Positions 1 to 64,000 of a DNA stretch of 64,000 nt are shown here, piece after piece. Origin of the DNA: Vibrio palustris. GTDB lineage: Bacteria > Pseudomonadota > Gammaproteobacteria > Enterobacterales > Vibrionaceae. The notes under the pieces were generated by a model that searched no databases, was not told the origin of the DNA, and was given only the letters and a program-made list of their open reading frames with translations. Every line of letters starts with the position of its first letter. Positions within the stretch are counted from its first letter, which is position 1. The position numbers were made by a program, and so were the translations under genes. The stretch is from the NCBI RefSeq assembly GCF_024346995.1, contig NZ_AP024887.1, positions 1,922,001-1,986,000 on the forward strand, given 5' to 3'.

Positions 1-2
1 CG

Positions 3-134
3 CTATTCTCTCCAGGAGACAAAGTTCGCTTCCGAGCGATCTCGCGAGCGACTTTTTTGTCTATGGGTGGCTCGTTAGATATAAGCGATAGTAAATACGC
101 TGATTTAAGTCGCCAAGGTGGTGTGTCATGTTAA
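3..134 (+). CDS. pxpB: 5-oxoprolinase subunit B (PxpB/KipI-like), C-terminal end only
   Basis: The window opens inside this gene, so only about 43 C-terminal residues are visible. The reading frame contains the stretch FSPGDKVRFRAI, which matches the end of the KipI/PxpB family, where a GDRVRF-type motif precedes the C terminus. PxpB works with PxpA and PxpC in ATP-dependent cleavage of 5-oxoproline to glutamate in the cytoplasm. The stop codon overlaps the start of the next gene by seven bases, which indicates translational coupling and supports the pairing. Family assignment from so short a piece rests largely on the neighbour being PxpC. Confidence 0.7.
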   Translation, partial: LFSPGDKVRFRAISRATFLSMGGSLDISDSKYADLSRQGGVSC

Positions 135-1054
135 TCATTCTCTCGGCTGGCCCATTAAGTGTTATTCAAGATTTAGGCCGCAAAGGCTACCAACATCTTG
201 GCGTAAGCCCAGGTGGCCCAATGGATGAACATGCATTTTCATGGGCTAACCGACTGCTGGATAACCCGATCAACACACCATGTGTAGAGATCACCATCGG
301 AATGTTCCGAGCACAATTTACGCATGAAACGACGTTTGCGCTCACTGGAGCACAAATGGCAGGTACACTCAATGGCAAAAAGATAGCGCCATGGCAAAGC
401 TATCATGCGTATGCTAACGATACTCTCGAGTTAAGAGGCGCGAGTTCAGGAACGCGCGCCTATCTAGCGGTAAAAGGCGGGTTTTGCGTGCCTAATATAT
501 TAGGTAGCAGTGCAACGGTTATGCGAGATGAACTTGGCGGTTTAACAACCAAAGGTGAGGCTTTAAAAGCTAACGATTGCCTTCCTTATCCTAACACACC
601 ATTAATGATGCGCCGCCAAACGCCTCCGCAATTTATTCCGGCTTATTCACCTAAAGTAACTCTCGATTTAATTGCTAGCTACCAGTTTGATTGGTTTACT
701 AAGGCACAGCATCAGCGTTTTTTTGATAGCGAATATACACTAACACCACATTGTGACCGTATGGGGTTTAGACTATCCGGTACACCAATCGTATGTCATC
801 AGCAGCGACTCATTTCAGAAGGAACGGCTCTGGGAGCCGTCCAAATCCCGGCAGACGGTCAACCGATCATTTTAATGCGTGATAGACAAACTATCGGTGG
901 GTACCCAAAGCTTGGTTGCCTAAGTGCCCAAAGCGTTAATCAACTTGCACAAAGCCAACCCGGAACTCACATCACTTTTCGTTTAATCAGCTTAGAAAAC
1001 GCGATTGAACAACAACGCCAAGAGCAACGCTTTTTTCAACACTATGTCGGCTAA
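128..1054 (+). CDS. pxpC: 5-oxoprolinase subunit C (PxpC/KipA-like, biotin-dependent carboxyltransferase-like)
   Basis: This is a 308-residue protein of the KipA/PxpC family, related to the carboxyltransferase half of urea amidolyase. The family signature GPLSVIQDLGRKGYQHLGVS followed by GGPMDEHAF is seen at residues 8-36, and the C-terminal DRQTIGGYPKLG motif is present. PxpC is the subunit that acts with PxpB on phosphorylated 5-oxoproline. The start overlaps the end of pxpB, and a deaminase gene follows 22 bases after the stop, so the three appear to be one operon. No pxpA is seen in the visible part; it could lie to the left. The link to a cytosine-deaminase-like enzyme leaves open that this BC pair serves another lactam or amide substrate. 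Confidence 0.85.
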   Translation: MLIILSAGPLSVIQDLGRKGYQHLGVSPGGPMDEHAFSWANRLLDNPINTPCVEITIGMFRAQFTHETTFALTGAQMAGTLNGKKIAPWQSYHAYANDTLELRGASSGTRAYLAVKGGFCVPNILGSSATVMRDELGGLTTKGEALKANDCLPYPNTPLMMRRQTPPQFIPAYSPKVTLDLIASYQFDWFTKAQHQRFFDSEYTLTPHCDRMGFRLSGTPIVCHQQRLISEGTALGAVQIPADGQPIILMRDRQTIGGYPKLGCLSAQSVNQLAQSQPGTHITFRLISLENAIEQQRQEQRFFQHYVG

Positions 1055-1076
1055 CTTAACCAACGCAAGGACAACT

Positions 1077-2321
1077 ATGAAAATTATCAATGCTCGACTA
1101 CGTCATCAGGACGACTTATTTACCATCTACTGTGCAGAAGGCTTAATCAAAACCATTGAAAAGCAAAACAGTACAACTGTTGATAGTGCGGCGGATATTG
1201 ACGCTAATGGGCACTTATTGTGCGCTCCCTTCGTTGAGCCACACATTCATCTTGATGCAATAATGACTGTCGGTGAGCCACGCTGGAACCAGAGTGGTAC
1301 CTTGTTTGAAGGCATTGAATGTTGGTCCGAACGCAAACCGATGCTCACCACAGAAGATGTACAATCAAGAGTACGTAAAGCGGTGCAACTGCTAGTAAGC
1401 AATGGCATTCAACATATTCGTACTCACATTGATGTCACCGATCCCGATCTTACTGCGCTCAAAGCCATTGTGGCGCTCAAATCTGAATTCTCAGCTTACA
1501 TCGATTTACAGGTTGTCGCCTTCCCACAAGAAGGCATATTCTCTTATCCTAATGGTACTGGTTTAATGGAACAGGCAGTCGAATTAGGTGCGGATGTCAT
1601 TGGCGGTATCCCCCACTTTGAGTTCACCCGTGAATATGGCGTAGAGTCAATGCGTTGGGTGATGGATTTCGCCAAGAAACACGGTAAGCTAGTGGATGTG
1701 CATTGTGATGAAATAGACGATGAAGCTTCACGCTTTCTGGAGGTGCTCGCCACCGCAGCACTAGAATCTGGGATGGGAGATAAAGTCACTGCTAGCCATA
1801 CCACGGCCATGCATTCTTACAATAATGCCTATTGTTCAAAGCTGTTCCGTTTACTGAAAATGTCTAAGATCAATTTTGTTTCATGTCCAACCTCCAACAT
1901 TCATCTACAAGGACGTTTTGATACCTTACCTAAACGCCGAGGCATTACTCGTATCAAAGAACTGAATGAAGCAGGTATGAACGTTGCGCTCGCACAAGAT
2001 TCGATCCAAGACCCTTGGTATAGCTTAGGTAACGGTAAGTTAATTCGTGAATTAGATTTCGCTCTCCACGCTTGTCATATGATGGGGTATAACGACTTCA
2101 ATTACGGTTTAGACTTCATTACCAATAATGGTGCCAAAGTACTGAATATCCAAGATAACTATGGTATTTCCGAGGGCAAGCCTGCCAATTTCATCATTGT
2201 AGAAGGCAGTAATGATATCGAGGTCATTCGTAATCAATCGGATGTACTGTGGTCAGTCAGACACGGCAATGTGATTGTAGAACGTCAGCCTAGTCAACTT
2301 AAACACTCGATGCAAATTTAA
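1077..2321 (+). CDS. codA: CodA-family cytosine deaminase, probable 5-methylcytosine deaminase variant
   Basis: This is a 414-residue amidohydrolase closely similar to E. coli CodA throughout: EPHIHLD (metal ligands H56 and H58), WNQSGTLFEGIE, THIDV, FPQEG, HFEFTREYGVES, HCDEIDDE, ASHTTAMHSYN, and NIHLQGRFDTLPKRRGI. The ATG at 1077 is chosen because AAGGAC sits seven bases upstream and the protein then begins like CodA; an earlier in-frame ATG at 1005 lies inside pxpC. In the active-site loop E. coli has HDDVFDPW, but here it is QDSIQDPW. The catalytic Asp (D308) is kept, while the position equivalent to Asp314 is Ser309. From memory of published work, CodA homologues that have lost Asp314 deaminate 5-methylcytosine to thymine. 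No cytosine permease (codB) is adjacent. Confidence 0.9.
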   Translation: MKIINARLRHQDDLFTIYCAEGLIKTIEKQNSTTVDSAADIDANGHLLCAPFVEPHIHLDAIMTVGEPRWNQSGTLFEGIECWSERKPMLTTEDVQSRVRKAVQLLVSNGIQHIRTHIDVTDPDLTALKAIVALKSEFSAYIDLQVVAFPQEGIFSYPNGTGLMEQAVELGADVIGGIPHFEFTREYGVESMRWVMDFAKKHGKLVDVHCDEIDDEASRFLEVLATAALESGMGDKVTASHTTAMHSYNNAYCSKLFRLLKMSKINFVSCPTSNIHLQGRFDTLPKRRGITRIKELNEAGMNVALAQDSIQDPWYSLGNGKLIRELDFALHACHMMGYNDFNYGLDFITNNGAKVLNIQDNYGISEGKPANFIIVEGSNDIEVIRNQSDVLWSVRHGNVIVERQPSQLKHSMQI

Positions 2322-2580
2322 ACTCTATTGCACACTATTCCGCCTTTTTACGGCGCATGCTTGCTCGCGCACAATTTACTGCTCAATACAGCATACATAG
2401 AAGCGATCCTCGGCGAGAAGCGCCAACAAGGCAACCTTATTGATATCACGTCATGAAATAATGGCTTAAGTAGAAAGGTGGTAAAGCCGCGGATATGGAA
2501 ACAATAAGTGGCACCCAGCATGTTTTTCTTTGGGGGAGGCAAACACACAAAGTGCCACTTAAATAAATGACGAACCCAAT
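2322..2580. other. Intergenic region between codA and citG with a possible coding relic
   Basis: About 260 bases separate the convergent codA and citG genes. In the codA frame, after its stop, an open stretch to about 2455 ends in a protein-like string containing LLLNTAYIEAILGEKRQQG. It has no start codon or ribosome site of its own and I do not recognise it; it may be the tail of a deleted gene. A weak inverted repeat (GTGGCAC at about 2509 and GTGCCAC at about 2553) flanks the rest. No convincing intrinsic terminator with a T tract was found. Confidence 0.25.
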
Positions 2581-2581
2581 C

Positions 2582-3478
2582 TTATTTTTTTGTAAACAAC
2601 TGTACTATTTCATGAATCAACCAAGTGGACGCCAATAGGTCTGCAGCCCCGCCAGGACTGAGGTTGCGAGCAATAAGCTCTTGGTCAAACTTGATCAATT
2701 CAGTCTTTATATTGTGGTCCCTAATCGAGGTATTTTCCAGTATTTGAGACGCATGATTTTGTAAAAATCTTAACCCTTCAATGCCGCCGCGAGAGACCAC
2801 ATTCGTATCATCGTTATTTGCCATAATAATGAGTAACGTACGTAATAACGCATCTTCTTCAGAGCATGATGCCCGCAGACACTCTTGATAGGTTGGTAAT
2901 GCATAATTCATGACAGTCGCCATACCTGAAGCAGCTTCACCGCGAGCACCACTAATACCAAATTGCTGATAAATACGTTCACCTGCCGTCGCAGCAGGTA
3001 ACTCGACACGCGCTTTTAACTCATCGTAAACCAACCCTTCACAGGACTGACGAATCACTTCTTTGATGTGCAAGGTATCCACTTTGAGTTGTTTGGCTTC
3101 AAGCCATCCCACAGCACCACAAATCAGGCCAAGGTTAAAAATCATGCCTTTATGGGTATTAACCCCGTGAGTTGCCCGCAGCATAACTCGCTCGGCTTCT
3201 TGGCCTATTGGGCGTAATCGTTGTAATAACTCAGTAACACTTTGCTTAGCACTTGCTCGACCTGCGATAACGAAACGTTCCATATAAGGAGCAATTGCAT
3301 CAGCACTGGCAACGAACAAATCAAGATTCATATCATGGTGAGATCCATTGTTTCGCTTATCTACCAATCCCGGTTTTGGTGTCAAATAAACTTCGACACT
3401 CATTGCGTGATAGGCCAAGTTAGCGATTAGCTTCGGTAAACTAAAAACCGGTTTCTGACTAGGAGAAGGAGTCGCCAC
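2582..3478 (-). CDS. citG: Triphosphoribosyl-dephospho-CoA synthase CitG
   Basis: CitG makes the precursor of the citrate lyase prosthetic group from dephospho-CoA and ATP. Family motifs are visible: YLTPKPGLVDKRNNGSHHDM near the N terminus, THKGMIFNLG in the middle, ISGARGEAASGM, and LSPGGAADLLA near the C terminus. I place the start at the GTG at 3478 because GAGG lies five bases upstream and the resulting 298 residues match the usual length; an upstream GTG at 3523 that overlaps citX is also possible. It follows citX on the same strand with a 32-base gap and is surely co-transcribed. The lyase subunits it serves (citDEF) are not in this window. Confidence 0.85.
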   Translation of the reverse strand: MATPSPSQKPVFSLPKLIANLAYHAMSVEVYLTPKPGLVDKRNNGSHHDMNLDLFVASADAIAPYMERFVIAGRASAKQSVTELLQRLRPIGQEAERVMLRATHGVNTHKGMIFNLGLICGAVGWLEAKQLKVDTLHIKEVIRQSCEGLVYDELKARVELPAATAGERIYQQFGISGARGEAASGMATVMNYALPTYQECLRASCSEEDALLRTLLIIMANNDDTNVVSRGGIEGLRFLQNHASQILENTSIRDHNIKTELIKFDQELIARNLSPGGAADLLASTWLIHEIVQLFTKK

Positions 3479-3510
3479 GATAACCTCGATTAAATAACAT
3501 AATGAATGTA

Positions 3511-4047
3511 TTAAGCGTAGCACTCATAGTCATGTGTCATTTCTTCAATGACTGCCATAAGATCGCTTAAATCATGACGACGTGAACGTGCGCACAATTT
3601 CCCATCTTTTTCGCACAGCAAACAACGTCGTCTAGGTAATTGAACACCTTGGCGTGAAATAACTTTTCCTTCAGCATCAATAACATCCAAATCCATTAAG
3701 CGACCTAAAGGGTGAGTATTTTCAATCTCCATCATTGCTTTTTTAAGTAACGTAGCAGAGGGAACTTGAATACAGATCATCGCCTCTGGACCCGTTTTTT
3801 CATTAATTTTTTGGCTGCCAATGATAGTCCAACCATTTTCAGCGCAAATTTTACGCACCGCTTGTAATCCAGCATTCATCACTTTTAAACTGGCGTGATT
3901 CATTTTCACAGGCCCAGGCATATTGATGCGAAAAGAAATAACGGGAAGGGAGTGCCGCTTAATCCAAGCGGATTGTTGATAACCGCGAGCGGTTCGACGC
4001 TTCATTAAATCACTTAAACCGACTTCAACGTCGATGGGAATAGCCAT
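3511..4047 (-). CDS. citX: Apo-citrate lyase phosphoribosyl-dephospho-CoA transferase CitX
   Basis: CitX transfers the phosphoribosyl-dephospho-CoA group onto the acyl carrier subunit of citrate lyase. The 178-residue protein shows the family features: LPVISFRINMPGPVKMN, a central GPEAMICI segment, HPLGRLMDLDV, and the C-terminal RRCLLCEKDGKLCARSRRH cysteine-containing motif. AGGTAA lies before the ATG. It heads the citX-citG transcription unit and is divergent from a CitB-type response regulator, which probably controls it. In other bacteria citX and citG end a citCDEFXG operon; here the first four genes are missing from the neighbourhood. Confidence 0.87.
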   Translation of the reverse strand: MAIPIDVEVGLSDLMKRRTARGYQQSAWIKRHSLPVISFRINMPGPVKMNHASLKVMNAGLQAVRKICAENGWTIIGSQKINEKTGPEAMICIQVPSATLLKKAMMEIENTHPLGRLMDLDVIDAEGKVISRQGVQLPRRRCLLCEKDGKLCARSRRHDLSDLMAVIEEMTHDYECYA

Positions 4048-4674
4048 GTATATTACCTATATTTCCAAGTTTCATTGCTTTGACAATGGTTTTATTGAAA
4101 CAACTGAATATTGTGATACCACAAAGCCTTGATAAACTTGGCACACAATACCGTGAATGCTTTATTGCCTCTTACATTCAATAATGCGTGAAATGTGATG
4201 AGAATCAATGCGTATTATCAAAAAAATTTTATTTTTACACAAAAAATTTGATGCAACTGCAATCACACTCATGTTCATCATGAAAGTTTTCTCTGCGTCA
4301 CATATAGATATTTATCACTCTAAAACAAGGTATTAATGCTGTTTATGGTTTTTATGACGTTAATTATTAAACCAATTAAAACACTCAACTGTGGAGCAAC
4401 TTCCCTTTTGTTAGGCATGCCTGCTTATCTAAAAATAGAGCAAAACGGAGACAAGGTAACGCTAACTTGGCATATGAAATGAGACAATAACTCTATGAAT
4501 ATAAAGCGAATACTACGAAAACCCGACAAACAATATAAACGTAACCACAATAATCATTGATTAATTTATATTTAACAACCAATATGTTAGGCGAATTAAT
4601 GGGGCTCGATTGTTCACTATACCGCTCCATGAGATACCATTTTGAATTTTCACCCTCAATAGAGCCGATGCACA
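4048..4674. promoter_or_regulatory. Divergent citX / response-regulator control region
   Basis: This 627-base, very AT-rich stretch separates citX from the CitB-type regulator gene and should hold both promoters. A/T tracts are seen around 4217-4245. I could not define operator sites or a riboswitch. It also contains the small open frame listed separately at 4354-4482. The region is long for a simple divergent promoter, which suggests either a hidden small gene or material left after a deletion of neighbouring cit genes. Confidence 0.4.
4354..4482 (+). CDS. Possible small protein of 42 residues, function unknown
   Basis: This short open frame starts with ATG at 4354 and ends TGA. The predicted product ends GMPAYLKIEQNGDKVTLTWH, an alternating pattern that looks like a beta-strand protein rather than random sequence. 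There is no strong ribosome-binding site before the ATG, only a T-rich stretch. It lies in the divergent cit promoter region. It could be a genuine small gene, the remnant of a longer one, or chance. I do not recognise a family. Confidence 0.25.
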   Translation: MTLIIKPIKTLNCGATSLLLGMPAYLKIEQNGDKVTLTWHMK

Positions 4675-5355
4675 ATGGAATTCATAGATGTACTGATTGT
4701 TGAAGATGAGCCGACGATTGCAGAGTTACACAGTTATTATCTGCAACGTACGCACCGTTTTCGCGCGACGGGCATGGCTAACTCAATCGCCGAAGCACGC
4801 AAAATCATCAAAATTATGAAACCTCAACTCATTCTTCTCGATAATTTTTTACCTGATGGCAATGGAATTGAGTTACTAAAAGAATTGAATACCCAACCTA
4901 ACCCACCAGACGTCATTTTTATCACGGCTGCTACCGATATTGATACGGTACGTGAAGCAGTACGCTGTGGTGTGTTTGATTACCTTTTGAAACCAATTGC
5001 TTATGAACGAATGGTTGACTCTCTAGATCGTTATCTCAAATACATGAGCTCCTTAAAAGCGAGTGATAATGTCAGCCAACGTCATGTTGATGATTTATTT
5101 AATTTTCAGGCCAAACATACGCATATCGAAAGCCTCCCCAAAGGTATCGATGAACTGACTTTAGACAAATTAAAAGCGCTATATAAACAATCGGATGAAG
5201 CGTACACCGCTGAATCGCTCGGTGATGCATTAGGGATCAGTAAAACCACTGCCCGTCGTTACTTGGAGTTTGGAGTAGAAAGCGGGTTATTAGATGCACA
5301 CATTATGCATGGTAAAGTCGGTAGGCCTGAGCGTATCTATCACAGAAAACAATAA
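4675..5355 (+). CDS. citB: CitB/DcuR-type response regulator
   Basis: This 226-residue protein has a receiver domain at about residues 5-120 with the acidic pair VEDEP, the phosphoacceptor Asp in LILLDNFLPDGNG, the Thr in FITAATD, and the conserved Lys in YLLKPI. The C-terminal part (about 150-226) contains the HTH ALGISKTTARRYLEF typical of the CitB/DcuR/DpiA family, which control C4-dicarboxylate or citrate metabolism. It is divergent from citXG, its likely target. A partner sensor kinase (CitA) normally sits next to it, but the next gene is a chemoreceptor on the other strand, so the regulator appears orphaned here. Confidence 0.85.
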   Translation: MEFIDVLIVEDEPTIAELHSYYLQRTHRFRATGMANSIAEARKIIKIMKPQLILLDNFLPDGNGIELLKELNTQPNPPDVIFITAATDIDTVREAVRCGVFDYLLKPIAYERMVDSLDRYLKYMSSLKASDNVSQRHVDDLFNFQAKHTHIESLPKGIDELTLDKLKALYKQSDEAYTAESLGDALGISKTTARRYLEFGVESGLLDAHIMHGKVGRPERIYHRKQ

Positions 5356-5368
5356 CAAAAAACCATGA

Positions 5369-5390
5369 GGGGGCAATTGAACTTGCCCCC
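5369..5390 (-). terminator. Intrinsic terminator of the FIST chemoreceptor gene
   Basis: GGGGGCAA and TTGCCCCC form an eight-base-pair GC-rich stem with a six-base loop. Read on the minus strand the stem is followed after a few bases by a run of six T, so it suits the chemoreceptor gene. On the plus strand there is no T tract, but the hairpin may still help end the regulator transcript. Confidence 0.75.
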
Positions 5391-5411
5391 TATACGATGA
5401 CTTCTAAGTAA

Positions 5412-7421
5412 TTAACGACGATTAGCAATCGCGTCTAACTTATCAATTAGCTGGGTTTCTTTCTCTATTTCTGTAATTCTTTCCTGAGCCTCTTGGGCTT
5501 GTTGAATATCTTTTTCAGCTACTTGTGCAATATTTTTCGAATCGGCCGACATCGTATTGAGTTCACCACTGAACTGTTGTGAGTCGGTTTCCACCTGAGT
5601 AAGCACTTGGCTAATACTCTCAATGCCTTTGCTAATCTCGCTGATAGCTTTAGTGACATCTTCAATCGTATTACCTGTTTCATGCACACTTTTTTGAGTG
5701 CGCTTAGATAAAGCACGTACTTCATCCGCCACCACAGCAAAACCTCGCCCAGCTTCGCCTGCACGAGCCGCTTCAATTGCCGCGTTGAGAGCCAGTAAGT
5801 TTGTCTGGTCGGCAATACCACTGATCGACTGGATAATATTAACGATACGATCCGCGCTCTCTTTTAGATGCCCCATACCTTGCACTAAATTTTCACGTTC
5901 AGCTTGCTGCTGATGAATTTGCGTCATAAATTGTGAAAACTGAGTTGCTAAAGTGGCTTGCTGCCCAGCCGCCGTCGCAGAATGCGAGGCGCTACTCTCA
6001 AGCTGCTCAATCGCGCCCTGTAGCATTGGATTAATATGACTCATATGTTCAATAACATTACGTTGTAATGAACTTATTTTTCTTTCGCCCACCAACTTCA
6101 TTTGCATGTAATAGCTAATAAATGAGGCTAAATGAAAGCTAAAGTTATCCGCATACTCATCACGGAATGTGTCATTCTCTCCCACTTTAAAAAACGCAAT
6201 GGCTGTCACGGTTTGGTTTTGGTGTAATCCTAAAAACTCACCGAAAGTTGAAAAGCCGGATAAGCAGACACCTTTAAACGTATCTACTTTGGATAAACTC
6301 TCCGGATTATTCAAGCGACGTAAAATACAATCATTTAGCAGCATCGCCACAGGTTTAGACGGTTTGTCTGCGAGAAATTTATGATAGTCCTGTGTCGTTG
6401 ACTGCACAAAATCCTTTGCTTTCACCAAAAATAAACGCTCACCAAATCCCAAGTCACTAAACATCGCAAGTGAACCATCATCTTGCACCGTACCGACAGA
6501 GCGTATAAACAACTCATTACCAACCTGAACGCCAAACGAGTATTTATTAAGTTTTGACTCTACCTCTTTTGGTGAGCACTTAAAGTACTGGCATAACCAT
6601 TCAACGGGGGTTTGTAGCTGTAATTGCTCATTGAGGACCGAATGCAATGTCCGGGTAAATGGATTAAAATCAACAATATCAAATCCGTGGCCTGTATTAT
6701 CAAAGTTATGACTTTTCATAATTCCATAACGATAACCCTTAGCGATTTTGGCAAAGCACATGATCACACTGCCCGTTTTCATCTCGCCATTAACAGACAC
6801 AGGTGCATGCTTAAAATCTAATTTTCCCCCTGCACTGCCACCGATGAAGTAACAAGGAAACATTTTCGATTCATACATGGCTTTCGTAAAGAAGTCTTCA
6901 CTGCCTATCGCCCCATCAAAGTACGTTAACGACACGGTATCGTGGCTATCAATAAAAAAAGGGACCTTAACTTTCTTAAGTTCTGTAATGATTTTTTGTA
7001 CGCGGTGTTCCGATTGAGTATAGAGACTGCCACTACCTTGTTTATCTTGATTAAATAATGGCACAGTATGAATAGATAACTGGCTAAATAACCGAGTAGA
7101 AAAAGCATGTACAATGACACGATCCCAACTGCTTGGGGCGTCATGATACAGCTTGCCATCCTTATCTCCACCACCCAACTCACCAGCGGTCATCACACCA
7201 ATAACCTGTTTGGCAAAAGGCATAGCACTATTAAGTTTACGATTGACTTCAGTAAAATCACAGTGCGGGGAAATATACGCTAACACCAAAGCTGTCCCAC
7301 CCACTAACTCACAATCAGATAATGTCTGTGTATTAATTTCATTACTTTTGAGTGTTTTAGTTAGGGTCACAGCGCATTCGGCATCTGATTTCGGACCTTG
7401 TGACTTTGTTTTGAAAAACAT
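5412..7421 (-). CDS. Soluble chemoreceptor with FIST sensory domain and MCP signalling domain
   Basis: The 669-residue protein has an N-terminal FIST region (about 30-390), with [17 protein letters not shown] and the glycine-rich [11 protein letters not shown] and FIGGSAGG segments. A methyl-accepting chemotaxis domain follows (about 430-669). The MCP hairpin tip is visible as [20 protein letters not shown] followed by [14 protein letters not shown]. No transmembrane segments are seen, so it should sit in the cytoplasm and talk to CheA/CheW. FIST domains are thought to bind small ligands such as amino acids. The ATG at 7421 is preferred over one at 7460 because AAGAGG lies about eight bases before it. 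It is a single gene between two hairpins. The ligand is unknown. Confidence 0.87.
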
Positions 7422-7648
7422 AGTGAGCCTCTTTTTATCGCGAGTTTCATATTGAAACATCTTAAAAATCGATAAATTAAATAAAAATAAATAGAATAAT
7501 TAATGAAAACGAGCCTTGAATAAACAGCAAGCACTAATTAAATACACGCTGATATTAACGTATTTTAGATGAGAATTAGTCATCTGTAAGGCGTTTTTAC
7601 TATTCTATTTGTCTATTTTTTCTATGCTCACATTCCTATCACTCAAAC

Positions 7649-7675
7649 AAAAAACCGGCTTATTGCCGGTTTTTT
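7649..7675. terminator. Bidirectional intrinsic terminator
   Basis: AAAAAACCGGC and GCCGGTTTTTT form an eleven-base-pair stem with the five-base loop TTATT. The stem has A on one side and T on the other, so it works in both directions. It serves the BASS transporter gene on the minus strand. No plus-strand gene ends here. Confidence 0.8.
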
Positions 7676-7704
7676 CAAGATAATAAGACACCATCGTCAA
7701 GTGG

Positions 7705-8634
7705 TTAACTCTGCGCTTTATCATGGTCTAACGGCTTTTTCGCCCAATAACCAGCTAACACTGAACCAGATAAATTATGCCATACAGAGAAAATCGTGCC
7801 GGCGACCGCAGACGCTGGCGTGAAAAACTTCATAGCAAGTGCAGTGGCGAGTCCAGAATTTTGCAACCCGACTTCAAAAGCCACTGTGCGGCAAGTTTTT
7901 TTCTCAAACCCCAGAAAACGACACACCCAAAAACCGAGTGTTAGCCCTACACTATTATGAATAATGACAGCGAGGGCGACAATTGGACCAATCTGAGTAA
8001 GTTGCGAAGCATTTAGCGCCACCACTATCGCAATAATTGTCACAATCGCGAGCATAGATACGAGTGGTAGAATATCGTCCATTTTGGCCGTAACGGAATG
8101 AAAATACACATTGACGATAACACCAATAGCGACGGGAACAAGTACGATTTTGACTAAGCTAAGCAGCATACCTGCAACTGGCACATCGACACTTTTTCCT
8201 GCCAACACCGCGACTAATAATGGCGTGATCAATACGCCCACCAATGTAGAAATAGCAGTCATTGTAATAGAAAGCGCCACATCTCCTTTAGCGAGATAAC
8301 ACATCACATTAGAAGAGGTTCCTCCTGCCACACTCCCAACTAATACCATGCCGACAGTCAGCACAGGGTCAAAACCTAATAGTGTACTCACCATTAACGC
8401 GGTCAATGGCATAACACTAAATTGCAGCACTAATCCCGCGCCAATAGCACGCTTATTTTTCACCACATTTAGGAAATCGGCTGGGCGTAGCGTCAGTCCC
8501 ATCGCCAGCATAATCACGACGAGTAAAGGGACAATTCCAGCTTTCAGGCTCGTAAACCATTCTGGCTGCCAAAAAGCACATAATGAGCATAACACTGCCC
8601 ATACAGGGAAGAGATTCGTTAATTTTTTAAGCAT
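7705..8634 (-). CDS. Bile acid:sodium symporter (BASS) family transporter, PanS-like
   Basis: This is a 309-residue, strongly hydrophobic inner-membrane protein with about nine or ten membrane segments. BASS family marks include MLAMGLTLRPADF near residue 45, VGSVAGGTSSNVMCYLAKGD, and the C-terminal FEVGLQNSGLATALA. Bacterial members move organic anions with sodium; one group (PanS) imports ketopantoate. The start at 8634 has AAGGAA seven bases upstream; the longer form from 8664 lacks such a site. It is a single gene with terminators on both sides. The substrate cannot be read from the sequence. Confidence 0.85.
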   Translation of the reverse strand: MLKKLTNLFPVWAVLCSLCAFWQPEWFTSLKAGIVPLLVVIMLAMGLTLRPADFLNVVKNKRAIGAGLVLQFSVMPLTALMVSTLLGFDPVLTVGMVLVGSVAGGTSSNVMCYLAKGDVALSITMTAISTLVGVLITPLLVAVLAGKSVDVPVAGMLLSLVKIVLVPVAIGVIVNVYFHSVTAKMDDILPLVSMLAIVTIIAIVVALNASQLTQIGPIVALAVIIHNSVGLTLGFWVCRFLGFEKKTCRTVAFEVGLQNSGLATALAMKFFTPASAVAGTIFSVWHNLSGSVLAGYWAKKPLDHDKAQS

Positions 8635-8962
8635 GATACATTCCTTTGTCATCCTGCGTATCACATAACAGTGATAAATTTTATTATATGTTCATTCACC
8701 GTTACGCAGAACGTGTTCTTTATTATGTTTTAATAAACCGTTTATACATAGGTTAAATATAGTGTTCTCTATCAACAGCAGTCCATAACTGTTTTTACCT
8801 CGTCCATAGTGAACACCGCTTAGCCTAACGGTTTTCTGCTAACTTGCCTATAGATTGAACAAATAAGTCGTTAGAATTTATCGATATAAATAAAAAGGCC
8901 AGCATTTGCTGGCCTTTCAATAAACACATCAATGAGCATGTTTCTTCACGATTGTTGTGATC
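8635..8962. other. Intergenic region upstream of the BASS transporter
   Basis: This 328-base stretch holds the promoter of the transporter (minus strand) and a terminator for satP at 8894-8917. I see no further gene, repeat or recognisable operator. Confidence 0.5.
8894..8917 (-). terminator. Intrinsic terminator of satP
   Basis: AAAGGCCAGCA pairs with TGCTGGCCTTT around a very small centre. The A-rich flank at 8892-8896 gives a T run on the minus strand after the stem, so it terminates satP. Confidence 0.75.
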
Positions 8963-9523
8963 TTATTTTGCTTCACCTACAGGTAAAATCGTACGACCAT
9001 ATTCGTTATTTAGTACGGTAGCCATCGCAAAGTAAATGGCGCTTAAACCACAGAAAATACCTTCATAACCGGCAATTTTCCCAAGCATATGACTTCCCGT
9101 AAAGTGCTCAGCAGCAAGTAATGCAAATAGGATGGTAAGAGAACCAAATACCACTTGTTTCGCTTTCGGGTAACGCAGAGAACCAATAAACATAAACCCG
9201 GTAAAGATCCCCCACAATGCGAGATAACATCCCATGAATCCTGGAGGTGTCGCAGCTAAGCCCATTTTTGGCATCACAATAAGACCAACTAAAGATAGCC
9301 AGAATAAACCGTAAGAAGTAAACGCAGTAGTACCAAATGTATCACCACGCTTAAAACACATCATGCCGACCAATACTTGGCCTAAACCACCATAAAAGAT
9401 CCCCATTGCTAAGATCATAGAATCTAAAGGAAAAAAGCCCGCATTATGAATATTAAGTAATACGGTCGTCATCCCGAACCCCATCAACCCTAGTGGTGCT
9501 GGATTCGCTAATTTTGTCGACAT
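8963..9523 (-). CDS. satP: Acetate/succinate transporter, GPR1/FUN34/YaaH family (SatP)
   Basis: This is a 186-residue membrane protein with six hydrophobic segments. The family signature [18 protein letters not shown] is at residues 7-24, and the [10 protein letters not shown] and [16 protein letters not shown] segments agree with SatP. SatP takes up acetate and succinate with protons across the inner membrane. It stands alone, with its own terminator. The length matches E. coli SatP. No adjacent acs or ack genes are seen. Confidence 0.9.
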
Positions 9524-9826
9524 TCAAATACCCTGAATAATAGAAATATATATAGAAATAAAGCGCGGATTGTAAAGAAGCGAGATCGAAAAGATAGACA
9601 GTAAAAATGAAATATAAGATCCCATACAAATGGTCTATAATATACAACCATCCGCCACAAAGAGTAAGCTTCAGTCAGTGTCTATCTTAGCCTTAAACCA
9701 GCTACAGCACTGCAACGTACTTTATCCACTTTTTTGATTGAAAAAATACCAGCGTTAGAGGCTTTAAAACGATTGAAAGTGGCCAACCAACTTAAAAGCG
9801 TATGTCCATACTCGTCCAAAATAGTG
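9524..9826. other. Intergenic region between satP and the GGDEF gene
   Basis: About 300 bases. The part nearest satP should hold its promoter. From about 9665 to 9849 an open stretch without a start codon on the plus strand gives a protein-like string (ALEALKRLKVANQLKS) that overlaps the end of the GGDEF gene. I could not connect it to a family and do not call a gene. Confidence 0.3.
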
Positions 9827-11221
9827 TTAACAACCATCGATTTGATATAGAGAAACTTGATTTCGTCCATTCGCTTTCGATTGATATAACGCTTTATCTG
9901 CATTAGCTAAAATCTCATCAAAAGTCTGTTGCGTATTGGTTTCTACCATAGCGACCCCAATCGATATCGTCACGGGCCCATAAATCGGTGTCCAGTTAGC
10001 AACGACAATTTTTTCAACATTGCGACGTAAATTTTCAGCGACTCGTTGTGCTCCTTCTTGTGAGGTATCAGGTAAAATAATGGCAAACTCCTCCCCTCCT
10101 ACACGCGCGATAATATCAACTTCACGTAGAGATGAGTTGAGCACTTGGCTAAGTTGTATGAGGACCTGATCTCCCATCGCATGTCCGGCTTTATCATTAA
10201 TTTTTTTGAAAAAATCAACATCAAGCATCAATACTGACAACGATGTACCGGAGCGTTTTAAGCGAGCCATTTCATGATTAGCCGCATCAAAAAACACACG
10301 GCGATTAAATAACCCAGTCAGAGAGTCGGTTGTCGCTGCTTGATGAAGCTTTTCCTCATCAAGCCGGCGTTTATGATCAACTTTTTCGACAACAAGCGCA
10401 GAAATACCCACCATAATCATAATAAACCAGCACACGCCAACCACAAACACACCAAATAAACTCCCTTGTGGCGCAACGGTTAGTTTAACTATGAAATAGC
10501 CAATAACAACCGGAAAAATATAGCCAGTCACGAACTGAAAACGAGCCACTTTACCACCGATATGTGGACTCAATAACGCATGAACTAGGCCTTTATCTGC
10601 CGTTAACGCCACCGTTGCCACAGAAAGCGCAAAACCAGCGGTCGCAGTGAACAACGACATTTGTCCATAAAACTTAGTCAGCCCATAGGTATAACCCAAA
10701 ATGGTAATCAACGGCATAGAAACCGCAATGGTCGCAATCATCTGTGAGAACACATATTTTTTAAAGTTATATGCCACTATCGAACTAGAGATAAACAGCA
10801 ACATTAATGCGGTATTTCCTCCCATATAATTACTTTTACCTGTTTGCAATTCTCTTAATACATCACTGAGAAATGGCGTAATATATTGCGAAAAATCAGA
10901 CTGGTATACCACATCAGTCAGTCGAATAACGGTAAAGATAAAAGCAAGAAAGGCAAATAGATGGCGTTGTTTAATTTCTAAGGGGGTTTGCACGTTTTTA
11001 TACAAAGAAAAACCAAGTAAAACAATAATTAGCGCAGTCAGTGGATGAGTGGCGGGGCCATTATCAATGGGACGATATAGTCCTTCTATTGAGCCGAAAT
11101 ATCCAGCAAGCGATATTATACCAAACAATACGGTAATCGCACCAAACGGGCGCACAAGAGACAGGACCTTATCGACAAGTTTCCAAGTATCGGTGACATC
11201 TTGCTTGCTGGAGTGATCCAT
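9827..11221 (-). CDS. Membrane-bound diguanylate cyclase (GGDEF)
   Basis: The 464-residue protein has eight or so N-terminal membrane segments (about residues 20-275) followed by a GGDEF domain (about 295-455). The active-site motif is GGEEF in ARVGGEEFAIILPDTS, an accepted active form, preceded by TDSLTGLFNRR and LDVDFFKKINDKAGHAMGD. An RxxD inhibitory site (REVD) lies just before the active site. It should make cyclic di-GMP at the inner membrane, promoting a sessile lifestyle. The N-terminal sensor is not one I can name. It is a single gene; GGAAGC about ten bases before the ATG is an acceptable ribosome site. Confidence 0.87.
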   Translation of the reverse strand: MDHSSKQDVTDTWKLVDKVLSLVRPFGAITVLFGIISLAGYFGSIEGLYRPIDNGPATHPLTALIIVLLGFSLYKNVQTPLEIKQRHLFAFLAFIFTVIRLTDVVYQSDFSQYITPFLSDVLRELQTGKSNYMGGNTALMLLFISSSIVAYNFKKYVFSQMIATIAVSMPLITILGYTYGLTKFYGQMSLFTATAGFALSVATVALTADKGLVHALLSPHIGGKVARFQFVTGYIFPVVIGYFIVKLTVAPQGSLFGVFVVGVCWFIMIMVGISALVVEKVDHKRRLDEEKLHQAATTDSLTGLFNRRVFFDAANHEMARLKRSGTSLSVLMLDVDFFKKINDKAGHAMGDQVLIQLSQVLNSSLREVDIIARVGGEEFAIILPDTSQEGAQRVAENLRRNVEKIVVANWTPIYGPVTISIGVAMVETNTQQTFDEILANADKALYQSKANGRNQVSLYQIDGC

Positions 11222-11556
11222 ATAATTAATGCTTCCATCAACATAACATAGAGAGAGATGAGTTGATTCTAGTCGTGAACATCACGCTTTGCCAAGCCTA
11301 TAAAACAAATAAATTCAATAATTTATATTATAGAACTATCAACTAAATACTTAACAATCGTCACTGCCAGAACATTGAACGACGATAAGCCATAGTAAAG
11401 TGAGCAAAAACCTAAGGAGTAATAAACAAGTCAAAAAGCAGTCATAAACAACGCTCAGGATGGGCAATCGGTAGAAATACCTCATAAGAAGTCGGAGTTC
11501 CCCAGCATCAATCACGACTTATTAATAAGAGCTTTATGAAAAGTCATCACAAAAAA
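11222..11556. other. Intergenic region between the thi operon end and the GGDEF gene
   Basis: This 335-base stretch holds the promoter of the GGDEF gene on its right side. Downstream of thiE I looked for a strong hairpin with a T tract and found none. Nothing else was recognised. Confidence 0.4.
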
Positions 11557-12174
11557 TCAATTCATTAATTCTATAAAATATCGTGATACAGCTTGAGGAT
11601 CATCCGCACTGCATATCGCAGAAACAAGCGCCAGACCATCAACGCCGGTGGCACAAAGTTCGGAAATATTATGTTCATTAATGCCGCCAATCGCAACGAC
11701 AGGTAACGATGTCATGCTCACGGTTTTCTGCAGCCCTTCAACCCCCCAATACATGGTCGTATTAGTTTTGGTCTGAGTTGGAAAAATCGCACTTAACGCG
11801 ATGTAATCGAGCGGCATCGTCTGTGCTTGAGTCAATTGTGCTTGCGTTTCTATGGATAGTCCGAGGATTTTATCTGCCCCCAAAAGCTGACGGGCGATGG
11901 TCACCGGCATGTCAGATTGACCTAAGTGCACGCCATCGGCATTCACCGCAAGCGCAACATCAACTCGGTCGTTAATAATTAGCGGCACGCCAGTGCCTTG
12001 CAGAATGTCTTTAATCGCTTGTGCCCGCTCAATAAAAGCGCGTACATTTCCATGCTTTTCTCGCACTTGGACTAATGTCACTCCCCCTTTTACCGCTTCA
12101 CGGACCACATGCTTTAGTGTGGTGAGATCGAGCGTATCATCGGTGACCAAGTATAAACGGTATACGTTATTCAT
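11557..12174 (-). CDS. thiE: Thiamine-phosphate synthase ThiE
   Basis: ThiE joins HMP-pyrophosphate and thiazole phosphate to give thiamin phosphate. The 205-residue protein shows the motifs YLVTDD, GGVTLVQVREK, LIINDRVDVALAVNADGVHLGQSD, SAIFPTQTK, and VAIGGI. The ATG at 12174 has AAGGAA seven bases upstream; earlier in-frame codons are unlikely. It is the last gene of the riboswitch-controlled operon, 93 bases after thiM. The gap contains a short tandem repeat (CTTGCTCCC units near 12183-12205) with no evident function. Confidence 0.93.
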   Translation of the reverse strand: MNNVYRLYLVTDDTLDLTTLKHVVREAVKGGVTLVQVREKHGNVRAFIERAQAIKDILQGTGVPLIINDRVDVALAVNADGVHLGQSDMPVTIARQLLGADKILGLSIETQAQLTQAQTMPLDYIALSAIFPTQTKTNTTMYWGVEGLQKTVSMTSLPVVAIGGINEHNISELCATGVDGLALVSAICSADDPQAVSRYFIELMN

Positions 12175-12267
12175 TGTATTTCCTTGCTCCCTTGCTCCCT
12201 TGCTTGCGATGACCCGTTCAACGTTCAACGCAAACAAGAGTGATAATATTGATAAACAATAGATGGC

Positions 12268-13059
12268 TCAGATGACTTGCAGTGTTAACCGTGTTTTTAA
12301 GGTTTCATCATTTAGTTGATATAACTCATCAAGCAACGTCATCTGTAAACTCCCCGGACCACGAGCTTGTTCGGCCGCCATTTCGCCAGCCACCCCAAGA
12401 ACGGCAGCAGCTGCTACCCCTGAGGTATCACCTACTGCCGCAAAGGCGGCAGTCAATGCGGTCAGCGTACACCCCATCCCCGTAACATAAGGCATTAAAG
12501 CATGACCATTATTGAGTCTCACCGTATGAGTATGAGTCACAACATAATCAGCCTCGCCCGAGATAACGACACTCGCGTCATACTCTGTGACTAAAAAGCG
12601 TGCAGCGCTTACTGCAGAATCACTACTATTGAGTGCATCCACACCTTTACTCTTTGCCTGCTCACAGGCTAAGGCAATAATCTCTGACGCATTGCCACGA
12701 ATAATGAGTTTTTTGGCCAAGCGAGCAATCTCTCGTGCGGTCGCAGTGCGCAATGAGCTGGCTCCACATCCTACCGGGTCTAACACCACGACTTTGTTAT
12801 GAATATTGGCTTGTTCAACCGCAAAGCTCATCCGTGGTATCCAGTCACTATCTAGCGTACCTATGTTAATCACTAGCGCCCCAGCAAACGACATCATCTC
12901 TGCCATTTCTTGTTTTGAATGCGCCATAATCGGTGACGCGCCAATGGCAAGCAACGCATTCGCCGTATTATTCATCACGACAAAATTGGTAATATTCACC
13001 ACTAGCGGTTTTTGCTCACGCACGGCTGTCAGCGCCTGCGTGATCTGCTCTACTAACAT
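12268..13059 (-). CDS. thiM: Hydroxyethylthiazole kinase ThiM
   Basis: ThiM phosphorylates salvaged hydroxyethylthiazole. The 263-residue protein shows the family motifs [56 protein letters not shown], and [12 protein letters not shown] with the catalytic Cys. GAGGAG lies five bases before the ATG at 13059; a GTG two codons upstream is less well placed. It lies nine bases after tenA and belongs to the thiamin operon. Confidence 0.93.
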
Positions 13060-13068
13060 GGTCACTCC

Positions 13069-13740
13069 TCAACAGCCTTGTTTAACATCTAAACCTTGTT
13101 GCCAAAATGCGACTTCCATCCGAGTCGCAGTTTTAAACACTTCAATTAGGTTTTGACCACGCTGGCTATGAATATCGATTTCAGCCAACATCTGATTAAA
13201 ATATTCCGCTCCTTTTGCCACACCACTCTGGAACTGTTCACCTGCGTATAAATGAATCCAGCTGCTATAAGGATTCCCTTCCAAGACAGTATGATCATCT
13301 TCCATCAGCTTTTTACCAATGACAGCATATCCAATTGAGCAGGGAGCAAACGCGGCATACAGATCAACTAAATCCCCTGCCATTCCGGCATCGAGCACAT
13401 AGCGGGTATATGCAACCGTACCAAAATCTTCAACCTCGCTTTCGATGGTGGTTTCATCAATCCCCCATTCGGCACAATAAGCCGCGTGATGCGCAATTTC
13501 TCCGTCGAGCAGGCTGTAAATGGTTGGCAGAGCTTGACGCATATCACGTAACGTACGAGATTTATAAATCGCTAATGCGTAAGCTCGGGCACGCTGTTTT
13601 AGAAATAGAAAATCTTGTTTTAAATAATGCAGATAACAAGGCTGTGCTAACGTGCCTTGCGCAAGTTGCTGAACAAACGAGTGTTCGACATATTCATGCC
13701 AGTCGTCTTGGCATGCGTCGATAAGATCTTGATAGTTCAT
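13069..13740 (-). CDS. tenA: Aminopyrimidine aminohydrolase / thiaminase II TenA
   Basis: TenA hydrolyses aminopyrimidine breakdown products of thiamin to HMP for salvage. The 223-residue helical protein contains LKQDFLFLKQRARAYALA, a DYxxFY-like region, and AAFAPCSIGYAVIGK, whose Cys is the active-site nucleophile of the cysteine-type TenA group. GNPYSSWIHLYAGEQF carries the conserved Tyr and Glu area. It lies between the HMP-type transporter genes and thiM, which fits a role in pyrimidine salvage. Confidence 0.92.
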   Translation of the reverse strand: MNYQDLIDACQDDWHEYVEHSFVQQLAQGTLAQPCYLHYLKQDFLFLKQRARAYALAIYKSRTLRDMRQALPTIYSLLDGEIAHHAAYCAEWGIDETTIESEVEDFGTVAYTRYVLDAGMAGDLVDLYAAFAPCSIGYAVIGKKLMEDDHTVLEGNPYSSWIHLYAGEQFQSGVAKGAEYFNQMLAEIDIHSQRGQNLIEVFKTATRMEVAFWQQGLDVKQGC

Positions 13741-13757
13741 AATTCAATCCCTGTCCT

Positions 13758-14708
13758 TTAGTGAAAGATCGGCACATAGTTTTTGGCTTGTGGTAGCGTT
13801 TTAATCATCTTATGTGCGTATAAAAATTGGGCATAATCATCGTAACGTTTAAGATCAACGGCGGCTGGGCGCAGCGCAAAACGCGGCAGGGTATCTTTCC
13901 ACGCACGTTTATTGAGTTCGTTATCTAAAGTATCAGGTGCATAAGCAACGAACTCTTGCCAAGACTTTTTAGGGTGGTTAATAATGTAAGTTGTTGCTTG
14001 CTGGATGGCGGCATTAAAAGCTTCGATTTTTTGCTGGTCGTATTTTTTCGCATTGGCCACAAACACCAATTCGTCATATGCAGGAATGCCATGTTCTTCT
14101 GGATAAAACGCCTTAGTTTTGTACCCTTCTAATGCTAATTGATTCGCTTCAAAATTACGGTATCCACCCGAAATAGCATCCACTTTTCCAGATGCGAGTG
14201 ATGAAGACAATGCCCAACCCACATTAATGATTTTCACATCAGACACCGTTAAACCAGCATCGGCTAATATTGTTCCTACTGCGGCTTCTTCATTACCAGG
14301 ATTCGAGATACCTATTTTTTTGCCTTTTAAATCGGCAATCGATGTAATCTTGCCATTATCTAAAACAAATACGGTATTAAGCGGTGTTGCAATTAATGTG
14401 GCCGAGCGAATAAGCGGCAAGCCAGCTGCGACATCAATAGTTAAATTAGGCTGATAGGACACCGCCATATCAACTTTGCCAGCCGCGACTAATTTAGAGG
14501 GAGTGCTAGGATCAGCCGGCTCTTGGATTTTTACATGCAAACCGTGTTGTTTAAAATAGCCACGTTCTTTGGCAATAATTATCGGGCCATGATTGGGGTT
14601 AACGAACCAATCTAACATCAGCGTCATGGTTTGTTGTGCGGCGATAGCGTGACTGGATACAACGGAAACGAGTAACGCCATAACACTAATTAATATTTGT
14701 TTCTTCAC
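13758..14708 (-). CDS. thiY: Thiamin-precursor ABC transporter, substrate-binding protein ThiY
   Basis: The 316-residue protein begins with a Sec signal peptide (MKKQILISVMALLVSVVSSH, cut near AIAA) and then the NMT1/THI5-type fold with LMLDWFVNPNHGPIIIAKER. This family binds formyl-aminopyrimidine or HMP in the periplasm and hands it to ThiX and ThiZ. The ATG follows thiX by 23 bases. TenA next to it converts the imported aminopyrimidine to HMP, a known thiXYZ-tenA arrangement. Confidence 0.9.
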   Translation of the reverse strand: MKKQILISVMALLVSVVSSHAIAAQQTMTLMLDWFVNPNHGPIIIAKERGYFKQHGLHVKIQEPADPSTPSKLVAAGKVDMAVSYQPNLTIDVAAGLPLIRSATLIATPLNTVFVLDNGKITSIADLKGKKIGISNPGNEEAAVGTILADAGLTVSDVKIINVGWALSSSLASGKVDAISGGYRNFEANQLALEGYKTKAFYPEEHGIPAYDELVFVANAKKYDQQKIEAFNAAIQQATTYIINHPKKSWQEFVAYAPDTLDNELNKRAWKDTLPRFALRPAAVDLKRYDDYAQFLYAHKMIKTLPQAKNYVPIFH

Positions 14709-14731
14709 AAAAAATTCCTTTTCAATCAGTT

Positions 14732-15532
14732 CTAATTATTTTCCCAAGGGATCATTTTTTTCAAAAATTTATCGGTAATGAAATACAGTGCGATCGACAC
14801 CGCGGCGAGAATAAATAACGCCGCAAACATCTCATCAATAATCATGCGAGCATTCGCTTGGATCATTAAATACCCCAAACCTTCACTTGAGCCGACCCAT
14901 TCACCAACGACCGCACCAATAGGAGCAATGACCACCGCCACCCGTATTCCAGAAGCCAGCGTCGGTAAAGCCGCTGGCAACTGAATATGACGCAATAACT
15001 GCCACTTTGAGGCGCCCATGGTTTTGGCCAAATCTAAGTAGCCAGTTGGGGTATTACGTAACCCGTCATAGCAACATGTCGTCACAGGAAAGAAAATAAT
15101 GATGGCTGAAATCACGACCTTAGAAGCAATGCCATAGCCTAACCACAGCATCAAAACCGGGGCGATGGCAAACACTGGAATCGCCTGACTGGCAATCAAG
15201 ACTGGCAGTAACCAACGTTTAAGCGGCTTAAACATCAGCATCATCAAGGCAAACAGTAAGCCCATCGATAACCCAAGTCCTAAACCCAATAAAATCTCTT
15301 GTGCCGTCACCCAGGTATTTTTCAACAAAACATCATAACGGACGACGAGACGCTCAAGGACCGCCACTGGTGATGGCAAGATAAATCTAGGTATTGCAAA
15401 CGCCATAACGACCAATTGCCATCCGCCGAATATAACGATAAGGCTAATCACCAAGCGCAGCGCTGGATAAGTAATAGGCTCTTTTTTACTCAAGCGTTGC
15501 GCTGCAGAGTTTGGTTGAGCTATCTCACTCAT
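14732..15532 (-). CDS. thiX: Thiamin-precursor ABC transporter, permease ThiX
   Basis: This is a 266-residue inner-membrane permease of the SsuC/TauC type with six membrane segments. The conserved cytoplasmic EAA loop is seen as LDLAKTMGASKWQLLRHIQLPAALPTL. It overlaps the end of the ATPase gene by eight bases. With ThiY and ThiZ it makes an importer for a pyrimidine precursor of thiamin, as the operon and riboswitch show. Confidence 0.9.
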   Translation of the reverse strand: MSEIAQPNSAAQRLSKKEPITYPALRLVISLIVIFGGWQLVVMAFAIPRFILPSPVAVLERLVVRYDVLLKNTWVTAQEILLGLGLGLSMGLLFALMMLMFKPLKRWLLPVLIASQAIPVFAIAPVLMLWLGYGIASKVVISAIIIFFPVTTCCYDGLRNTPTGYLDLAKTMGASKWQLLRHIQLPAALPTLASGIRVAVVIAPIGAVVGEWVGSSEGLGYLMIQANARMIIDEMFAALFILAAVSIALYFITDKFLKKMIPWENN

Positions 15533-16307
15533 AATCTTTCTCCAATTGCTGCAAAATCATTTGCTGTAATTCCGCACATTCACCATTTATCACTCTCGGC
15601 GGTTTTGTCATAGGGACATCCAAACGCTGGGCTCGTGCTGGCGTGCCTTGCAATACATACAATTGATCCGCTAAACGCACCGCTTCCTGCGGGTCATGAG
15701 TAATCAGCATAACGGTCTTTTCTTTTAATAATTCAGCAGATAACGCCTGCAATTTATGACGAGTCACCGCATCAAGCGCCGAAAATGGCTCATCCATTAG
15801 CACTAGCGGCTTGTCTTGCATTAAGGTGCGTGCTAGCGCAACACGTTGACGCATGCCCCCGGAAAGTTGAGCAGGTTTAGCGTCGACATTGTCCGCTAAC
15901 CCCACTTGTTCAAGCAGTGTTAGCGCACGTTGACGGTCTTGCTCTGAATGGGAGGGTGAAGCAGAAAAACGAGTACTAAGACAGACATTGTCCAATACAT
16001 TTAACCATGGCAAGAGCAAATCTTGCTGCGCCATATAAGCGATATGCTCATGAACAACCATAGGCTGTTCTCGCCTGTGATTATGCGTAATATTAAGGTG
16101 CCCACTCCATTGTACTTGGTCTTCTAAAAGCCCAGCGAGATAACGTAACATTGTGGTTTTTCCACAGCCGCTACGCCCCAACATTACTGTCCATTGCTGG
16201 GCGGGAATAGTCATCGTAATCCCGGCAAGTACCGGTGTTTGGGTATCATTGTATTGCAACCCAGCGTTCACCAGCTCAATACCAAATGCTCTAGCGTACA
16301 TACTCAT
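15525..16307 (-). CDS. thiZ: Thiamin-precursor ABC transporter, ATP-binding protein ThiZ
   Basis: The 260-residue ATPase shows Walker A GRSGCGKTT, the Q-loop AYMAQQD, signature LSGGMRQR, Walker B PLVLMDEPFSAL, and the switch His in LITHDPQEA. It resembles SsuB/TauB-type ATPases. ATG codons at 16307 and 16301 are both possible, each overlapping the end of thiD by 11-17 bases; the longer in-frame extension to 16382 lies within thiD and is not expected to be used. It powers ThiX. Confidence 0.9.
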   Translation of the reverse strand: MSMYARAFGIELVNAGLQYNDTQTPVLAGITMTIPAQQWTVMLGRSGCGKTTMLRYLAGLLEDQVQWSGHLNITHNHRREQPMVVHEHIAYMAQQDLLLPWLNVLDNVCLSTRFSASPSHSEQDRQRALTLLEQVGLADNVDAKPAQLSGGMRQRVALARTLMQDKPLVLMDEPFSALDAVTRHKLQALSAELLKEKTVMLITHDPQEAVRLADQLYVLQGTPARAQRLDVPMTKPPRVINGECAELQQMILQQLEKDYE

Positions 16308-17148
16308 GACCTGCAAAAAAATGATGTACTGGGCCGTGCCCACGCCCAATATTAAGCTCATCGGCATGAGCAAGAGTTGCACTGATATAGCGCTTTGCTA
16401 ATACAACGGCTTGCGACAAGTCATGTCCTTGTGCCAAATAAGAAGCCATCGCGGAAGACAGCGTACATCCGGTACCATGAGTGTTGTTGGTGGCTATACG
16501 CTTGGCTCTAATAACCTCTGATGATGTCGGTAAAATCAATACATCGTTGCTGTTTTCATCCGCTTCTAAATGTCCGCCTTTCAACAAGACAGCCTTTGCG
16601 CCTAACGCACGCAGATCGTCAATCATATCGTTCATTTCTACTTCTGATTGCGGTACTGGCCGTCCCGTTAATGTGGCACCTTCTGGCAAATTGGGGGTGA
16701 TAATGTCGGCAAGTGGGATGAGTTTGTTTTTCAAGGAACTGATTGCCGCTTGTTCGAGTAATAAATCGCCGCTGGTTGCAACCATTACGGGATCAATCAC
16801 CAAATGCTTAGGTTGATATTGTTGTATTTTATCGGCAACAACTTGGATAATGTTTGCATCCGCGAGCATACCAATTTTCACCGCGACAATATTGAGATCG
16901 GTAAACACGGCATCGAGCTGACTGGCAACGTGCGCTAAAGGAATAGGAAAAATCGCCGAAACGCCTTGAGTATTTTGCGAGGTGATCGCCGTAATTACCG
17001 AGCAGCCAAAACTGCCGGTCGCCGACATCGCTTTTATATCTGCTTGGATCCCAGCACCGCCACCACTATCTGATCCTGCGATAGTCAAAACCACAGGAAT
17101 AGTATGTGAATTGGTAACTTGTGTTGTTTGCTGTTTTGATTGTGCCAT
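16291..17148 (-). CDS. thiD: Hydroxymethylpyrimidine / phosphomethylpyrimidine kinase ThiD
   Basis: ThiD phosphorylates HMP twice to HMP-pyrophosphate. The 285-residue protein shows [20 protein letters not shown], the QNTQGV loop, [24 protein letters not shown] and the catalytic anion hole [12 protein letters not shown]. The ATG at 17148 has AGGA six bases upstream, better than the ATG at 17154. It is the first gene after the TPP riboswitch and starts the salvage operon. Confidence 0.93.
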
Positions 17149-17268
17149 AGTCATTCCTATTACAGGCGTAACAGGAACTAACAACTTTGGCCATGCTAAG
17201 AAGGATCGGAGATCGGACTGGCAAAAAAATTAACTGGATGAAACCCGCTAATGTCAAAGTGCAAATAG

Positions 17269-17354
17269 TTCCCTACGCCAGTGCTAACTGAATCAGGTTC
17301 TGCGGGTCTCGAGTATTCGATCTCAGCCAATACAATGTGCACTGGCCCCCCGAC
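17269..17354 (-). promoter_or_regulatory. TPP riboswitch (THI element)
   Basis: Read on the minus strand this has the full thi-box pattern: a GGGGGCC opening, GGCTGAGAT, ACCCGCAGAACCTGATTC, then a GCACTGGCGTAGGGAA closing segment. These are the conserved pyrimidine and pyrophosphate sensor helices of the TPP aptamer. It lies 120 bases before thiD, so it most likely controls the whole thiD-ZXY-tenA-thiM-thiE operon, shutting it off when thiamin pyrophosphate is plentiful. I see no strong terminator between it and thiD, so control at translation start is more likely. Confidence 0.95.
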
Positions 17355-17378
17355 TATTACGCCAAAAGAATAACAGGA

Positions 17379-17406
17379 GACATGCCAAAAAGGTATGTCT
17401 TTTTTT
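17379..17406 (+). terminator. Terminator-like hairpin reading away from the thi operon
   Basis: GACATGCC, the loop AAAAA, then GGTATGTC (with one G-U pair) are followed at once by seven T on the plus strand. It is oriented for a plus-strand transcript, yet no plus-strand gene ends here; the sequence before it is the antisense of the riboswitch. It could end an antisense RNA or be a relic. Confidence 0.5.
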
Positions 17407-17523
17407 CTTAAATTAGTGTGCTGATTGATTTATGCGAGAACGGTAACGCTTTCATAATTCGATGAATTAAGAAAAACCATTCAACGTTACGGTAGCTCAG
17501 TATCATCGAGGCAGACACCAAAA

Positions 17524-17574
17524 AGGTTACCGTTTGCACAGTGCGCTATAGACGCTCCTATCCAACGGTAACCT
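17524..17574. repeat. Inverted repeat, eleven-base arms
   Basis: AGGTTACCGTT and AACGGTAACCT are perfect inverted arms separated by 29 bases, downstream of mesD on its strand. Related GGTAACG or CGTTACGG words occur just to the left near 17441 and 17484. It may fold as a hairpin at the end of the methionine synthase transcript or be a protein-binding site. Confidence 0.4.
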
Positions 17575-17645
17575 AGGTTATAGATTAAACTGGGCTTGGC
17601 TGTTCAGGTCACCGATTATTGTGACAACAAACAACCGCGGTAAAA

Positions 17646-18674
17646 CTAAGCCGAAAGCTCTTGTCTCAGAATCTCAACACCAGCATGTAGTGCTTTCATT
17701 TTATCGCGTGCTACTTGACGTGACAGTGGTGCCATACCGCAGTTCGTACAAGGGTACAGTTTATCTGCATCAACGTATTTCAACGCTTCACGCAAGGTCG
17801 CGGCGACTTCTTCTGGCGTCTCAATGACATCAGTTGCCACATCAATCGCCCCCACCATGACTTTTTTGCCGCGCACCAATTCCATTAATTCCATAGGCAC
17901 ATGCGAGTTGTGGCATTCAAGCGAAATAATATCGATATTGGATTGTTGCAACTTAGGGAAAACTTCTTCGTATTGGCGCCACTCATTTCCAAGAGTTTTC
18001 TTCCAATCTGTATTGGCTTTAATGCCGTAACCATAACAAATATGCACTGCAGTTTCGCATTTAAGCCCTTCGATGGCTCGTTCTAGCGTGGCAATTCCCC
18101 AATCATTGACATCGTCAAAAAACACATTAAACGCTGGCTCATCAAACTGAATAATATCGACTCCTGCCGCTTCTAGTTCCTTGGCCTCTTGGTTAAGAAT
18201 TTTAGCAAATTCCCAAGCCAGTTTTTCACGACTCTTATAGTGACCATCATACAAGGTATCAATCATGGTCATTGGGCCTGGCAATGCCCATTTAATTGGT
18301 TGATCGGTTTGTTGACGCAAGAATTTCGCATCGTCCACAAACACCGGTTTTTGACGTGATACTTCCCCTACTACAGAAGGCACGCTCGCTTCATAGCGAT
18401 TGCGAATAGTGACAGTCTGGCGATTTTCGAAATCCACACCATTAAGGTGCTCAATAAACGTAGTTACAAAATGCTGGCGAGTCTGTTCGCCGTCACTCAC
18501 AATATCGATACCGGCTCGTTGCTGTTCATGCAGCCCAACACGCAATGCATCTTGTTTACCATCAATCAGTTCTTGACCTTCCAGTTTCCAGGGAGACCAC
18601 AGTACTTCGGGTTGTGCTAGCCAAGTGGGTTTCGGTAAACTGCCAGCTGTTGAAGTCGGAAATAATTTAGTCAT
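17646..18674 (-). CDS. mesD: Short MetE-like methionine synthase, probable MesD
   Basis: The 342-residue protein matches only the C-terminal catalytic half of cobalamin-independent methionine synthase. Zinc-ligand motifs VHICYG and PCTNCGMAPL are present, along with STAGSLPKP, SDGEQTR, GPMTMIDTLYD and QFDEPAF. It lacks the N-terminal folate-binding half of MetE. It follows a DUF1852 gene on the same strand by 30 bases. From memory of published work, MetE-like proteins of this kind paired with DUF1852 are folate-independent methionine synthases (MesD) that need the DUF1852 partner (MesX) and oxygen. The methyl donor is not known. The start is uncertain between 18674 and 18686. Confidence 0.85.
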   Translation of the reverse strand: MTKLFPTSTAGSLPKPTWLAQPEVLWSPWKLEGQELIDGKQDALRVGLHEQQRAGIDIVSDGEQTRQHFVTTFIEHLNGVDFENRQTVTIRNRYEASVPSVVGEVSRQKPVFVDDAKFLRQQTDQPIKWALPGPMTMIDTLYDGHYKSREKLAWEFAKILNQEAKELEAAGVDIIQFDEPAFNVFFDDVNDWGIATLERAIEGLKCETAVHICYGYGIKANTDWKKTLGNEWRQYEEVFPKLQQSNIDIISLECHNSHVPMELMELVRGKKVMVGAIDVATDVIETPEEVAATLREALKYVDADKLYPCTNCGMAPLSRQVARDKMKALHAGVEILRQELSA

Positions 18675-18704
18675 AATATAAGCCATTGTAAATTCAATTA
18701 ATTA

Positions 18705-19679
18705 TTAAGCGCAGTCCGCTACGTACTGTTCAAGAAATGCTTGATAAGGTTTAATGAAGTTCGCTTCAACAAACTTGCCTTGCTCGATCGCCAATTGACT
18801 ACGCTCTTCACGGTCATAAACAATATCAGTCAGTGAATGATCGGGATTTTTTAAATTCGGCTGATAACGCTCACCGGCCACACTGTGAGTATTATAAATC
18901 TCAGGACGGTAAATTCTTTGGAACGTTTCCATGGTACTGATCGTGCTAATCAGCTCTAAATTTGTGTAATCATTAAGTAAGTCACCAAAGAAGAAAAATG
19001 CGAATGGCGCTTTACTGTTTTTAGGCATGAAGTAGCGAACTTGTAAGCCCATCTTCTTAAAGTATTGTTCTGTTAATGACGATTCGTTCGGCTCATACTC
19101 AAAGCCTAAAATAGGATGATGGTTCTCAGTGCGTTGGTAAATTTTACTATCAGACACGCTCAAGCAAATCACTGGTCGTTTAGAAAAGTTTTCTTTATAC
19201 ACATCTGAATTCACCAATGACTGGAAGATTCGACCATGCAACACCCCAAAGTCATCTGGAATGGTGAACGTCTCTTTATTCTTGTTATGCTCTGGTAGTA
19301 ACACACTGAAATCATAATCACGCACATAAGACGAAAAGTTATTCCCCACAATACCTTCAATACGCTGATTGGTTTTACGATCGACAATGTAAGTTTTCAA
19401 TACTTCAATCGATGGGAAAACTTCGCTGCACCCTTCCAGATCCATATCCGCCGAGATAATCTCTAACTCAACGCCGTAACGATCACCGTGCGGGTTATCC
19501 CAAGAGGCTAACTCATTAAAACGTGCGTCAATCATGTCTAAAGCATTACGTAAATTCTGCTGGCGGTGCTCGCCACGTGCCAAGTTAGCAAAGTTCGTCG
19601 TGGTACGTGTGTTGGTGGCAGGATGATAATTTTCATCAAGAGTGATACTTCTGATTGTAAATGCAAATTCTGTCTTCAT
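18705..19679 (-). CDS. mesX: DUF1852 protein, probable MesX partner of methionine synthase
   Basis: The 324-residue protein belongs to DUF1852, recognised by its N-terminal pattern FTIRSITLDENYHPATNTR with TTNFANLARGEHR, and the late HSVAGERYQPNLKNPDHSLT. No signal peptide or membrane segment is seen. It is the first gene of a two-gene unit with mesD. Family knowledge links it to oxygen-dependent methionine synthesis together with MesD. Its own chemistry is unknown. Confidence 0.85.
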   Translation of the reverse strand: MKTEFAFTIRSITLDENYHPATNTRTTTNFANLARGEHRQQNLRNALDMIDARFNELASWDNPHGDRYGVELEIISADMDLEGCSEVFPSIEVLKTYIVDRKTNQRIEGIVGNNFSSYVRDYDFSVLLPEHNKNKETFTIPDDFGVLHGRIFQSLVNSDVYKENFSKRPVICLSVSDSKIYQRTENHHPILGFEYEPNESSLTEQYFKKMGLQVRYFMPKNSKAPFAFFFFGDLLNDYTNLELISTISTMETFQRIYRPEIYNTHSVAGERYQPNLKNPDHSLTDIVYDREERSQLAIEQGKFVEANFIKPYQAFLEQYVADCA

Positions 19680-19914
19680 AGCGATCTGGTATCCGTAGTC
19701 TGAGATAAAACGTAAGTTTTGATGCCTATTTCATCTCAGTATTTCTTAAAACAACCTGACTGAGATTGAGCGGTATATCGATTTAAGTGATGTCTTGACT
19801 ATATTTATAGCGATAACTCTGAACGAAGAACAATGTTATTACTTAATATGCTGCATGAAGAATATTCATGATAGAAGTTTAGATGGCTATTTATACGTGA
19901 ATAGAGAGGCATAC

Positions 19915-20000
19915 GTACCTGTACTGGCCGTCGCGATCTATAGGTTAAGGGTAAAATTGTCACGTTTGACCACACCTCATTAACCATCGATGCCGAGCGA
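19915..20000 (+). pseudogene. Fragment of an MmyB-type regulator gene
   Basis: This stretch is a near copy of the last part of the regulator gene at 25022-25819, aligning to about 25690-25775. The best-kept part, about 46 bases (AAATTGTCACGTTTGACCAC and onward), is identical in both places. The rest of the gene is missing or unrecognisable, and the frame is not open. It lies just before the broken glycosyltransferase, so this corner looks like a decayed copy of the 25-31 kb region. Confidence 0.8.
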
Positions 20001-20047
20001 TTAAACAAGCGAGTTAAATACGCTTTCATTTCCTGTGATTTAACATT

Positions 20048-21046
20048 TTAAATACTGATGCTATTTTCCCCGAGCACACCATATTTTTTAGGGCAGGTAT
20101 GAGTAAATAAACCAATACATTGGACTCCAGCGGCATCGGCTAAGTGTAATGGGCCAGTATCGCACGATAAAAACTCTGTGGTGTTTTTTAGAAAGCTCCC
20201 CAGCGCACGCATATTGTTATTTTGGTAAGTTAAGCTATTGGAGATAAGTGAGCTTTTAATGTCTGGACTTAATATTTCAATCCACTGGATCGAGACTGGG
20301 CTATAGCTTTGAATCGTATCGAGAATTTCTCGCCATTGCTGGTCATTGAGTTTCTTCGCTCCTCGCGACCCTCGGAAAAATGCGATCGTCGGCTCATGAC
20401 TACGGCAAAGTAATTGTTTTTCAACAATACCTTCCGCTAATTCCTTATCCGTAAATGCCATTGTATGGTTTACTCGATTGAGTTTTTGTTTTGTTAAACG
20501 CTCAACTAGAAATAACTTACTGAATGCGCTGTGTTTCTCGCCATACTGTTATCAAAAACATGAGTAAATGCGCTATTTCGTCCCGGATGATCCGAGGCCA
20601 CTTTATTTCTGGCTGGAATCATCGACGCGATCAAACTATCTTCAGAAGAAGAATATGGCGTCACTAATAAATCAAACATTTGCGTCTTCAACTGTTGCAT
20701 TTGTTTATAAAAAGACCATAACTTCCCTGCTAAAAAGTTCGAGTACACGATATTATCGATACCAATCTCTTCAAATATTTGTCCTTGCCAAGGCTGAGAC
20801 AATAGCAGGGTAATATGCGCATCTGGGTAGGCGGTCCGCATTTGTTTAACAAATGGCAGAAGAAAAAACATGTTCCGATTCGCTTATTATTACGAACAAT
20901 TAAAATCGTTTGTACGTGTGAGACCGGAATAAGATCTACACGGTGATAAGTATCATTGCCCAATGCTCTGTACAACATCGGTTCAGTATCGACATTCTCT
21001 GACGGCGATAATGGTCAACTTAACGTAAGACGTTATTTATACTCAT
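20048..21046 (-). pseudogene. Broken glycosyltransferase family 9 (heptosyltransferase-like) gene
   Basis: Pieces in different frames together match the intact gene at 30606-31694 from its N terminus almost to its end. Recognisable parts are TILIVRNNKRIG, MFFLLPFVKQMRTAYPDAHI, NSAFTHVFDN and CDTGPLHLADAAG. I see an in-frame TAA soon after the start ATG (21046), frameshifts near 20985, 20875 and 20510, and an early stop at 20048 that removes the last residues. No functional protein can be made. Confidence 0.9.
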
Positions 21047-21172
21047 AAAACCTCAATAGCAACGTAATGTGCTACCTATAGTATAAATACAAACTTAATT
21101 TAGACTTAAGGAAGCTTAAGAATTCATAATACTTTCACAATCACACCTCGCTCAGCATGCAATGAAAGCTGA

Positions 21173-22042
21173 TTAACTTGCCAGATAGTGCAACAACTGC
21201 TGCTTCAATTCGCCATAAAGTTGAGCTTGGACTTGATCTAACTGATACTGATTTCTATCAAGGCATAGCCTTAGCTTACCCAATTGGGGTAAACCGTTCA
21301 GCGTCGTAATGTTATTGGGATGACTAAAAGAAGAACGTACAGTAATGCCTAATCCAGCATCAACCGCACTCCATAAGTTACTAAGACTACGGCCAACAAA
21401 CGTAATTTTCCACGGAATTCCATGATGATCGAGCGCTTCTGTAGCCTGTTTGCGAATTAAACAGGAACCATCAAGCATCACTAGTGGCAAAGGCTTCCCA
21501 GTCAGCACCGACTCTCTGAGATGTTTATTCGCAGGCCCAAACCACTGCATTGGTAACTCAGCTAAAAACTCGCTATAGGCTGCCCCTTTCTCGCCTTCCC
21601 AGCCTAGCGAAAAATCCAGTTCACCAGAGCTAATCCCATCAAGTAATTCCTGGTGACGACCCACGACCGACTGCAACTGTATATTGGGGTGAGTTCGTGA
21701 AAAAGCCCCGAGGAGTTTAGGTAATAACGCATCACTAAAATCTTCTTGCAGACCAAATATTGCTTTCCCTTGCAATCGTTCACCAGTGAGTCTAGCCATC
21801 AGTTCATCGTTGAGCTGCAACATACGACGAGCATAAGACAACACCACCTCCCCTTCCTCGGTTGGCTCAAGGTGTCGGCCCACTTTCATTGCTAACTGCA
21901 TGTGGCATTGCTGTTCTAATTTTTTTAACTGGGCACTCGCCGCAGAGGGTGAACGATTAAGTCGCTCTGCGGCTAAAGCAAAACTACCGAGTTCAATGCC
22001 TAAAACAAAACATCGTAAAGCATCTAAATCAAGACTGCGCAT
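21173..22042 (-). CDS. LysR-family transcriptional regulator
   Basis: The 289-residue protein has the N-terminal LysR HTH (LDALRCFVLGIELGSFALAA then SPSAASAQLKKLEQQ) and a periplasmic-binding-like effector domain from about residue 90. It is divergent from a three-gene group (CMD, tautomerase, DUF4865) with about 110 bases between, so it probably controls that group. This arrangement of a LysR gene beside a DUF4865 gene recurs in other bacteria. Effector unknown. Confidence 0.87.
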   Translation of the reverse strand: MRSLDLDALRCFVLGIELGSFALAAERLNRSPSAASAQLKKLEQQCHMQLAMKVGRHLEPTEEGEVVLSYARRMLQLNDELMARLTGERLQGKAIFGLQEDFSDALLPKLLGAFSRTHPNIQLQSVVGRHQELLDGISSGELDFSLGWEGEKGAAYSEFLAELPMQWFGPANKHLRESVLTGKPLPLVMLDGSCLIRKQATEALDHHGIPWKITFVGRSLSNLWSAVDAGLGITVRSSFSHPNNITTLNGLPQLGKLRLCLDRNQYQLDQVQAQLYGELKQQLLHYLAS

Positions 22043-22150
22043 ATTTGATAATCCTGAAAAACAAAACAGTTAATACCAATAGTTTTGATTTTTTACATCA
22101 AAATTTCAACTTATTATTTCCCTATCCCCCGAAACTAAACAAGGACAAAA

Positions 22151-22477
22151 ATGACATCACAAGAAAACGAACTCATGACGATAATCGCCCAACTCGCTCC
22201 TCAATTTCACCGACTCACTATAGATACTTTATTTGGACAAGTTTGGCAGGATGACACTTTGAGCCTTCGCGAACGCAGTTTGATTACTGTCTCAGCCCTT
22301 ATCGCTTTAAACCGAACAGAACAATTACCGGGCCATCTGCAACGGGCCTTCGATAACGGATTAACTAACAAAGAACTCAGTGCGGTTATGACACATTTAG
22401 CCTTTTATGCAGGATGGCCGGTCACCGCATCTGCGATTGAGCGCCTCGATGAAGTCAATAACTCTAGAGGTAATTAA
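22151..22477 (+). CDS. Carboxymuconolactone decarboxylase family protein
   Basis: The 108-residue protein matches the CMD/AhpD family: RERSLITVSALIALNRTEQL, PGHLQRAFDNG and MTHLAFYAGWP are typical of the gamma-carboxymuconolactone decarboxylase branch. No CxxC redox pair is seen, so peroxidase activity of the AhpD kind is unlikely. AAGGAC precedes the ATG. Its stop overlaps the next start by one base. The substrate may be a small lactone or enol, given the tautomerase next to it. Confidence 0.85.
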   Translation: MTSQENELMTIIAQLAPQFHRLTIDTLFGQVWQDDTLSLRERSLITVSALIALNRTEQLPGHLQRAFDNGLTNKELSAVMTHLAFYAGWPVTASAIERLDEVNNSRGN

Positions 22478-22866
22478 TGCCATTCACGCGTATTGCACTC
22501 AGTAAAGAGCGCTTTGAAACGGTTCATGCAAAGATTTCGATCATTTTACAGCAGTGTTTGGAAGAACATTTTGATGTGCCAACTGAAGACTGCTTTCAGA
22601 TGTTTGATATCTTTGAGCCACAGCAAATTAAGTTCAATTCATATTATCCAAATCTAACCCAAGGGCGCAGCGAATCAGGGATTCTATTTCACATTTTTGC
22701 TGGAAAGACACGCAGCCATGCTCAAAAACGAGCTTTATACCGAGCACTTAATCAACGATTAACACATGAAATCACCATTAGTGCAGAAGACATCATGGTG
22801 ATTATTCAATTTAATAATGTGGAAGACTGGTCTTTTTCTTCCGGTCTCTCTGCTAAAGATTTATAA
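22477..22866 (+). CDS. Tautomerase family protein
   Basis: The 129-residue protein starts Met-Pro, leaving the N-terminal Pro that is the catalytic base of the tautomerase superfamily after Met removal. Length and pattern (PFTRIALSKERFETVHAKIS, ILFHIFAGKTRSHAQKRALY, ISAEDIMVIIQF) fit the longer tautomerase group rather than the 60-residue 4-oxalocrotonate form. It is translationally coupled to the CMD gene and followed 11 bases later by the DUF4865 gene. Substrate unknown. Confidence 0.83.
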   Translation: MPFTRIALSKERFETVHAKISIILQQCLEEHFDVPTEDCFQMFDIFEPQQIKFNSYYPNLTQGRSESGILFHIFAGKTRSHAQKRALYRALNQRLTHEITISAEDIMVIIQFNNVEDWSFSSGLSAKDL

Positions 22867-22877
22867 GGAACTAACCC

Positions 22878-23375
22878 ATGATTGCAATGCAATATACATT
22901 CGTTCTACCTTCCGACTATTCGATGGAACAGATAGAAAACCGCATAAAAAACAAAGGGCATCTATTGAATGGTTACCCCGGATTGGTGTTCAAAGCTTAT
23001 TTATACGCTCGTAAAGATGCAAAAAATTATCATAGCCCTGTTAATAGTTATGCCCCTTTCTACGTTTGGGAAAATCATCATTCCATGATGTCATTTCTCA
23101 ATAGTGATGGATTCAAAGCCCTATGTGAGCAATTTGGCCAACCAAGTGTGAAAACTTGGTTTATTGAATCCGCGCCAGTAGAACCGACAAGCCAACATCA
23201 CTTCGCATGCATGCAGCCTAGCGGTGCACAAACAATCGATGTTTGTGGTATCAATTACCACTCTTGGCAAGCGCTCAAGTTGAAATGGATTAGCGACTCA
23301 GAGCTCAATGAATATCAAAATACGCCTCTTTACGCATTGGGTTATATCGCTCATGGGTTAACCTCCAGTCACTAA
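22878..23375 (+). CDS. DUF4865 family protein
   Basis: The 165-residue protein shows the start MQYTFVLPSDYSMEQIENRI and the segment GLVFKAYLYARKDAKNYHSP with YAPFYVWENHHSM, matching my memory of DUF4865. AAGGAAC precedes the ATG at 22878; an ATG three codons later is also possible. It looks like a ferredoxin-like dimeric alpha-beta barrel protein. Last gene of the unit, followed by a hairpin. Function unknown. Confidence 0.75.
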   Translation: MIAMQYTFVLPSDYSMEQIENRIKNKGHLLNGYPGLVFKAYLYARKDAKNYHSPVNSYAPFYVWENHHSMMSFLNSDGFKALCEQFGQPSVKTWFIESAPVEPTSQHHFACMQPSGAQTIDVCGINYHSWQALKLKWISDSELNEYQNTPLYALGYIAHGLTSSH

Positions 23376-23386
23376 GCCATCGGTAT

Positions 23387-23415
23387 GTGGAGGCAGTGTT
23401 GAATTCTGCCTCCAC
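23387..23415 (+). terminator. Hairpin after the DUF4865 gene
   Basis: GTGGAGGCAG and CTGCCTCCAC form a ten-base-pair stem with a nine-base loop. The T content after it is poor, so it is a weak intrinsic terminator or a barrier shared with the convergent MFS gene. Confidence 0.6.
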
Positions 23416-23466
23416 TATCTTGGAGATTTTATCCAGCACAATCATTCAAAATAAAATAGCTTACCA

Positions 23467-24918
23467 TTACTTTTGCTTACGCTTTGATACCAATTTCATC
23501 AATAACCAACAGACTACAAGCGATGCGCCAAAGTTATACAGCATTCCGGCGACAAACGCTGAGGCATACTGCCCCGCTAACCCAGCGCCATCAGGCTGGG
23601 TTGATAATGCATGATTAAACAAAATGCCGATCACCGCGACGCCTAGTGCTGCGCCCAACTGTTGAACCGTTGAGATGATGCCAGAAGCCATTCCAGCGTG
23701 CTGCTCGTTGACAAAACTCAGTACTAAATTAAGTAACGGTGTCATAATTAAGCCTTGACCAACCCCCACCACGACCAAAATAGGAATAAGATGAACAGGG
23801 ACTAAACCGGCACCCGCGGCATACACTTGTAGAATTAACCCACCGATCGACACGGCATAAATCAGCGCGCCACCAACAATTGCATGAGTACTCCACCGAG
23901 CCATTAACTTTGGCGCAGTTAATGAGGCAATTACAAATCCCACACTACATGGAGCAAAAATACTGCCAGCGATAAATGGATCCAGCCCGAGCCCAGTTTG
24001 CACAAGCAAAGCAAAACTTAAGAAAAATGAGCTGGATGTGGAATATACCAGTAACACCAATACAGCGCCGAGAGCAAAGCGCTTTTGAAATAACAGCTGC
24101 ATATTCACCAAGGGTAATTGGCCGAATTTTCTCACCCGTTCTTGGTATCGATAAAACAGTATCAACATAAGCACTGCGCTGCCCATCGACCACCAGCTCC
24201 AAGTTGGCCAATGATGTTCTGGCCCTTCAATCAGCGGCACTAACAGCAGTAATAGCCCGACACTCACCATGAATACGCCGACCCAATCCAATAGTGGCCG
24301 TTTTTCTGCATGAGTTTCTGGAATCCACCGAGCAGCCACCACAGCGAGCAATCCAATAGGCACATTAATCAAAAAGATGCTTCGCCAGCCTAATCCAAAC
24401 CAGTTACTGTGTACCAACCAACCGCCTAAAACCTGCGCCGCAATCGCCGCTAACCCTAGTGTCATGCCTAACAAACCAAATGCACGCCGGCTATCATCAC
24501 CAGCGAAATTCACACGAATCGATGCATAAACCTGCGGAAACAACAGCGCCGCAGCGAATCCTTGTAATACGCGGGTGCCAATCAGAATATTGGCATTAGG
24601 CGCAACCCCACAACCAACCGAAGCCAATATGAAACCAGCCATCCCCACTATAAACAAACGCCGACGGCCATACATATCACCAAGTCTTCCGCCTGTGATA
24701 AGTAGCACTCCAAATGCCAACTCATAACCTGCCACAATCCATCCGATTTGAGCGAAGCTGGCCTGAAGCCCTGTTTGCATATTAGGAATGGCGACATTCA
24801 CCACAAACAAATCAAAGATGGTCATAAATCCAGCGAGTAATAACACCATTAAACCACGCCACGGCGGTGAATAATTCAAAGAACCGTCACGGCTAATCAA
24901 GCGAGAATGGACATGCAT
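23467..24918 (-). CDS. MFS exporter, DHA2 (EmrB/QacA-like) family
   Basis: This is a 483-residue inner-membrane protein with about fourteen membrane segments. DHA2 marks are visible: FDLFVVNVAIPNMQTGL, the motif A stretch GGRLGDMYGRRRLFIVG, and the motif C-like GLGLAAIAAQVLGGWLV region. It should pump out drugs or toxic organics with proton entry. The ATG at 24918 has GGAGAC upstream. It is divergent from an MmyB-type regulator with a palindrome in the gap, which suggests a self-contained efflux/regulator pair. Confidence 0.88.
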   Translation of the reverse strand: MHVHSRLISRDGSLNYSPPWRGLMVLLLAGFMTIFDLFVVNVAIPNMQTGLQASFAQIGWIVAGYELAFGVLLITGGRLGDMYGRRRLFIVGMAGFILASVGCGVAPNANILIGTRVLQGFAAALLFPQVYASIRVNFAGDDSRRAFGLLGMTLGLAAIAAQVLGGWLVHSNWFGLGWRSIFLINVPIGLLAVVAARWIPETHAEKRPLLDWVGVFMVSVGLLLLLVPLIEGPEHHWPTWSWWSMGSAVLMLILFYRYQERVRKFGQLPLVNMQLLFQKRFALGAVLVLLVYSTSSSFFLSFALLVQTGLGLDPFIAGSIFAPCSVGFVIASLTAPKLMARWSTHAIVGGALIYAVSIGGLILQVYAAGAGLVPVHLIPILVVVGVGQGLIMTPLLNLVLSFVNEQHAGMASGIISTVQQLGAALGVAVIGILFNHALSTQPDGAGLAGQYASAFVAGMLYNFGASLVVCWLLMKLVSKRKQK

Positions 24919-24986
24919 AGTACGTCTCCAAAGAAATAAAACGCTCATTCTATGCCTTTATTAGACTGTTACAATTTAACACTTTA

Positions 24987-25003
24987 TACTATTACTAATA
25001 GTA
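24987..25003. promoter_or_regulatory. Palindromic operator candidate between exporter and regulator
   Basis: TACTATTA-C-TAATAGTA is a perfect palindrome with eight-base arms about one base. It sits in the roughly 100-base gap between the divergent MFS exporter and the regulator, close to both starts. It is the natural binding site for the regulator at 25022. Confidence 0.6.
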
Positions 25004-25021
25004 CTATTGTCGGTGAGATAA

Positions 25022-25819
25022 ATGATGCGCACCATGCAACGAACCCGCGAAGAGCTCGCAACGTTTTTACGTTCACGCCGTGAACGGCTTTTACCAACAG
25101 ATGTTGGCCTACCCAGCAGTGGCAGACGGCGAACACCTGGACTGCGCCGCGAAGAAGTTGCGGCACTCGCCGGGGTCGGATTAACTTGGTACACATGGCT
25201 GGAACAAGGAAGAGATATTGGGGTATCAACCACCTTTTTAGATAATCTAGCAAGCGTTCTCAAACTCGATGCAGCGGAACGTCGTCACCTCTTTCTATTG
25301 GCTCATGAACGCCCACCGACGGAACCCGGAAAAACCTTTTGTAAGGTTCCACCTCTCATTCGCCGCCTCATGAATGATATCCCCCAACATCCGGCTTATG
25401 TATTCAATCTGCGTTGGGATGTTCTCGCTTTCAACGACAAAGCAAACCAACTGTTTAATTTCGAACGACACCCAGTTGAACGGCGTAACCTGCTTTGGAT
25501 GCTATTTACCGACCCGGATTTACGTACACTGTTTGTCGGCTGGGAGCAGCAGGCTCCTCGCATACTGTCGAGTTTTCGTCGCGACTATGCCCGAGCTAAT
25601 CAGGAAACGGATATCCGCGAGTTAGTGGATGAATTACAGAAAGTATCACCGGAGTTTAATACTTGGTGGCAACAGCACGATGTGCATGCCCCGTGTACTG
25701 GCATTCGCGATCTACAAGTTAATGGTGAAATTGTCACGTTTGACCACACCTCATTAACCATCGATGCCGAGCGCCATTTACGCTTGGTGGTTTATGCGCA
25801 AAGTGAGCAAAATTATTGA
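25022..25819 (+). CDS. XRE-type regulator with MmyB ligand-binding domain
   Basis: The 265-residue protein has an N-terminal HTH typical of the MmyB group (FLRSRRERLLP, RRTPGLRREEVAALAGVGLT, WYTWLEQGRDI) and a C-terminal PAS-like MmyB domain (RWDVLAFN, RNLLWMLFTDP, W-rich VSPEFNTWW). Members often bind fatty-acid-like or other hydrophobic ligands and repress neighbouring genes. It is divergent from the DHA2 exporter. Its last part exists as a broken copy at about 19915-20000. Confidence 0.88.
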   Translation: MMRTMQRTREELATFLRSRRERLLPTDVGLPSSGRRRTPGLRREEVAALAGVGLTWYTWLEQGRDIGVSTTFLDNLASVLKLDAAERRHLFLLAHERPPTEPGKTFCKVPPLIRRLMNDIPQHPAYVFNLRWDVLAFNDKANQLFNFERHPVERRNLLWMLFTDPDLRTLFVGWEQQAPRILSSFRRDYARANQETDIRELVDELQKVSPEFNTWWQQHDVHAPCTGIRDLQVNGEIVTFDHTSLTIDAERHLRLVVYAQSEQNY

Positions 25820-25828
25820 GAAAATGAT

Positions 25829-26728
25829 CTAGCTATCCCTTGGACGCCTCATCCTGAGTATGCCTTCAATCATCAACACAAACACGGCTGAGAAGATGGC
25901 AATGTAAGTCGGCCACTCACTTGGGGCAATGGTTTCGCCGAGTAAAATCGCCACCCAAGTTAATAAAAATGGCTCAACATAAACCAGTAAGCCAAATAAG
26001 CTGAGATTAAGATGAGGGGCAGATAAAGACTGAAATGCAAGCGCTAAGGTACTAATCACGCCCAAGCCAAACACTAGCCATATTAAGTCCACATGCGTGG
26101 TAAATGTGTGGATCACATCGCCACCCTGTACAATAAAAAACACACTAACAGGGAGGCTCAGCATGGTATCAAACCACATACCACCAATATGATTGGTATG
26201 GGTTTTAACACGAATCCAAAAATAGAGAGGATACCCTAAACACACCACCAAGGTTGGCCAACTAAGGGTTTGCGATATTACTAATTGATTGATAACGCCA
26301 GCTAAAGCCAGTAAGCAGGCTAACTTCTGAAAGCGAGACATCCGATCTTTAAAAGCAAATTGCCCAACCAACACCACCGTCATCGGCATAATAAAGTACC
26401 CTAATGACACCGCCAGTGCGTAATCATTGACAGGCCCCCATAGAAACAGCCAAATTTGAATACCGATTAACAAAGCTGATATCAATCGAGATAACAAAAA
26501 ATAGGGATCACGCCGAATCCTTGTCAATATATCGGTAACCTGAGGCCAATACCCCTTCATCACGATAAAAATGGTTAATAATGGCAACGTCAATGTGACA
26601 CGCCATCCATAAATTTCTTCGCCATTGAGTTCACTTAACCAGGGCGTATAAGCAAACATCAACGCAAAGCAAGCAGAGCCAATCACATTTAAAATCACGC
26701 CAAGAATAACGTTGGGTTGCGTTTGCAT
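25829..26728 (-). CDS. rarD: EamA/RarD-type DMT superfamily transporter
   Basis: This is a 299-residue membrane protein with ten hydrophobic segments, resembling RarD (AYTPWLSELNGEEIYGWRV near the N terminus; YGWRV-like and VNDYALAVSLGYFIMPMTVV). RarD homologues are putative permeases. The ATG at 26728 gives a RarD-like N terminus; ribosome site is weak. It lies 16 bases after the YdjM-like gene on the same strand and nine bases from the convergent regulator. Confidence 0.8.
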   Translation of the reverse strand: MQTQPNVILGVILNVIGSACFALMFAYTPWLSELNGEEIYGWRVTLTLPLLTIFIVMKGYWPQVTDILTRIRRDPYFLLSRLISALLIGIQIWLFLWGPVNDYALAVSLGYFIMPMTVVLVGQFAFKDRMSRFQKLACLLALAGVINQLVISQTLSWPTLVVCLGYPLYFWIRVKTHTNHIGGMWFDTMLSLPVSVFFIVQGGDVIHTFTTHVDLIWLVFGLGVISTLALAFQSLSAPHLNLSLFGLLVYVEPFLLTWVAILLGETIAPSEWPTYIAIFSAVFVLMIEGILRMRRPRDS

Positions 26729-26744
26729 AATTAAGACACCATAC

Positions 26745-27779
26745 TTATTGTGAGCCGAGATCATTGGGCGGTACGCTTGATAACTCGACACTCGGATCGG
26801 TGATACGTGACCAAATCAATTGCAGTTTTTCCCTAGGAAATTGAGAACGAATTTTTTGGTATGAACCAAGGGTAAAATGCTGATCGTGTTGCTCAGCAAT
26901 CACAAATGAAAACGTATAATACCCTTCCAACCCCATTCTTAAATCGCTCAGAACGACTTGCTTATCTTGTTGATATACTCCATACAGCCCCTTGGTGAAT
27001 AACTGCAGTAACCTGACACGCTTAGTGTCTTTAAATTGGGCTAACAATGTATTGTCGGTTGGGTAAAACTGTATATCGACGTCATCGGGCGTATCAAATA
27101 TCGACGCATAAATTTCATAGTGACCTTGATTAGTGACCGCAACAGCCCGCCACAGCAACGTATTAAACGGGGTTGGAGTGCTAACAAAATGAGTAAACGT
27201 GATGTTATGTTTCGCAAGCGCATTATCAATTTTATCGTTAATCAGCGCTTTCGCCCCAAGTCCCCACGCTAAGTAGAGCGAACTAATAATCAGCGCTGTC
27301 GTATTGATAATTGCAGCGTACGGACGCATACGGGCAAAGCAAAGTAATACGCAAGCCACGAGCAGCGGCACGGTATAAAGGGGGTCAATAATAAATATAC
27401 TGGAAGTACTAAAAGGATACGTCGATAGTGGCCACAGTAACTGGGTGCCATAGACGGTAAAACTGTCCAGTAATGCATGGGTACTCAATATTAAAAAGAT
27501 ACCGACCGACCAACGGGTTATCGACACCGTTTTTGCCCAATTCATTCTCAAGAGTAGCCACGCCAATAAGGGGCTAGCTAAAAGTTGAACCAGTAAAGAG
27601 TGACTAAAACTGCGATGATAAACAAAGTTCTCAATATCACCCCCAAAATTAATCAGCACATCTAGATCTGGCAAGGTACCAAACGCCGCCCCGACTAATA
27701 ACGCCTTACGCCCAAGCCGGTGACCAAATACAGCGTAAGAAACCGTACTACCCAATACCACTTGTGTGAGTGAATCCAA
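26745..27779 (-). CDS. YdjM-like membrane-bound metal-dependent hydrolase family protein
   Basis: The 344-residue protein begins MDSLTQVVLGSTVSYAVFG and has LPDLDVLINF and YHRSFSHSLLVQ, the metal-binding His/Asp motifs of the YdjM (DUF457) family, with about five membrane segments. A second conserved His-Asp pair is in THALLDSFTVYGTQLLWP. E. coli YdjM is SOS-controlled; I saw no LexA box here. A soluble domain of about 150 residues follows. Function unknown; probably a membrane hydrolase acting on lipids. Confidence 0.82.
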   Translation of the reverse strand: MDSLTQVVLGSTVSYAVFGHRLGRKALLVGAAFGTLPDLDVLINFGGDIENFVYHRSFSHSLLVQLLASPLLAWLLLRMNWAKTVSITRWSVGIFLILSTHALLDSFTVYGTQLLWPLSTYPFSTSSIFIIDPLYTVPLLVACVLLCFARMRPYAAIINTTALIISSLYLAWGLGAKALINDKIDNALAKHNITFTHFVSTPTPFNTLLWRAVAVTNQGHYEIYASIFDTPDDVDIQFYPTDNTLLAQFKDTKRVRLLQLFTKGLYGVYQQDKQVVLSDLRMGLEGYYTFSFVIAEQHDQHFTLGSYQKIRSQFPREKLQLIWSRITDPSVELSSVPPNDLGSQ

Positions 27780-27920
27780 TGCAAGCTCCTTGTCGGCCTT
27801 TATTAACGCGCGGAGTAATTATCTATAATATCCATTCACGCCTATTGGTGCCGTTGATTATCTTATTAAGCGCTGTGCTCAACTATTCTTTCGATAGACG
27901 AATTGACGTCTCATAGATAA

Positions 27921-27946
27921 AAAGGGCTACTATGACGTAGCCCTTT
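27921..27946 (-). terminator. Intrinsic terminator of the GH3 gene
   Basis: AAAGGGCTAC and GTAGCCCTTT form a perfect ten-base-pair stem with a six-base loop. The flank at 27919-27924 is A-rich, giving a T run on the minus strand after the stem, as needed to end the GH3 transcript. Confidence 0.8.
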
Positions 27947-27986
27947 ACGTGTGATACTCCCCATCACACCTCATCAACCAAGCTCA

Positions 27987-30392
27987 TTATTTAATACTCT
28001 CTAGTGCGCCTTTGCTGGTGCGCTCAACCACTATTTCATGGTCAATATGTACTTTAAGAGGTGTCACCTCAGACACATTTGATGAGGGCGCAACGTAGAA
28101 TTGATAATCTCCAGGGGCAACCACCCACGCATGACGGTCTGGATCAAAGCTTGCTAATCTTTTTGCGGTCACACTCATACTGACGGTGCTGCTTTTACCT
28201 GCATCAATTAGCGGAGTTTTCGTAAAGGCCTTCAACTCGTAAGCTGGTTTTTCTAACGAATTTTTCGGCGCCGCCACATATAGCTCAACCACCTCTTTTC
28301 CGGCCACTTTACCTGTATTATGAATCTTGGCACTGAGTGTTAATTCCGCTTTATCCGATTTATCGTTTAAACCATTGTGGCTCACCTGCACGTCTTCATA
28401 GTGAAAGTCGGTGTAAGACAAACCAAAGCCAAACGGATATGCCACTGGTTTTTGCTCGGTGGTGTAATAGCGATATCCCACCAATAAGCCTTCGTTGTAA
28501 TCGACATTGGTCATGCCTGAGTGATGTTCATCTTGTTTTCCGGGGAACGTTTTCGCTGAAGGAACATCGTCGTAATTCATGGGAATAGTTTGTGCAAGCT
28601 TACCACTTGGATTTACTGCTCCAGATAAAATGTCCGCAACCGCATACCCCGTCTGTTGACCGCCCATATACGCCATTAAAATACCATCGACCTTATCTTG
28701 CCACTCATGAGTATCCACGACGCCATTGACGTTAAGTACAACAGTTACGGTTTTATTTGCCTGATGAAAAGCAGTCGAGACAGTATCAATCAGTGCTAAT
28801 TCTTGCGTAGTCAGCAAATAATCGCCGCGTGTTGCCGTGCGATCTTTGCCCTCACCAGCCTGACGCCCAATCGTGATCACCGCAGCGGCATCTTGTTTGG
28901 CAGCATTCGCGATCAACTGTTGTAATTGTGGGTTACCTTCAATATCAGGTTCCTCTGCAAACGCATGCTTGCTCAAAAGGCTGTCACTCTCCTGCTTATT
29001 TTCATCCCAATAATCGCGATAGTACTGCGTAATAGCATCATCCAATTCGAACCGCTGCCCTAATCCTTGAGCAATGGAAATCGCTTTCTCTGAGTTCACC
29101 TCACCGCTGCCAGTCCCACCTTTTAACGTATTGATCTGGACAGTACCAAACGAGGCTACTTTAGTATTCTTAGAGTATGGCAGCGCTTGCTGTGCATTTT
29201 TCAGCAGCACCATACTTTCTGCCGCCGCTGTGCGTGCCAACTGGCCATGTGCTTTTAGATCGGGATCATTGTTGTAAGGTAAGTGCTTAAATGATGGTGT
29301 TTTTTGGATCTGAGTTAAAATGGCCAATGCACTGCGGTCTACGTCCGCGGCGCTTAGCTCACCGCTTTTCAAAGAGGCTTCAAGATCCGCTTTTAACCCG
29401 CCCGGCTCAATTAAATCGTTACCGGCTTTGATTTGCTCTGCGGCAGAGTCATGATCGGGTTTAGTGGCATAGCTTTTAAAATCCGTTGCTAAGCCAGTCA
29501 CATTACTGGCAAACCAATCCGACATCACAAGGCCTTTAAATCCCCACTCATTACGCAATACATCCGTTAATAAATCGTGACGATGACCAGTATACGCACC
29601 GTTGAGTTTATTGTATGACGTCATCACCGCCCACGGTTGTGACTCAGATACAGCGATTTGAAAACCCCGGAGATAAATTTCACGTAAGACACGGGGACTC
29701 ACTTTCGAGTCACTAAAAAAGCGATTAGTTTCCGCGTTATTCGCGGCAAAATGCTTAATCGTCGCACCGACACCGTTAGATTGGATACCATTAACCATAG
29801 CCGCTGCCATTTCACCAGACACGACAGGGTCTTCTGAGTAATACTCAAAGTTTCGCCCGGAAAGAGGGTTACGCTGAATATTCATCCCAGGAGCTAATAA
29901 AAAATCGACGCCGTAACGCCTAACTTCATCGCCAGCCGCTTGGCCCACTTTCTCGACTAACTCAGTATCCCAACTGGAAGCCAGTAAAGAACCAATGGGC
30001 CAACTGGTGGCATAAAAGGTATCGTCAGTGCCTTCTCGTGTTGGTGATATGCGCAATCCAGCTGGACCATCAGCAAGTTTTATTGCTGGAATATCAATAT
30101 GATCATTTTTCACACCATTGATATACCCTGCCACGCCTTCTACTGCATATTTAGGATCAAGGTTGATGGCCGAATTACCGGTGTAGGTCGTGAGATCCAT
30201 GCCAGGTCCGGAGAGTAAATCGAGTTTTTCACTCATTGACATCTGTGCCATGAGTGTCTTGGCACGTTGCTGATATTGATTATCCATCGTCATTTCACCT
30301 TCATGATTGGTATTGGCTGCCATACTCAAACCAATATGGCTTGATAAGCTTAATACGATCAAGTAGCGCAATTTTTTTGCTGCGTAAGACAC
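27987..30392 (-). CDS. Exported glycoside hydrolase family 3 (beta-glucosidase-like)
   Basis: The 801-residue protein has a signal peptide (hydrophobic LRYLIVLSLSS, cut near SMA-ANT) and the GH3 layout. The N-terminal barrel (about 45-370) holds the nucleophile Asp in FKGLVMSDWFA, and KHFAANNAETNR is also present. The second domain is at about 390-660, and an FnIII-like C-terminal domain begins near KPVAYPFGFGLSYTDF. GH3 enzymes cut beta-linked glucose or xylose ends from plant oligosaccharides. The start is GTG with GGAG six bases before it. A distant paralogue of the same length is at 46108. Confidence 0.9.
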   Translation of the reverse strand: MSYAAKKLRYLIVLSLSSHIGLSMAANTNHEGEMTMDNQYQQRAKTLMAQMSMSEKLDLLSGPGMDLTTYTGNSAINLDPKYAVEGVAGYINGVKNDHIDIPAIKLADGPAGLRISPTREGTDDTFYATSWPIGSLLASSWDTELVEKVGQAAGDEVRRYGVDFLLAPGMNIQRNPLSGRNFEYYSEDPVVSGEMAAAMVNGIQSNGVGATIKHFAANNAETNRFFSDSKVSPRVLREIYLRGFQIAVSESQPWAVMTSYNKLNGAYTGHRHDLLTDVLRNEWGFKGLVMSDWFASNVTGLATDFKSYATKPDHDSAAEQIKAGNDLIEPGGLKADLEASLKSGELSAADVDRSALAILTQIQKTPSFKHLPYNNDPDLKAHGQLARTAAAESMVLLKNAQQALPYSKNTKVASFGTVQINTLKGGTGSGEVNSEKAISIAQGLGQRFELDDAITQYYRDYWDENKQESDSLLSKHAFAEEPDIEGNPQLQQLIANAAKQDAAAVITIGRQAGEGKDRTATRGDYLLTTQELALIDTVSTAFHQANKTVTVVLNVNGVVDTHEWQDKVDGILMAYMGGQQTGYAVADILSGAVNPSGKLAQTIPMNYDDVPSAKTFPGKQDEHHSGMTNVDYNEGLLVGYRYYTTEQKPVAYPFGFGLSYTDFHYEDVQVSHNGLNDKSDKAELTLSAKIHNTGKVAGKEVVELYVAAPKNSLEKPAYELKAFTKTPLIDAGKSSTVSMSVTAKRLASFDPDRHAWVVAPGDYQFYVAPSSNVSEVTPLKVHIDHEIVVERTSKGALESIK

Positions 30393-30605
30393 GATATACT
30401 CCGTTAAATCGATTTATTTAACTTCCATTTGGAGTTGAGCATGACATAACGTTGCATTCGGTGTCGATGTAACAGCCTTTAATTTGTCGACGGTATTCAA
30501 CTTCTCACTTATATAACCGATTCACGATAAATGTCGACTCCCAAGAAAAAACGCATGCGTTCGCCCCTCTCGCCCACATCATAAGTCCCCCCTAGAAGTA
30601 TCACG

Positions 30606-31694
30606 TTATCGATGATCATGACGATAAATCTCTATGTGGCTTTCATTAAATAGTTGCTGTAATTCGCCACGCTTTTCCAATGAACCAACATCGTCAATAT
30701 TGATACTTGCTTCGCCTAATACGCCATACTTTTTAGGACACGTATGCGTAAATAGCCCAATACACTTTGCCCCAGCCGCATCCGCCAAGTGCAAAGGCCC
30801 TGTATCACACGATATAAATGCCGTCACATTTTTTATAAAACACCCTAACCGACGCATATTACTATTTTGGTAAGTTAAACCATTCGGCATTAAAGGCTGT
30901 TGGATATCAGGACTTAAAATTTCAATCCACCTTATCGGTAATGGACTTAACCCTTGTATCGTATCAAGAATACTTCGCCACTTATCATCGGTTAGTTTTT
31001 TCGCACCGCGAGCGCCGCGAAAGAAGGCGATAACCTTAAACTCGTTATCACACAGTACTTGCTTTTCTTTCACCCCCAACGCTAGCTCTTCCTCCGTAAA
31101 TATCATCTCATGGTTAGCATAAACAAGTGGTTGTTGCGTTAATGCTTCAATTAAAAACAATTGATGCAGAGCACTATGTGTCTCTGCGGTATTTTTCTCA
31201 AACACATGAGTAAAGGCGCTGTTTCTCTTCGCATGAGCCACTGACACTTTATTTTTACCGGCTAACATTGCAGAGATTAAGCTATCTTCCACCGATGAGT
31301 ACGGAGCCACAATCAGATCAAACACGGTTTTTTTTAGCTGTTTAATTTCGGAGAAAAATGCGGCCGCTTTTCCAAATGAAAAATTCGAATACCGAATATC
31401 ATCAACGCCTACCCCATCAAATATTTGCCCCTGCCAGCTCTGAGAGAGCAGTAAAGTAATGTGAGCATGAGGATAGGCTGTGCGTATTTGTTTAACAAAT
31501 GGCAGTAAAAAAAACATGTTGCCGATTCTTTTATTGTTACGAACGATCAAAATCCTCTGCACTTGCTCAACCGGGATCAATGTATCCTGATGATAAGTAT
31601 CATAGCTCAGCGCCTTATATAGCACGGGGTCAAAGATAGCCATTTTTTTACGGCGATAACGGTCAATATGACGTAAAGCAGTCTTCATTTTCAT
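30606..31694 (-). CDS. Glycosyltransferase family 9 protein (heptosyltransferase-like)
   Basis: The 362-residue protein matches ADP-heptose:LPS heptosyltransferases: ILIVRNNKRIGNMFFLLPF at the N-terminal nucleotide-sugar domain, FFRGARGAKKL in the middle, and SCDTGPLHLADAAGAKCIGL at the donor site. It should add a sugar to lipopolysaccharide core or a similar surface glycan. ATG at 31694 is favoured since the homology with the broken copy at 20048-21046 begins there. A single gene, not in an LPS cluster. Confidence 0.85.
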   Translation of the reverse strand: MKMKTALRHIDRYRRKKMAIFDPVLYKALSYDTYHQDTLIPVEQVQRILIVRNNKRIGNMFFLLPFVKQIRTAYPHAHITLLLSQSWQGQIFDGVGVDDIRYSNFSFGKAAAFFSEIKQLKKTVFDLIVAPYSSVEDSLISAMLAGKNKVSVAHAKRNSAFTHVFEKNTAETHSALHQLFLIEALTQQPLVYANHEMIFTEEELALGVKEKQVLCDNEFKVIAFFRGARGAKKLTDDKWRSILDTIQGLSPLPIRWIEILSPDIQQPLMPNGLTYQNSNMRRLGCFIKNVTAFISCDTGPLHLADAAGAKCIGLFTHTCPKKYGVLGEASINIDDVGSLEKRGELQQLFNESHIEIYRHDHR

Positions 31695-31935
31695 AACAGA
31701 TCCAGTCACTTCTTTTGTTACTGGCATCTTATAAAGAGAAGCTTAAGTTAAGCTTAAGAAGTGAAAATCTCGCTCTATGTGCCTTGTGAGGCAGCGCCTA
31801 GGACAAGCGAAATAACAATGTTACTGTGTACTTAGGTATGCCGTACTTGCTGGCTACAATCAACTTTGAGTAATGCACCTCAACAAAAGAAGGGAAACGT
31901 ATGAACCACATAACAATATTGATGGATGGTCAAAA

Positions 31936-33348
31936 ATGATTGGAATTATTCTGCCGGTATTCTACACGCTTGGTGTAGCTACCGCCCTACATGCGGCTAT
32001 GACAGCACGAACACCAACCGGTGCAGTTGCTTGGGTAGTGTCTCTTCTTAGCATCCCCTTTATTGCGGTGCCTTTATATGCTGTTTTTGGTCGTAACCGT
32101 TTTCAAGGTCGGGCTGAGGCCTTTGAACAACGCGCGAAAGAAATAGAAACGATTATCGAGAACTGCGCCGAGCAACTTAAACCATGGCAAGTTGCGGCTA
32201 ACGAATGCCCATCGTGGTATCAGGCTACCCAAGATATTTCGCCTCACCCACTGGTCAGCAATAATGCCGTCACTTTACTTATCAACGGCAACGCCACGTT
32301 TAGCAGTATTCTTGAAGGGATCGCGCAAGCACAGCACTACATCCTATTTCAGTTTTACATGCTGAGCGACGACGATTTAGGGCAACAAATCAAACAGGCA
32401 CTGTCAGAGCGCGCCCAAGCAGGCGTTAAAGTGACAGTGTTATTTGATGAAGTTGGCAGTCAAGGTTTACCAGATACGTACATAGAAGATATGCGCTCTG
32501 CTGGCATCGACGTAAGCTCCTTCAAACCCAATCAAGGCTGGTTCAACCGCTTGCAATTGAATTTTCGTAACCACCGAAAAATGATCGTGATTGACGGGCA
32601 TACCGCTTGGGTAGGCGGCCACAATGTTGGCGATGAATATATGGGGCGCGATCCCAAGTTAAGTCCTTGGCGAGATACTCATGTAAAAATCGAAGGGCCT
32701 GCCGTATTACAGGTACAATTAACGTTACTTGCTGATTGGTATTGGGCAACGCGTGAAATTCCTCCCGTCAACTGGACACCAGTGCCCTCACCTCACAATC
32801 ATCAGCACGTAATGGCATTTCCTACCGCCCCCACGGGCGCATTAGAAAATGCTAGCTTGTTCTTTGTGACCGCTATCAATAGCGCTAAACATCGAGTGTG
32901 GATCTCATCGCCTTACTTCATTCCTGATGAAGCCGTCATGAAAGCGCTGCAACTCGCCGCCTTACGTGGTGTAGATGTACGAATTATAACAACCGGCAAT
33001 CCAGACAGCCTTCCTGTGTATATGGCTTCTTTTCACTACATCGAGCAGTTACTTGAGTTAAACATTCGCTTTTTCGCGTATAAACCGGGCTTTATTCACC
33101 AAAAAGCGATGTTAATTGACGATCATAGCGCCAGTGTCGGAACACATAATTTTGATAATCGTTCATTTCGTCTTAACTTTGAAATATCGATGCTCACCGT
33201 CGATCATGACTTCGCACAACAAATGAAAACGATGTTCGAGCAAGATTTCGCTTATGCCACAGAGCTCAATGCCAAACAATTACAACAGCGTCCACTGTGG
33301 TGGTGGCTAGGGGTCAAATTAGCCCGGCTTATTGCCCCTGTATTGTAA
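31936..33348 (+). CDS. cls: Cardiolipin synthase (ClsA-type)
   Basis: This is a 470-residue phospholipase-D superfamily protein with two N-terminal membrane segments (IGIILPVFYTLGVATALH; TGAVAWVVSLLSIPFIAVPL). Both HKD motifs are present: NHRKMIVIDG near residue 210 and HQKAMLIDD near 395. It makes cardiolipin from phosphatidylglycerol at the inner membrane. ATG at 31936 follows GGATGG and gives a ClsA-like N terminus; an in-frame ATG at 31873 lacks a ribosome site. Confidence 0.88.
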   Translation: MIGIILPVFYTLGVATALHAAMTARTPTGAVAWVVSLLSIPFIAVPLYAVFGRNRFQGRAEAFEQRAKEIETIIENCAEQLKPWQVAANECPSWYQATQDISPHPLVSNNAVTLLINGNATFSSILEGIAQAQHYILFQFYMLSDDDLGQQIKQALSERAQAGVKVTVLFDEVGSQGLPDTYIEDMRSAGIDVSSFKPNQGWFNRLQLNFRNHRKMIVIDGHTAWVGGHNVGDEYMGRDPKLSPWRDTHVKIEGPAVLQVQLTLLADWYWATREIPPVNWTPVPSPHNHQHVMAFPTAPTGALENASLFFVTAINSAKHRVWISSPYFIPDEAVMKALQLAALRGVDVRIITTGNPDSLPVYMASFHYIEQLLELNIRFFAYKPGFIHQKAMLIDDHSASVGTHNFDNRSFRLNFEISMLTVDHDFAQQMKTMFEQDFAYATELNAKQLQQRPLWWWLGVKLARLIAPVL

Positions 33349-33384
33349 GGTAACGCATCATTCTATACTCAAGCGCAGTCCATA

Positions 33385-34194
33385 CTATTGTTCTGCCATC
33401 AAATCACCGAGCATAAAACCACGCTTTAGATTAACAGTACGGTATTTACTCGGGGTTTGATTAAACAATTGCTTGAATGCATATACGTAAGCCGAATCAG
33501 AGCCATATCCTAATTCGATCGCAATATCTTGGATTGTCATGGCTGAATCCAATAATTGTAAAGACAGAACGAGCCTTATGTTTTGTCGCCACAATGCAAA
33601 TGATTGAGAAAATTCTTTTGCACACAATCGCGACAAAGTGCGCTCAGAAGCCCCGACTTTTTGGGCCCATTGCTTTAACGTCAGGGGTAAATCAGGTTGT
33701 TGTTTAAGCATGACAAAAATCGACAAAAGACGCCTATCTGCTGGAATGAGTAGCGGTATTTCATAACGGTGTGCTAACTCAATTTGATCTCGAAATACCA
33801 TCAATAAAGATGTGATATGGGAGGGTGCTAGCGCGTGAGTATCGCTTTTAAATAACAGTAATATCAATTCTTTGATAAACGCACTGACCTGACAAGATTT
33901 AGGCTTCTCTCCATATTGAACAACCTTATCGGGATTGAGATAAATTGCCAAAAACTGTGTATCCGTAATCGCCGTCGATTTATGCACGGTATGGGCGGGA
34001 ATATAGAGCATTCCATTATGGGGGACGACCACACATTTATCACCAATATTTGATTGCAGTAAGCCTTTAAGTGGAAACACGATTTGATGCCATGGATGCG
34101 CATGAAAATCTTCAATGTAGCCAGAAACCATATGAATGGTTTTCGTGACGAATTGGTGATTCACACTCGCGCTGATGAGAGCATTCGCTTGCAT
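33385..34194 (-). CDS. AraC-family transcriptional regulator
   Basis: The 269-residue protein has an N-terminal cupin (HAHPWHQIVFPLKGLLQ, IPAHTVHKS) and C-terminal double HTH (LKQWAQKVGASERTLSRLCAKEF; IQDIAIELGYGSDSAYVYAF). It is of the NimR/YdfF-like kind that often controls a neighbouring exporter or enzyme. It is divergent from the amidotransferase gene with about 100 bases between, its likely target. Confidence 0.85.
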   Translation of the reverse strand: MQANALISASVNHQFVTKTIHMVSGYIEDFHAHPWHQIVFPLKGLLQSNIGDKCVVVPHNGMLYIPAHTVHKSTAITDTQFLAIYLNPDKVVQYGEKPKSCQVSAFIKELILLLFKSDTHALAPSHITSLLMVFRDQIELAHRYEIPLLIPADRRLLSIFVMLKQQPDLPLTLKQWAQKVGASERTLSRLCAKEFSQSFALWRQNIRLVLSLQLLDSAMTIQDIAIELGYGSDSAYVYAFKQLFNQTPSKYRTVNLKRGFMLGDLMAEQ

Positions 34195-34296
34195 AATTAA
34201 TTGGCGACTTATCTATATTAAGTGTCATTTATTATAAATGACGCCACATGAGTTTGATATAAAATGAACGCTTATTTTCAATCAAAAGACAAAAAT

Positions 34297-35013
34297 ATGC
34301 ATATTCATTTCATTATCCATGAACATTTCGAAGCTCCAGGCGCTTATGAAGCTTGGGCCAAAACCTATTGTCATACCATCACGTACTCACGCCTCTATCA
34401 AGGCGAACGCCTCCCAGAGTCTGTTGAAAATATCGATTTTCTGATTGTGATGGGTGGGCCGCAATCTCCGGATACGCCCCTCGAACAATGCCCTCATTTC
34501 GATACTAAAAAAGAGCAAAAAATCATTAAAAAGGCAATAGATGCAGGCAAAGTCGTTATTGGAGTTTGTTTGGGAGCACAACTGATTGGAGAGGCATTAG
34601 GCGGACGGCATGAACGCAGCCCAGAACGAGAAATTGGGAAATTTCCTATCACGTTCACTGAACAAGCAAGAACCCATTCACTATTTCATCATTTCGGCAC
34701 GTCCCTCGAAGTGGGTCATTGGCACAGTGATATGCCTAGCCTAACCTGTGATGCTCGTATTATCGCCTACAGCAAAGGATGTCCGCGCCAGATCATTGCT
34801 TATAGCGACTGGGTGTTTGGTTTTCAATGTCATATGGAGTTCACGCCAGAACTTGTCGCTTTGCTCATTGAAAATGATGATATCAGTGACGCAGCACACC
34901 ACCAATTTATCGATGAGCGTGATGTATTAGTCAATCATAACTATGAAGAAATGAATCAAAAGCTTCATGAATTTTTAGATAAGTTAGCGAGTGCCTATCA
35001 ATCCAAACATTGA
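34297..35013 (+). CDS. Class I glutamine amidotransferase-like protein (GMP synthase-like)
   Basis: The 238-residue protein carries the GATase1 catalytic set: Cys in GVCLGAQLIGEALGG, and His-Glu in CHMEFTPE. MGGPQSPDT is the oxyanion part. It lacks the ATP-pyrophosphatase domain of GuaA. It resembles small stand-alone amidotransferases of unknown target (gamma-glutamyl hydrolase or peptidase-like). ATG at 34297 is chosen from the family start (MxIHFIxHExFEAPGAY). Confidence 0.83.
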   Translation: MHIHFIIHEHFEAPGAYEAWAKTYCHTITYSRLYQGERLPESVENIDFLIVMGGPQSPDTPLEQCPHFDTKKEQKIIKKAIDAGKVVIGVCLGAQLIGEALGGRHERSPEREIGKFPITFTEQARTHSLFHHFGTSLEVGHWHSDMPSLTCDARIIAYSKGCPRQIIAYSDWVFGFQCHMEFTPELVALLIENDDISDAAHHQFIDERDVLVNHNYEEMNQKLHEFLDKLASAYQSKH

Positions 35014-35451
35014 GGGTTTGTTGCATAAACAACCATGCAGTGTGCTATTGCCGTTCGCTTTCTCGACAACTGCACACTAAACCATACGATAATGTTGTTT
35101 AAGAGAACGCGTCATAGCGTTTTTCTCTTAATTCAAACTGAAGATTTAGTAAATAAATTTAGTAGGTTAGAGTGAAAAATTCGATCTAGGTTATAAACAC
35201 ACATAAAAAGTGCAGCTTTTATCCTCAATCTCCTCATGACATTTCGCGTTTGTCAGATTATAAGTCATTCACTTATAAAGGTATTATCGGTACAATAACC
35301 ACGCTTGTTGGTTTGGTCGCATTTCATCGCCAACATGCGTAACATCCCACAGCTTGTTCTGAGCGTCTATAATAAAGCGACAAGTCAACAAGGGTGGTGG
35401 AATCCATCTACCATCACAATAAAAACAACGTAATACATGAGGCAATGTGAT
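35014..35451. promoter_or_regulatory. Upstream region of the molybdenum hydroxylase operon
   Basis: These 438 AT-rich bases should contain the promoter of the cytochrome-led operon. The only clear element is the palindrome at 35258-35278, given separately. No gene was found in it. Confidence 0.45.
35258..35278. promoter_or_regulatory. Inverted repeat, operator candidate
   Basis: TTATAAGT-CATTC-ACTTATAA has perfect eight-base arms about a five-base spacer, 175 bases before the cytochrome gene. It may bind a regulator of the hydroxylase operon. Confidence 0.4.
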
Positions 35452-36744
35452 ATGAAACGCGGTTTATACAGCGTGCTTTTTGCTGTGGTCGTCGTATCGG
35501 TAGGCTTTGGCATTTATGCTTGGCACCCGTCGATCGCTCCAATAAAGCCACCAGCCAAAGAGACATTTTCATCAGAACTGATTGAAAAAGGTAAAGTGTT
35601 AGCAGCGGCAGGTTACTGCAGTACCTGTCATACGGCATCGGGTGGCAAACCGTTAGCCGGTAACTATGAGATACATTCAGAATTCGGGACGATTTATTCT
35701 AGTAACATCACGCCCGATCCAGAAACCGGCATCGGTAACTGGTCGGAAGATGCTTTTGCTCGTGCCATGCGTACGGGCGTAAGCCGTGATGGTAGTCACC
35801 TTTTACCTGCATTTCCGTATGAACACTTTAATAAAATGAGCGATGAAGATATTAAGGCGGTTTACGCCTATATCATGTCGTCTGTTGAACCAGTGCATCA
35901 AGAGAAAAAAGAGAATGGCATCCCGTTCCCGTTAAATCTTCGTTTCCTACAAGCAGGTTGGAAATTGTTGTTTGCTGATTCTAGTGATTTTGAACCTAAC
36001 CTAAACAAATCAGATGAATGGAACCGTGGCGCCTATCTTGCGGAAGGGATTACTCACTGCGGCGCATGCCATACTCCACGTAACGTGCTTGGTGGTGAAA
36101 AGCACGATGAAATGTATAGTGGCGCGCCGATTGATGGCTGGATTGCACCATCGCTTACATCATCAAGTACCTCACCACTAAAATGGCGTAAGCAAGATTT
36201 CGTTGAATATTTAAGTACGGGTAACTCTCTCTACCATGGCAGTGCTGGGGGTCCAATGGCGCCGGTGGTTCATGATGGTTTAGCCGCACTATCCCAAGAC
36301 GATATTCAGGCTATTGCTACTTACTTTGCTGATAAAGCGGGTAACGCTAACGACGACCCAACGCAAAGCCCTGAACTGCAAAAAGCAGTCGATGCACAGA
36401 AACTACCGGATCTGCGCATTCACGAAGGCGCGCGTTTATATGCGGCATCGTGTCAATCTTGTCATTACAGCGAGAAAAAACTGGTTAAAGGCCGCCCATT
36501 GTTGACCTTAGGTTCCGCGGTACATTTGGATGAGCCCACCAATCTGATTAACGTCATTTTAGATGGCTTCCGTGCCGATCAAGGAATCAAGGGCGTGGTG
36601 ATGCCAGGATTTCGTGATGCACTGAGCGATGAAGACATCACCGCCGTCGCCGCGTATTTACGTGAAACAGCCGGTGAAAAACCTTGGCCTAACCTAGAAA
36701 AGCATGTGGGTGAGATCCGTCGTCAGCCCCGTTTCGAGCAATAA
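35452..36744 (+). CDS. Triheme cytochrome c, electron-acceptor subunit of a molybdenum hydroxylase
   Basis: The 430-residue protein starts with an uncleaved or cleaved N-terminal membrane segment ([19 protein letters not shown]) and has three heme c sites: CSTCH near 60, CGACH near 205, CQSCH near 335. It resembles the cytochrome subunit of membrane alcohol or aldehyde dehydrogenases. It should take electrons from the exported Moco enzyme encoded downstream and pass them to the respiratory chain. GAGG lies about ten bases before the ATG at 35452. Confidence 0.88.
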
Positions 36745-36764
36745 TCACGGGAGAAGTGAGTAAC

Positions 36765-37253
36765 ATGACTAAATTTATTTTAAATGGCGAGCCTGTGGCT
36801 GTCGACGTAGACGGTGATACTCCCCTACTGTGGGTTATCCGTGACGAACTGAATATGACTGGCACCAAGTTTGGATGTGGTATTGGCACTTGTGGGGCCT
36901 GTACTGTTCATGTTGGTGGCCGAGCGACACGCTCTTGTACGACACCAGTTTCTGCGGTTGAAAATGCTAACATTACGACCATCGAAGGACTTTCTGAAGA
37001 AGGCGCTCACCCAGTACAAGTGGTGTGGCAAAAACATCAAGTCCCACAATGCGGTTACTGTCAATCAGGGCAAATCATGCAAGCGGTGGCGCTACTCGAA
37101 GATATTCCTAATCCAAGTGATGACGATATTGATGCGGTAATGAGTGGCAACTTATGTCGTTGCATGACCTATGTGCGTATTCGCGAAGCCGTGCGTGAAG
37201 CTGCAAATACGATGAGCATGAAGCAGGGAGGCAACGATGAGCAGGCTGTTTAA
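36765..37253 (+). CDS. iorA: (2Fe-2S) subunit of isoquinoline 1-oxidoreductase-like enzyme (IorA-like)
   Basis: The 162-residue protein has the plant-type ferredoxin cluster motif [12 protein letters not shown] and, in the second half, CGYCQSGQ and LCRC, the helical 2Fe-2S domain of the xanthine dehydrogenase family. It passes electrons from the Moco subunit to the cytochrome. GGAGAAG lies eight bases before the ATG. The last codons overlap the start of the large subunit by 17 bases. Confidence 0.9.
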
Positions 37254-39546
37254 CAAAGATAAAAACAACGAGACGGGCATGACTCGTCGTGGCTTTTTAG
37301 TCGCAATGACAGCCGCAGGAGTTAGCTTCGGTTTTCCAAGTGCTGCATTTGCGGCGATGGATCCAGCGACAGCTGACGGCAAACCGTTACCAGATGCCTC
37401 TTCTGTCTATGAGCCTTCATTGTGGTACTCCATCGGTAGCGATGGCAAAATTAAAGTGAACATTGTGCGCGCGGAGATGGGCCAACATGTTGGTACTTCT
37501 ATTGCTCGCATTCTCGCTGATGAGTTAGAAGCTGATTGGGATGATGTCGAAATTATCCACGTCGATAGCGACAAAAAATGGGGGCTTATGGTCACTGGCG
37601 GTAGCTGGTCGGTGTCCCAAAGCTGGCCAGTTTATCGTCAAGCAGGCGCTGCCGGTCGTACTGCGTTGATTGAAGCAGCGGCTAAGCTGTGGGGCGTGCC
37701 TCAACGTTTATGCCATGCCAGCAAAGGTAAGATCATCTGTGGCGATAAATCCATCAGTTATGGTGAGCTCGTTGCTAAAGGGATTAACCGCCAATTCACT
37801 GAAGACGAATTGAAAAAGCTTGAGCTTAAACCCAACCAAGATATGACATTGATTGGTCGCCAAGTCCGTGGGCTTGATATTCACAACAAAACCACAGGCC
37901 AAACGATATTTGGTATTGATGCTAATATCGACGGCATGGTTTACGCCATCCCTATCCTACCGCCGACTCGTTATGGTTCAAAAGTGCTGTCGTTTGATGA
38001 TAGTGCCGCCAAAAAAGTCAAAGGGTTCCAACAAGTATTGACCTTGGACGATCCCAGTAACACTGTACCCGGTTGGTTAGTCGTATTAGCGAGCAGCTAT
38101 TATGCGGCGAAGAAAGCATCTGAGTTGGTGAAAGTAAAATGGCAAGCTGGTGATGCCGCCAACGTATCAGAAGGCGATATCATCAGCCATGGCCGTGAAC
38201 TGCTCGAAGACACCGACAAAGGGGCAATTTTAGATACCGGTGACAGCAATACTTCCCCTGTGTTTAAAAAAGCGGCATCGACGATTGAACATGAGTACAT
38301 TACCGACACAGTGCTGCATGCACAGATGGAACCGTTGAATGCGACCGTATTCAAAAATGACGATGGTGTATGGGAAGTCCACTCTGGCTGCCAATGGCAA
38401 TCTCTGGCCTTGCCTGTACTCGCGAAAGCATTGGGCGTGCCAGAACAGCAAGTGATGATCCGTGCATACATGCTTGGTGGTGGTTTCGGCCGTCGCCTAA
38501 ATGGTGACTATACCATTCCTGCTGCATTAGCATCACAAGCTATCGGTGGCAAACCGGTTAAGTTAGTCTTTACTCGCGAGCAAGATTTACAATTTGATAG
38601 TCCACGCTCGGCCTCACTGCAACAATTGAAAATGGCCTTTGACGATGACAAGCAGGTTATCGCAATGGAACACCATGCGACGGCTGGCTGGCCAACGCAG
38701 GCAATGGTACCTTCGTTTATGCCAAAAGGCACTAATGGCGAACCCTATGACCCGTTTTCGATTGCAGGGGCTGACCATTGGTATACCGTCGGTGCACAAA
38801 AAGTGCGCGCGGTATCCAACGATTTAGCGAATGCGACGTTTCGTCCCGGTTGGCTACGCTCTGTTGCCCCTGGTTGGACTGGTTTTGCAGTCGAGAGCTT
38901 TATGGATGAAGCCGCCCATCACGCAGGCGCTGATCCACTCGCCTTTCGTTTGGACCACTTAAAGGCGCAAGGCCGTAATGCTGGCTCAGGTCCTATCGCC
39001 TCAGGCGGGGCAGATCGTCAGGCTGCGGTATTGAAAAAAGCTGCAGAAATGATTGGTTATGGAAAGACACTACCGAAGGACAGCGGTATCGGTATTGCGT
39101 CTACCTTTGGACAGGAACGCAATATGCCGACTTGGGTCGCAGTAGCGGTACAAGTAAAGGTAGAGCGCGAGACAGGGTTGGTGCATGTGGAAAAAATGCA
39201 GGTTGCTGTTGATGCTGGCATTATCGTTGACCCTAATGGTGCGCTAGCACAATGCCAAGGAGCCGCGTTATGGGGCTTATCAATGGCATTGTATGAAGGC
39301 ACCCAGTTGGTTGATGGCAAGTTCAAAGACGCTAACTTTGATACTTACACCCCGCTACGGATCAGCCAAACGCCAGAGTTACATGTCGAGTTTATTAAAA
39401 ACGAGTACGCTCCGGCTGGTTTAGGTGAACCTGCGGTCACCCCTGTTGCCCCAGCAATTGCCAACGCTATTTATAACGCGGTTGGCGTGCGTCTGCGTCG
39501 AATCCCAATGATGCCAGACGATCTCAAAACGGCTTTAAACGCCTAA
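37237..39546 (+). CDS. iorB: Tat-exported molybdopterin-binding subunit, IorB/xanthine dehydrogenase family
   Basis: The 769-residue protein has a twin-arginine signal ([17 protein letters not shown]) so it is folded with cofactor and then exported. Moco-binding parts of the family are seen: [22 protein letters not shown], and the C-terminal [18 protein letters not shown] with the catalytic Glu. Close relatives oxidise isoquinoline, aldehydes or nicotinate-like rings. Order (cytochrome, 2Fe-2S, Moco, XdhC) is typical. The substrate cannot be told from sequence. Confidence 0.9.
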
Positions 39547-39630
39547 GTAGTATGGCCCGGCGCTCTGTCGGGCCAGTTTTATTTTATTGAGTGAGATGCG
39601 GATATCTTGCTTATGAATTCAGGAGCAACT

Positions 39631-40689
39631 ATGTCTCATTTTTCGCAACCACTTGATGTTCGAGTGCTGCAAAGCGCCATAAAATGGGCAGAGTCTATGC
39701 CCATCTGGCTGTGCACCGTATTGAAGACTTGGGGTTCATCACCACGTTCGCCGGGCAGCTTGTTGGTGGCCACTCAGGCAGGACATCAAGAAGGTTCGTT
39801 ATCTGGCGGCTGCGTCGAAGAACATTTTATTCAGCAAGTTGCTAATGGCCGCTGGCATCAAGCCTCACAAGTCGTCCGCTACGGTGATGGTGAACTCGCC
39901 CCCGAAGTGACCTTGCCGTGTGGTGGCGTGTTAGAGATTTTGGTGGAATACCTACCTGCTGGTAACACAACCATTGACTACCTCACGCAGCAACTTAATG
40001 CAATTCAAGGCTATCAAGCGATGCGTAAACAGGTGACGCTTCCTTCGGCCTGCTCGCAACTTATTCCCGATGATTTTGCAGGAACAACGGTAGCGATTAC
40101 TTATCAACATCCAAATATCGATATTCGTATGGCCGCTGCCGCACGTTTATTAGTCGCCGGTTACTCGCCTGTCGCTCACTACTGTATGGAGTTTGGTCAT
40201 GCGCTAGGATTTGAAGTGATACTACTCGAACCGCGCGAACATGTACTGGCCAATATCGCTCAGTTGCCGTACGGGGTAAGTTTGATAGAAACGTTCCCAG
40301 CAAAATATTTGGAGCAGCATAGCTGCCATGCTAATACCGCTATTGTGTCGTTGACGCACGACCCTCGTCTTGACGACCTCACCATGATGGAAGCGGTCAA
40401 TACACCCGCATTTTATATTGGTGCGATGGGCTCACAGCGCAATAGCGCAAAACGACGTGAACGACTAGTGCGTATTGGTGAGCTAAATGACGCTCAGCTA
40501 TCACGTATTCATGCGCCCATTGGTTTAGCCATTGGCAGTAAAACGCCCGCTGAAATTGGCTTAGCCATTATGGCCGATATTGTACGCATCAAAAACTTAG
40601 GTCATATGAATGCTAAGCCCGCAATACAAAGCACACTCAATCAACTTGCCCCACTAACCGAAGACAATGGAGAGCACTGCGCTCTCTAA
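39631..40689 (+). CDS. xdhC: XdhC/CoxI-family Moco maturation protein
   Basis: The 352-residue protein has the XdhC N-terminal domain (VLKTWGSSPRSPGSLL; LSGGCVEEHF) and the C-terminal Rossmann domain (FYIGAMGSQRN; IGLAIGSKTPAEIGLAIMADI). XdhC proteins insert the sulfurated molybdenum cofactor into xanthine dehydrogenase-like enzymes. AGGAGC precedes the ATG at 39631. It lies 84 bases after iorB and surely serves it. Confidence 0.9.
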   Translation: MSHFSQPLDVRVLQSAIKWAESMPIWLCTVLKTWGSSPRSPGSLLVATQAGHQEGSLSGGCVEEHFIQQVANGRWHQASQVVRYGDGELAPEVTLPCGGVLEILVEYLPAGNTTIDYLTQQLNAIQGYQAMRKQVTLPSACSQLIPDDFAGTTVAITYQHPNIDIRMAAAARLLVAGYSPVAHYCMEFGHALGFEVILLEPREHVLANIAQLPYGVSLIETFPAKYLEQHSCHANTAIVSLTHDPRLDDLTMMEAVNTPAFYIGAMGSQRNSAKRRERLVRIGELNDAQLSRIHAPIGLAIGSKTPAEIGLAIMADIVRIKNLGHMNAKPAIQSTLNQLAPLTEDNGEHCAL

Positions 40690-40724
40690 TCGACAAGAAA
40701 AATACGGATTATTGCGCCAGAGAT

Positions 40725-41345
40725 TTATACGGGCAGATCGGCATCTTTAATCACGCCGCGATGCCCCACAAGTTGTTGTAACTTGGTACGATCTAGTAAC
40801 TGGCGCGCCCCGTGATCGCCCGTGAGTTGGCTAAGCGCACTCCCATAACTTTTGGCAAACCCTACTGGATGGCCTGGCATGTCTGCATTCACCATTCGAG
40901 CTTGCGCATCATCATGGGTTAACGCTGCCGCAACCTGCAAATAATCATCACTTTGTAGCCAGCCCATATCAGCAGGTGCTATTAGCCAACCATCCCACTC
41001 ACAACTATCACGCACACCAGCAGCAATACTCTCTCCAGAGCCACCACTCTCAATAAGTGTTATCGCAGCGCTAAACTGCTGCGCTAAATTGATAATAACG
41101 TTTTCGTCAGGGCGAGTAACCAAACGGACGGGTAACCCGCAAGCTACGGCCTGTGACAAGGCAATCGACAATAAGGGAACAGGTTTACCTTGGGAATTCG
41201 GATAGTTTGCCAATAGCTTATTGCCCACGCCGCCGGCTTCAATAAACCGCTCACCTTTGCCAGCCGCCAATAGCACAATGCCACATTGTTTTACCGTATT
41301 TACCGCCTCTTGCTGACTGGCATTCCGGTTCATTGATGTTTTCAT
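40725..41345 (-). CDS. mocA: Molybdenum cofactor cytidylyltransferase (MocA-like)
   Basis: This is a 206-residue NTP-transferase: LLAAGKGERF near residue 25, Asp in APADMGWL for metal, and HPVGFAKSY. It resembles MocA, which makes the cytosine-dinucleotide cofactor used by hydroxylases of the xanthine dehydrogenase family. It is convergent with xdhC, which fits a shared role in maturing the IorAB enzyme. Confidence 0.83.
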   Translation of the reverse strand: MKTSMNRNASQQEAVNTVKQCGIVLLAAGKGERFIEAGGVGNKLLANYPNSQGKPVPLLSIALSQAVACGLPVRLVTRPDENVIINLAQQFSAAITLIESGGSGESIAAGVRDSCEWDGWLIAPADMGWLQSDDYLQVAAALTHDDAQARMVNADMPGHPVGFAKSYGSALSQLTGDHGARQLLDRTKLQQLVGHRGVIKDADLPV

Positions 41346-41777
41346 CGAACACTATCTACTATCAGATGGTACATCGCTGTAATACCAGTTAGTGGCATAC
41401 ACAACAAACGTAATAAATAGAATGAAAAGAGTCACGGAAACAACCACCTTAGTCACTTTTTCGCAACACTGCTTGTATCCACGGCCTCACCGCGTGCTTC
41501 TTTACTCGTCTATCTTCATAAAATGCCACTTAATGGCTAAATGAAGCGCCAATACATAATATAATAATCTTAAAAGCACCAGCAAAGTATGGAAAAACAT
41601 TCCCCCCAATCGCTGTCCATTCTCTTTATCCATTCAATTAAATATCGAAGGATAGTAGCATGTTTACTCTTTGCTATCGCTAATCTAAAAAGCCCGCTAT
41701 AAAAACGGGCTTTAGTTAAATTGTGTTGCCAACCGATAGGCGCTCTGGCTTCTCTTACAGCCAAAACAACTGTGCGA
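41346..41777. other. Intergenic region between mocA and the PRISE-like gene
   Basis: These 432 bases hold the mocA promoter on the left and a terminator at 41689-41713 on the right. No gene or repeat was recognised. Confidence 0.45.
41689..41713. terminator. Intrinsic terminator of the PRISE-like gene
   Basis: AAAGCCCG and CGGGCTTT form an eight-base-pair stem with a nine-base loop, with A and T flanks on either side, so it can work in both directions. It ends the minus-strand reductase gene. Confidence 0.7.
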
Positions 41778-42836
41778 TTATCTCATGGCTTTTGGATCAG
41801 GAATTAATCCACGCGCCACCATATTGTCCAAGTGCTGAATCATTTGCTCGTCACTATAAAGAGTCATGTTATTGAATCCAGACTGACGAGCCTTAGTGAC
41901 ATCAAATATGCCGTCGGTTTCAACATGAAAGAGAAAATCACCAAACCCACCTTGCGCAATACGATTAATATCTGATTCTTGCAAGTTATACATTTTAGCC
42001 AGCTCTCTCCACGTGTCAGAACAATATTGATTCAACCGCTGCTGAAGATTGATCGGCTGTGGCTCACCAGGCTCTAAACCAAACCATTGCGCGACTTTAG
42101 GCCAAATGTGTTGCCAACGACATACATCACCATTCGTAATATTATAAGCGCCATCTTTATCGTTCTCAGCTGCCCATACCACGGCCTTTCCTAAGGTACT
42201 AGCACTGGTAAAGTTGATAAGCACATTAAACGCGGCGGCTGACCCCGGAAACTGCATTGCCACACCAAAGTGCTTGCATAATGTTCCGTAAAGACCAATC
42301 AAGTTCCCCATATTCATATCAGAACCCAGTGAATGACCAATCATAATATCCGGTCGTAAAGCGGTCCATTGGATGCCTCGCTCTGGCAAAGTACGGGCAT
42401 AGTCCTCATGTTCAAAGTACAAGTTGGGTGGGAAATGACGGCTATCATTTTCACGTGCGGGGGTTTTATACACGCCAAGGTGCGCACCGTAGACCTTGCC
42501 ACCTTGTAAAAATATCACGCGTTTTAAATCCGCACCGGCCGCGATGACACTTTCGATGATATTCTTGAACATCAAGCTATTTTCTTCGGCTTCTACCTGC
42601 GCATCATTAGAGGGTTTGATGGCGGCATAAAAAAGATGTGTCACCGATGCCAAACTATCCGTATGTTGTTGCAGCGATGATATATCCAATAAGTCGGCAG
42701 ATAAATGTGCCGTTTCATGAGGGGATTTAACCGAACGAGATAATGTTGTGACTTTCCATCCAGCATTGTGTAATTCACTGACAGCGCCACTACCGGTCAC
42801 ACCAGAGCCTCCAACAACGAGCATATGAGATTGCAT
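41778..42836 (-). CDS. PRISE-like NAD(P)-dependent reductase (SDR superfamily)
   Basis: The 352-residue protein has the N-terminal nucleotide motif GGSGVTGSG and the unusual active-site area NLYFEHEDYARTL, like the FYY-type motif of progesterone 5beta-reductase / iridoid synthase-like enzymes. HLFYAA and GAYNITNGD support this. Such enzymes reduce enone double bonds of varied small molecules with NADPH. It is a single gene; physiological substrate unknown. Confidence 0.8.
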   Translation of the reverse strand: MQSHMLVVGGSGVTGSGAVSELHNAGWKVTTLSRSVKSPHETAHLSADLLDISSLQQHTDSLASVTHLFYAAIKPSNDAQVEAEENSLMFKNIIESVIAAGADLKRVIFLQGGKVYGAHLGVYKTPARENDSRHFPPNLYFEHEDYARTLPERGIQWTALRPDIMIGHSLGSDMNMGNLIGLYGTLCKHFGVAMQFPGSAAAFNVLINFTSASTLGKAVVWAAENDKDGAYNITNGDVCRWQHIWPKVAQWFGLEPGEPQPINLQQRLNQYCSDTWRELAKMYNLQESDINRIAQGGFGDFLFHVETDGIFDVTKARQSGFNNMTLYSDEQMIQHLDNMVARGLIPDPKAMR

Positions 42837-43044
42837 TCTACCTCCTTGAATTAATTAACTTATGGAATGAACTAATTAGTATTACCCAGCCTGACTCATC
42901 TCTTGATGATGTCGAGGTAACGTCACACGTTCATTCTTATCAAGTCTCACCATCCTATCATTTATTTCTCAGGGTAAGATAGATGGCGCAGACTCTAACA
43001 TTTTGTCATCTAGCCCACTCTCTTTTCCGTCATGCGCTCTAAAA

Positions 43045-43068
43045 AACACCCCACCTAAGTGGGGTGTT
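43045..43068 (-). terminator. Intrinsic terminator of the pectin lyase gene
   Basis: AACACCCCAC and GTGGGGTGTT make a ten-base-pair GC-rich stem with loop CTAA. On the minus strand the stem is followed by a run of six T, right after the pectin lyase stop. Confidence 0.85.
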
Positions 43069-43094
43069 AATTACTGATATATCAAAAGGTTATC

Positions 43095-44762
43095 TTATTT
43101 AATATCAGACTGAGGTCCAAAGCGCTGTGAACGAACTTCGGATGCTCTCTTCGGACGCACGCTACGAATAACATTGCGCCAGTTACTATTGGCGTTGATA
43201 TTGCTCATCGCCGATGAGTTCACCACAAAGTTACCGGAGTTATTGAGGTCAACGTTGGAGACACAACTACGGCCAAGAATTGAACTACAGTAATTGTTAG
43301 CATATCCGATATTAGCACTCGTTGGTGCGAACAAAGGATTACTGGTTGCTGAGCGAGCAATTGGCTCGAAACGTGTGCCTTTCTCGAAATAGTTACCTTC
43401 CATCAGCAACGTTGTTTGCTGCATGTTATCAGCGCCACTGCCGTAGTTCTGGTCAAGATAGTTATTAATCATATGAACGACACCACCTTGAGCATTGGTG
43501 TTAGCTCCCACTTTAGGAGAACGACCTGATCCCATATGAATACGGTTACCTGCCAGCGTAATACTTTGTCGCTCTGCAAGGAATAGCATCATCCAGTAAT
43601 GGCGACGATTACAGTAATGCCCATAATCGGTCGTACCATCTAGATAGTTACCAGAAATCGTCACTTGTTGCGCCGTACCCCACCCCGTCACAATAAACTG
43701 ACGAGCAATACGGGCGAAGTAATTGTGATCTACCCAAATACGTGAGGCGTTATCGATTGTTATACCATCACCGCCCCATACTATTCCGTCATTAATGTCA
43801 GTGATCGAAAGGTTACGGATAATAATGTTGGATACACCATTGACCATACGGAAACCTTTACCTTTAATACCAGAGTTTGCTCCCACACCAATAATGGTTT
43901 TGTTAGAGCCAACAAGTAAAGGCTGAACACCCGCACTATCGTAAGTGATATTGTACTTAGAATGGCCAACACAGTAATCCATACGGTCTAGGATTTTTTC
44001 CTGCTTACCATTCAAAGAACAATAATTTTCGGAGTTGGTACAGCCAAGCCCTGTGGTAAAGCCTTCAGTACGACGAAAATCAATGCTTCCAGAAACACGA
44101 ATAATGCGTGGGGTGTTGCCAGTAATTGCAGTACGTAATTGCTCTGGTGTGCTCACCGTTACCACTTCTCCACCAGCACCTCCAGTTACATTGGCACCAA
44201 ATCCGATAGGATTATCACCACCGGCATTTCCTCCACCTGAACCACTGCTAGGAAAACTCCAGCGTTGGTGAGATTGGTTCATCCAATCCCATTGTACAAT
44301 ACGGCCGCCATTTTGAGTGCTGGCATCAGCAACTTCTACTGCAAGTCCGCTCATCTTAGAAATGATAGCGAAAATACCGTTCCCTTGATCGGAAATATTC
44401 CAGCGTTGTGTTTCTAACCCGTTACAGTCCCATTGTTGTAGGTTCTCACCCGCCACAGTTGACCATCCGGTTACATCAAGGCACTTGCCGCTGGCGACAT
44501 TTTTAATTTCATAATAATTATCGGATTGCTTTGTCATTTTCCAGTTTTGAAAACCAGAATCCGAGCAGTTCTGACTTTGCAACAACGCACCAGCTGCATT
44601 ACTCGAACCTTTTACGCCAATACATTTTCCGGCATGTTCTCCTAAAATTGTCGACACCGTGCCACTGGGAACACTCGCGGCAGTCGCAGGCATCACAAAG
44701 CCCAGACTCATGAGCATTGTGCTGGCTATCCCTAAGCCAGCTATCCTTACTTTTTTTAACAT
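43095..44762 (-). CDS. Secreted pectin lyase (PL1) with ricin-B lectin (CBM13) domain
   Basis: The 555-residue protein has a signal peptide cut near ATAA-SVPSG. An N-terminal ricin-B/CBM13 domain follows (about 35-165) with GKCLDVTGWS and repeated QxW motifs (LQQWDC, QRWNI, QRWSF). After a Gly/Ser linker (SGSGGGNAGG) comes a PL1 beta-helix with IWVDHNYF, TTDYGHYCNRRHYWMML and the catalytic Arg region GSGRSPKVGA. The DYxxxCNxxHYW pattern matches pectin lyase rather than pectate lyase. It cleaves methylated pectin outside the cell by beta-elimination. AAGGA lies eight bases before ATG 44762. Confidence 0.88.
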   Translation of the reverse strand: MLKKVRIAGLGIASTMLMSLGFVMPATAASVPSGTVSTILGEHAGKCIGVKGSSNAAGALLQSQNCSDSGFQNWKMTKQSDNYYEIKNVASGKCLDVTGWSTVAGENLQQWDCNGLETQRWNISDQGNGIFAIISKMSGLAVEVADASTQNGGRIVQWDWMNQSHQRWSFPSSGSGGGNAGGDNPIGFGANVTGGAGGEVVTVSTPEQLRTAITGNTPRIIRVSGSIDFRRTEGFTTGLGCTNSENYCSLNGKQEKILDRMDYCVGHSKYNITYDSAGVQPLLVGSNKTIIGVGANSGIKGKGFRMVNGVSNIIIRNLSITDINDGIVWGGDGITIDNASRIWVDHNYFARIARQFIVTGWGTAQQVTISGNYLDGTTDYGHYCNRRHYWMMLFLAERQSITLAGNRIHMGSGRSPKVGANTNAQGGVVHMINNYLDQNYGSGADNMQQTTLLMEGNYFEKGTRFEPIARSATSNPLFAPTSANIGYANNYCSSILGRSCVSNVDLNNSGNFVVNSSAMSNINANSNWRNVIRSVRPKRASEVRSQRFGPQSDIK

Positions 44763-46107
44763 AGACAATCCTTTATTAGAGAAGATGGAATAAATTTCAA
44801 CATTGAATTTATTCCCATCATTTTTATAGACGATATTTTGTCCCTATACCTATAGCAATAAAATAAAATCAGTCACGAATAAATTCGAATATTTGCGGTC
44901 AATTTCCCATATTTACCGGGCTATTTTTGCAAATATCATCATTATTAAAAATTAATCTTAACGCGATAAAAAAATATGGCATTGCTATTCGGTAACATAG
45001 ATTTATCGCTATCTCAAAAGATAGAAGCTCATGCCCCTCACCATGATTAAGTAAGTTCAGATGGGTTACAGATAGGTTACAGATAGATGACAAATTAATG
45101 ATCAAAAACCATTTTATGATAATGAACATATTGCGGAATTTTATGCTAGTCAATCTCTAAACCATAGGATTTACATTTATCCTTTCTATTTCTAATAAAA
45201 AATTATTGTAGAGAAGAATCACTAAATTGGGTGTGCATTTCAGCCAGGCTTGATTTTATAAAATCAGAGAATTAATTTAACAACCCATTAATAATCAGTA
45301 TGCTGATTTATATAAAATGAGAACATACTCTGTTTTCTTCACCCTCTAATATTCACCTCAAAAAACGACTTTCTAAATAAACTAAGTAAAATTTAAGTAC
45401 AATCATGATGGTACTTAAAATAAACAGAGTGATGGCACGTTTGTGTATTTTTATAAATAGGCGAAGGATAATTATGTCTAAGTGGATGCCGGGAGTCACT
45501 TTGAGAACAACCATGACAAAAGCGGTCTTGGTAACTTTGTTATGGTTAATCATACAACACGCTGCACATGGGACAGCCCCTACAATTACAATGAATACGC
45601 CTGATAAGGTCACATTCCTCTAGACACCTCCCATATCACTGATATACAAAGTTTTTATGATTATCAATTCATAATAACTGACCTTTCATTTCGCGTAAGT
45701 GAACATTTATTACATATTGACACAATCAAGTGTGAACTACCGCTATAGTTCGTCTTTTTGTCATTGAATATTTCTTTACCCCCCTTATTCTCTCGACACA
45801 AAAACAAGAAAATCCAAATTTGTAAAAACTCCTTCATCCCCCTGAACAGCGAACGCGCTCACCAACCGCGCCATGACGAAGACAAGCTAAAAGCCAGTGG
45901 TTGTAACTTACCCCCTCACTTATGGCTAAAAAGAGTGAGGCCCCCCCCCAACACTCACGGCTCAGGAGCGGTAATTGGAGGTGGTGACCACGGCTAGCTG
46001 CTTCGCGATATTTTTAGCCTGTCATTCGCTGGCTAACGTACCTACCGATGAAGACAACAAATTTTGGAGATCAATTTATGCCAATAAACGTGATATAGGA
46101 AATAACA
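44763..46107. other. Long AT-rich intergenic region
   Basis: About 1.3 kb between the divergent pectin lyase and GH3 lipoprotein genes, very AT-rich, especially up to 45.4 kb. It holds both promoters, one possible truncated secreted-protein gene (45474-45623), a hairpin CCTCACT/AGTGAGG at 45914-45940, and just after it a run of nine C (45941-45949). Other open frames here have no ribosome site and unlikely composition. The length suggests loss of a gene. Confidence 0.5.
45474..45623 (+). CDS. Short secreted-protein start, possibly a truncated gene
   Basis: This 49-residue frame has a very good ribosome site (GAAGGATAATT before ATG) and begins with what looks like a signal peptide: basic MSKWMPGVTLRTTMTK, then the hydrophobic AVLVTLLWLIIQ, then a possible cut after AAHG. 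It stops after another dozen residues. It looks like the surviving N terminus of an exported protein, perhaps another carbohydrate-active enzyme, judging by the neighbours. It could also be a real small secreted peptide. Confidence 0.4.
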   Translation: MSKWMPGVTLRTTMTKAVLVTLLWLIIQHAAHGTAPTITMNTPDKVTFL

Positions 46108-48513
46108 ATGAAAACCCAAAAAACGATACTCGCAACCCTTTTACCTCTTGTGCTACTGCAAGGCTGTAAGCAAAGCAGTACTGACAATATTGAAGCTCCT
46201 AAAACCTATAAAGAACAGGCAGAAGCGCTGGTAGCTAAAATGACACCATATGAACAGGTGAGTATTCTGGTGGGGCCGGGCTTTGCTCCAGGCCCTGAAG
46301 GTTTTAGCGTCAATTACAGCGCACTGAACAACCTCAAGAGTGATGTTCCAGGCACCGTTGGCTATATCAATGGGGTTCATAACACAGAGTCTGGACTCGA
46401 TATTGGTGCTGTTAAACTGGCCGATGGAGCGGCAGGGGTAAGAATTGAACCTACCCGAGCTGGGGATAATAACACCTATTACGGTACTGCATTTCCTGTT
46501 AGTACACTGCTTGCTTCTACTTGGAACCCTGAGCTTGTGGAATTGGTCGGTAAGACAATTGCTAATGAGGTGAAAGAGTATGGATTAGACTTTTGGCTCG
46601 CCCCTGGTCTGAATATTCAGCGCAACCCGCTTAACGGAAGAAACTTTGAGTATTTTTCCGAAGATCCGTTTCTGTCAGGAGTGATGGCGTCAGCGGAAGT
46701 TAAAGGAGCACAGTCAGAAGGTGTCGGTACTACAATTAAGCACTTTGTTGCTAACAACGCAGAGACATCACGCAATATCGTCGATAATATCATTTCTCCA
46801 CGAGCATTACGTGAGATCTACATGCGCGGCTTTGAGTATGCGGTTAAAAATGCGAGTCCTTGGGCTGTCATGACAGCAATGAATCAAGTGAATGGTCATT
46901 TCTCGGGGCAATGGAAAGATCTGAATACTATCGTATTAAGAGATGAGTGGGGATTTAAAGGCATGGTCATGAGTGATTGGTGGTCAGGTGATGGTAACTA
47001 CCCAGAAATGATAAAATCAGGAAATGATCTTATTGAATCCGGCGGTAAAGCGTGGGCGTATCGACCTAACGAAGTGGGCGCTTTGGATCAACTTAACGCC
47101 GCCTATGAATCTGGAGATTTAGATTCAAGCACGATTAAAAACAGTGCTGTGAGAGTATTAACTCAGTCTCTAAAAACACCAACTAACCAAGGTTATGAGT
47201 TCAGCAATAGCCCCGATTTGCATGCTCATGCTTCTATCTCTAGGGCTGCGGCCAGCGAAGGGATCATTCTGTTAAAAAATACAGCGAATACACTGCCCAT
47301 TGACTCCTCATTGTCAGTGGCTTCATTCGGTATCAACCAGATCAATACTTTTAAAGGGGGATATGGTAGTGGTGATGTAAATGCAGCCTATACCATTAAC
47401 ATTGCCGATGGCTTGTCCAAACAGTTTATTCTTGATACCGATTTGAAGAAGCGTTACGAGATGTTTTTTTTCGAAAATAAGTCAGAAACTGATTTTCAGG
47501 GATTATCGACCATTGTTGAGTGCGCAGAACCCCCTCTAACTTCCAATGAGATTGAGAGCTATATAAACAGCAACGATATCGCTGTTATCAGTATTGGCAG
47601 AACCTCAATACAAGGAACAGATAGAACGAATACACCTGGTGATTATCAATTATCTACCGACGAACGTGAACTGATCAATAACGTGTCAGCGGCGGCTCAC
47701 AAGAATGACAAAAAAGTTGTTGTAGTGCTGAATGTGGCCGGAATCATTAACATGGATTCTTGGCAGGATAAAGTTGACGCGGTTGTATTAGCTTATATGC
47801 CAGGTCAAGAAGCTGGAAACGTTATTGCTGATGTACTCTCAGGTAAAGTAAATCCAAGCGGCAAACTTACACAGACTATACCGGTTTCATATACAGACTT
47901 GCCTTCTGCAGCTAACTTCCCAGGAACCGATACCGATTCAGATGGCAAAGTCGATACTCATTACTATAATGAAGGCATTTATGTCGGGTACCGCTACTTT
48001 GATACGTTCAATAAACCGGTTAGTTATCCGTTTGGCTATGGCTTATCGTACACCGACTTTGAGTATAGCTCTGCACTGATGGTGCAAAATACACTGAATA
48101 CAAAACAATCACTAGGCAAGGTTACATTCTCTGTTGATGTCACTAATATTGGTAAGGTGGCCGGTAAAAATGTTGCTCAGGTCTATATTGCTGCTCCTGC
48201 CGGTAGACTCAAGAAACCAGCGATAGAACTGAAAGCGTTTGCTAAAACAAAACAGTTAGAACCGGCTACACGTCAGAAATTGACGTTCAATATTCCAGCA
48301 AAATGGTTAGCCAGCTTTGACGCTACTAGAAATCAATGGATTATTGAGCCAGGGGTGTATAAGGCCTATATCAGTCAATCATCAGATGTCGACGGGGTTG
48401 ATCCAGTCACCTTTACGGTCAATAATGAATTGGTCGTGAGTAAAACCACGGCAGGTGCACTTGCCCTCCCCGGTAGTATGATTGCGTCAGATTTCGAAAC
48501 CGATTTTCATTAA
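46108..48513 (+). CDS. Glycoside hydrolase family 3 lipoprotein (beta-glucosidase-like)
   Basis: The 801-residue protein starts with a lipoprotein signal: LLPLVLLQGC, the Cys being the lipid-modified residue. GH3 features follow: NPLNGRNFEYFSEDP, KHFVANNAET, nucleophile Asp in FKGMVMSDWWSG, second domain with RAAASEGIILLKN and GTDRTNTPGDYQLS, and a C-terminal FnIII domain after FGYGLSYTDF. It should sit in the outer or inner membrane facing the periplasm and trim oligosaccharides. AGGAAA precedes the ATG. It resembles the minus-strand GH3 at 27987 in layout but has diverged. Confidence 0.9.
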   Translation: MKTQKTILATLLPLVLLQGCKQSSTDNIEAPKTYKEQAEALVAKMTPYEQVSILVGPGFAPGPEGFSVNYSALNNLKSDVPGTVGYINGVHNTESGLDIGAVKLADGAAGVRIEPTRAGDNNTYYGTAFPVSTLLASTWNPELVELVGKTIANEVKEYGLDFWLAPGLNIQRNPLNGRNFEYFSEDPFLSGVMASAEVKGAQSEGVGTTIKHFVANNAETSRNIVDNIISPRALREIYMRGFEYAVKNASPWAVMTAMNQVNGHFSGQWKDLNTIVLRDEWGFKGMVMSDWWSGDGNYPEMIKSGNDLIESGGKAWAYRPNEVGALDQLNAAYESGDLDSSTIKNSAVRVLTQSLKTPTNQGYEFSNSPDLHAHASISRAAASEGIILLKNTANTLPIDSSLSVASFGINQINTFKGGYGSGDVNAAYTINIADGLSKQFILDTDLKKRYEMFFFENKSETDFQGLSTIVECAEPPLTSNEIESYINSNDIAVISIGRTSIQGTDRTNTPGDYQLSTDERELINNVSAAAHKNDKKVVVVLNVAGIINMDSWQDKVDAVVLAYMPGQEAGNVIADVLSGKVNPSGKLTQTIPVSYTDLPSAANFPGTDTDSDGKVDTHYYNEGIYVGYRYFDTFNKPVSYPFGYGLSYTDFEYSSALMVQNTLNTKQSLGKVTFSVDVTNIGKVAGKNVAQVYIAAPAGRLKKPAIELKAFAKTKQLEPATRQKLTFNIPAKWLASFDATRNQWIIEPGVYKAYISQSSDVDGVDPVTFTVNNELVVSKTTAGALALPGSMIASDFETDFH

Positions 48514-48722
48514 CCGATCAGCGTGTACGGTGTACATAGAGTGCTAATACCGCGCGATAAGAGCGCGGTAATGAGGCAATCAAAGCGAGTCGCGCAATAT
48601 TACTCCGCTTGTTGATACTCGACTATCTAGCATATAAAGTCTATCGACATAACACGCTCGTGTTATGTCGATGGCGTATTGGCTATGACTTGCGCCAATA
48701 CGCCTCTTCTCAATAACTTTAA

Positions 48723-49026
48723 TTAGGAATAGTGGTTATCGGTGATTGCTTTTTCAGCATGAGAGCGCCTACGATGGCTAAAACCAACGTAAACACCATC
48801 TCTAATAAATAAAATTGGCTGTAATCCAACCTAGCTATGAGAAATGAGGTAATAAACGGTTAGACAAACTGCCCAATAAAAATACTGCTGGTTAATACGC
48901 CCGAAGCAAATCCCCGTTTCGCGCTGGGCACCCACTTCATACCTTTGACCATAAAATTAGGCATGATCAGCCCCATACCAACGCCCATCAGGCTACAACC
49001 CAGTATCATAATGAATATCACTGCAA
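48723..49026 (-). pseudogene. C-terminal remnant of an MFS transporter
   Basis: On the minus strand the frame reads MILGCSLMGVGMGLIMPNFM then KWVPSAKRGFASGV and SIFIGQFV, then a TAA stop, then PFITSFLIARLDYSQFY to a final stop. This is the tail of a major facilitator protein with an in-frame stop. The N-terminal two thirds are absent; the upstream edge runs into the repeated sequence at 49.0 kb. Confidence 0.75.
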
Positions 49027-49280
49027 AGAACTCCAATATTTCCGCAAGGTTTTAAGAAAGTAAACATACATAAAAAATGCCAGTCAGTAATACTGACTGG
49101 CATTTTTTATTAGCTTAAGGCTTTAATCGCTATTGATAGCCAGCCCTATTCCCACTCGAATATCAACGTGCAAAAAATACATCGAAGTAACTGCTAGTTA
49201 GAAATTCTAACTTTTTCGATACCATCATCCACACCATGCATATAATTTTTGATTTTTTGCTGATAGTCGACGTATTTCAT
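49007..49280. repeat. Dispersed repeat, copy A: long palindrome plus conserved tail
   Basis: The core is an 18-base-arm palindrome at 49072-49108 (AAATGCCAGTCAGTA and its complement, with A6 and T6 ends). To its left are about 65 bases shared with copy B (51.9 kb); to its right about 170 bases shared with copy C (59.4 kb), including CCCTATTCCCACTCGAATAT and CGATACCATCATC. On the minus strand the right end reads as the tail of a small gene (GVDDGIEK...SN stop), also seen decayed in copy C. The palindrome would be a strong bidirectional terminator. Confidence 0.8.
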
Positions 49281-49292
49281 AACATTCCAAAC

Positions 49293-49830
49293 TTATACCA
49301 TAGTAGCTTGTTCCGTGGCTCCTTTACGACTACCAACCACCAAAGCAAGACTTAGCAACGTAATTAATGAAGCAGATAAATAAAGCGTACTAATATTCCA
49401 ATGCTCTAAAATTCCAGCGCCTAATACCGCCCCCATACCAACAGCACCATTGAAAATAGCAGCATAAATAGCGGAAGCTGGTAATGCATCGTCTTTGGCT
49501 AATCGGATGATCCATGTTTGAAGACCAACGAATAGTATCGCAACCCCAAGCCCCCATCCCGATACGAGCAACAATGTAACGACTTTACTGTTAAACGTCG
49601 CGAGGCTAATTAATGTCAAACACAACGAAATAAGTAGAAGCCCTGCGCCAAGGACTCTCTTTAAGTGTTTGTCTATATACATTGCGCACATGAAATTCCC
49701 GACTACACCAGCAACACCAAATGTCAGTAGACATATAGCGATCCAACTGTTTGGCAAGGCAAGCACTGAAGAAAGTAGCACCTCTACATACGTAAAAGCA
49801 GCATTGCCACGTATCTATTCTGCCTAAAAG
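49293..49830 (-). pseudogene. C-terminal half of an MFS transporter
   Basis: About 170 residues of a sugar- or drug-efflux MFS protein remain: GNAAFTYVEVLLSSV, LPNSWIAICLLTFGVAGVVG, LGAGLLLISLCLTLISL, and GAVGMGAVLGAGILEHW. The frame has a TAG just before GNAAFT, and no N-terminal half (first six membrane segments) is found upstream. An ATG at 49781 could give a 162-residue piece, but it would not be a working transporter. Confidence 0.8.
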
Positions 49831-50515
49831 ACGCAAATATCGAGTAAAACAGCGTATTTCCCTTACAAACTCTAGAACTACTCGCAAATTCAAGCATCAG
49901 ATCGCAATGAACAGTGCGAGAACAGCGAAAATATGGTTCATTTATAATGTGGATGTCTTGTTTATTCTAGACGCCTTCCGGTAGTGGCGCTGATTCCATC
50001 CCTGTTCATATCACCCATTCCCTTCATCAAATTCGCACCGGGGTATACGCTGCAATACGCCCTGCTTTTAAAATGCTACCTTTCAAAGCACCGCCAGAGG
50101 ATTCGTCTCAGGTTAATAAATGAGAGAGCACGCTCGTCATTGAAATGAGAATATCGGAAACAATATTATGATCTGTACCAAAATAGAGCACTCAGGTGTG
50201 ATATCGCAGTTATGGTCCATATTGTTGACACCTGCTATAAAAAGGGAATAGTAGTTCGTTTTCTTGAAAATAGGCTCAGCATGAAATTTCAATGGACAAA
50301 ATGATCATTTTAATGATGCAGCAGTGGCCGAAGCTGAGTGCACTAACGCACAATAAGGGGCGAACGGCAGCTATGTCCTCTGATGACAGATTTGGCCGGG
50401 AGCCTTACATGTCGAAAGCCGCCGCTTGGATGTAAACTCGGCAAAGATATTCCTATAAAGAAGTGAAGGATAAAACTGCTTTATTCCAGGCCACTTACTA
50501 TAGACTGAATAAAAA
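49831..50515. other. Intergenic region with gene debris
   Basis: About 690 bases without a clear gene. A plus-strand open stretch without start at about 49983-50124 gives a protein-like tail (HSLHQIRTGVYAAIRPAFKM) that I cannot place. The left end shares the words CGCAAATATCGAGT with the repeat near 57.15 kb. It looks like decayed accessory DNA. Confidence 0.4.
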
Positions 50516-50908
50516 CTAACTTCTGCTCCCCAGATCGCTGTCCCCGAGTAACCCATTAATCATTCTTGTTAGCTCTTCACAACAGATAATTTTTCCAGAT
50601 GAGAGAGTAAAGCGAGCAAAAACTTCAAATTGGCTTTTCTCTCCCTGATTTTTTTCTACATTCACATAGTGATGAGTGAACACCGTATCATTTTCAGCCA
50701 CAACACTTTTAATAGAAATACTCATCCGTTTTGTATGCAATTTGAGGGTCTCCATATGTCTGATAAACCCACGGTAGTCCAGTTGCTTACCATCCACGCG
50801 CTGTTGATAGTCAGGAGCAAAGAACGCTTCAATTTTACTCTCATCATGCAACGGATCCATGATAAGCACCTGTAGTGCCGCAATAACTGTCTGCTTAATA
50901 TTTTGCAT
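50516..50908 (-). CDS. SnoaL-like / NTF2-like small protein
   Basis: The 130-residue protein has the NTF2-like cone fold pattern: a helical start, EAFFAPDYQQRVDG, YRGFIRHMETLK, and a strand-rich end FEVFARFTLSSGKI. This fold covers polyketide cyclases and isomerases as well as non-enzymes. It is divergent from an AraC regulator with about 95 bases between, so the two make a regulated pair. Specific role unknown. Confidence 0.75.
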   Translation of the reverse strand: MQNIKQTVIAALQVLIMDPLHDESKIEAFFAPDYQQRVDGKQLDYRGFIRHMETLKLHTKRMSISIKSVVAENDTVFTHHYVNVEKNQGEKSQFEVFARFTLSSGKIICCEELTRMINGLLGDSDLGSRS

Positions 50909-51002
50909 GTTAATTCACCTTTATGATTAATGACAGGAAGTTTACTTCAGTACTTGACTGGTATAATATCGGCATCAAGACAATATATACGGCTAATCGG
51001 CC

Positions 51003-51734
51003 ATGCAGATAAAAACAACTCGAATTGAACATGATGTGGCGCATTCAACACAATGGCACAAGCATGAATCAGGGCAGTTATTTTGGTTCGATAAAGGACA
51101 GATGATAATTGAAACGGAAGTGAGTCAATGGATTATCACTCCCGGAACGGTAGGGTGGTTTCCAGCGAATCAGTACCACAGAGCTCGGAGTACAGGGACC
51201 GTAAGTGGAAAATGTATTTACCTTGAACAATCATCAGGTATCCATTTACCCCGTCTTTCAGGGGTTTATGGCAGGGATATTTTTATCCTGGCGCTACTTG
51301 AGCGCCTTTTCCTGAGCAGATCTGTTGATTACATAAATTCACTTCTGAAAGTATTAACCTACGAGCTGCACCAACTTTGTGAATTACCACTTAAACTCAA
51401 ACTTCCAGAAGATCGTCGGGCAAGAAACGTGGCGAACGAATTATTAAAAAACCCCAGATGCGCACTGGATCAGACACAGCTGGCTCATCAATGGGGAATA
51501 AGTGTCAGAAATCTTAGCCGTTTGTTTCATCAGGAAACAGGGCTAACCTTTAGTCGATGGCGTCAGCAGGCAAAAATCCTTTCTTCACTTCAATGGATTT
51601 TTGCCGGATTACCCGTAAACGAAGTGGCCTATCTGAGCGGCTATAGCAATGTCAGCTCTTACATTGAGATATTCCGGGAACGCTTTGGTAAAACACCGGG
51701 ACAGTTTAAAGAACTCGACAGCACTTACCATTAA
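51003..51734 (+). CDS. AraC-family transcriptional regulator
   Basis: The 243-residue protein has an N-terminal cupin (STQWHKHESGQLFWFDKGQM, WFPANQYHRA) and C-terminal AraC double HTH (LAHQWGISVRNLSRLFHQETG; VNEVAYLSGYSNVSSYIEIF). It belongs to the group with GWFPA/P motif that often controls a nearby transporter or enzyme. It is divergent from the SnoaL-like gene. Repeat copy B lies after it and may end its transcript. Confidence 0.85.
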   Translation: MQIKTTRIEHDVAHSTQWHKHESGQLFWFDKGQMIIETEVSQWIITPGTVGWFPANQYHRARSTGTVSGKCIYLEQSSGIHLPRLSGVYGRDIFILALLERLFLSRSVDYINSLLKVLTYELHQLCELPLKLKLPEDRRARNVANELLKNPRCALDQTQLAHQWGISVRNLSRLFHQETGLTFSRWRQQAKILSSLQWIFAGLPVNEVAYLSGYSNVSSYIEIFRERFGKTPGQFKELDSTYH

Positions 51735-51876
51735 TAGGTACTGATGTTTAAATTAACACCGAAACACAGTTATAACAGTACACCTATAATATGCAATGGA
51801 TTCAGAACGATGCTGCATCACAGGTTAGTATCCGGTGTTGTGCCGCCACTCTCCTAAAAAATAGACGGCTAGCATC

Positions 51877-51975
51877 ACAATGAATATCACTGCAAAGAAC
51901 CCCAATATTTCCGCAAGGTTTTAAGAAAGTAAACATACATAAAAAATGCCAGTCAGTATTACTGACTGGCATTTC
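51877..51975. repeat. Dispersed repeat, copy B: left flank plus palindrome
   Basis: This is nearly identical to 49007-49105, including about 65 bases before the palindrome. The palindrome core is AAATGCCAGTCAGTA-T-TACTGACTGGCATTT (51944-51974). The conserved right tail of copies A and C is missing here because an IS3 relic begins right after. It sits downstream of the AraC gene as a likely terminator. Confidence 0.8.
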
Positions 51976-51981
51976 ATTCAT

Positions 51982-52098
51982 TTGTAATCATCCCCTAACA
52001 TAGTGGCATACTATTGTGGAATTCTTCTGCATACACTGAGTGAATCAGGGAGAACTCGCTATGAAAAAATCACGCTATACCAAAATTCAGATTTTTTA
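51982..52098 (+). mobile_element. Relic of an IS3-family element, left end with start of orfA
   Basis: From about 51982 an IS-like left end runs into a short frame with ATG at 52061 (MKKSRYTKIQIF, then stop) after a GGGAGAA ribosome site. MKKSRYTxxQI is the usual start of the IS3-family orfA transposase (IS407-type group). Everything after the twelfth codon is gone, replaced by the end of the aldo/keto reductase gene. It is not mobile by itself. Confidence 0.7.
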
Positions 52099-52968
52099 GA
52101 TATTAACAGCAATTTTATTTAATTTGGCAATGGCCTCACTCGGTAAAATCAACTCCGCTGCGGCTAAATTCTGTTGTAAATGGTTAGTTGAAGATGTTCC
52201 TGGTATTAATAGAATATTAGCTGAACGCTGAAGCAACCAAGCCAAAGCGACTTGCATTACTGTGGCGTTTAGCGATACCGCAACTTCTTCTAGAATGGAT
52301 GATTGTAATGGTGTAAAGCCGCCAAGTGGAAAGAAAGGTATATAGGCAATGCCTTCTTTTGCTAGCAGATCAATAAGTGCATCGTCTCTTCTATGCACTA
52401 GATTGTATTGGTTCTGTACACAAACAATTGGCGCGATACTGCGTGCTTCTTCAATTTGATTTGCAGTAACATTACTGACACCTAAATGATGTATCAGACC
52501 TTCTTTTTGTAACTCGGCCAGTACGGATAATGGTTCTGCAATAGAGCCTTCGGCTGGGCCATGAGCATCAAACATAGCTCGCAGATTGACTACCTCGATT
52601 TGTTCTATGCCAAGGTTGGTTAGATTATCATGTACGGCTTGAATAAGTTCAGGCTTTGAAAAAGCGGGCAACCATTCGCCTTTCTCATTGCGACGAGCAC
52701 CAACCTTAGTCACCAATGCCAGTTCTTTACTATAAGGGTGTAACGCCTCACGAATAATTTGGTTCGTAATATGTGGGCCGTAAAAATCAGAGGTATCGAT
52801 ATGGTTAACACCACTTTCTATTGCGGCTTGAAGGACAGCAATAGCTTCTTTTTTATCTTTAGGTGGACCGAAAACGCCGGAGCCAGCCAACTGCATAGCA
52901 CCGTAACCCATTCGGTTGATTGTTTTATTACCGAGCTTAAATGTGCCAGCCTGTTGAATGTTAACCAT
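52096..52968 (-). CDS. pdxI: Pyridoxal reductase-like aldo/keto reductase (PdxI/YdbC family)
   Basis: This 290-residue protein is close to E. coli YdbC (PdxI): RMGYGAMQLAGSGVFGPP, GVNHIDTSDFYGPH, TNQIIREALHPYS, VTKVGARR, VNLRAMF, DGIAYIPFFPLGGFTPL-type segment, and LLIPGTSS. Asp, Tyr and Lys of the AKR tetrad are present; the usual His position is Arg in VNLR, as I recall for YdbC. PdxI reduces pyridoxal to pyridoxine with NADPH. AGGAAA precedes ATG 52968. Divergent from a LysR gene. Confidence 0.85.
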   Translation of the reverse strand: MVNIQQAGTFKLGNKTINRMGYGAMQLAGSGVFGPPKDKKEAIAVLQAAIESGVNHIDTSDFYGPHITNQIIREALHPYSKELALVTKVGARRNEKGEWLPAFSKPELIQAVHDNLTNLGIEQIEVVNLRAMFDAHGPAEGSIAEPLSVLAELQKEGLIHHLGVSNVTANQIEEARSIAPIVCVQNQYNLVHRRDDALIDLLAKEGIAYIPFFPLGGFTPLQSSILEEVAVSLNATVMQVALAWLLQRSANILLIPGTSSTNHLQQNLAAAELILPSEAIAKLNKIAVNI

Positions 52969-53072
52969 GGTGATTTTCCTATGTGAAATGTTGAGTAGAT
53001 AATCTATTCTAGGTCTGATTAATTTGTGCGACAATCCATTTAATTAGGACATATTGTGCGAGATTTAGAACA

Positions 53073-53978
53073 ATGAAGTCACCTATGAATGATATCGCGG
53101 CATTTGTTGCTGTTGCCAAAGCCGGCGGTTTTCGTGAGGCGGCAAGAGTAGAAAATATGAGTGCTTCACGTTTAAGTGATGCCATACGACGCTTAGAAGA
53201 GGAATTGGGAGTGCGATTGTTTCATCGTAATACTCGCAGTGTTGTCCTTACGGAAGTAGGTATGGTTTTGTTAGAACGTATGAATCCTATTATGAGTGAA
53301 TTTGATTCGGCGTTAGATATGGTCAATCTATATCGTGATAAACCCGCGGGTAAACTTCGTCTTAACGTACCTGTTAGTGCTGTAAAATTAATACTGCCAG
53401 CCATTGTCCCTGCATTTTTGGAAGCCTACCCTGATATTGAACTTGAAGTGACGGCGGAAAGTAATGTTATCAATATTATTGATGCAGGTTTTGATGCTGG
53501 TATTCGTTATGACGAGCGACTGGAACAGGATATGGTCGCTATTCCTATTGGCCCACGCCGACAAAGATATGCGTTAGCCGCTGCACCTAAATTGTTAGAT
53601 AAATTAGGTCGACCAACTCACCCTCGCGACTTATTAAAGTATCCTTGTTTAACGGGGCGATTTCGTTCGGGGGTAGCCAATACTTGGGAATTTGAGAACG
53701 ATAATAAAATTATAGAGGTCAACGTTTCAGGTCCTTTAGTGGTTAATATAGGTAGCGCTGTCGATCTTTCTGTTGATGCTGCGGTTGCTGGCACCGGTGT
53801 TGTTTATTTGTTTGAGGAATGGTTACAACCCTATTTTGATTCAGGGCAACTTGAACCTATTCTTGAAAATTGGTGGTTGTCTTTTAGCGGGCCGTATTTG
53901 TATTATTCTGGTCGAAGATTGGTGCCAACTCCCTTACGAACATTTATTGATTTTGTAAAAAGTAGGGATATAAATTAA
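53073..53978 (+). CDS. LysR-family transcriptional regulator
   Basis: This 301-residue LysR protein has the HTH FVAVAKAGGFREAARVENMS with SRLSDAIRRLEEELG, then VRLFHRNTRSVVLTEVG and an effector-binding domain. It belongs to the large CrgA/YafC-like group. It is divergent from the PdxI-like gene with about 100 bases between and probably controls it. Confidence 0.87.
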   Translation: MKSPMNDIAAFVAVAKAGGFREAARVENMSASRLSDAIRRLEEELGVRLFHRNTRSVVLTEVGMVLLERMNPIMSEFDSALDMVNLYRDKPAGKLRLNVPVSAVKLILPAIVPAFLEAYPDIELEVTAESNVINIIDAGFDAGIRYDERLEQDMVAIPIGPRRQRYALAAAPKLLDKLGRPTHPRDLLKYPCLTGRFRSGVANTWEFENDNKIIEVNVSGPLVVNIGSAVDLSVDAAVAGTGVVYLFEEWLQPYFDSGQLEPILENWWLSFSGPYLYYSGRRLVPTPLRTFIDFVKSRDIN

Positions 53979-54063
53979 TAATACGTCTGCCTACTCACCT
54001 CAAACGTGAAGGTTAAAATGAACGAAACTGGTTTTCTAACCAATAAAAAGAAAGTAACACCCC

Positions 54064-54969
54064 CTAAACAAGATACGGTTCTAATATCTCTTCTAGCCAC
54101 TGTTTAAAACACCGAACTCGTTTTGATAGATTACGCCGATGAGTAACGACTAAGGATGCAATAAGTGGCTCAGGGCGTAGATTTGGTAAGACCTCCACCA
54201 GCCTCCCATTTTCTATATGACCATTAAGAGCGGGTTGCCCTGCCTGAATAAGCCCAACCCCAGCCAATCCGCATTCATGATAAGCTTGCACATTGTTTAC
54301 CTGTACTGCCCCCGGCAACATAAGCGATTTATAACCGTCCTTATCAGGATATTCCCAACCATCTTTTTCACCACCCAGAGTTGGGCTGTAATGAACCATT
54401 TTATGCCCATGAGTTATGAGGTCATTTAGTGTATGGGGGATGCCATGACGGCGCAAATAATCAGGACTGGCAACATTAATCATCCGCAGTCGGCCCAATG
54501 GTAGCGCCACTAACGTTTCATCCACAATAGGGCCAAAACGAATAGCACAGTCGAAGCCTTCACGCGCTAGATCGACTCGTCGGTCCGTACTGGAAAGCTC
54601 CAATTCAAGTTCTGGGTGCGTAGAAAGTAACTGAGGAAGAGCAGGGATCACGACACTTCGAGCCATTTCGGTTGACATATCGACTCTTAATTTCCCCACC
54701 AAAGAGGCTTCTTTGGCAACAAACATCATTTCCAACTCTTGCGCTTCAACTAGAAGATCGGCTGCACGCTTATAAAATGCTTGACCATCCTCTGTCAGTT
54801 GAACGCTACGCGTGGTGCGATGAAATAATGCAATCCCCAATTCTTTTTCTAAATCGCGAACGGATACGGAGGCCCGCCCTTTAGGAATACCCAGTGCTTC
54901 CGCGGCGCGAGTAAAACTGGCCATTTCTGCCACTCGACAAAAAATAGTTAAAACAGTGAGATTCTTCAT
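54064..54969 (-). CDS. LysR-family transcriptional regulator
   Basis: The 301-residue protein starts MKNLTVLTIFCRVAEMASFT with HTH GIPKGRASVSVRDLEKELG and IALFHRTTRSVQLTEDG. It is in the same broad LysR group as its neighbour at 53073 but not a recent copy. It is divergent from the aldo/keto reductase-DUF1330 pair with about 200 bases between, its likely target. ATG 54969 is preferred over a TTG three codons earlier. Confidence 0.87.
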   Translation of the reverse strand: MKNLTVLTIFCRVAEMASFTRAAEALGIPKGRASVSVRDLEKELGIALFHRTTRSVQLTEDGQAFYKRAADLLVEAQELEMMFVAKEASLVGKLRVDMSTEMARSVVIPALPQLLSTHPELELELSSTDRRVDLAREGFDCAIRFGPIVDETLVALPLGRLRMINVASPDYLRRHGIPHTLNDLITHGHKMVHYSPTLGGEKDGWEYPDKDGYKSLMLPGAVQVNNVQAYHECGLAGVGLIQAGQPALNGHIENGRLVEVLPNLRPEPLIASLVVTHRRNLSKRVRCFKQWLEEILEPYLV

Positions 54970-55173
54970 TGTTACCAAAATCCATAACAGTTAGTTATTT
55001 TTATACTACTTTATCTACCTTAATTAAACCAATAATCTAGCTTCATCTGTCGTCTATCGATAATTTTCACTAAGACACACAGCCATGAAAAAACACAATA
55101 TTCCTATTAAGCGCATCGTGATTCATCACCCTGCAATTTCGTAATTTTGGCATTTTTAGCGAGAGGAGTGAGT

Positions 55174-56223
55174 ATGAAGTACAACCAACTCGGCCAAACC
55201 GGCCTTTATGTTTCCGAGCTTTGCCTTGGCACCATGACTTTAGGGGGCAATGATGATGCTGGTAAGTGGTCAAATATTGGCGGCGTAAAACAAAATGAAG
55301 CAACTGCCTTGATTGGACGTGCTGTCGATGCCGGTATTAATTTTATCGATACCGCGGATATTTATTCTCACGGTGAGTCAGAACGGGTGGTTGGACAAGC
55401 ACTGAAAGAACTCGGCATATCCCGCGATGAAGTTATTCTTGCAACAAAAACCGGTGGGCTGATGGGGCCAAAGCCCAATCAGAACGGCGCGTCACGAGGC
55501 CATATTATGGACTCAGTTCAACGCAGTTTGGAACGGTTGCAACTGGATCATATCGATCTCTACCAAATTCATGCCAGTGATCCGATCACACCGATAGAAG
55601 AGACACTGCGGGCATTAGATGATCTAATCCATCAGGGTTTGGTGCGCTATGTCGGGGTTTCAAACTGGAATGCAGGTCGTATCGGTAAAGCTTTGGGCTT
55701 AAGCCAAGCACTACATATCAACCAAATTCAGACTCTGCAGGCTTATTACTCTATTGCCGGACGTGATCTTGAACGTGAGTTGATGCCTCTGGTGAGTGAA
55801 GAGAAATTGGGCTTACTCGTATGGTCGCCACTGGCGGGCGGTTTATTGTCTGGAAAATTCGGTCCCGGAGCCCCCTCAGAAGAAGGAGCGAGACGCAACA
55901 ACTTCAATTTTCCACCGGTAGAGTTAGACAGAGCTTGGCGATGTGTTAAAGAGATGCGCTCCATTGCTCAGGCTAAAGAGGTGTCGGTGAGTCGTATTGC
56001 GTTAGCTTGGCTATTAAGCCGTCCGGCAGTCACTAGCGTGATTACCGGAGTGAAACGTATGGAGCAACTTGAAGATAATCTCGGAGCTTGTGACGTTGTA
56101 TTAAGTACCGACGAGTTAGCGCGTCTTGATAACGTCAGTGCCCTACCACCTTACTACCCCGGCTGGATGATTGCCCAGCAAAATGAGTACCGTCAACCGC
56201 CATCATCAGAGCTCCAAGTTTAA
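55174..56223 (+). CDS. Aldo/keto reductase (AKR, YajO/IolS-like)
   Basis: The 349-residue protein has all AKR tetrad residues: Asp and Tyr in FIDTADIYSHGES, Lys in LATKTGG, His in DLYQIHASDP. SNWNAGRIGKAL and WSPLAGGLLSGKF fit the YajO/IolS branch, which reduces aldehydes with NADPH. GAGAGGAG lies six to eight bases before ATG 55174. A DUF1330 gene follows 67 bases later. Substrate unknown. Confidence 0.87.
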   Translation: MKYNQLGQTGLYVSELCLGTMTLGGNDDAGKWSNIGGVKQNEATALIGRAVDAGINFIDTADIYSHGESERVVGQALKELGISRDEVILATKTGGLMGPKPNQNGASRGHIMDSVQRSLERLQLDHIDLYQIHASDPITPIEETLRALDDLIHQGLVRYVGVSNWNAGRIGKALGLSQALHINQIQTLQAYYSIAGRDLERELMPLVSEEKLGLLVWSPLAGGLLSGKFGPGAPSEEGARRNNFNFPPVELDRAWRCVKEMRSIAQAKEVSVSRIALAWLLSRPAVTSVITGVKRMEQLEDNLGACDVVLSTDELARLDNVSALPPYYPGWMIAQQNEYRQPPSSELQV

Positions 56224-56290
56224 TCTAGAAAATATTAGCTTACGTCGCTTTTTATAATTATCAACACTGAAAACAGTTAGGAGTAATACC

Positions 56291-56581
56291 ATGTCTAAAG
56301 GCTACCTTATCGCACACCTTACCGTCACTAATGCTGATTTATATGCGGAGTACGGCAAAGCGGCTGAAGCCGCAGTTAAACCATTCAACCCCAAAATTGT
56401 GGCTTGGACTGGGCAATATGAAAATCTCGAAGGAGAAGCTCACCAAGAGCATATGATTTTTGAATTTTCCTCTTTTACCGAGGCTAAACGCTTTTATTAC
56501 AGTGACAGCTATCAGGCCGCGAAAAAGTTACGTGCCCAGGCGGCTACTGGCACGTTTGTTCTTGTTGAAGGGGTCGAATAA
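56291..56581 (+). CDS. DUF1330 family protein
   Basis: The 96-residue protein has the DUF1330 ferredoxin-like pattern: GYLIAHLTVTNADLYAEYGK, then VAWTGQYENLEG, and FYYSDSYQAAKKLR. TTAGGAG precedes the ATG. Proteins of this family occur beside oxidoreductases and may be small monooxygenase-like or stress proteins. It probably forms one unit with the aldo/keto reductase. A terminator-like hairpin follows. Confidence 0.83.
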   Translation: MSKGYLIAHLTVTNADLYAEYGKAAEAAVKPFNPKIVAWTGQYENLEGEAHQEHMIFEFSSFTEAKRFYYSDSYQAAKKLRAQAATGTFVLVEGVE

Positions 56582-56702
56582 GGCCGTCAGACCATTCGCG
56601 ATATAACGTTCAATCCTTTGATTTGGATATAAACACAGCGAAAACTTCAGCATACTCTGGAGCCAAAAATACAAACTCGTAACCTATCGATAATAGTAGA
56701 TA

Positions 56703-56800
56703 GAAAAGGCCAATCAATATTAATGACTGGCCTTTCATTTGTTCTCTAAACAGGTTAGTTATTTACAACCGGCCCTACTCCTCACACAAATATCAATGAG
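56703..56800. repeat. Dispersed repeat, copy D (diverged): hairpin plus part of the tail
   Basis: AAAGGCCA-A-TCA and TGA-C-TGGCCTTT form a hairpin (56705-56735) in the same position and style as the palindrome of copies A-C, followed by TTCATTTGTT and a tail (GCCCTACTCCTCACACAAAT then ATCAATGAGAAGGAAA) that aligns with copy C. It sits after the DUF1330 gene and would serve as its terminator. Confidence 0.6.
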
Positions 56801-57146
56801 AAGGAAACACGAGCAGAACACCCATAGTATCCGTACATTAAACTCGTCGATTTAACCGGGCAAATACTTCATGATGATCAGTGCGGCCATATTGACGCAT
56901 CACTGATGCCAATTCTGCAAAGGCTCAATATCTCATCCAATAATTGGCTCATCATTTAAAGCGAGTTTGAGCAGCATACCCATATATCGTTGGGCAAAGA
57001 AAGTAACCTGACCCGCTATTACCAAAATAGCGATTATCATCGCCGACCGACAATAACCCTAAATCAACAAGCGACTAGCTTAACTACTTCACGCATACCA
57101 TAAAGTCCGCAGTGACTGTATTACCACGCCTTACTTCTGCCTGAGT

Positions 57147-57196
57147 GTCGCAAATATCGAGTCAGAGTAAGGGGTGCGACTCTTGTTGCTAAAACC
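57147..57196. repeat. Dispersed short repeat, first copy (GAGTCAGAGT type)
   Basis: The words ATATCGAGTCAGAGT and CTCTTGTTGCTAAA here recur as ATGTCGAGTCAGAGT and CTCTTGTTACTTAA at 61808-61853, with similar spacing. A shorter match is at about 49829. It is outside any gene and marks a second repeat family of the accessory region. Confidence 0.55.
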
Positions 57197-57334
57197 CAAA
57201 ACACATTTTTGCTCCAAAATTTTCTAGGTAAGAAAAAGTAACTGTTATGCATTCAGCAATTTTGTTCTATCTTCCCTATCACTTGCTCCCTATACTTTCA
57301 TTATGTTTCCACTAAATAGATTGAGTCTGTAAAC

Positions 57335-58162
57335 ATGCAAGAACAATTTAGATATCAAAAAAGTGCACACACTAAAGAATTGTGTTCATTTTCGGCAAAG
57401 ATCAAAGACTTTAGCTACGGTAAACATGCCCATGAAGAATTCAGTATCGGTGTGACATGCCGTGGCCGTCAGGATTTTTTTAGTAATGGATCTTTTCATA
57501 AAAGTCAGGCAGGAAACGTGATCTTTTTTAATCCAGAACAGGTTCATGATGGGCATGCTGGAGGCGGAAAAGATATGGAGTATGAAATGCTATACATACC
57601 TGAATCGACAATAATGAGTTTGATGCAAAGCATAGGCAATGTATCTAAAGATCAGTCTCGATTGAAAGTATCATCCTTCCATGATGCGATTTTGCAAAAA
57701 CAGATTATGTCAATTGCACGCTCTATGAACTTGAAGCAGCCACTTTCTTCACTAGAAGAAGAGCACCTGTTACTCGGCATCGCTCATTCAATTGTTCGTC
57801 TTGGAGATGGCTCTTTTATCGATAAAGTAGCTTATGGGCGAACTGATAAACTATTGGAACAAGCAAAGGAGTTTATTCACTTTAACCTTAATCGAAAACT
57901 AGATATTGAAGAGATTTCAAGCGCTGCCAATATGTCTAAATATCATTTCATTCGTTTGTTTAACAAACAGTTTGGCATGACGCCACACCAGTATGTACTT
58001 AGCTATAAAATCAATCGTGTAAAACGAGAGGTAGAGCTAGGTAATAGCGCTGCGGATATTGCATTTAAGTATGGGTTTTCAGATTTAAGTCACCTTAATC
58101 GTAACTTTAAGAATACGTTTGGTATCACGCCAATCCAATATCAAAAACAACTCTCGCTTTAG
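57335..58162 (+). CDS. AraC-family transcriptional regulator
   Basis: The 275-residue protein has an N-terminal cupin (YGKHAHEEFSIGVTCRGRQD; IFFNPEQVHDGH) and a C-terminal AraC domain (IEEISSAANMSKYHFIRLFNKQFGMTP; AADIAFKYGFSDLSHLNRNFKN). It stands 35 bases before a LysE-type exporter gene and a DUF2000 gene on the same strand, an arrangement common in bacteria in which the regulator controls the exporter. Confidence 0.87.
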   Translation: MQEQFRYQKSAHTKELCSFSAKIKDFSYGKHAHEEFSIGVTCRGRQDFFSNGSFHKSQAGNVIFFNPEQVHDGHAGGGKDMEYEMLYIPESTIMSLMQSIGNVSKDQSRLKVSSFHDAILQKQIMSIARSMNLKQPLSSLEEEHLLLGIAHSIVRLGDGSFIDKVAYGRTDKLLEQAKEFIHFNLNRKLDIEEISSAANMSKYHFIRLFNKQFGMTPHQYVLSYKINRVKREVELGNSAADIAFKYGFSDLSHLNRNFKNTFGITPIQYQKQLSL

Positions 58163-58196
58163 CTTAAACTAAAGCACCAACCAAAAGATTAACTCT

Positions 58197-58793
58197 ATGC
58201 TGGACATAATTCTTTATGCTCTAGGGGTCATGTACACCCCAGGGCCAGTCAATACTATTAGCTTAAACAGTGGCATACAGAAACAAAACTCAATATTGGG
58301 CTTTAGTATCGGTGTCTCGATTGCCATGTTCGCATTATTCAGTGCTGTTTCGCTGATTGGTGAAACATTAATGAATGATGTTTTCTTACAATGGACAGCA
58401 ATACTGGGTGCTATCTACATTCTTTGGTTGGCCTACAAAATATTCGTTAGCCAAGTAGGTAAGGTTGAACTTAGACCAAGTCAACGCGTGAACCTGAGAG
58501 ACGGTTTGATGCTTCAGCTACTTAATCCGAAAGGTATTACAGTTGCATTGCCTATTGCAACGGTTCAGTTTCCATCAGCAGGTATTACGGACGGATATAT
58601 CTTTGTATGGTGCGCTATTTTGGCACTACTTGCGTTTGGCGCTCCTACTCTTTACTACATCGCTGGACGTCTTATTGGCGAAAAGATAAACGAGACTAGG
58701 TATTTAGTTGTAATGAATAAGCTCATGGCCGTGTTGTTACTGTTTGTTGGTTTAAAGATAGGTTTGCCGCCTGTCATTGATTTAGTGTACTGA
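58197..58793 (+). CDS. LysE/RhtB-family amino acid exporter
   Basis: The 198-residue membrane protein has six hydrophobic segments and the LysE family start (LGVMYTPGPVNTISLNSGI) with the later LLNPKGITVALPIA. Members export amino acids or similar small molecules. It follows the AraC gene closely, and a DUF2000 gene follows after 15 bases. The substrate is not evident. Confidence 0.85.
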   Translation: MLDIILYALGVMYTPGPVNTISLNSGIQKQNSILGFSIGVSIAMFALFSAVSLIGETLMNDVFLQWTAILGAIYILWLAYKIFVSQVGKVELRPSQRVNLRDGLMLQLLNPKGITVALPIATVQFPSAGITDGYIFVWCAILALLAFGAPTLYYIAGRLIGEKINETRYLVVMNKLMAVLLLFVGLKIGLPPVIDLVY

Positions 58794-58808
58794 TTAGTAG
58801 GAGGAAAT

Positions 58809-59219
58809 ATGCAGTTTGATTCTAAATTTGTCATCGTGGTAGCAGATGATTTACCAGTATGGAAGAAGTTGAATGTTGTGAGTTTTCTATCTGGTGGAGT
58901 CACATCGACATCAATGATAGAAACTGGCAAGCAATATGTGGATGGGAATGATAATACATATTTGACACTTTGTATCCAGCCGACAATAGTACTTAAAGTC
59001 ACAAGAAGTAAGTTATCAACTTTTGTCCAACGTGCTAACCGTGCAAAAATAGAAACCGCAATATTTATCGAAGATATGTTCGCAACAGGTCATGATGAAG
59101 CTAATCGAAGCACCGTTCGTTACTATGAAACGGAAAGCTTACCCTTAGTCGGGATTGCTATGTGTGCAGAGAAAAAATTAGTAGACAAAGTTGTTAAGGG
59201 TGCGAAGCTTCACGATTAG
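58809..59219 (+). CDS. DUF2000 family protein
   Basis: The 136-residue protein has the DUF2000 pattern: FVIVVADDLPVWKKLNVVSF at the N terminus, YLTLCIQPTIVLKV, and IFIEDMFATGHDEANRSTV. The fold is like peptidyl-tRNA hydrolase 2, but the function is unknown. AGGAGGAAAT before the ATG is a strong ribosome site. It ends the AraC-LysE-DUF2000 unit. Confidence 0.85.
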   Translation: MQFDSKFVIVVADDLPVWKKLNVVSFLSGGVTSTSMIETGKQYVDGNDNTYLTLCIQPTIVLKVTRSKLSTFVQRANRAKIETAIFIEDMFATGHDEANRSTVRYYETESLPLVGIAMCAEKKLVDKVVKGAKLHD

Positions 59220-59429
59220 AGTTGAGTTAGGTTACACCTTTAATAGCACAAATCTAAAATAACGAGTCAGAGAAAAGCCTGGCTAAAAGTCGTCCAAAAA
59301 AGTCACAGCCTCACTATAATCAGTTTGATGTAAGTGAAAATGCAGACTATTGCATCATCACAGAACTGTGTGCTTTCTAATTACGCGCGTCGGCCAAACG
59401 GTCTTCATCGCTTTAATAAGCAGCAACGA

Positions 59430-59690
59430 TAAAAATGCCAGTCAGTAATACTGACTGGCATTTCATTCATTGGCTAAAGGCTTTAATCGCTAGCCCTATT
59501 CCCACTCGAATATCAACGAGAAGGAAATTAATCTAAATAACAGCTAGTTAGAAAGGTGGCTTTTCTCGATACCATCATCTATACCATGCGCAGAATTTTT
59601 TTGATTTTTTGCGTCTCATCGACGTTTTAGTTCGGCTTCGGCCCAGACGGAGAAGTCCTTCATTTCACAACGAAGTTTACAACCTGTCTA
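59430..59690. repeat. Dispersed repeat, copy C: palindrome, tail and decayed small gene
   Basis: The palindrome AAATGCCAGTCAGTA-A-TACTGACTGGCATTT is at 59433-59463. A tail like that of copy A follows. On the minus strand the right half (59540-59690) is a broken small gene: VWAEAELKRR, stop, DAKNQKNS...GIDDGIEK, stop. It aligns with the open frame at 61333-61542 (SAWGRAELKRRR...AKNQK). So the repeat unit once carried a small gene ending in the palindrome as its terminator. Confidence 0.8.
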
Positions 59691-59748
59691 GTGTCAACCG
59701 ACGATCTATCGGTTCACTCTTTCCTTATGTAGATGTAACATCTCGCGC

Positions 59749-59782
59749 ATACCTAACTTATTAGGTATAGACAAATACCTAA
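59749..59782. promoter_or_regulatory. Three alternating half-sites forming two overlapping palindromes
   Basis: ATACCTAA (59749-59756), TTAGGTAT (59761-59768) and ATACCTAA (59775-59782) are separated by four and six bases. The middle arm can pair with either neighbour. It lies about 290 bases before the Panacea antitoxin gene, with no other gene between. It may be an operator for that gene pair or two mutually exclusive RNA hairpins. Confidence 0.5.
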
Positions 59783-60073
59783 GATATTGAACACTAACGC
59801 GCTTGCAATTTGTGCGCTTCCATAATTTACCTTTACACAGCATCAGCTTTGTTTCTGATAAGTACTAGAAAAGTGTGATTGACCCTATAACTGTATTAAA
59901 AATCTAATTTTTTATGCTAGTAATGAGAGTAGTGGATCCTTTCGAGTATAATTAAATAGACATCTGATGTATTGCTAGTAGTGTTATATAAGTGACGATC
60001 TTCTGTTCAAACTGCTGAACATTTTGTGTATAATGCGTCCCTCAATTTTATGGAAAGTTAGCAGGATTATTTT

Positions 60074-60538
60074 ATGATAAAAATCAATGACTTAGCTGAC
60101 TACATCATCACGAAGCTCAGTGAAGGTGGAGAAAGCCTTAACAACCTTAAGCTTCAAAAACTGACTTACTACTGTGATGCTTGGCATTTGGCTTTCTACG
60201 ATAAAAAACTGGTAGATACTGATTTTCAAGCGTGGATTCACGGGCCAGTATGCCGAGAACTCTACGACCGATTTTCTTCTTCTAAATCTCTTTATTCTGA
60301 GGTTTATTTAAGCGATTGTGCTGATGACTTTAATATGGACTCGGTAAGTGCATATTCCTCGCATATTGACACTATATTAGAGGCGTACGGTAAGTTCTCC
60401 GGAGCACAGCTCGAAGAAATGACACATAGAGAAAAACCTTGGCTAGAAGCAAGACAAGGTTATCGTTCAAGCCAACGTTGTGAAGAGTATCTCGACAATT
60501 CAATCATCAGAGATTACTACAAAAGCCGTTTGTCCTAA
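60074..60538 (+). CDS. Panacea-domain (DUF4065/SocA-like) antitoxin
   Basis: The 154-residue protein matches the Panacea domain along most of its length: ISxxDLADYII-type start, NNLKLQKLTYYCDAWHLAF (residues 22-40), DFQAWIHGPVCRELYDRF, and a late IDTILEAYGKFSGAQLEEMTHRE with PWLEAR. Panacea is a promiscuous antitoxin domain that neutralises many unrelated toxins by direct contact. Good ribosome site (AGCAGGATT). The next gene starts four bases after its stop, which fits a toxin-antitoxin pair. Confidence 0.88.
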   Translation: MIKINDLADYIITKLSEGGESLNNLKLQKLTYYCDAWHLAFYDKKLVDTDFQAWIHGPVCRELYDRFSSSKSLYSEVYLSDCADDFNMDSVSAYSSHIDTILEAYGKFSGAQLEEMTHREKPWLEARQGYRSSQRCEEYLDNSIIRDYYKSRLS

Positions 60539-60542
60539 CTAA

Positions 60543-61271
60543 ATGAAGCCCGTATTAGAACATACTCCATCAAACAACAAACCAGTCTTGGTAGATGTTG
60601 GTGAAAAAAAGTGGACCTTTTCTTTTCAATATTGGAAACAAATCGAGTTTTTTGGACTAGATAAATCTAATCCATCTTGGTTTGTTTCTTTAATTGAGAA
60701 ACTAAAAGACCTATCAGGCAAAGATGTTAAAAGCTTCGTATCAACGGGTGAACAACGCGATGCTTGGCGGTATCATAATATCGATTGGAATCAGACAAAT
60801 ATTCCTATTCAACGTGAGGATTTAGACTGGTTAGATAAAGATTACAGAGAAAATGAAGCAGAATACCCAATTGTTCAGTTCCAAGTTTCACAAGCACTTG
60901 GGCGCGTAGTAGGGTTCTGGGACGAGAACAGTGTATTCAATATACTGTTACTAGATCCACTACATAATATTCAGCCTTCAAAACGATACAACTATAAAGT
61001 TGATCATTGTAGCCCTTTATCATGCAACTACTCTGCCTTACTCTTTTCTATTGATACATTAAAAAGAGGTAATTATTGCTCTTCCTCTGATTGTGGTTAT
61101 CACCAAGAAATTTCGAACTTATCTATAGATAATGCTTATACAAATGTTGTGATTCATTTTTTAGATGACACTGAAAAAGCAGAATCTGAAAAGTTAATCA
61201 GTGAAAAGAAGGCTCGTGATGAGAAAGAAATATTTGAAGCAGGACTTCTATTTCTATCTGATGATGAATAG
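60543..61271 (+). CDS. Unrecognised protein, candidate toxin partner of the Panacea antitoxin
   Basis: I do not recognise this 242-residue protein. It has no signal peptide or membrane segment. Residues about 115-145 contain VQFQVSQALGRVVGFWDENS then VFNILLLDPLHNIQPS, a strand-rich motif that recalls (weakly) small proteins ending in a GFxxxNxFxxLWxDPxH pattern. About ten residues from 158 contain a Cys-rich CSPLSCNY, with SSSDCGYH following. The C terminus (205-242) is a charged helix (EKAESEKLISEKKARDEKEI). It starts four bases after the Panacea gene without its own ribosome site, so translation is coupled. By position it should be the toxin; activity unknown. Confidence 0.7.
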   Translation: MKPVLEHTPSNNKPVLVDVGEKKWTFSFQYWKQIEFFGLDKSNPSWFVSLIEKLKDLSGKDVKSFVSTGEQRDAWRYHNIDWNQTNIPIQREDLDWLDKDYRENEAEYPIVQFQVSQALGRVVGFWDENSVFNILLLDPLHNIQPSKRYNYKVDHCSPLSCNYSALLFSIDTLKRGNYCSSSDCGYHQEISNLSIDNAYTNVVIHFLDDTEKAESEKLISEKKARDEKEIFEAGLLFLSDDE

Positions 61272-61332
61272 TTCTACACTCTAAGTTCATTGAAATCCCT
61301 ATCCTCATTTCTCAAGCTTCTTTACCCTTGAT

Positions 61333-61542
61333 TTAATAAAAAGTACTCTTGGACTTCATACTCAGAGTTTTTTGATTTTTTGCTACTCGTCGACGTTTTA
61401 GTTCAGCCCTGCCCCAAGCAGAGGATTCTGCCATATCACGACGAAGCTCTTGTTTCTCTTCAGCCGTAAGCACTCGAGGGCCAGATGTAATTCTATCCAC
61501 CTCGTGTCTCCAATTTGCTGCTATATGTTTTAGATAGTGCAT
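61333..61542 (-). CDS. Small basic protein from the dispersed repeat family, or its remnant
   Basis: A 69-residue frame from ATG 61542 contains VDRITSGPRVLTAEEKQELR, SAWGRAELKRRRVAKNQK and a short tail. It is the only intact version seen here of a sequence that is broken in repeat copy C (59.6 kb) and reduced to the tail in copy A (49.2 kb). Possible TTG start at 61563. No strong ribosome site. The Ala/Glu/Arg-rich helix might be part of a DNA-binding or recombination-related protein, but I cannot name it. Confidence 0.45.
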   Translation of the reverse strand: MHYLKHIAANWRHEVDRITSGPRVLTAEEKQELRRDMAESSAWGRAELKRRRVAKNQKTLSMKSKSTFY

Positions 61543-61673
61543 CAAAACATGAGTTACTAGCAAGAAACCTTGCGGATGTTGTTAGATTATTTTTCATACA
61601 CATCTTGACAGTTATCAACACTGACCAAAGATTATACAATGAGGGAGTGACCTCATTAAAAAACTATTAAATC

Positions 61674-61802
61674 ATGGATTTAAAACCAGGACCAAAACCA
61701 ATAGCCAAGTCAACCGGCAAGCCAGATCAACGTCGACGTGACAACAAAAAAACTCCAGGAAACACTCCGGGCCTAAAGCCGAGTAAATCCTCGACCAAGT
61801 AA
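61674..61802 (+). CDS. Possible small basic Pro-rich protein, 42 residues
   Basis: The frame ATG to TAA gives a peptide with DLKPGPKPIAKSTGKPDQRR and TPGNTPGLKPSKSSTK. Lys, Pro and Gly dominate, and the regular PGPKP / PGNTP / PGLKP spacing is unlike chance sequence. A ribosome site is not obvious. It lies between two defence-like gene pairs. Unknown function; disordered and basic, so nucleic-acid binding is conceivable. Confidence 0.4.
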   Translation: MDLKPGPKPIAKSTGKPDQRRRDNKKTPGNTPGLKPSKSSTK

Positions 61803-61807
61803 CTGTA

Positions 61808-61853
61808 TCTCAATGTCGAGTCAGAGTGAGTTGTACTGGCTCTTGTTACTTAA
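61808..61853. repeat. Dispersed short repeat, second copy (GAGTCAGAGT type)
   Basis: ATGTCGAGTCAGAGT and CTCTTGTTACTTAA match the element at 57147-57196 with similar spacing. It begins within a few bases of the stop of the small basic frame and precedes the darT promoter region. Confidence 0.55.
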
Positions 61854-62107
61854 ATCGATAAGTAGCTGTTCGACCATTCTTTAATGTAGTAATGATGCTA
61901 CATACCTATCATTTCAGTCAGCCATTATGTGTTAAGTTGAGTATTTTTACGCAAGTGTCATGATGATTAATACCAATTTGACATTTGTATTAAGCATATT
62001 AAATTTTCGTCAACTATCGTTATGTTTTATCTATGGAAAGTATGTGTACTGTTAGTTAGGAGCACTGTTACATTTCCAACGGACATTGAATTCCAAGGAG
62101 TGGTAAT

Positions 62108-63445
62108 ATGAGTATCCCACAGGGATTAAGAGGAAGATATGCGTATCATTTTACTTTGGTCGACAACCTAGAATCGATCATTGATAGTGGTCTGCTGTGT
62201 ACAAACCTAAAGAATGAACGCGGGATATCTCATGAAAACATCGCAGAGCAAGTTATCCAGGGCAGAAGAAGCACTATGCCTGTGCCCTGTTCGGGAGGCA
62301 ATTTTGTTCACGATTACGTTCCTTTTTATTTTTCCAAAAAAACTTCCATGCAGCTCGGTGTTATTAATAAAAAGAATGTAGACCAACCTTTACTTATATA
62401 CTTTGCCATTCCTATCGAAATTATTGAGCAAACTGCTGGCGTCGTGTTCTCAGATGCTTCTGCAAACACAGATACACCGCCAAACTTCTACAACGTATTC
62501 TCAGTAAACATGCTGAATTCTTTAAACTGGGATGCGATTGATGACAAAAAATGGGGATGTCCAACTGATGATTATCGACATCAAAAAATGGCAGAGCTAC
62601 TTGTTCCTAACGGTGTTCAAATTTCCGAAGTGTCTTACATTGTTGTTTGGAATGAATGGATAAAGAAAGAGGTTGAAAAAATATTTCAAGCCAAAAGCAT
62701 TCAGCCCCCTACAATCAAGTATGATGAAGGTCATTACTACATTAATTTTTACGAAGGCGGTAGAAAGTCTATCGTAACAGGTCCAAGATTTTTAAAGCAT
62801 GAAGTAGAAAAGACGATTTCAGATATATGTAAAAGCATTAATATCCCTAAGAAATATGGGAGTGCACGCGCCGCACTAGATGCTATAGCATATGATTTTT
62901 CATCTATAAAAGAGCTTGACGATATCGATGGATTAAGAGCTAGTTACGGGCCTCATAGTGATGATGTTGGTACACACAGTAAAAAAGTGGCAGATGGACT
63001 TGCTCAGTTTCCCGAATACAATGACTTATCTAATCAGGACAAAGAGATTGTTCGTTTGGCAGCGTATTTTCATGATATTGGGAAAGGGCCGAAGTCTCGA
63101 TGGGGACAAGACGGAATGACTAAGGCTGATAACGATCATGCGGTTAAATCATTGCCAATGTTAAAACGAATCCTAACTGAAGATATTGGTGGGCTTAGCG
63201 AAGACAACATAAGGAAAATTGTAATTTTAGTAACTTATGACGATCTTATTGGAGATATAGTTGCTAAAGGGCGCGATGAGAAGCAGTTAGTTGATATAAT
63301 TAAAGATGAAAATGATCTAAAGATGCTTGTTGCTATTGCTAAGGCAGACATGAATTCAATCAATATGGCTTGGGTGATGATCCATAATCAATCAATTGAA
63401 TGCTTGAAAAACAGAGCTCTTCAAAAAATAGAGTGTGATAGCTAA
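62108..63445 (+). CDS. darT: DarT-type ADP-ribosyltransferase fused to an HD phosphohydrolase domain
   Basis: The 445-residue protein has an N-terminal DarT (DUF4433) domain (about 1-195): YHFTLVDNLESIIDSGLL, GGNFVHDYVPFYFSKKTS, FYNVFS, and HQKMAELLVPNGV with the catalytic Glu (E163). A linker and a C-terminal HD domain (about 283-430) follow, with H290 in THSKKV, H322-D323 in YFHDIGKG, and a late Asp in AKADMN. DarT modifies thymidine in single-stranded DNA as a toxin or anti-phage effector. In family members I recall a conserved Arg in FYFAPRSPM; here the place holds Lys77-Lys78. AAGGAG precedes the ATG. darG follows with overlap. Confidence 0.85.
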   Translation: MSIPQGLRGRYAYHFTLVDNLESIIDSGLLCTNLKNERGISHENIAEQVIQGRRSTMPVPCSGGNFVHDYVPFYFSKKTSMQLGVINKKNVDQPLLIYFAIPIEIIEQTAGVVFSDASANTDTPPNFYNVFSVNMLNSLNWDAIDDKKWGCPTDDYRHQKMAELLVPNGVQISEVSYIVVWNEWIKKEVEKIFQAKSIQPPTIKYDEGHYYINFYEGGRKSIVTGPRFLKHEVEKTISDICKSINIPKKYGSARAALDAIAYDFSSIKELDDIDGLRASYGPHSDDVGTHSKKVADGLAQFPEYNDLSNQDKEIVRLAAYFHDIGKGPKSRWGQDGMTKADNDHAVKSLPMLKRILTEDIGGLSEDNIRKIVILVTYDDLIGDIVAKGRDEKQLVDIIKDENDLKMLVAIAKADMNSINMAWVMIHNQSIECLKNRALQKIECDS

Positions 63446-64000
63446 TGCTAGAATTTGTTAAAGGTGATTTCTTTGATTTTGATGCTGACATCAGGGTTAA
63501 CACGGTCAATTGCGTGGGCGTTATGGGCGCTGGCGTAGCACTGGCTTTCAAGAATAAATACCCTGAGATGTTCAAAGAATATGTACGGCAATGTAAGGCA
63601 AATGAAATAGCCCCCGGAAGACCTTGCGTATGGAAACAAGGAGATATGTTTTCGAAACAGATTGAAATCATAAATTTCCCCACAAAGAATCATTGGAGAA
63701 AGCCCTCTGAGTATGAGTATATTGAAGATGGACTTATCTGGCTTTCCAATTACTTAAAGAATAAAGAGGGCTTGACAATAACATTGCCTGCTCTTGGATG
63801 TGGACATGGGGGACTAGATTGGGAACGAGTTAAGAAGCTAATCACAAAATACCTTAAAGAAACGTCAAACAAAATTCTTGTATTTGAACCAGAATCTTCG
63901 AAGAAGGCTGGTAAAAAAGTATCAATTCCGTCTAAGAAAATATTTGAACTGGAGAACCTAGGTGTATACGCTGTAGCTAAAGATGAAAATAATTATCCAT
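63445..64000 (+). CDS. darG: DarG-type macrodomain antitoxin, N-terminal part (cut by window end)
   Basis: Starts at an ATG overlapping the darT stop by one base (TAATG). The 185 visible residues begin MLEFVKGDFFDFDADIRVNT and show VNCVGVMGAGVALAFKNKYP, then LPALGCGHGGLDW, the ADP-ribose-binding loops of a macrodomain. DarG removes the ADP-ribose that DarT puts on DNA and also binds DarT. The gene runs past the right edge, so its C-terminal part cannot be judged. Confidence 0.9.
   Translation, partial: MLEFVKGDFFDFDADIRVNTVNCVGVMGAGVALAFKNKYPEMFKEYVRQCKANEIAPGRPCVWKQGDMFSKQIEIINFPTKNHWRKPSEYEYIEDGLIWLSNYLKNKEGLTITLPALGCGHGGLDWERVKKLITKYLKETSNKILVFEPESSKKAGKKVSIPSKKIFELENLGVYAVAKDENNYP

Follow-up and report, generated by a model that had tools for sequence, protein, structure and literature searches.

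DarTG2 systems are operons in which a toxin gene precedes its antitoxin gene: the toxin has the DarT fold with a catalytic Arg and Glu, and the antitoxin, DarG, carries a macrodomain with a catalytic Lys and a DarT-binding domain. In DarTG1, a toxin of the same superfamily (DarT1), with the same catalytic Glu and Arg, is paired with NADAR. According to the accessible part of one report, N104 of DarT1 coordinates the target base and its counterpart in DarT2 is H119 (PMC11543638). K80 and N22 are the residues of Taq DarG whose loss hurt most (PMC5179494, available portion), and the accessible text of another paper calls the mechanism by which phage upset the balance of DarT and DarG unknown (PMC11481870). 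DprA homologues also serve as antitoxins, in shosTA, syrTA and rqlHI (PMC9122126, available text).

The window (the whole 64,000-nucleotide stretch of Vibrio palustris DNA that was analysed) ends in a gene pair that shares with DarTG2 the DarT fold, the catalytic Arg and Glu, the macrodomain with its catalytic Lys and the order of toxin then antitoxin. It differs in that an HD domain is joined to the toxin, a DprA-like domain replaces the DarT-binding domain of the antitoxin, Ser stands in place of the base-contacting His or Asn, and the cut-off of the NCBI DarT equivalog model is missed. Its partner is a macrodomain protein and not NADAR as in DarTG1; unlike in ShosTA and PsyrTA, whose antitoxins are of the DprA family, the DprA-like domain is here fused to a macrodomain and faces a DarT-HD toxin. 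The phosphoribosyltransferase that partners DprA in a P2-hotspot system (PMC9122126, available text) was not found in the window toxin. Among the papers listed, a set that scarcely extends to subscription papers and preprints, there was no report of a DarT-HD fusion or of a macrodomain-DprA form of DarG, and in the accessible text of PMC9503650 the single mention of "HD domain" stands in the reference list. The pair is likely an undescribed kind of DarTG phage-defence system. Its features are given below, with counts taken over the HD-bearing DarTs compared later in the text.

62108..63445, + strand: predicted toxin gene, a DarT-HD fusion of 445 aa (open frame with ATG start; PF14487 and PF01966 above cut-off)
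62144..62740, + strand: DarT ADP-ribosyltransferase domain, residues 13-211
62267..62269, + strand: codon of R54, aligned with catalytic R51 of DarT2 (Arg in 49/49 with a letter)
62459..62467, + strand: codons of S118-A119-N120, at the position of base-contacting His119 (DarT2) or Asn104 (DarT1)
62594..62596, + strand: codon of E163, the catalytic Glu, equal to E160 of Taq DarT by alignment (51/51)
62825..63442, + strand: HD phosphohydrolase half, residues 240-445
62975..62977, + strand: codon of H290, HD ligand (50/51)
63071..63076, + strand: codons of H322-D323, the HD motif (51/51)
63137..63139, + strand: codon of H344, HD ligand (51/51)
63239..63241, + strand: codon of D378, fifth ligand position (His 27/51, Asp 24/51)
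63347..63349, + strand: codon of D414, last HD ligand (51/51)
63445..64000, + strand, continuing beyond the window (whole gene, L002:7446-8588): predicted antitoxin gene, macrodomain plus DprA/ShosA-like domain, 380 aa
63445..63900, + strand: macrodomain, residues 1-152, with N22 and K81

The toxin gene, the last complete gene of the window, had been described in an earlier note as a DarT domain fused to an HD domain with its metal-binding His, His-Asp and Asp, overlapping a macrodomain antitoxin gene, and this description holds. Pfam places DarT (PF14487) on residues 13-211 at 133.7 bits (cut-off 22.5) and HD (PF01966) on residues 288-366 at 33.8 bits (cut-off 22), so that both domains lie above cut-off in one gene, and the HDIG model TIGR00277 is passed as well. 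NCBI names the protein DarT, and it falls narrowly below the DarT2 equivalog NF048013 (139 bits against a cut-off of 150). PHROG 32804 (phrog_32804), a viral family without assigned function, covers residues 1-444 at 465 bits; both proteins of the pair belong to PHROG families of this kind. The AlphaFold2 model of the toxin has a mean pLDDT of 90.8. The start of the antitoxin gene shares one base, at 63445, with the toxin stop.

The earlier note knew only the first part of the antitoxin gene. Completed from the same genome beyond the window end, it encodes 380 aa and reveals the DprA-like half that had been missed because the window ends. Its macrodomain matches PF01661 at 67.1 bits, and K81 and N22, the counterparts of K80 and N22 in Taq DarG, are kept in all 43 macro-DprA partners. 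The second half, where DarG would have its DarT-binding domain, shows a DprA/ShosA-like (SLOG) fold; it scores 17.1 bits with DprA PF02481, under the cut-off of 29.6, and PADLOC matches the antitoxin to neither PsyrA nor ShosA. A Pfam search to E 1 found no NADAR in it, and a profile built from 38 canonical DarG C-termini recovered 0 of 42 DprA-type C-termini at E 10. The DprA-like domain diverges fast (median identity 21%), and R308 and other positions of its fold are not fixed. The antitoxin model is poor in the macrodomain (pLDDT in blocks of 50-90, pTM 0.59).

The HD half keeps all of its ligands in the window toxin (H290, H322-D323, H344, D378 and D414), and across the 51 HD-bearing DarTs the site follows the pattern H-HD-H-[H/D]-D within a protein whose HDIGKGP stretch is almost invariant. 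A wider set gave the same picture: in 119 toxin relatives of 400-480 aa, drawn from the best 120 of 650, E163, H322, D323, H344, D378 and D379 are kept throughout (119/119), H290 in 118/119, and D414 in 118/119 with one gap. The Pfam HD family covers 101 of the relatives among the best 120 of 650 and is absent from 19, which nevertheless retain the ligands; 18 of 18 diverse members match PF01966. The HD-bearing DarT is thus a real family by sequence comparison, not a chance joining, and its HD half is unlikely to be a decayed ornament, given that H322, D323, H344 and D414 stand in 51/51. The fixed ligands suggest a second enzyme, a predicted hydrolase. With HD domains of tRNA processing enzymes (3wfo, 3wfp) and with HDIG proteins the half shares the fold over 180 residues and the HDIG motif; it differs from the tRNA processing enzymes in being fused to DarT, and Pfam found no nucleotidyltransferase domain. 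A Cas3-type nuclease was considered and not adopted, since the matches are weak (12.7-18.8 bits), and no nucleotide-specific family rose above cut-off in the Pfam and NCBI profile searches. To look for this HD type outside DarT proteins, relatives of residues 240-445 were sought among candidate proteins limited by length; Pfam found DarT in 118 of the best 120 of 246. Of the other two, P0241 begins close to where the DarT domain ends and the start of P0243 is unmatched, so either may be a partial or broken gene.

In the DarT half, both catalytic residues of the family are present, as R54 and E163, their DarT2 numbering being obtained through the alignment plus a numbering offset; R53, next to R54, is Asn in L044 and L067. 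The earlier note had also pointed to a Lys in place of the usual Arg of a FYFxPR motif and had proposed that it may alter the choice of base or donor. The substitution itself is there: the toxin reads FYFSKK, with K78 aligned to an Arg in the DarT of Thermus sp. 2.9. The proposed effect is not supported. In our alignment K78 is not equivalent to R51, H119 or E160 of DarT2, and its column varies among the 51 HD-bearing DarTs (K14, R13, L8, T6, I4, V2, M1, C1, gap 2), so Lys78 was rejected as a specificity switch.

A more telling change lies at the base-contacting column, where the DarTG2-type His of the H119 position is absent from the window toxin. The HD clade has Ser in 47 and Ala in 3 of the 50 sequences with a letter there (Ser118 in the window), as against His in 22, Asn in 20 and another residue in 2 of the 44 HD-less DarTs. 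The column is anchored by an Ala directly after it (38/44 HD-less, 49/50 HD-bearing), and two residues past it 49 of the 50 HD-bearing DarTs have Asn, N120 here. The base pocket of the HD clade has therefore probably changed, and the Asn might make the base contact instead. With the base-contacting residue changed, thymidine, or even DNA, is not assured as the target.

HD and DprA-like domains travel together. DarT genes were classed by their own architecture and by that of their partner, after removal of duplicates (L001, L028, L104, L105) and of rows at or below 25 bits to the DarT-domain profile (for example L022-L027, L097-L100 and the first DarT of L013); the near-copies L002/L029, L071/L076 and L066/L077 were retained in the counts. 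Among 51 HD-bearing genes the partner was macro-DprA in 43, canonical in 4, cut by the contig end in 2 and out of view in 2, where no macrodomain gene is seen (L067, and L074, where the contig ends). Among 44 HD-less genes it was macro-DprA in 0, complete without a DprA-like domain in 39, cut in 2 and out of view in 3. The two sets differ in taxonomy: scans for HD-DarT motifs, together with three plasmid hits, supplied the HD-bearing rows, while the HD-less rows were sampled from Pseudomonadota and joined by the tandem partners at four Bacteroidota loci. At those four loci (L046, L047, L048, L055) a DarT-HD gene is followed by an HD-less DarT and, third, by a canonical DarG. There the HD half does without a DprA-like partner, so the association is not a strict rule. 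In each of them the HD-bearing DarT has the Ser form of the base column and its HD-less neighbour the His form, and with different pockets the two DarTs need not be redundant. Two different HD-less DarT genes also stand before one DarG in Gammaproteobacteria, at L013:893-2106 and L085:839-2106.

In a tree of 91 DarT domains all 49 HD rows lie on one side of one branch (support 94/94), and in a quick macrodomain tree a single branch (SH-aLRT 95) divides the 42 that have the DprA-like domain from the 42 that lack it. Because the HD-bearing DarTs form one clade, the linkage of HD and DprA-like domains may be a single event kept since. Distances were compared over 39 pairs. With DarT held constant, DprA-like distances correlate with HD distances (partial r 0.64, bootstrap 0.50-0.76); with HD held constant they do not follow DarT distances (0.01, -0.20 to 0.24), and they follow those of their own macrodomain at 0.30. 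Macrodomain distances, too, are closer to those of HD (0.49) than to those of DarT (0.25), so the DarT distances may simply be noisier. The co-variation is the pattern expected if the DprA-like domain docks on, or works with, the HD half; it is not proof of this. A search of 369 genomes of the class for the DprA-like antitoxin domain away from DarT-HD gave one strong match, which was the window's own (276.7 bits), and eight further weak ones at 19-43 bits.

Sequence and predicted structure show four domains, conservation of the catalytic residues, the order of the two genes and their inheritance together. The two-gene module is likely a toxin-antitoxin and phage-defence system of the DarTG-like kind, and we give the full explanation that follows a probability of about one half. 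From what is known of the families, the DarT half would ADP-ribosylate a base in single-stranded DNA, a mark that the macrodomain would remove. The DprA-like domain would replace the DarT-binding domain of DarG as a direct brake, placed on or near the HD half, because it stands where that domain is missing and DprA homologues serve as antitoxins. DprA binds single-stranded DNA. By analogy, our guess is that during infection the DprA-like domain might attract single-stranded DNA of the phage, which would loosen the brake; the HD half could then attack a phosphoester, in nucleic acid or in a nucleotide, by hydrolysis, making the damage harder to reverse. These last two steps are the weakest. The earlier note's "two-headed toxin" is a hypothesis of this kind. 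An antitoxin that joins an eraser macrodomain to a relative of DprA would be a concrete candidate for an infection sensor, and the second, strictly conserved enzyme site, along with the altered residue at the base contact, suggests that the chemistry goes beyond that of the two DarT classes described so far.

A more ambitious form of this explanation makes the pair a third DarTG class, with a two-enzyme toxin, a new base pocket, an HD half that processes the modified strand or adduct, and a DprA-like brake that senses single-stranded DNA. We regard it as less probable than not; if true, replicating phage would supply the trigger in the form of its own DNA, and the question of how DarTG detects infection would have an answer. 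It is unlikely that the pair is in function an ordinary DarTG2, in which thymidine in single-stranded DNA is modified, the macrodomain reverses this, and stability or regulation is adjusted by the HD and DprA-like parts: the base-contacting His of DarT2 is Ser here, the DarT-binding domain is missing and the DarT equivalog model missed, and four loci keep both forms together with differing base pockets.

The co-variation of the DprA-like domain with HD and not with DarT, the partner type that follows the presence of HD, and the alternation of His and Asp at ligand 378 would all suit an HD half whose metal is structural and on which the DprA-like domain of the antitoxin docks, leaving DarT as the sole enzyme. 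Such a platform need not have kept H322, D323, H344 and D414 in every one of the 51 and HDIGKGP nearly unchanged, and in the four tandem loci, where no DprA-like partner is seen, the HD ligands are retained, which makes this reading rather improbable. Least probable is an HD half whose substrate is a small nucleotide (NAD(P)+, ADP-ribose, a dNTP or a cyclic signal) and which so feeds or controls DarT or senses infection: it meets with no nucleotide-specific family above cut-off, and the DprA/ShosA fold of the antitoxin's second domain does not imply nucleotide binding.

A genome scan for DarT-HD gave 39 loci in eight phyla (Pseudomonadota 17, Bacteroidota 10, Bacillota 5, Thermodesulfobacteriota 2, and one each in Myxococcota, Acidobacteriota, Chloroflexota, Methanobacteriota, the last an archaeal bin, and unassigned), many of them metagenome bins for which misassignment is possible. 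The earlier note had allowed that the fusion might be a well-studied common form; common it proves to be, but no study of it is among the papers listed. It is the rarer form of DarT: DarT occurs in 25 of 369 Gammaproteobacteria and 26 of 398 Pseudomonadota genomes, and among the DarT matches fetched from those samples the window's own alone had the HD half. Toxins that lie close together in the tree belong to different families and orders of hosts, a pattern that points to horizontal transfer. The pair is found on plasmids, lies near phage tail-fibre genes at L068, and occurs whole and native in E. coli prophage remnants; in E. coli LR-28, an isolate from human faeces, it sits (L116:8001-10447) inside a remnant with Cox- and OgrK-type genes, which we read as P2-like, and in E. 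coli APEC O2-211 its neighbours at icd are an integrase and an excisionase. Across 5426 E. coli genomes the Klebsiella-plasmid form is present whole at 97.5% identity in 3 and gives any match in 11; 80% of the pair in the Enterobacter form is present in 0, and its macrodomain piece in 11.

The window copy adjoins a plasmid-like block that lies past the window end (L002:8968-15895, minus strand) and comprises genes for RepA, a relaxase and TrbL as well as a T4SS-like gene. In Vibrio salilacus (L038) three block proteins are 94-96% identical and the adjoining DarT-HD is 48% identical to the window's; by this comparison the cargo was exchanged and the carrier stayed.

The earlier note's view of the pair as a DarTG variant is supported, and its neighbours are of the kind usual around defence genes. 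It stands beside SIR2 and HerA at L077. At L041 an HmaB-like methylase (427.5 bits), flanked by HmaA (643.1) and HmaC (435.3), carries the macro-DprA protein as its N-terminal part, whereas the window copy stands alone. Hma is a member of a DUF499-centred defence group related to BREX (PMC12839542, available portion); the accessible text of that 2026 survey does not contain "DarT". The Hma operon at L041:992-13061 also contains the DarT-HD gene, and a similar long fused gene lies within contig reach at L043, L044 and L059, the Hma profile scan having covered L041. Upstream of the pair in a Colwellia bin, at L042:4320-8324, is a 1334-aa gene with an LmuA-like N-terminus (Lamassu, 55.1 bits). 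Just upstream in the window, at 60074-61271, a SocA/Panacea antitoxin-like gene (PF13274, 73.2 bits) is followed by that of a 242-aa protein without a Pfam match, possibly a further toxin-antitoxin pair. Promoter-like sites (12, against 12.1 in shuffles) and terminator-like sites (3 against 2.5) are at chance level, and no tRNA genes or short-range inverted repeats were found near the pair.

Elsewhere toxin and antitoxin are separated by a gap, of about 720 bases in Citrobacter (L037:11332-12050) and about 580 bases in E. coli (L115:5149-5731). The L037 gap holds no open frame above 50 aa wholly inside it, and a non-coding RNA there was rejected because nothing in Rfam matched to E 0.1; at its start is a short frame that, by eye, resembles a decayed macrodomain start. 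At L018:1456-2652, DarT and macrodomain are joined in one 398-aa chain, as in the Thermosipho africanus DarTG chain 7omu.
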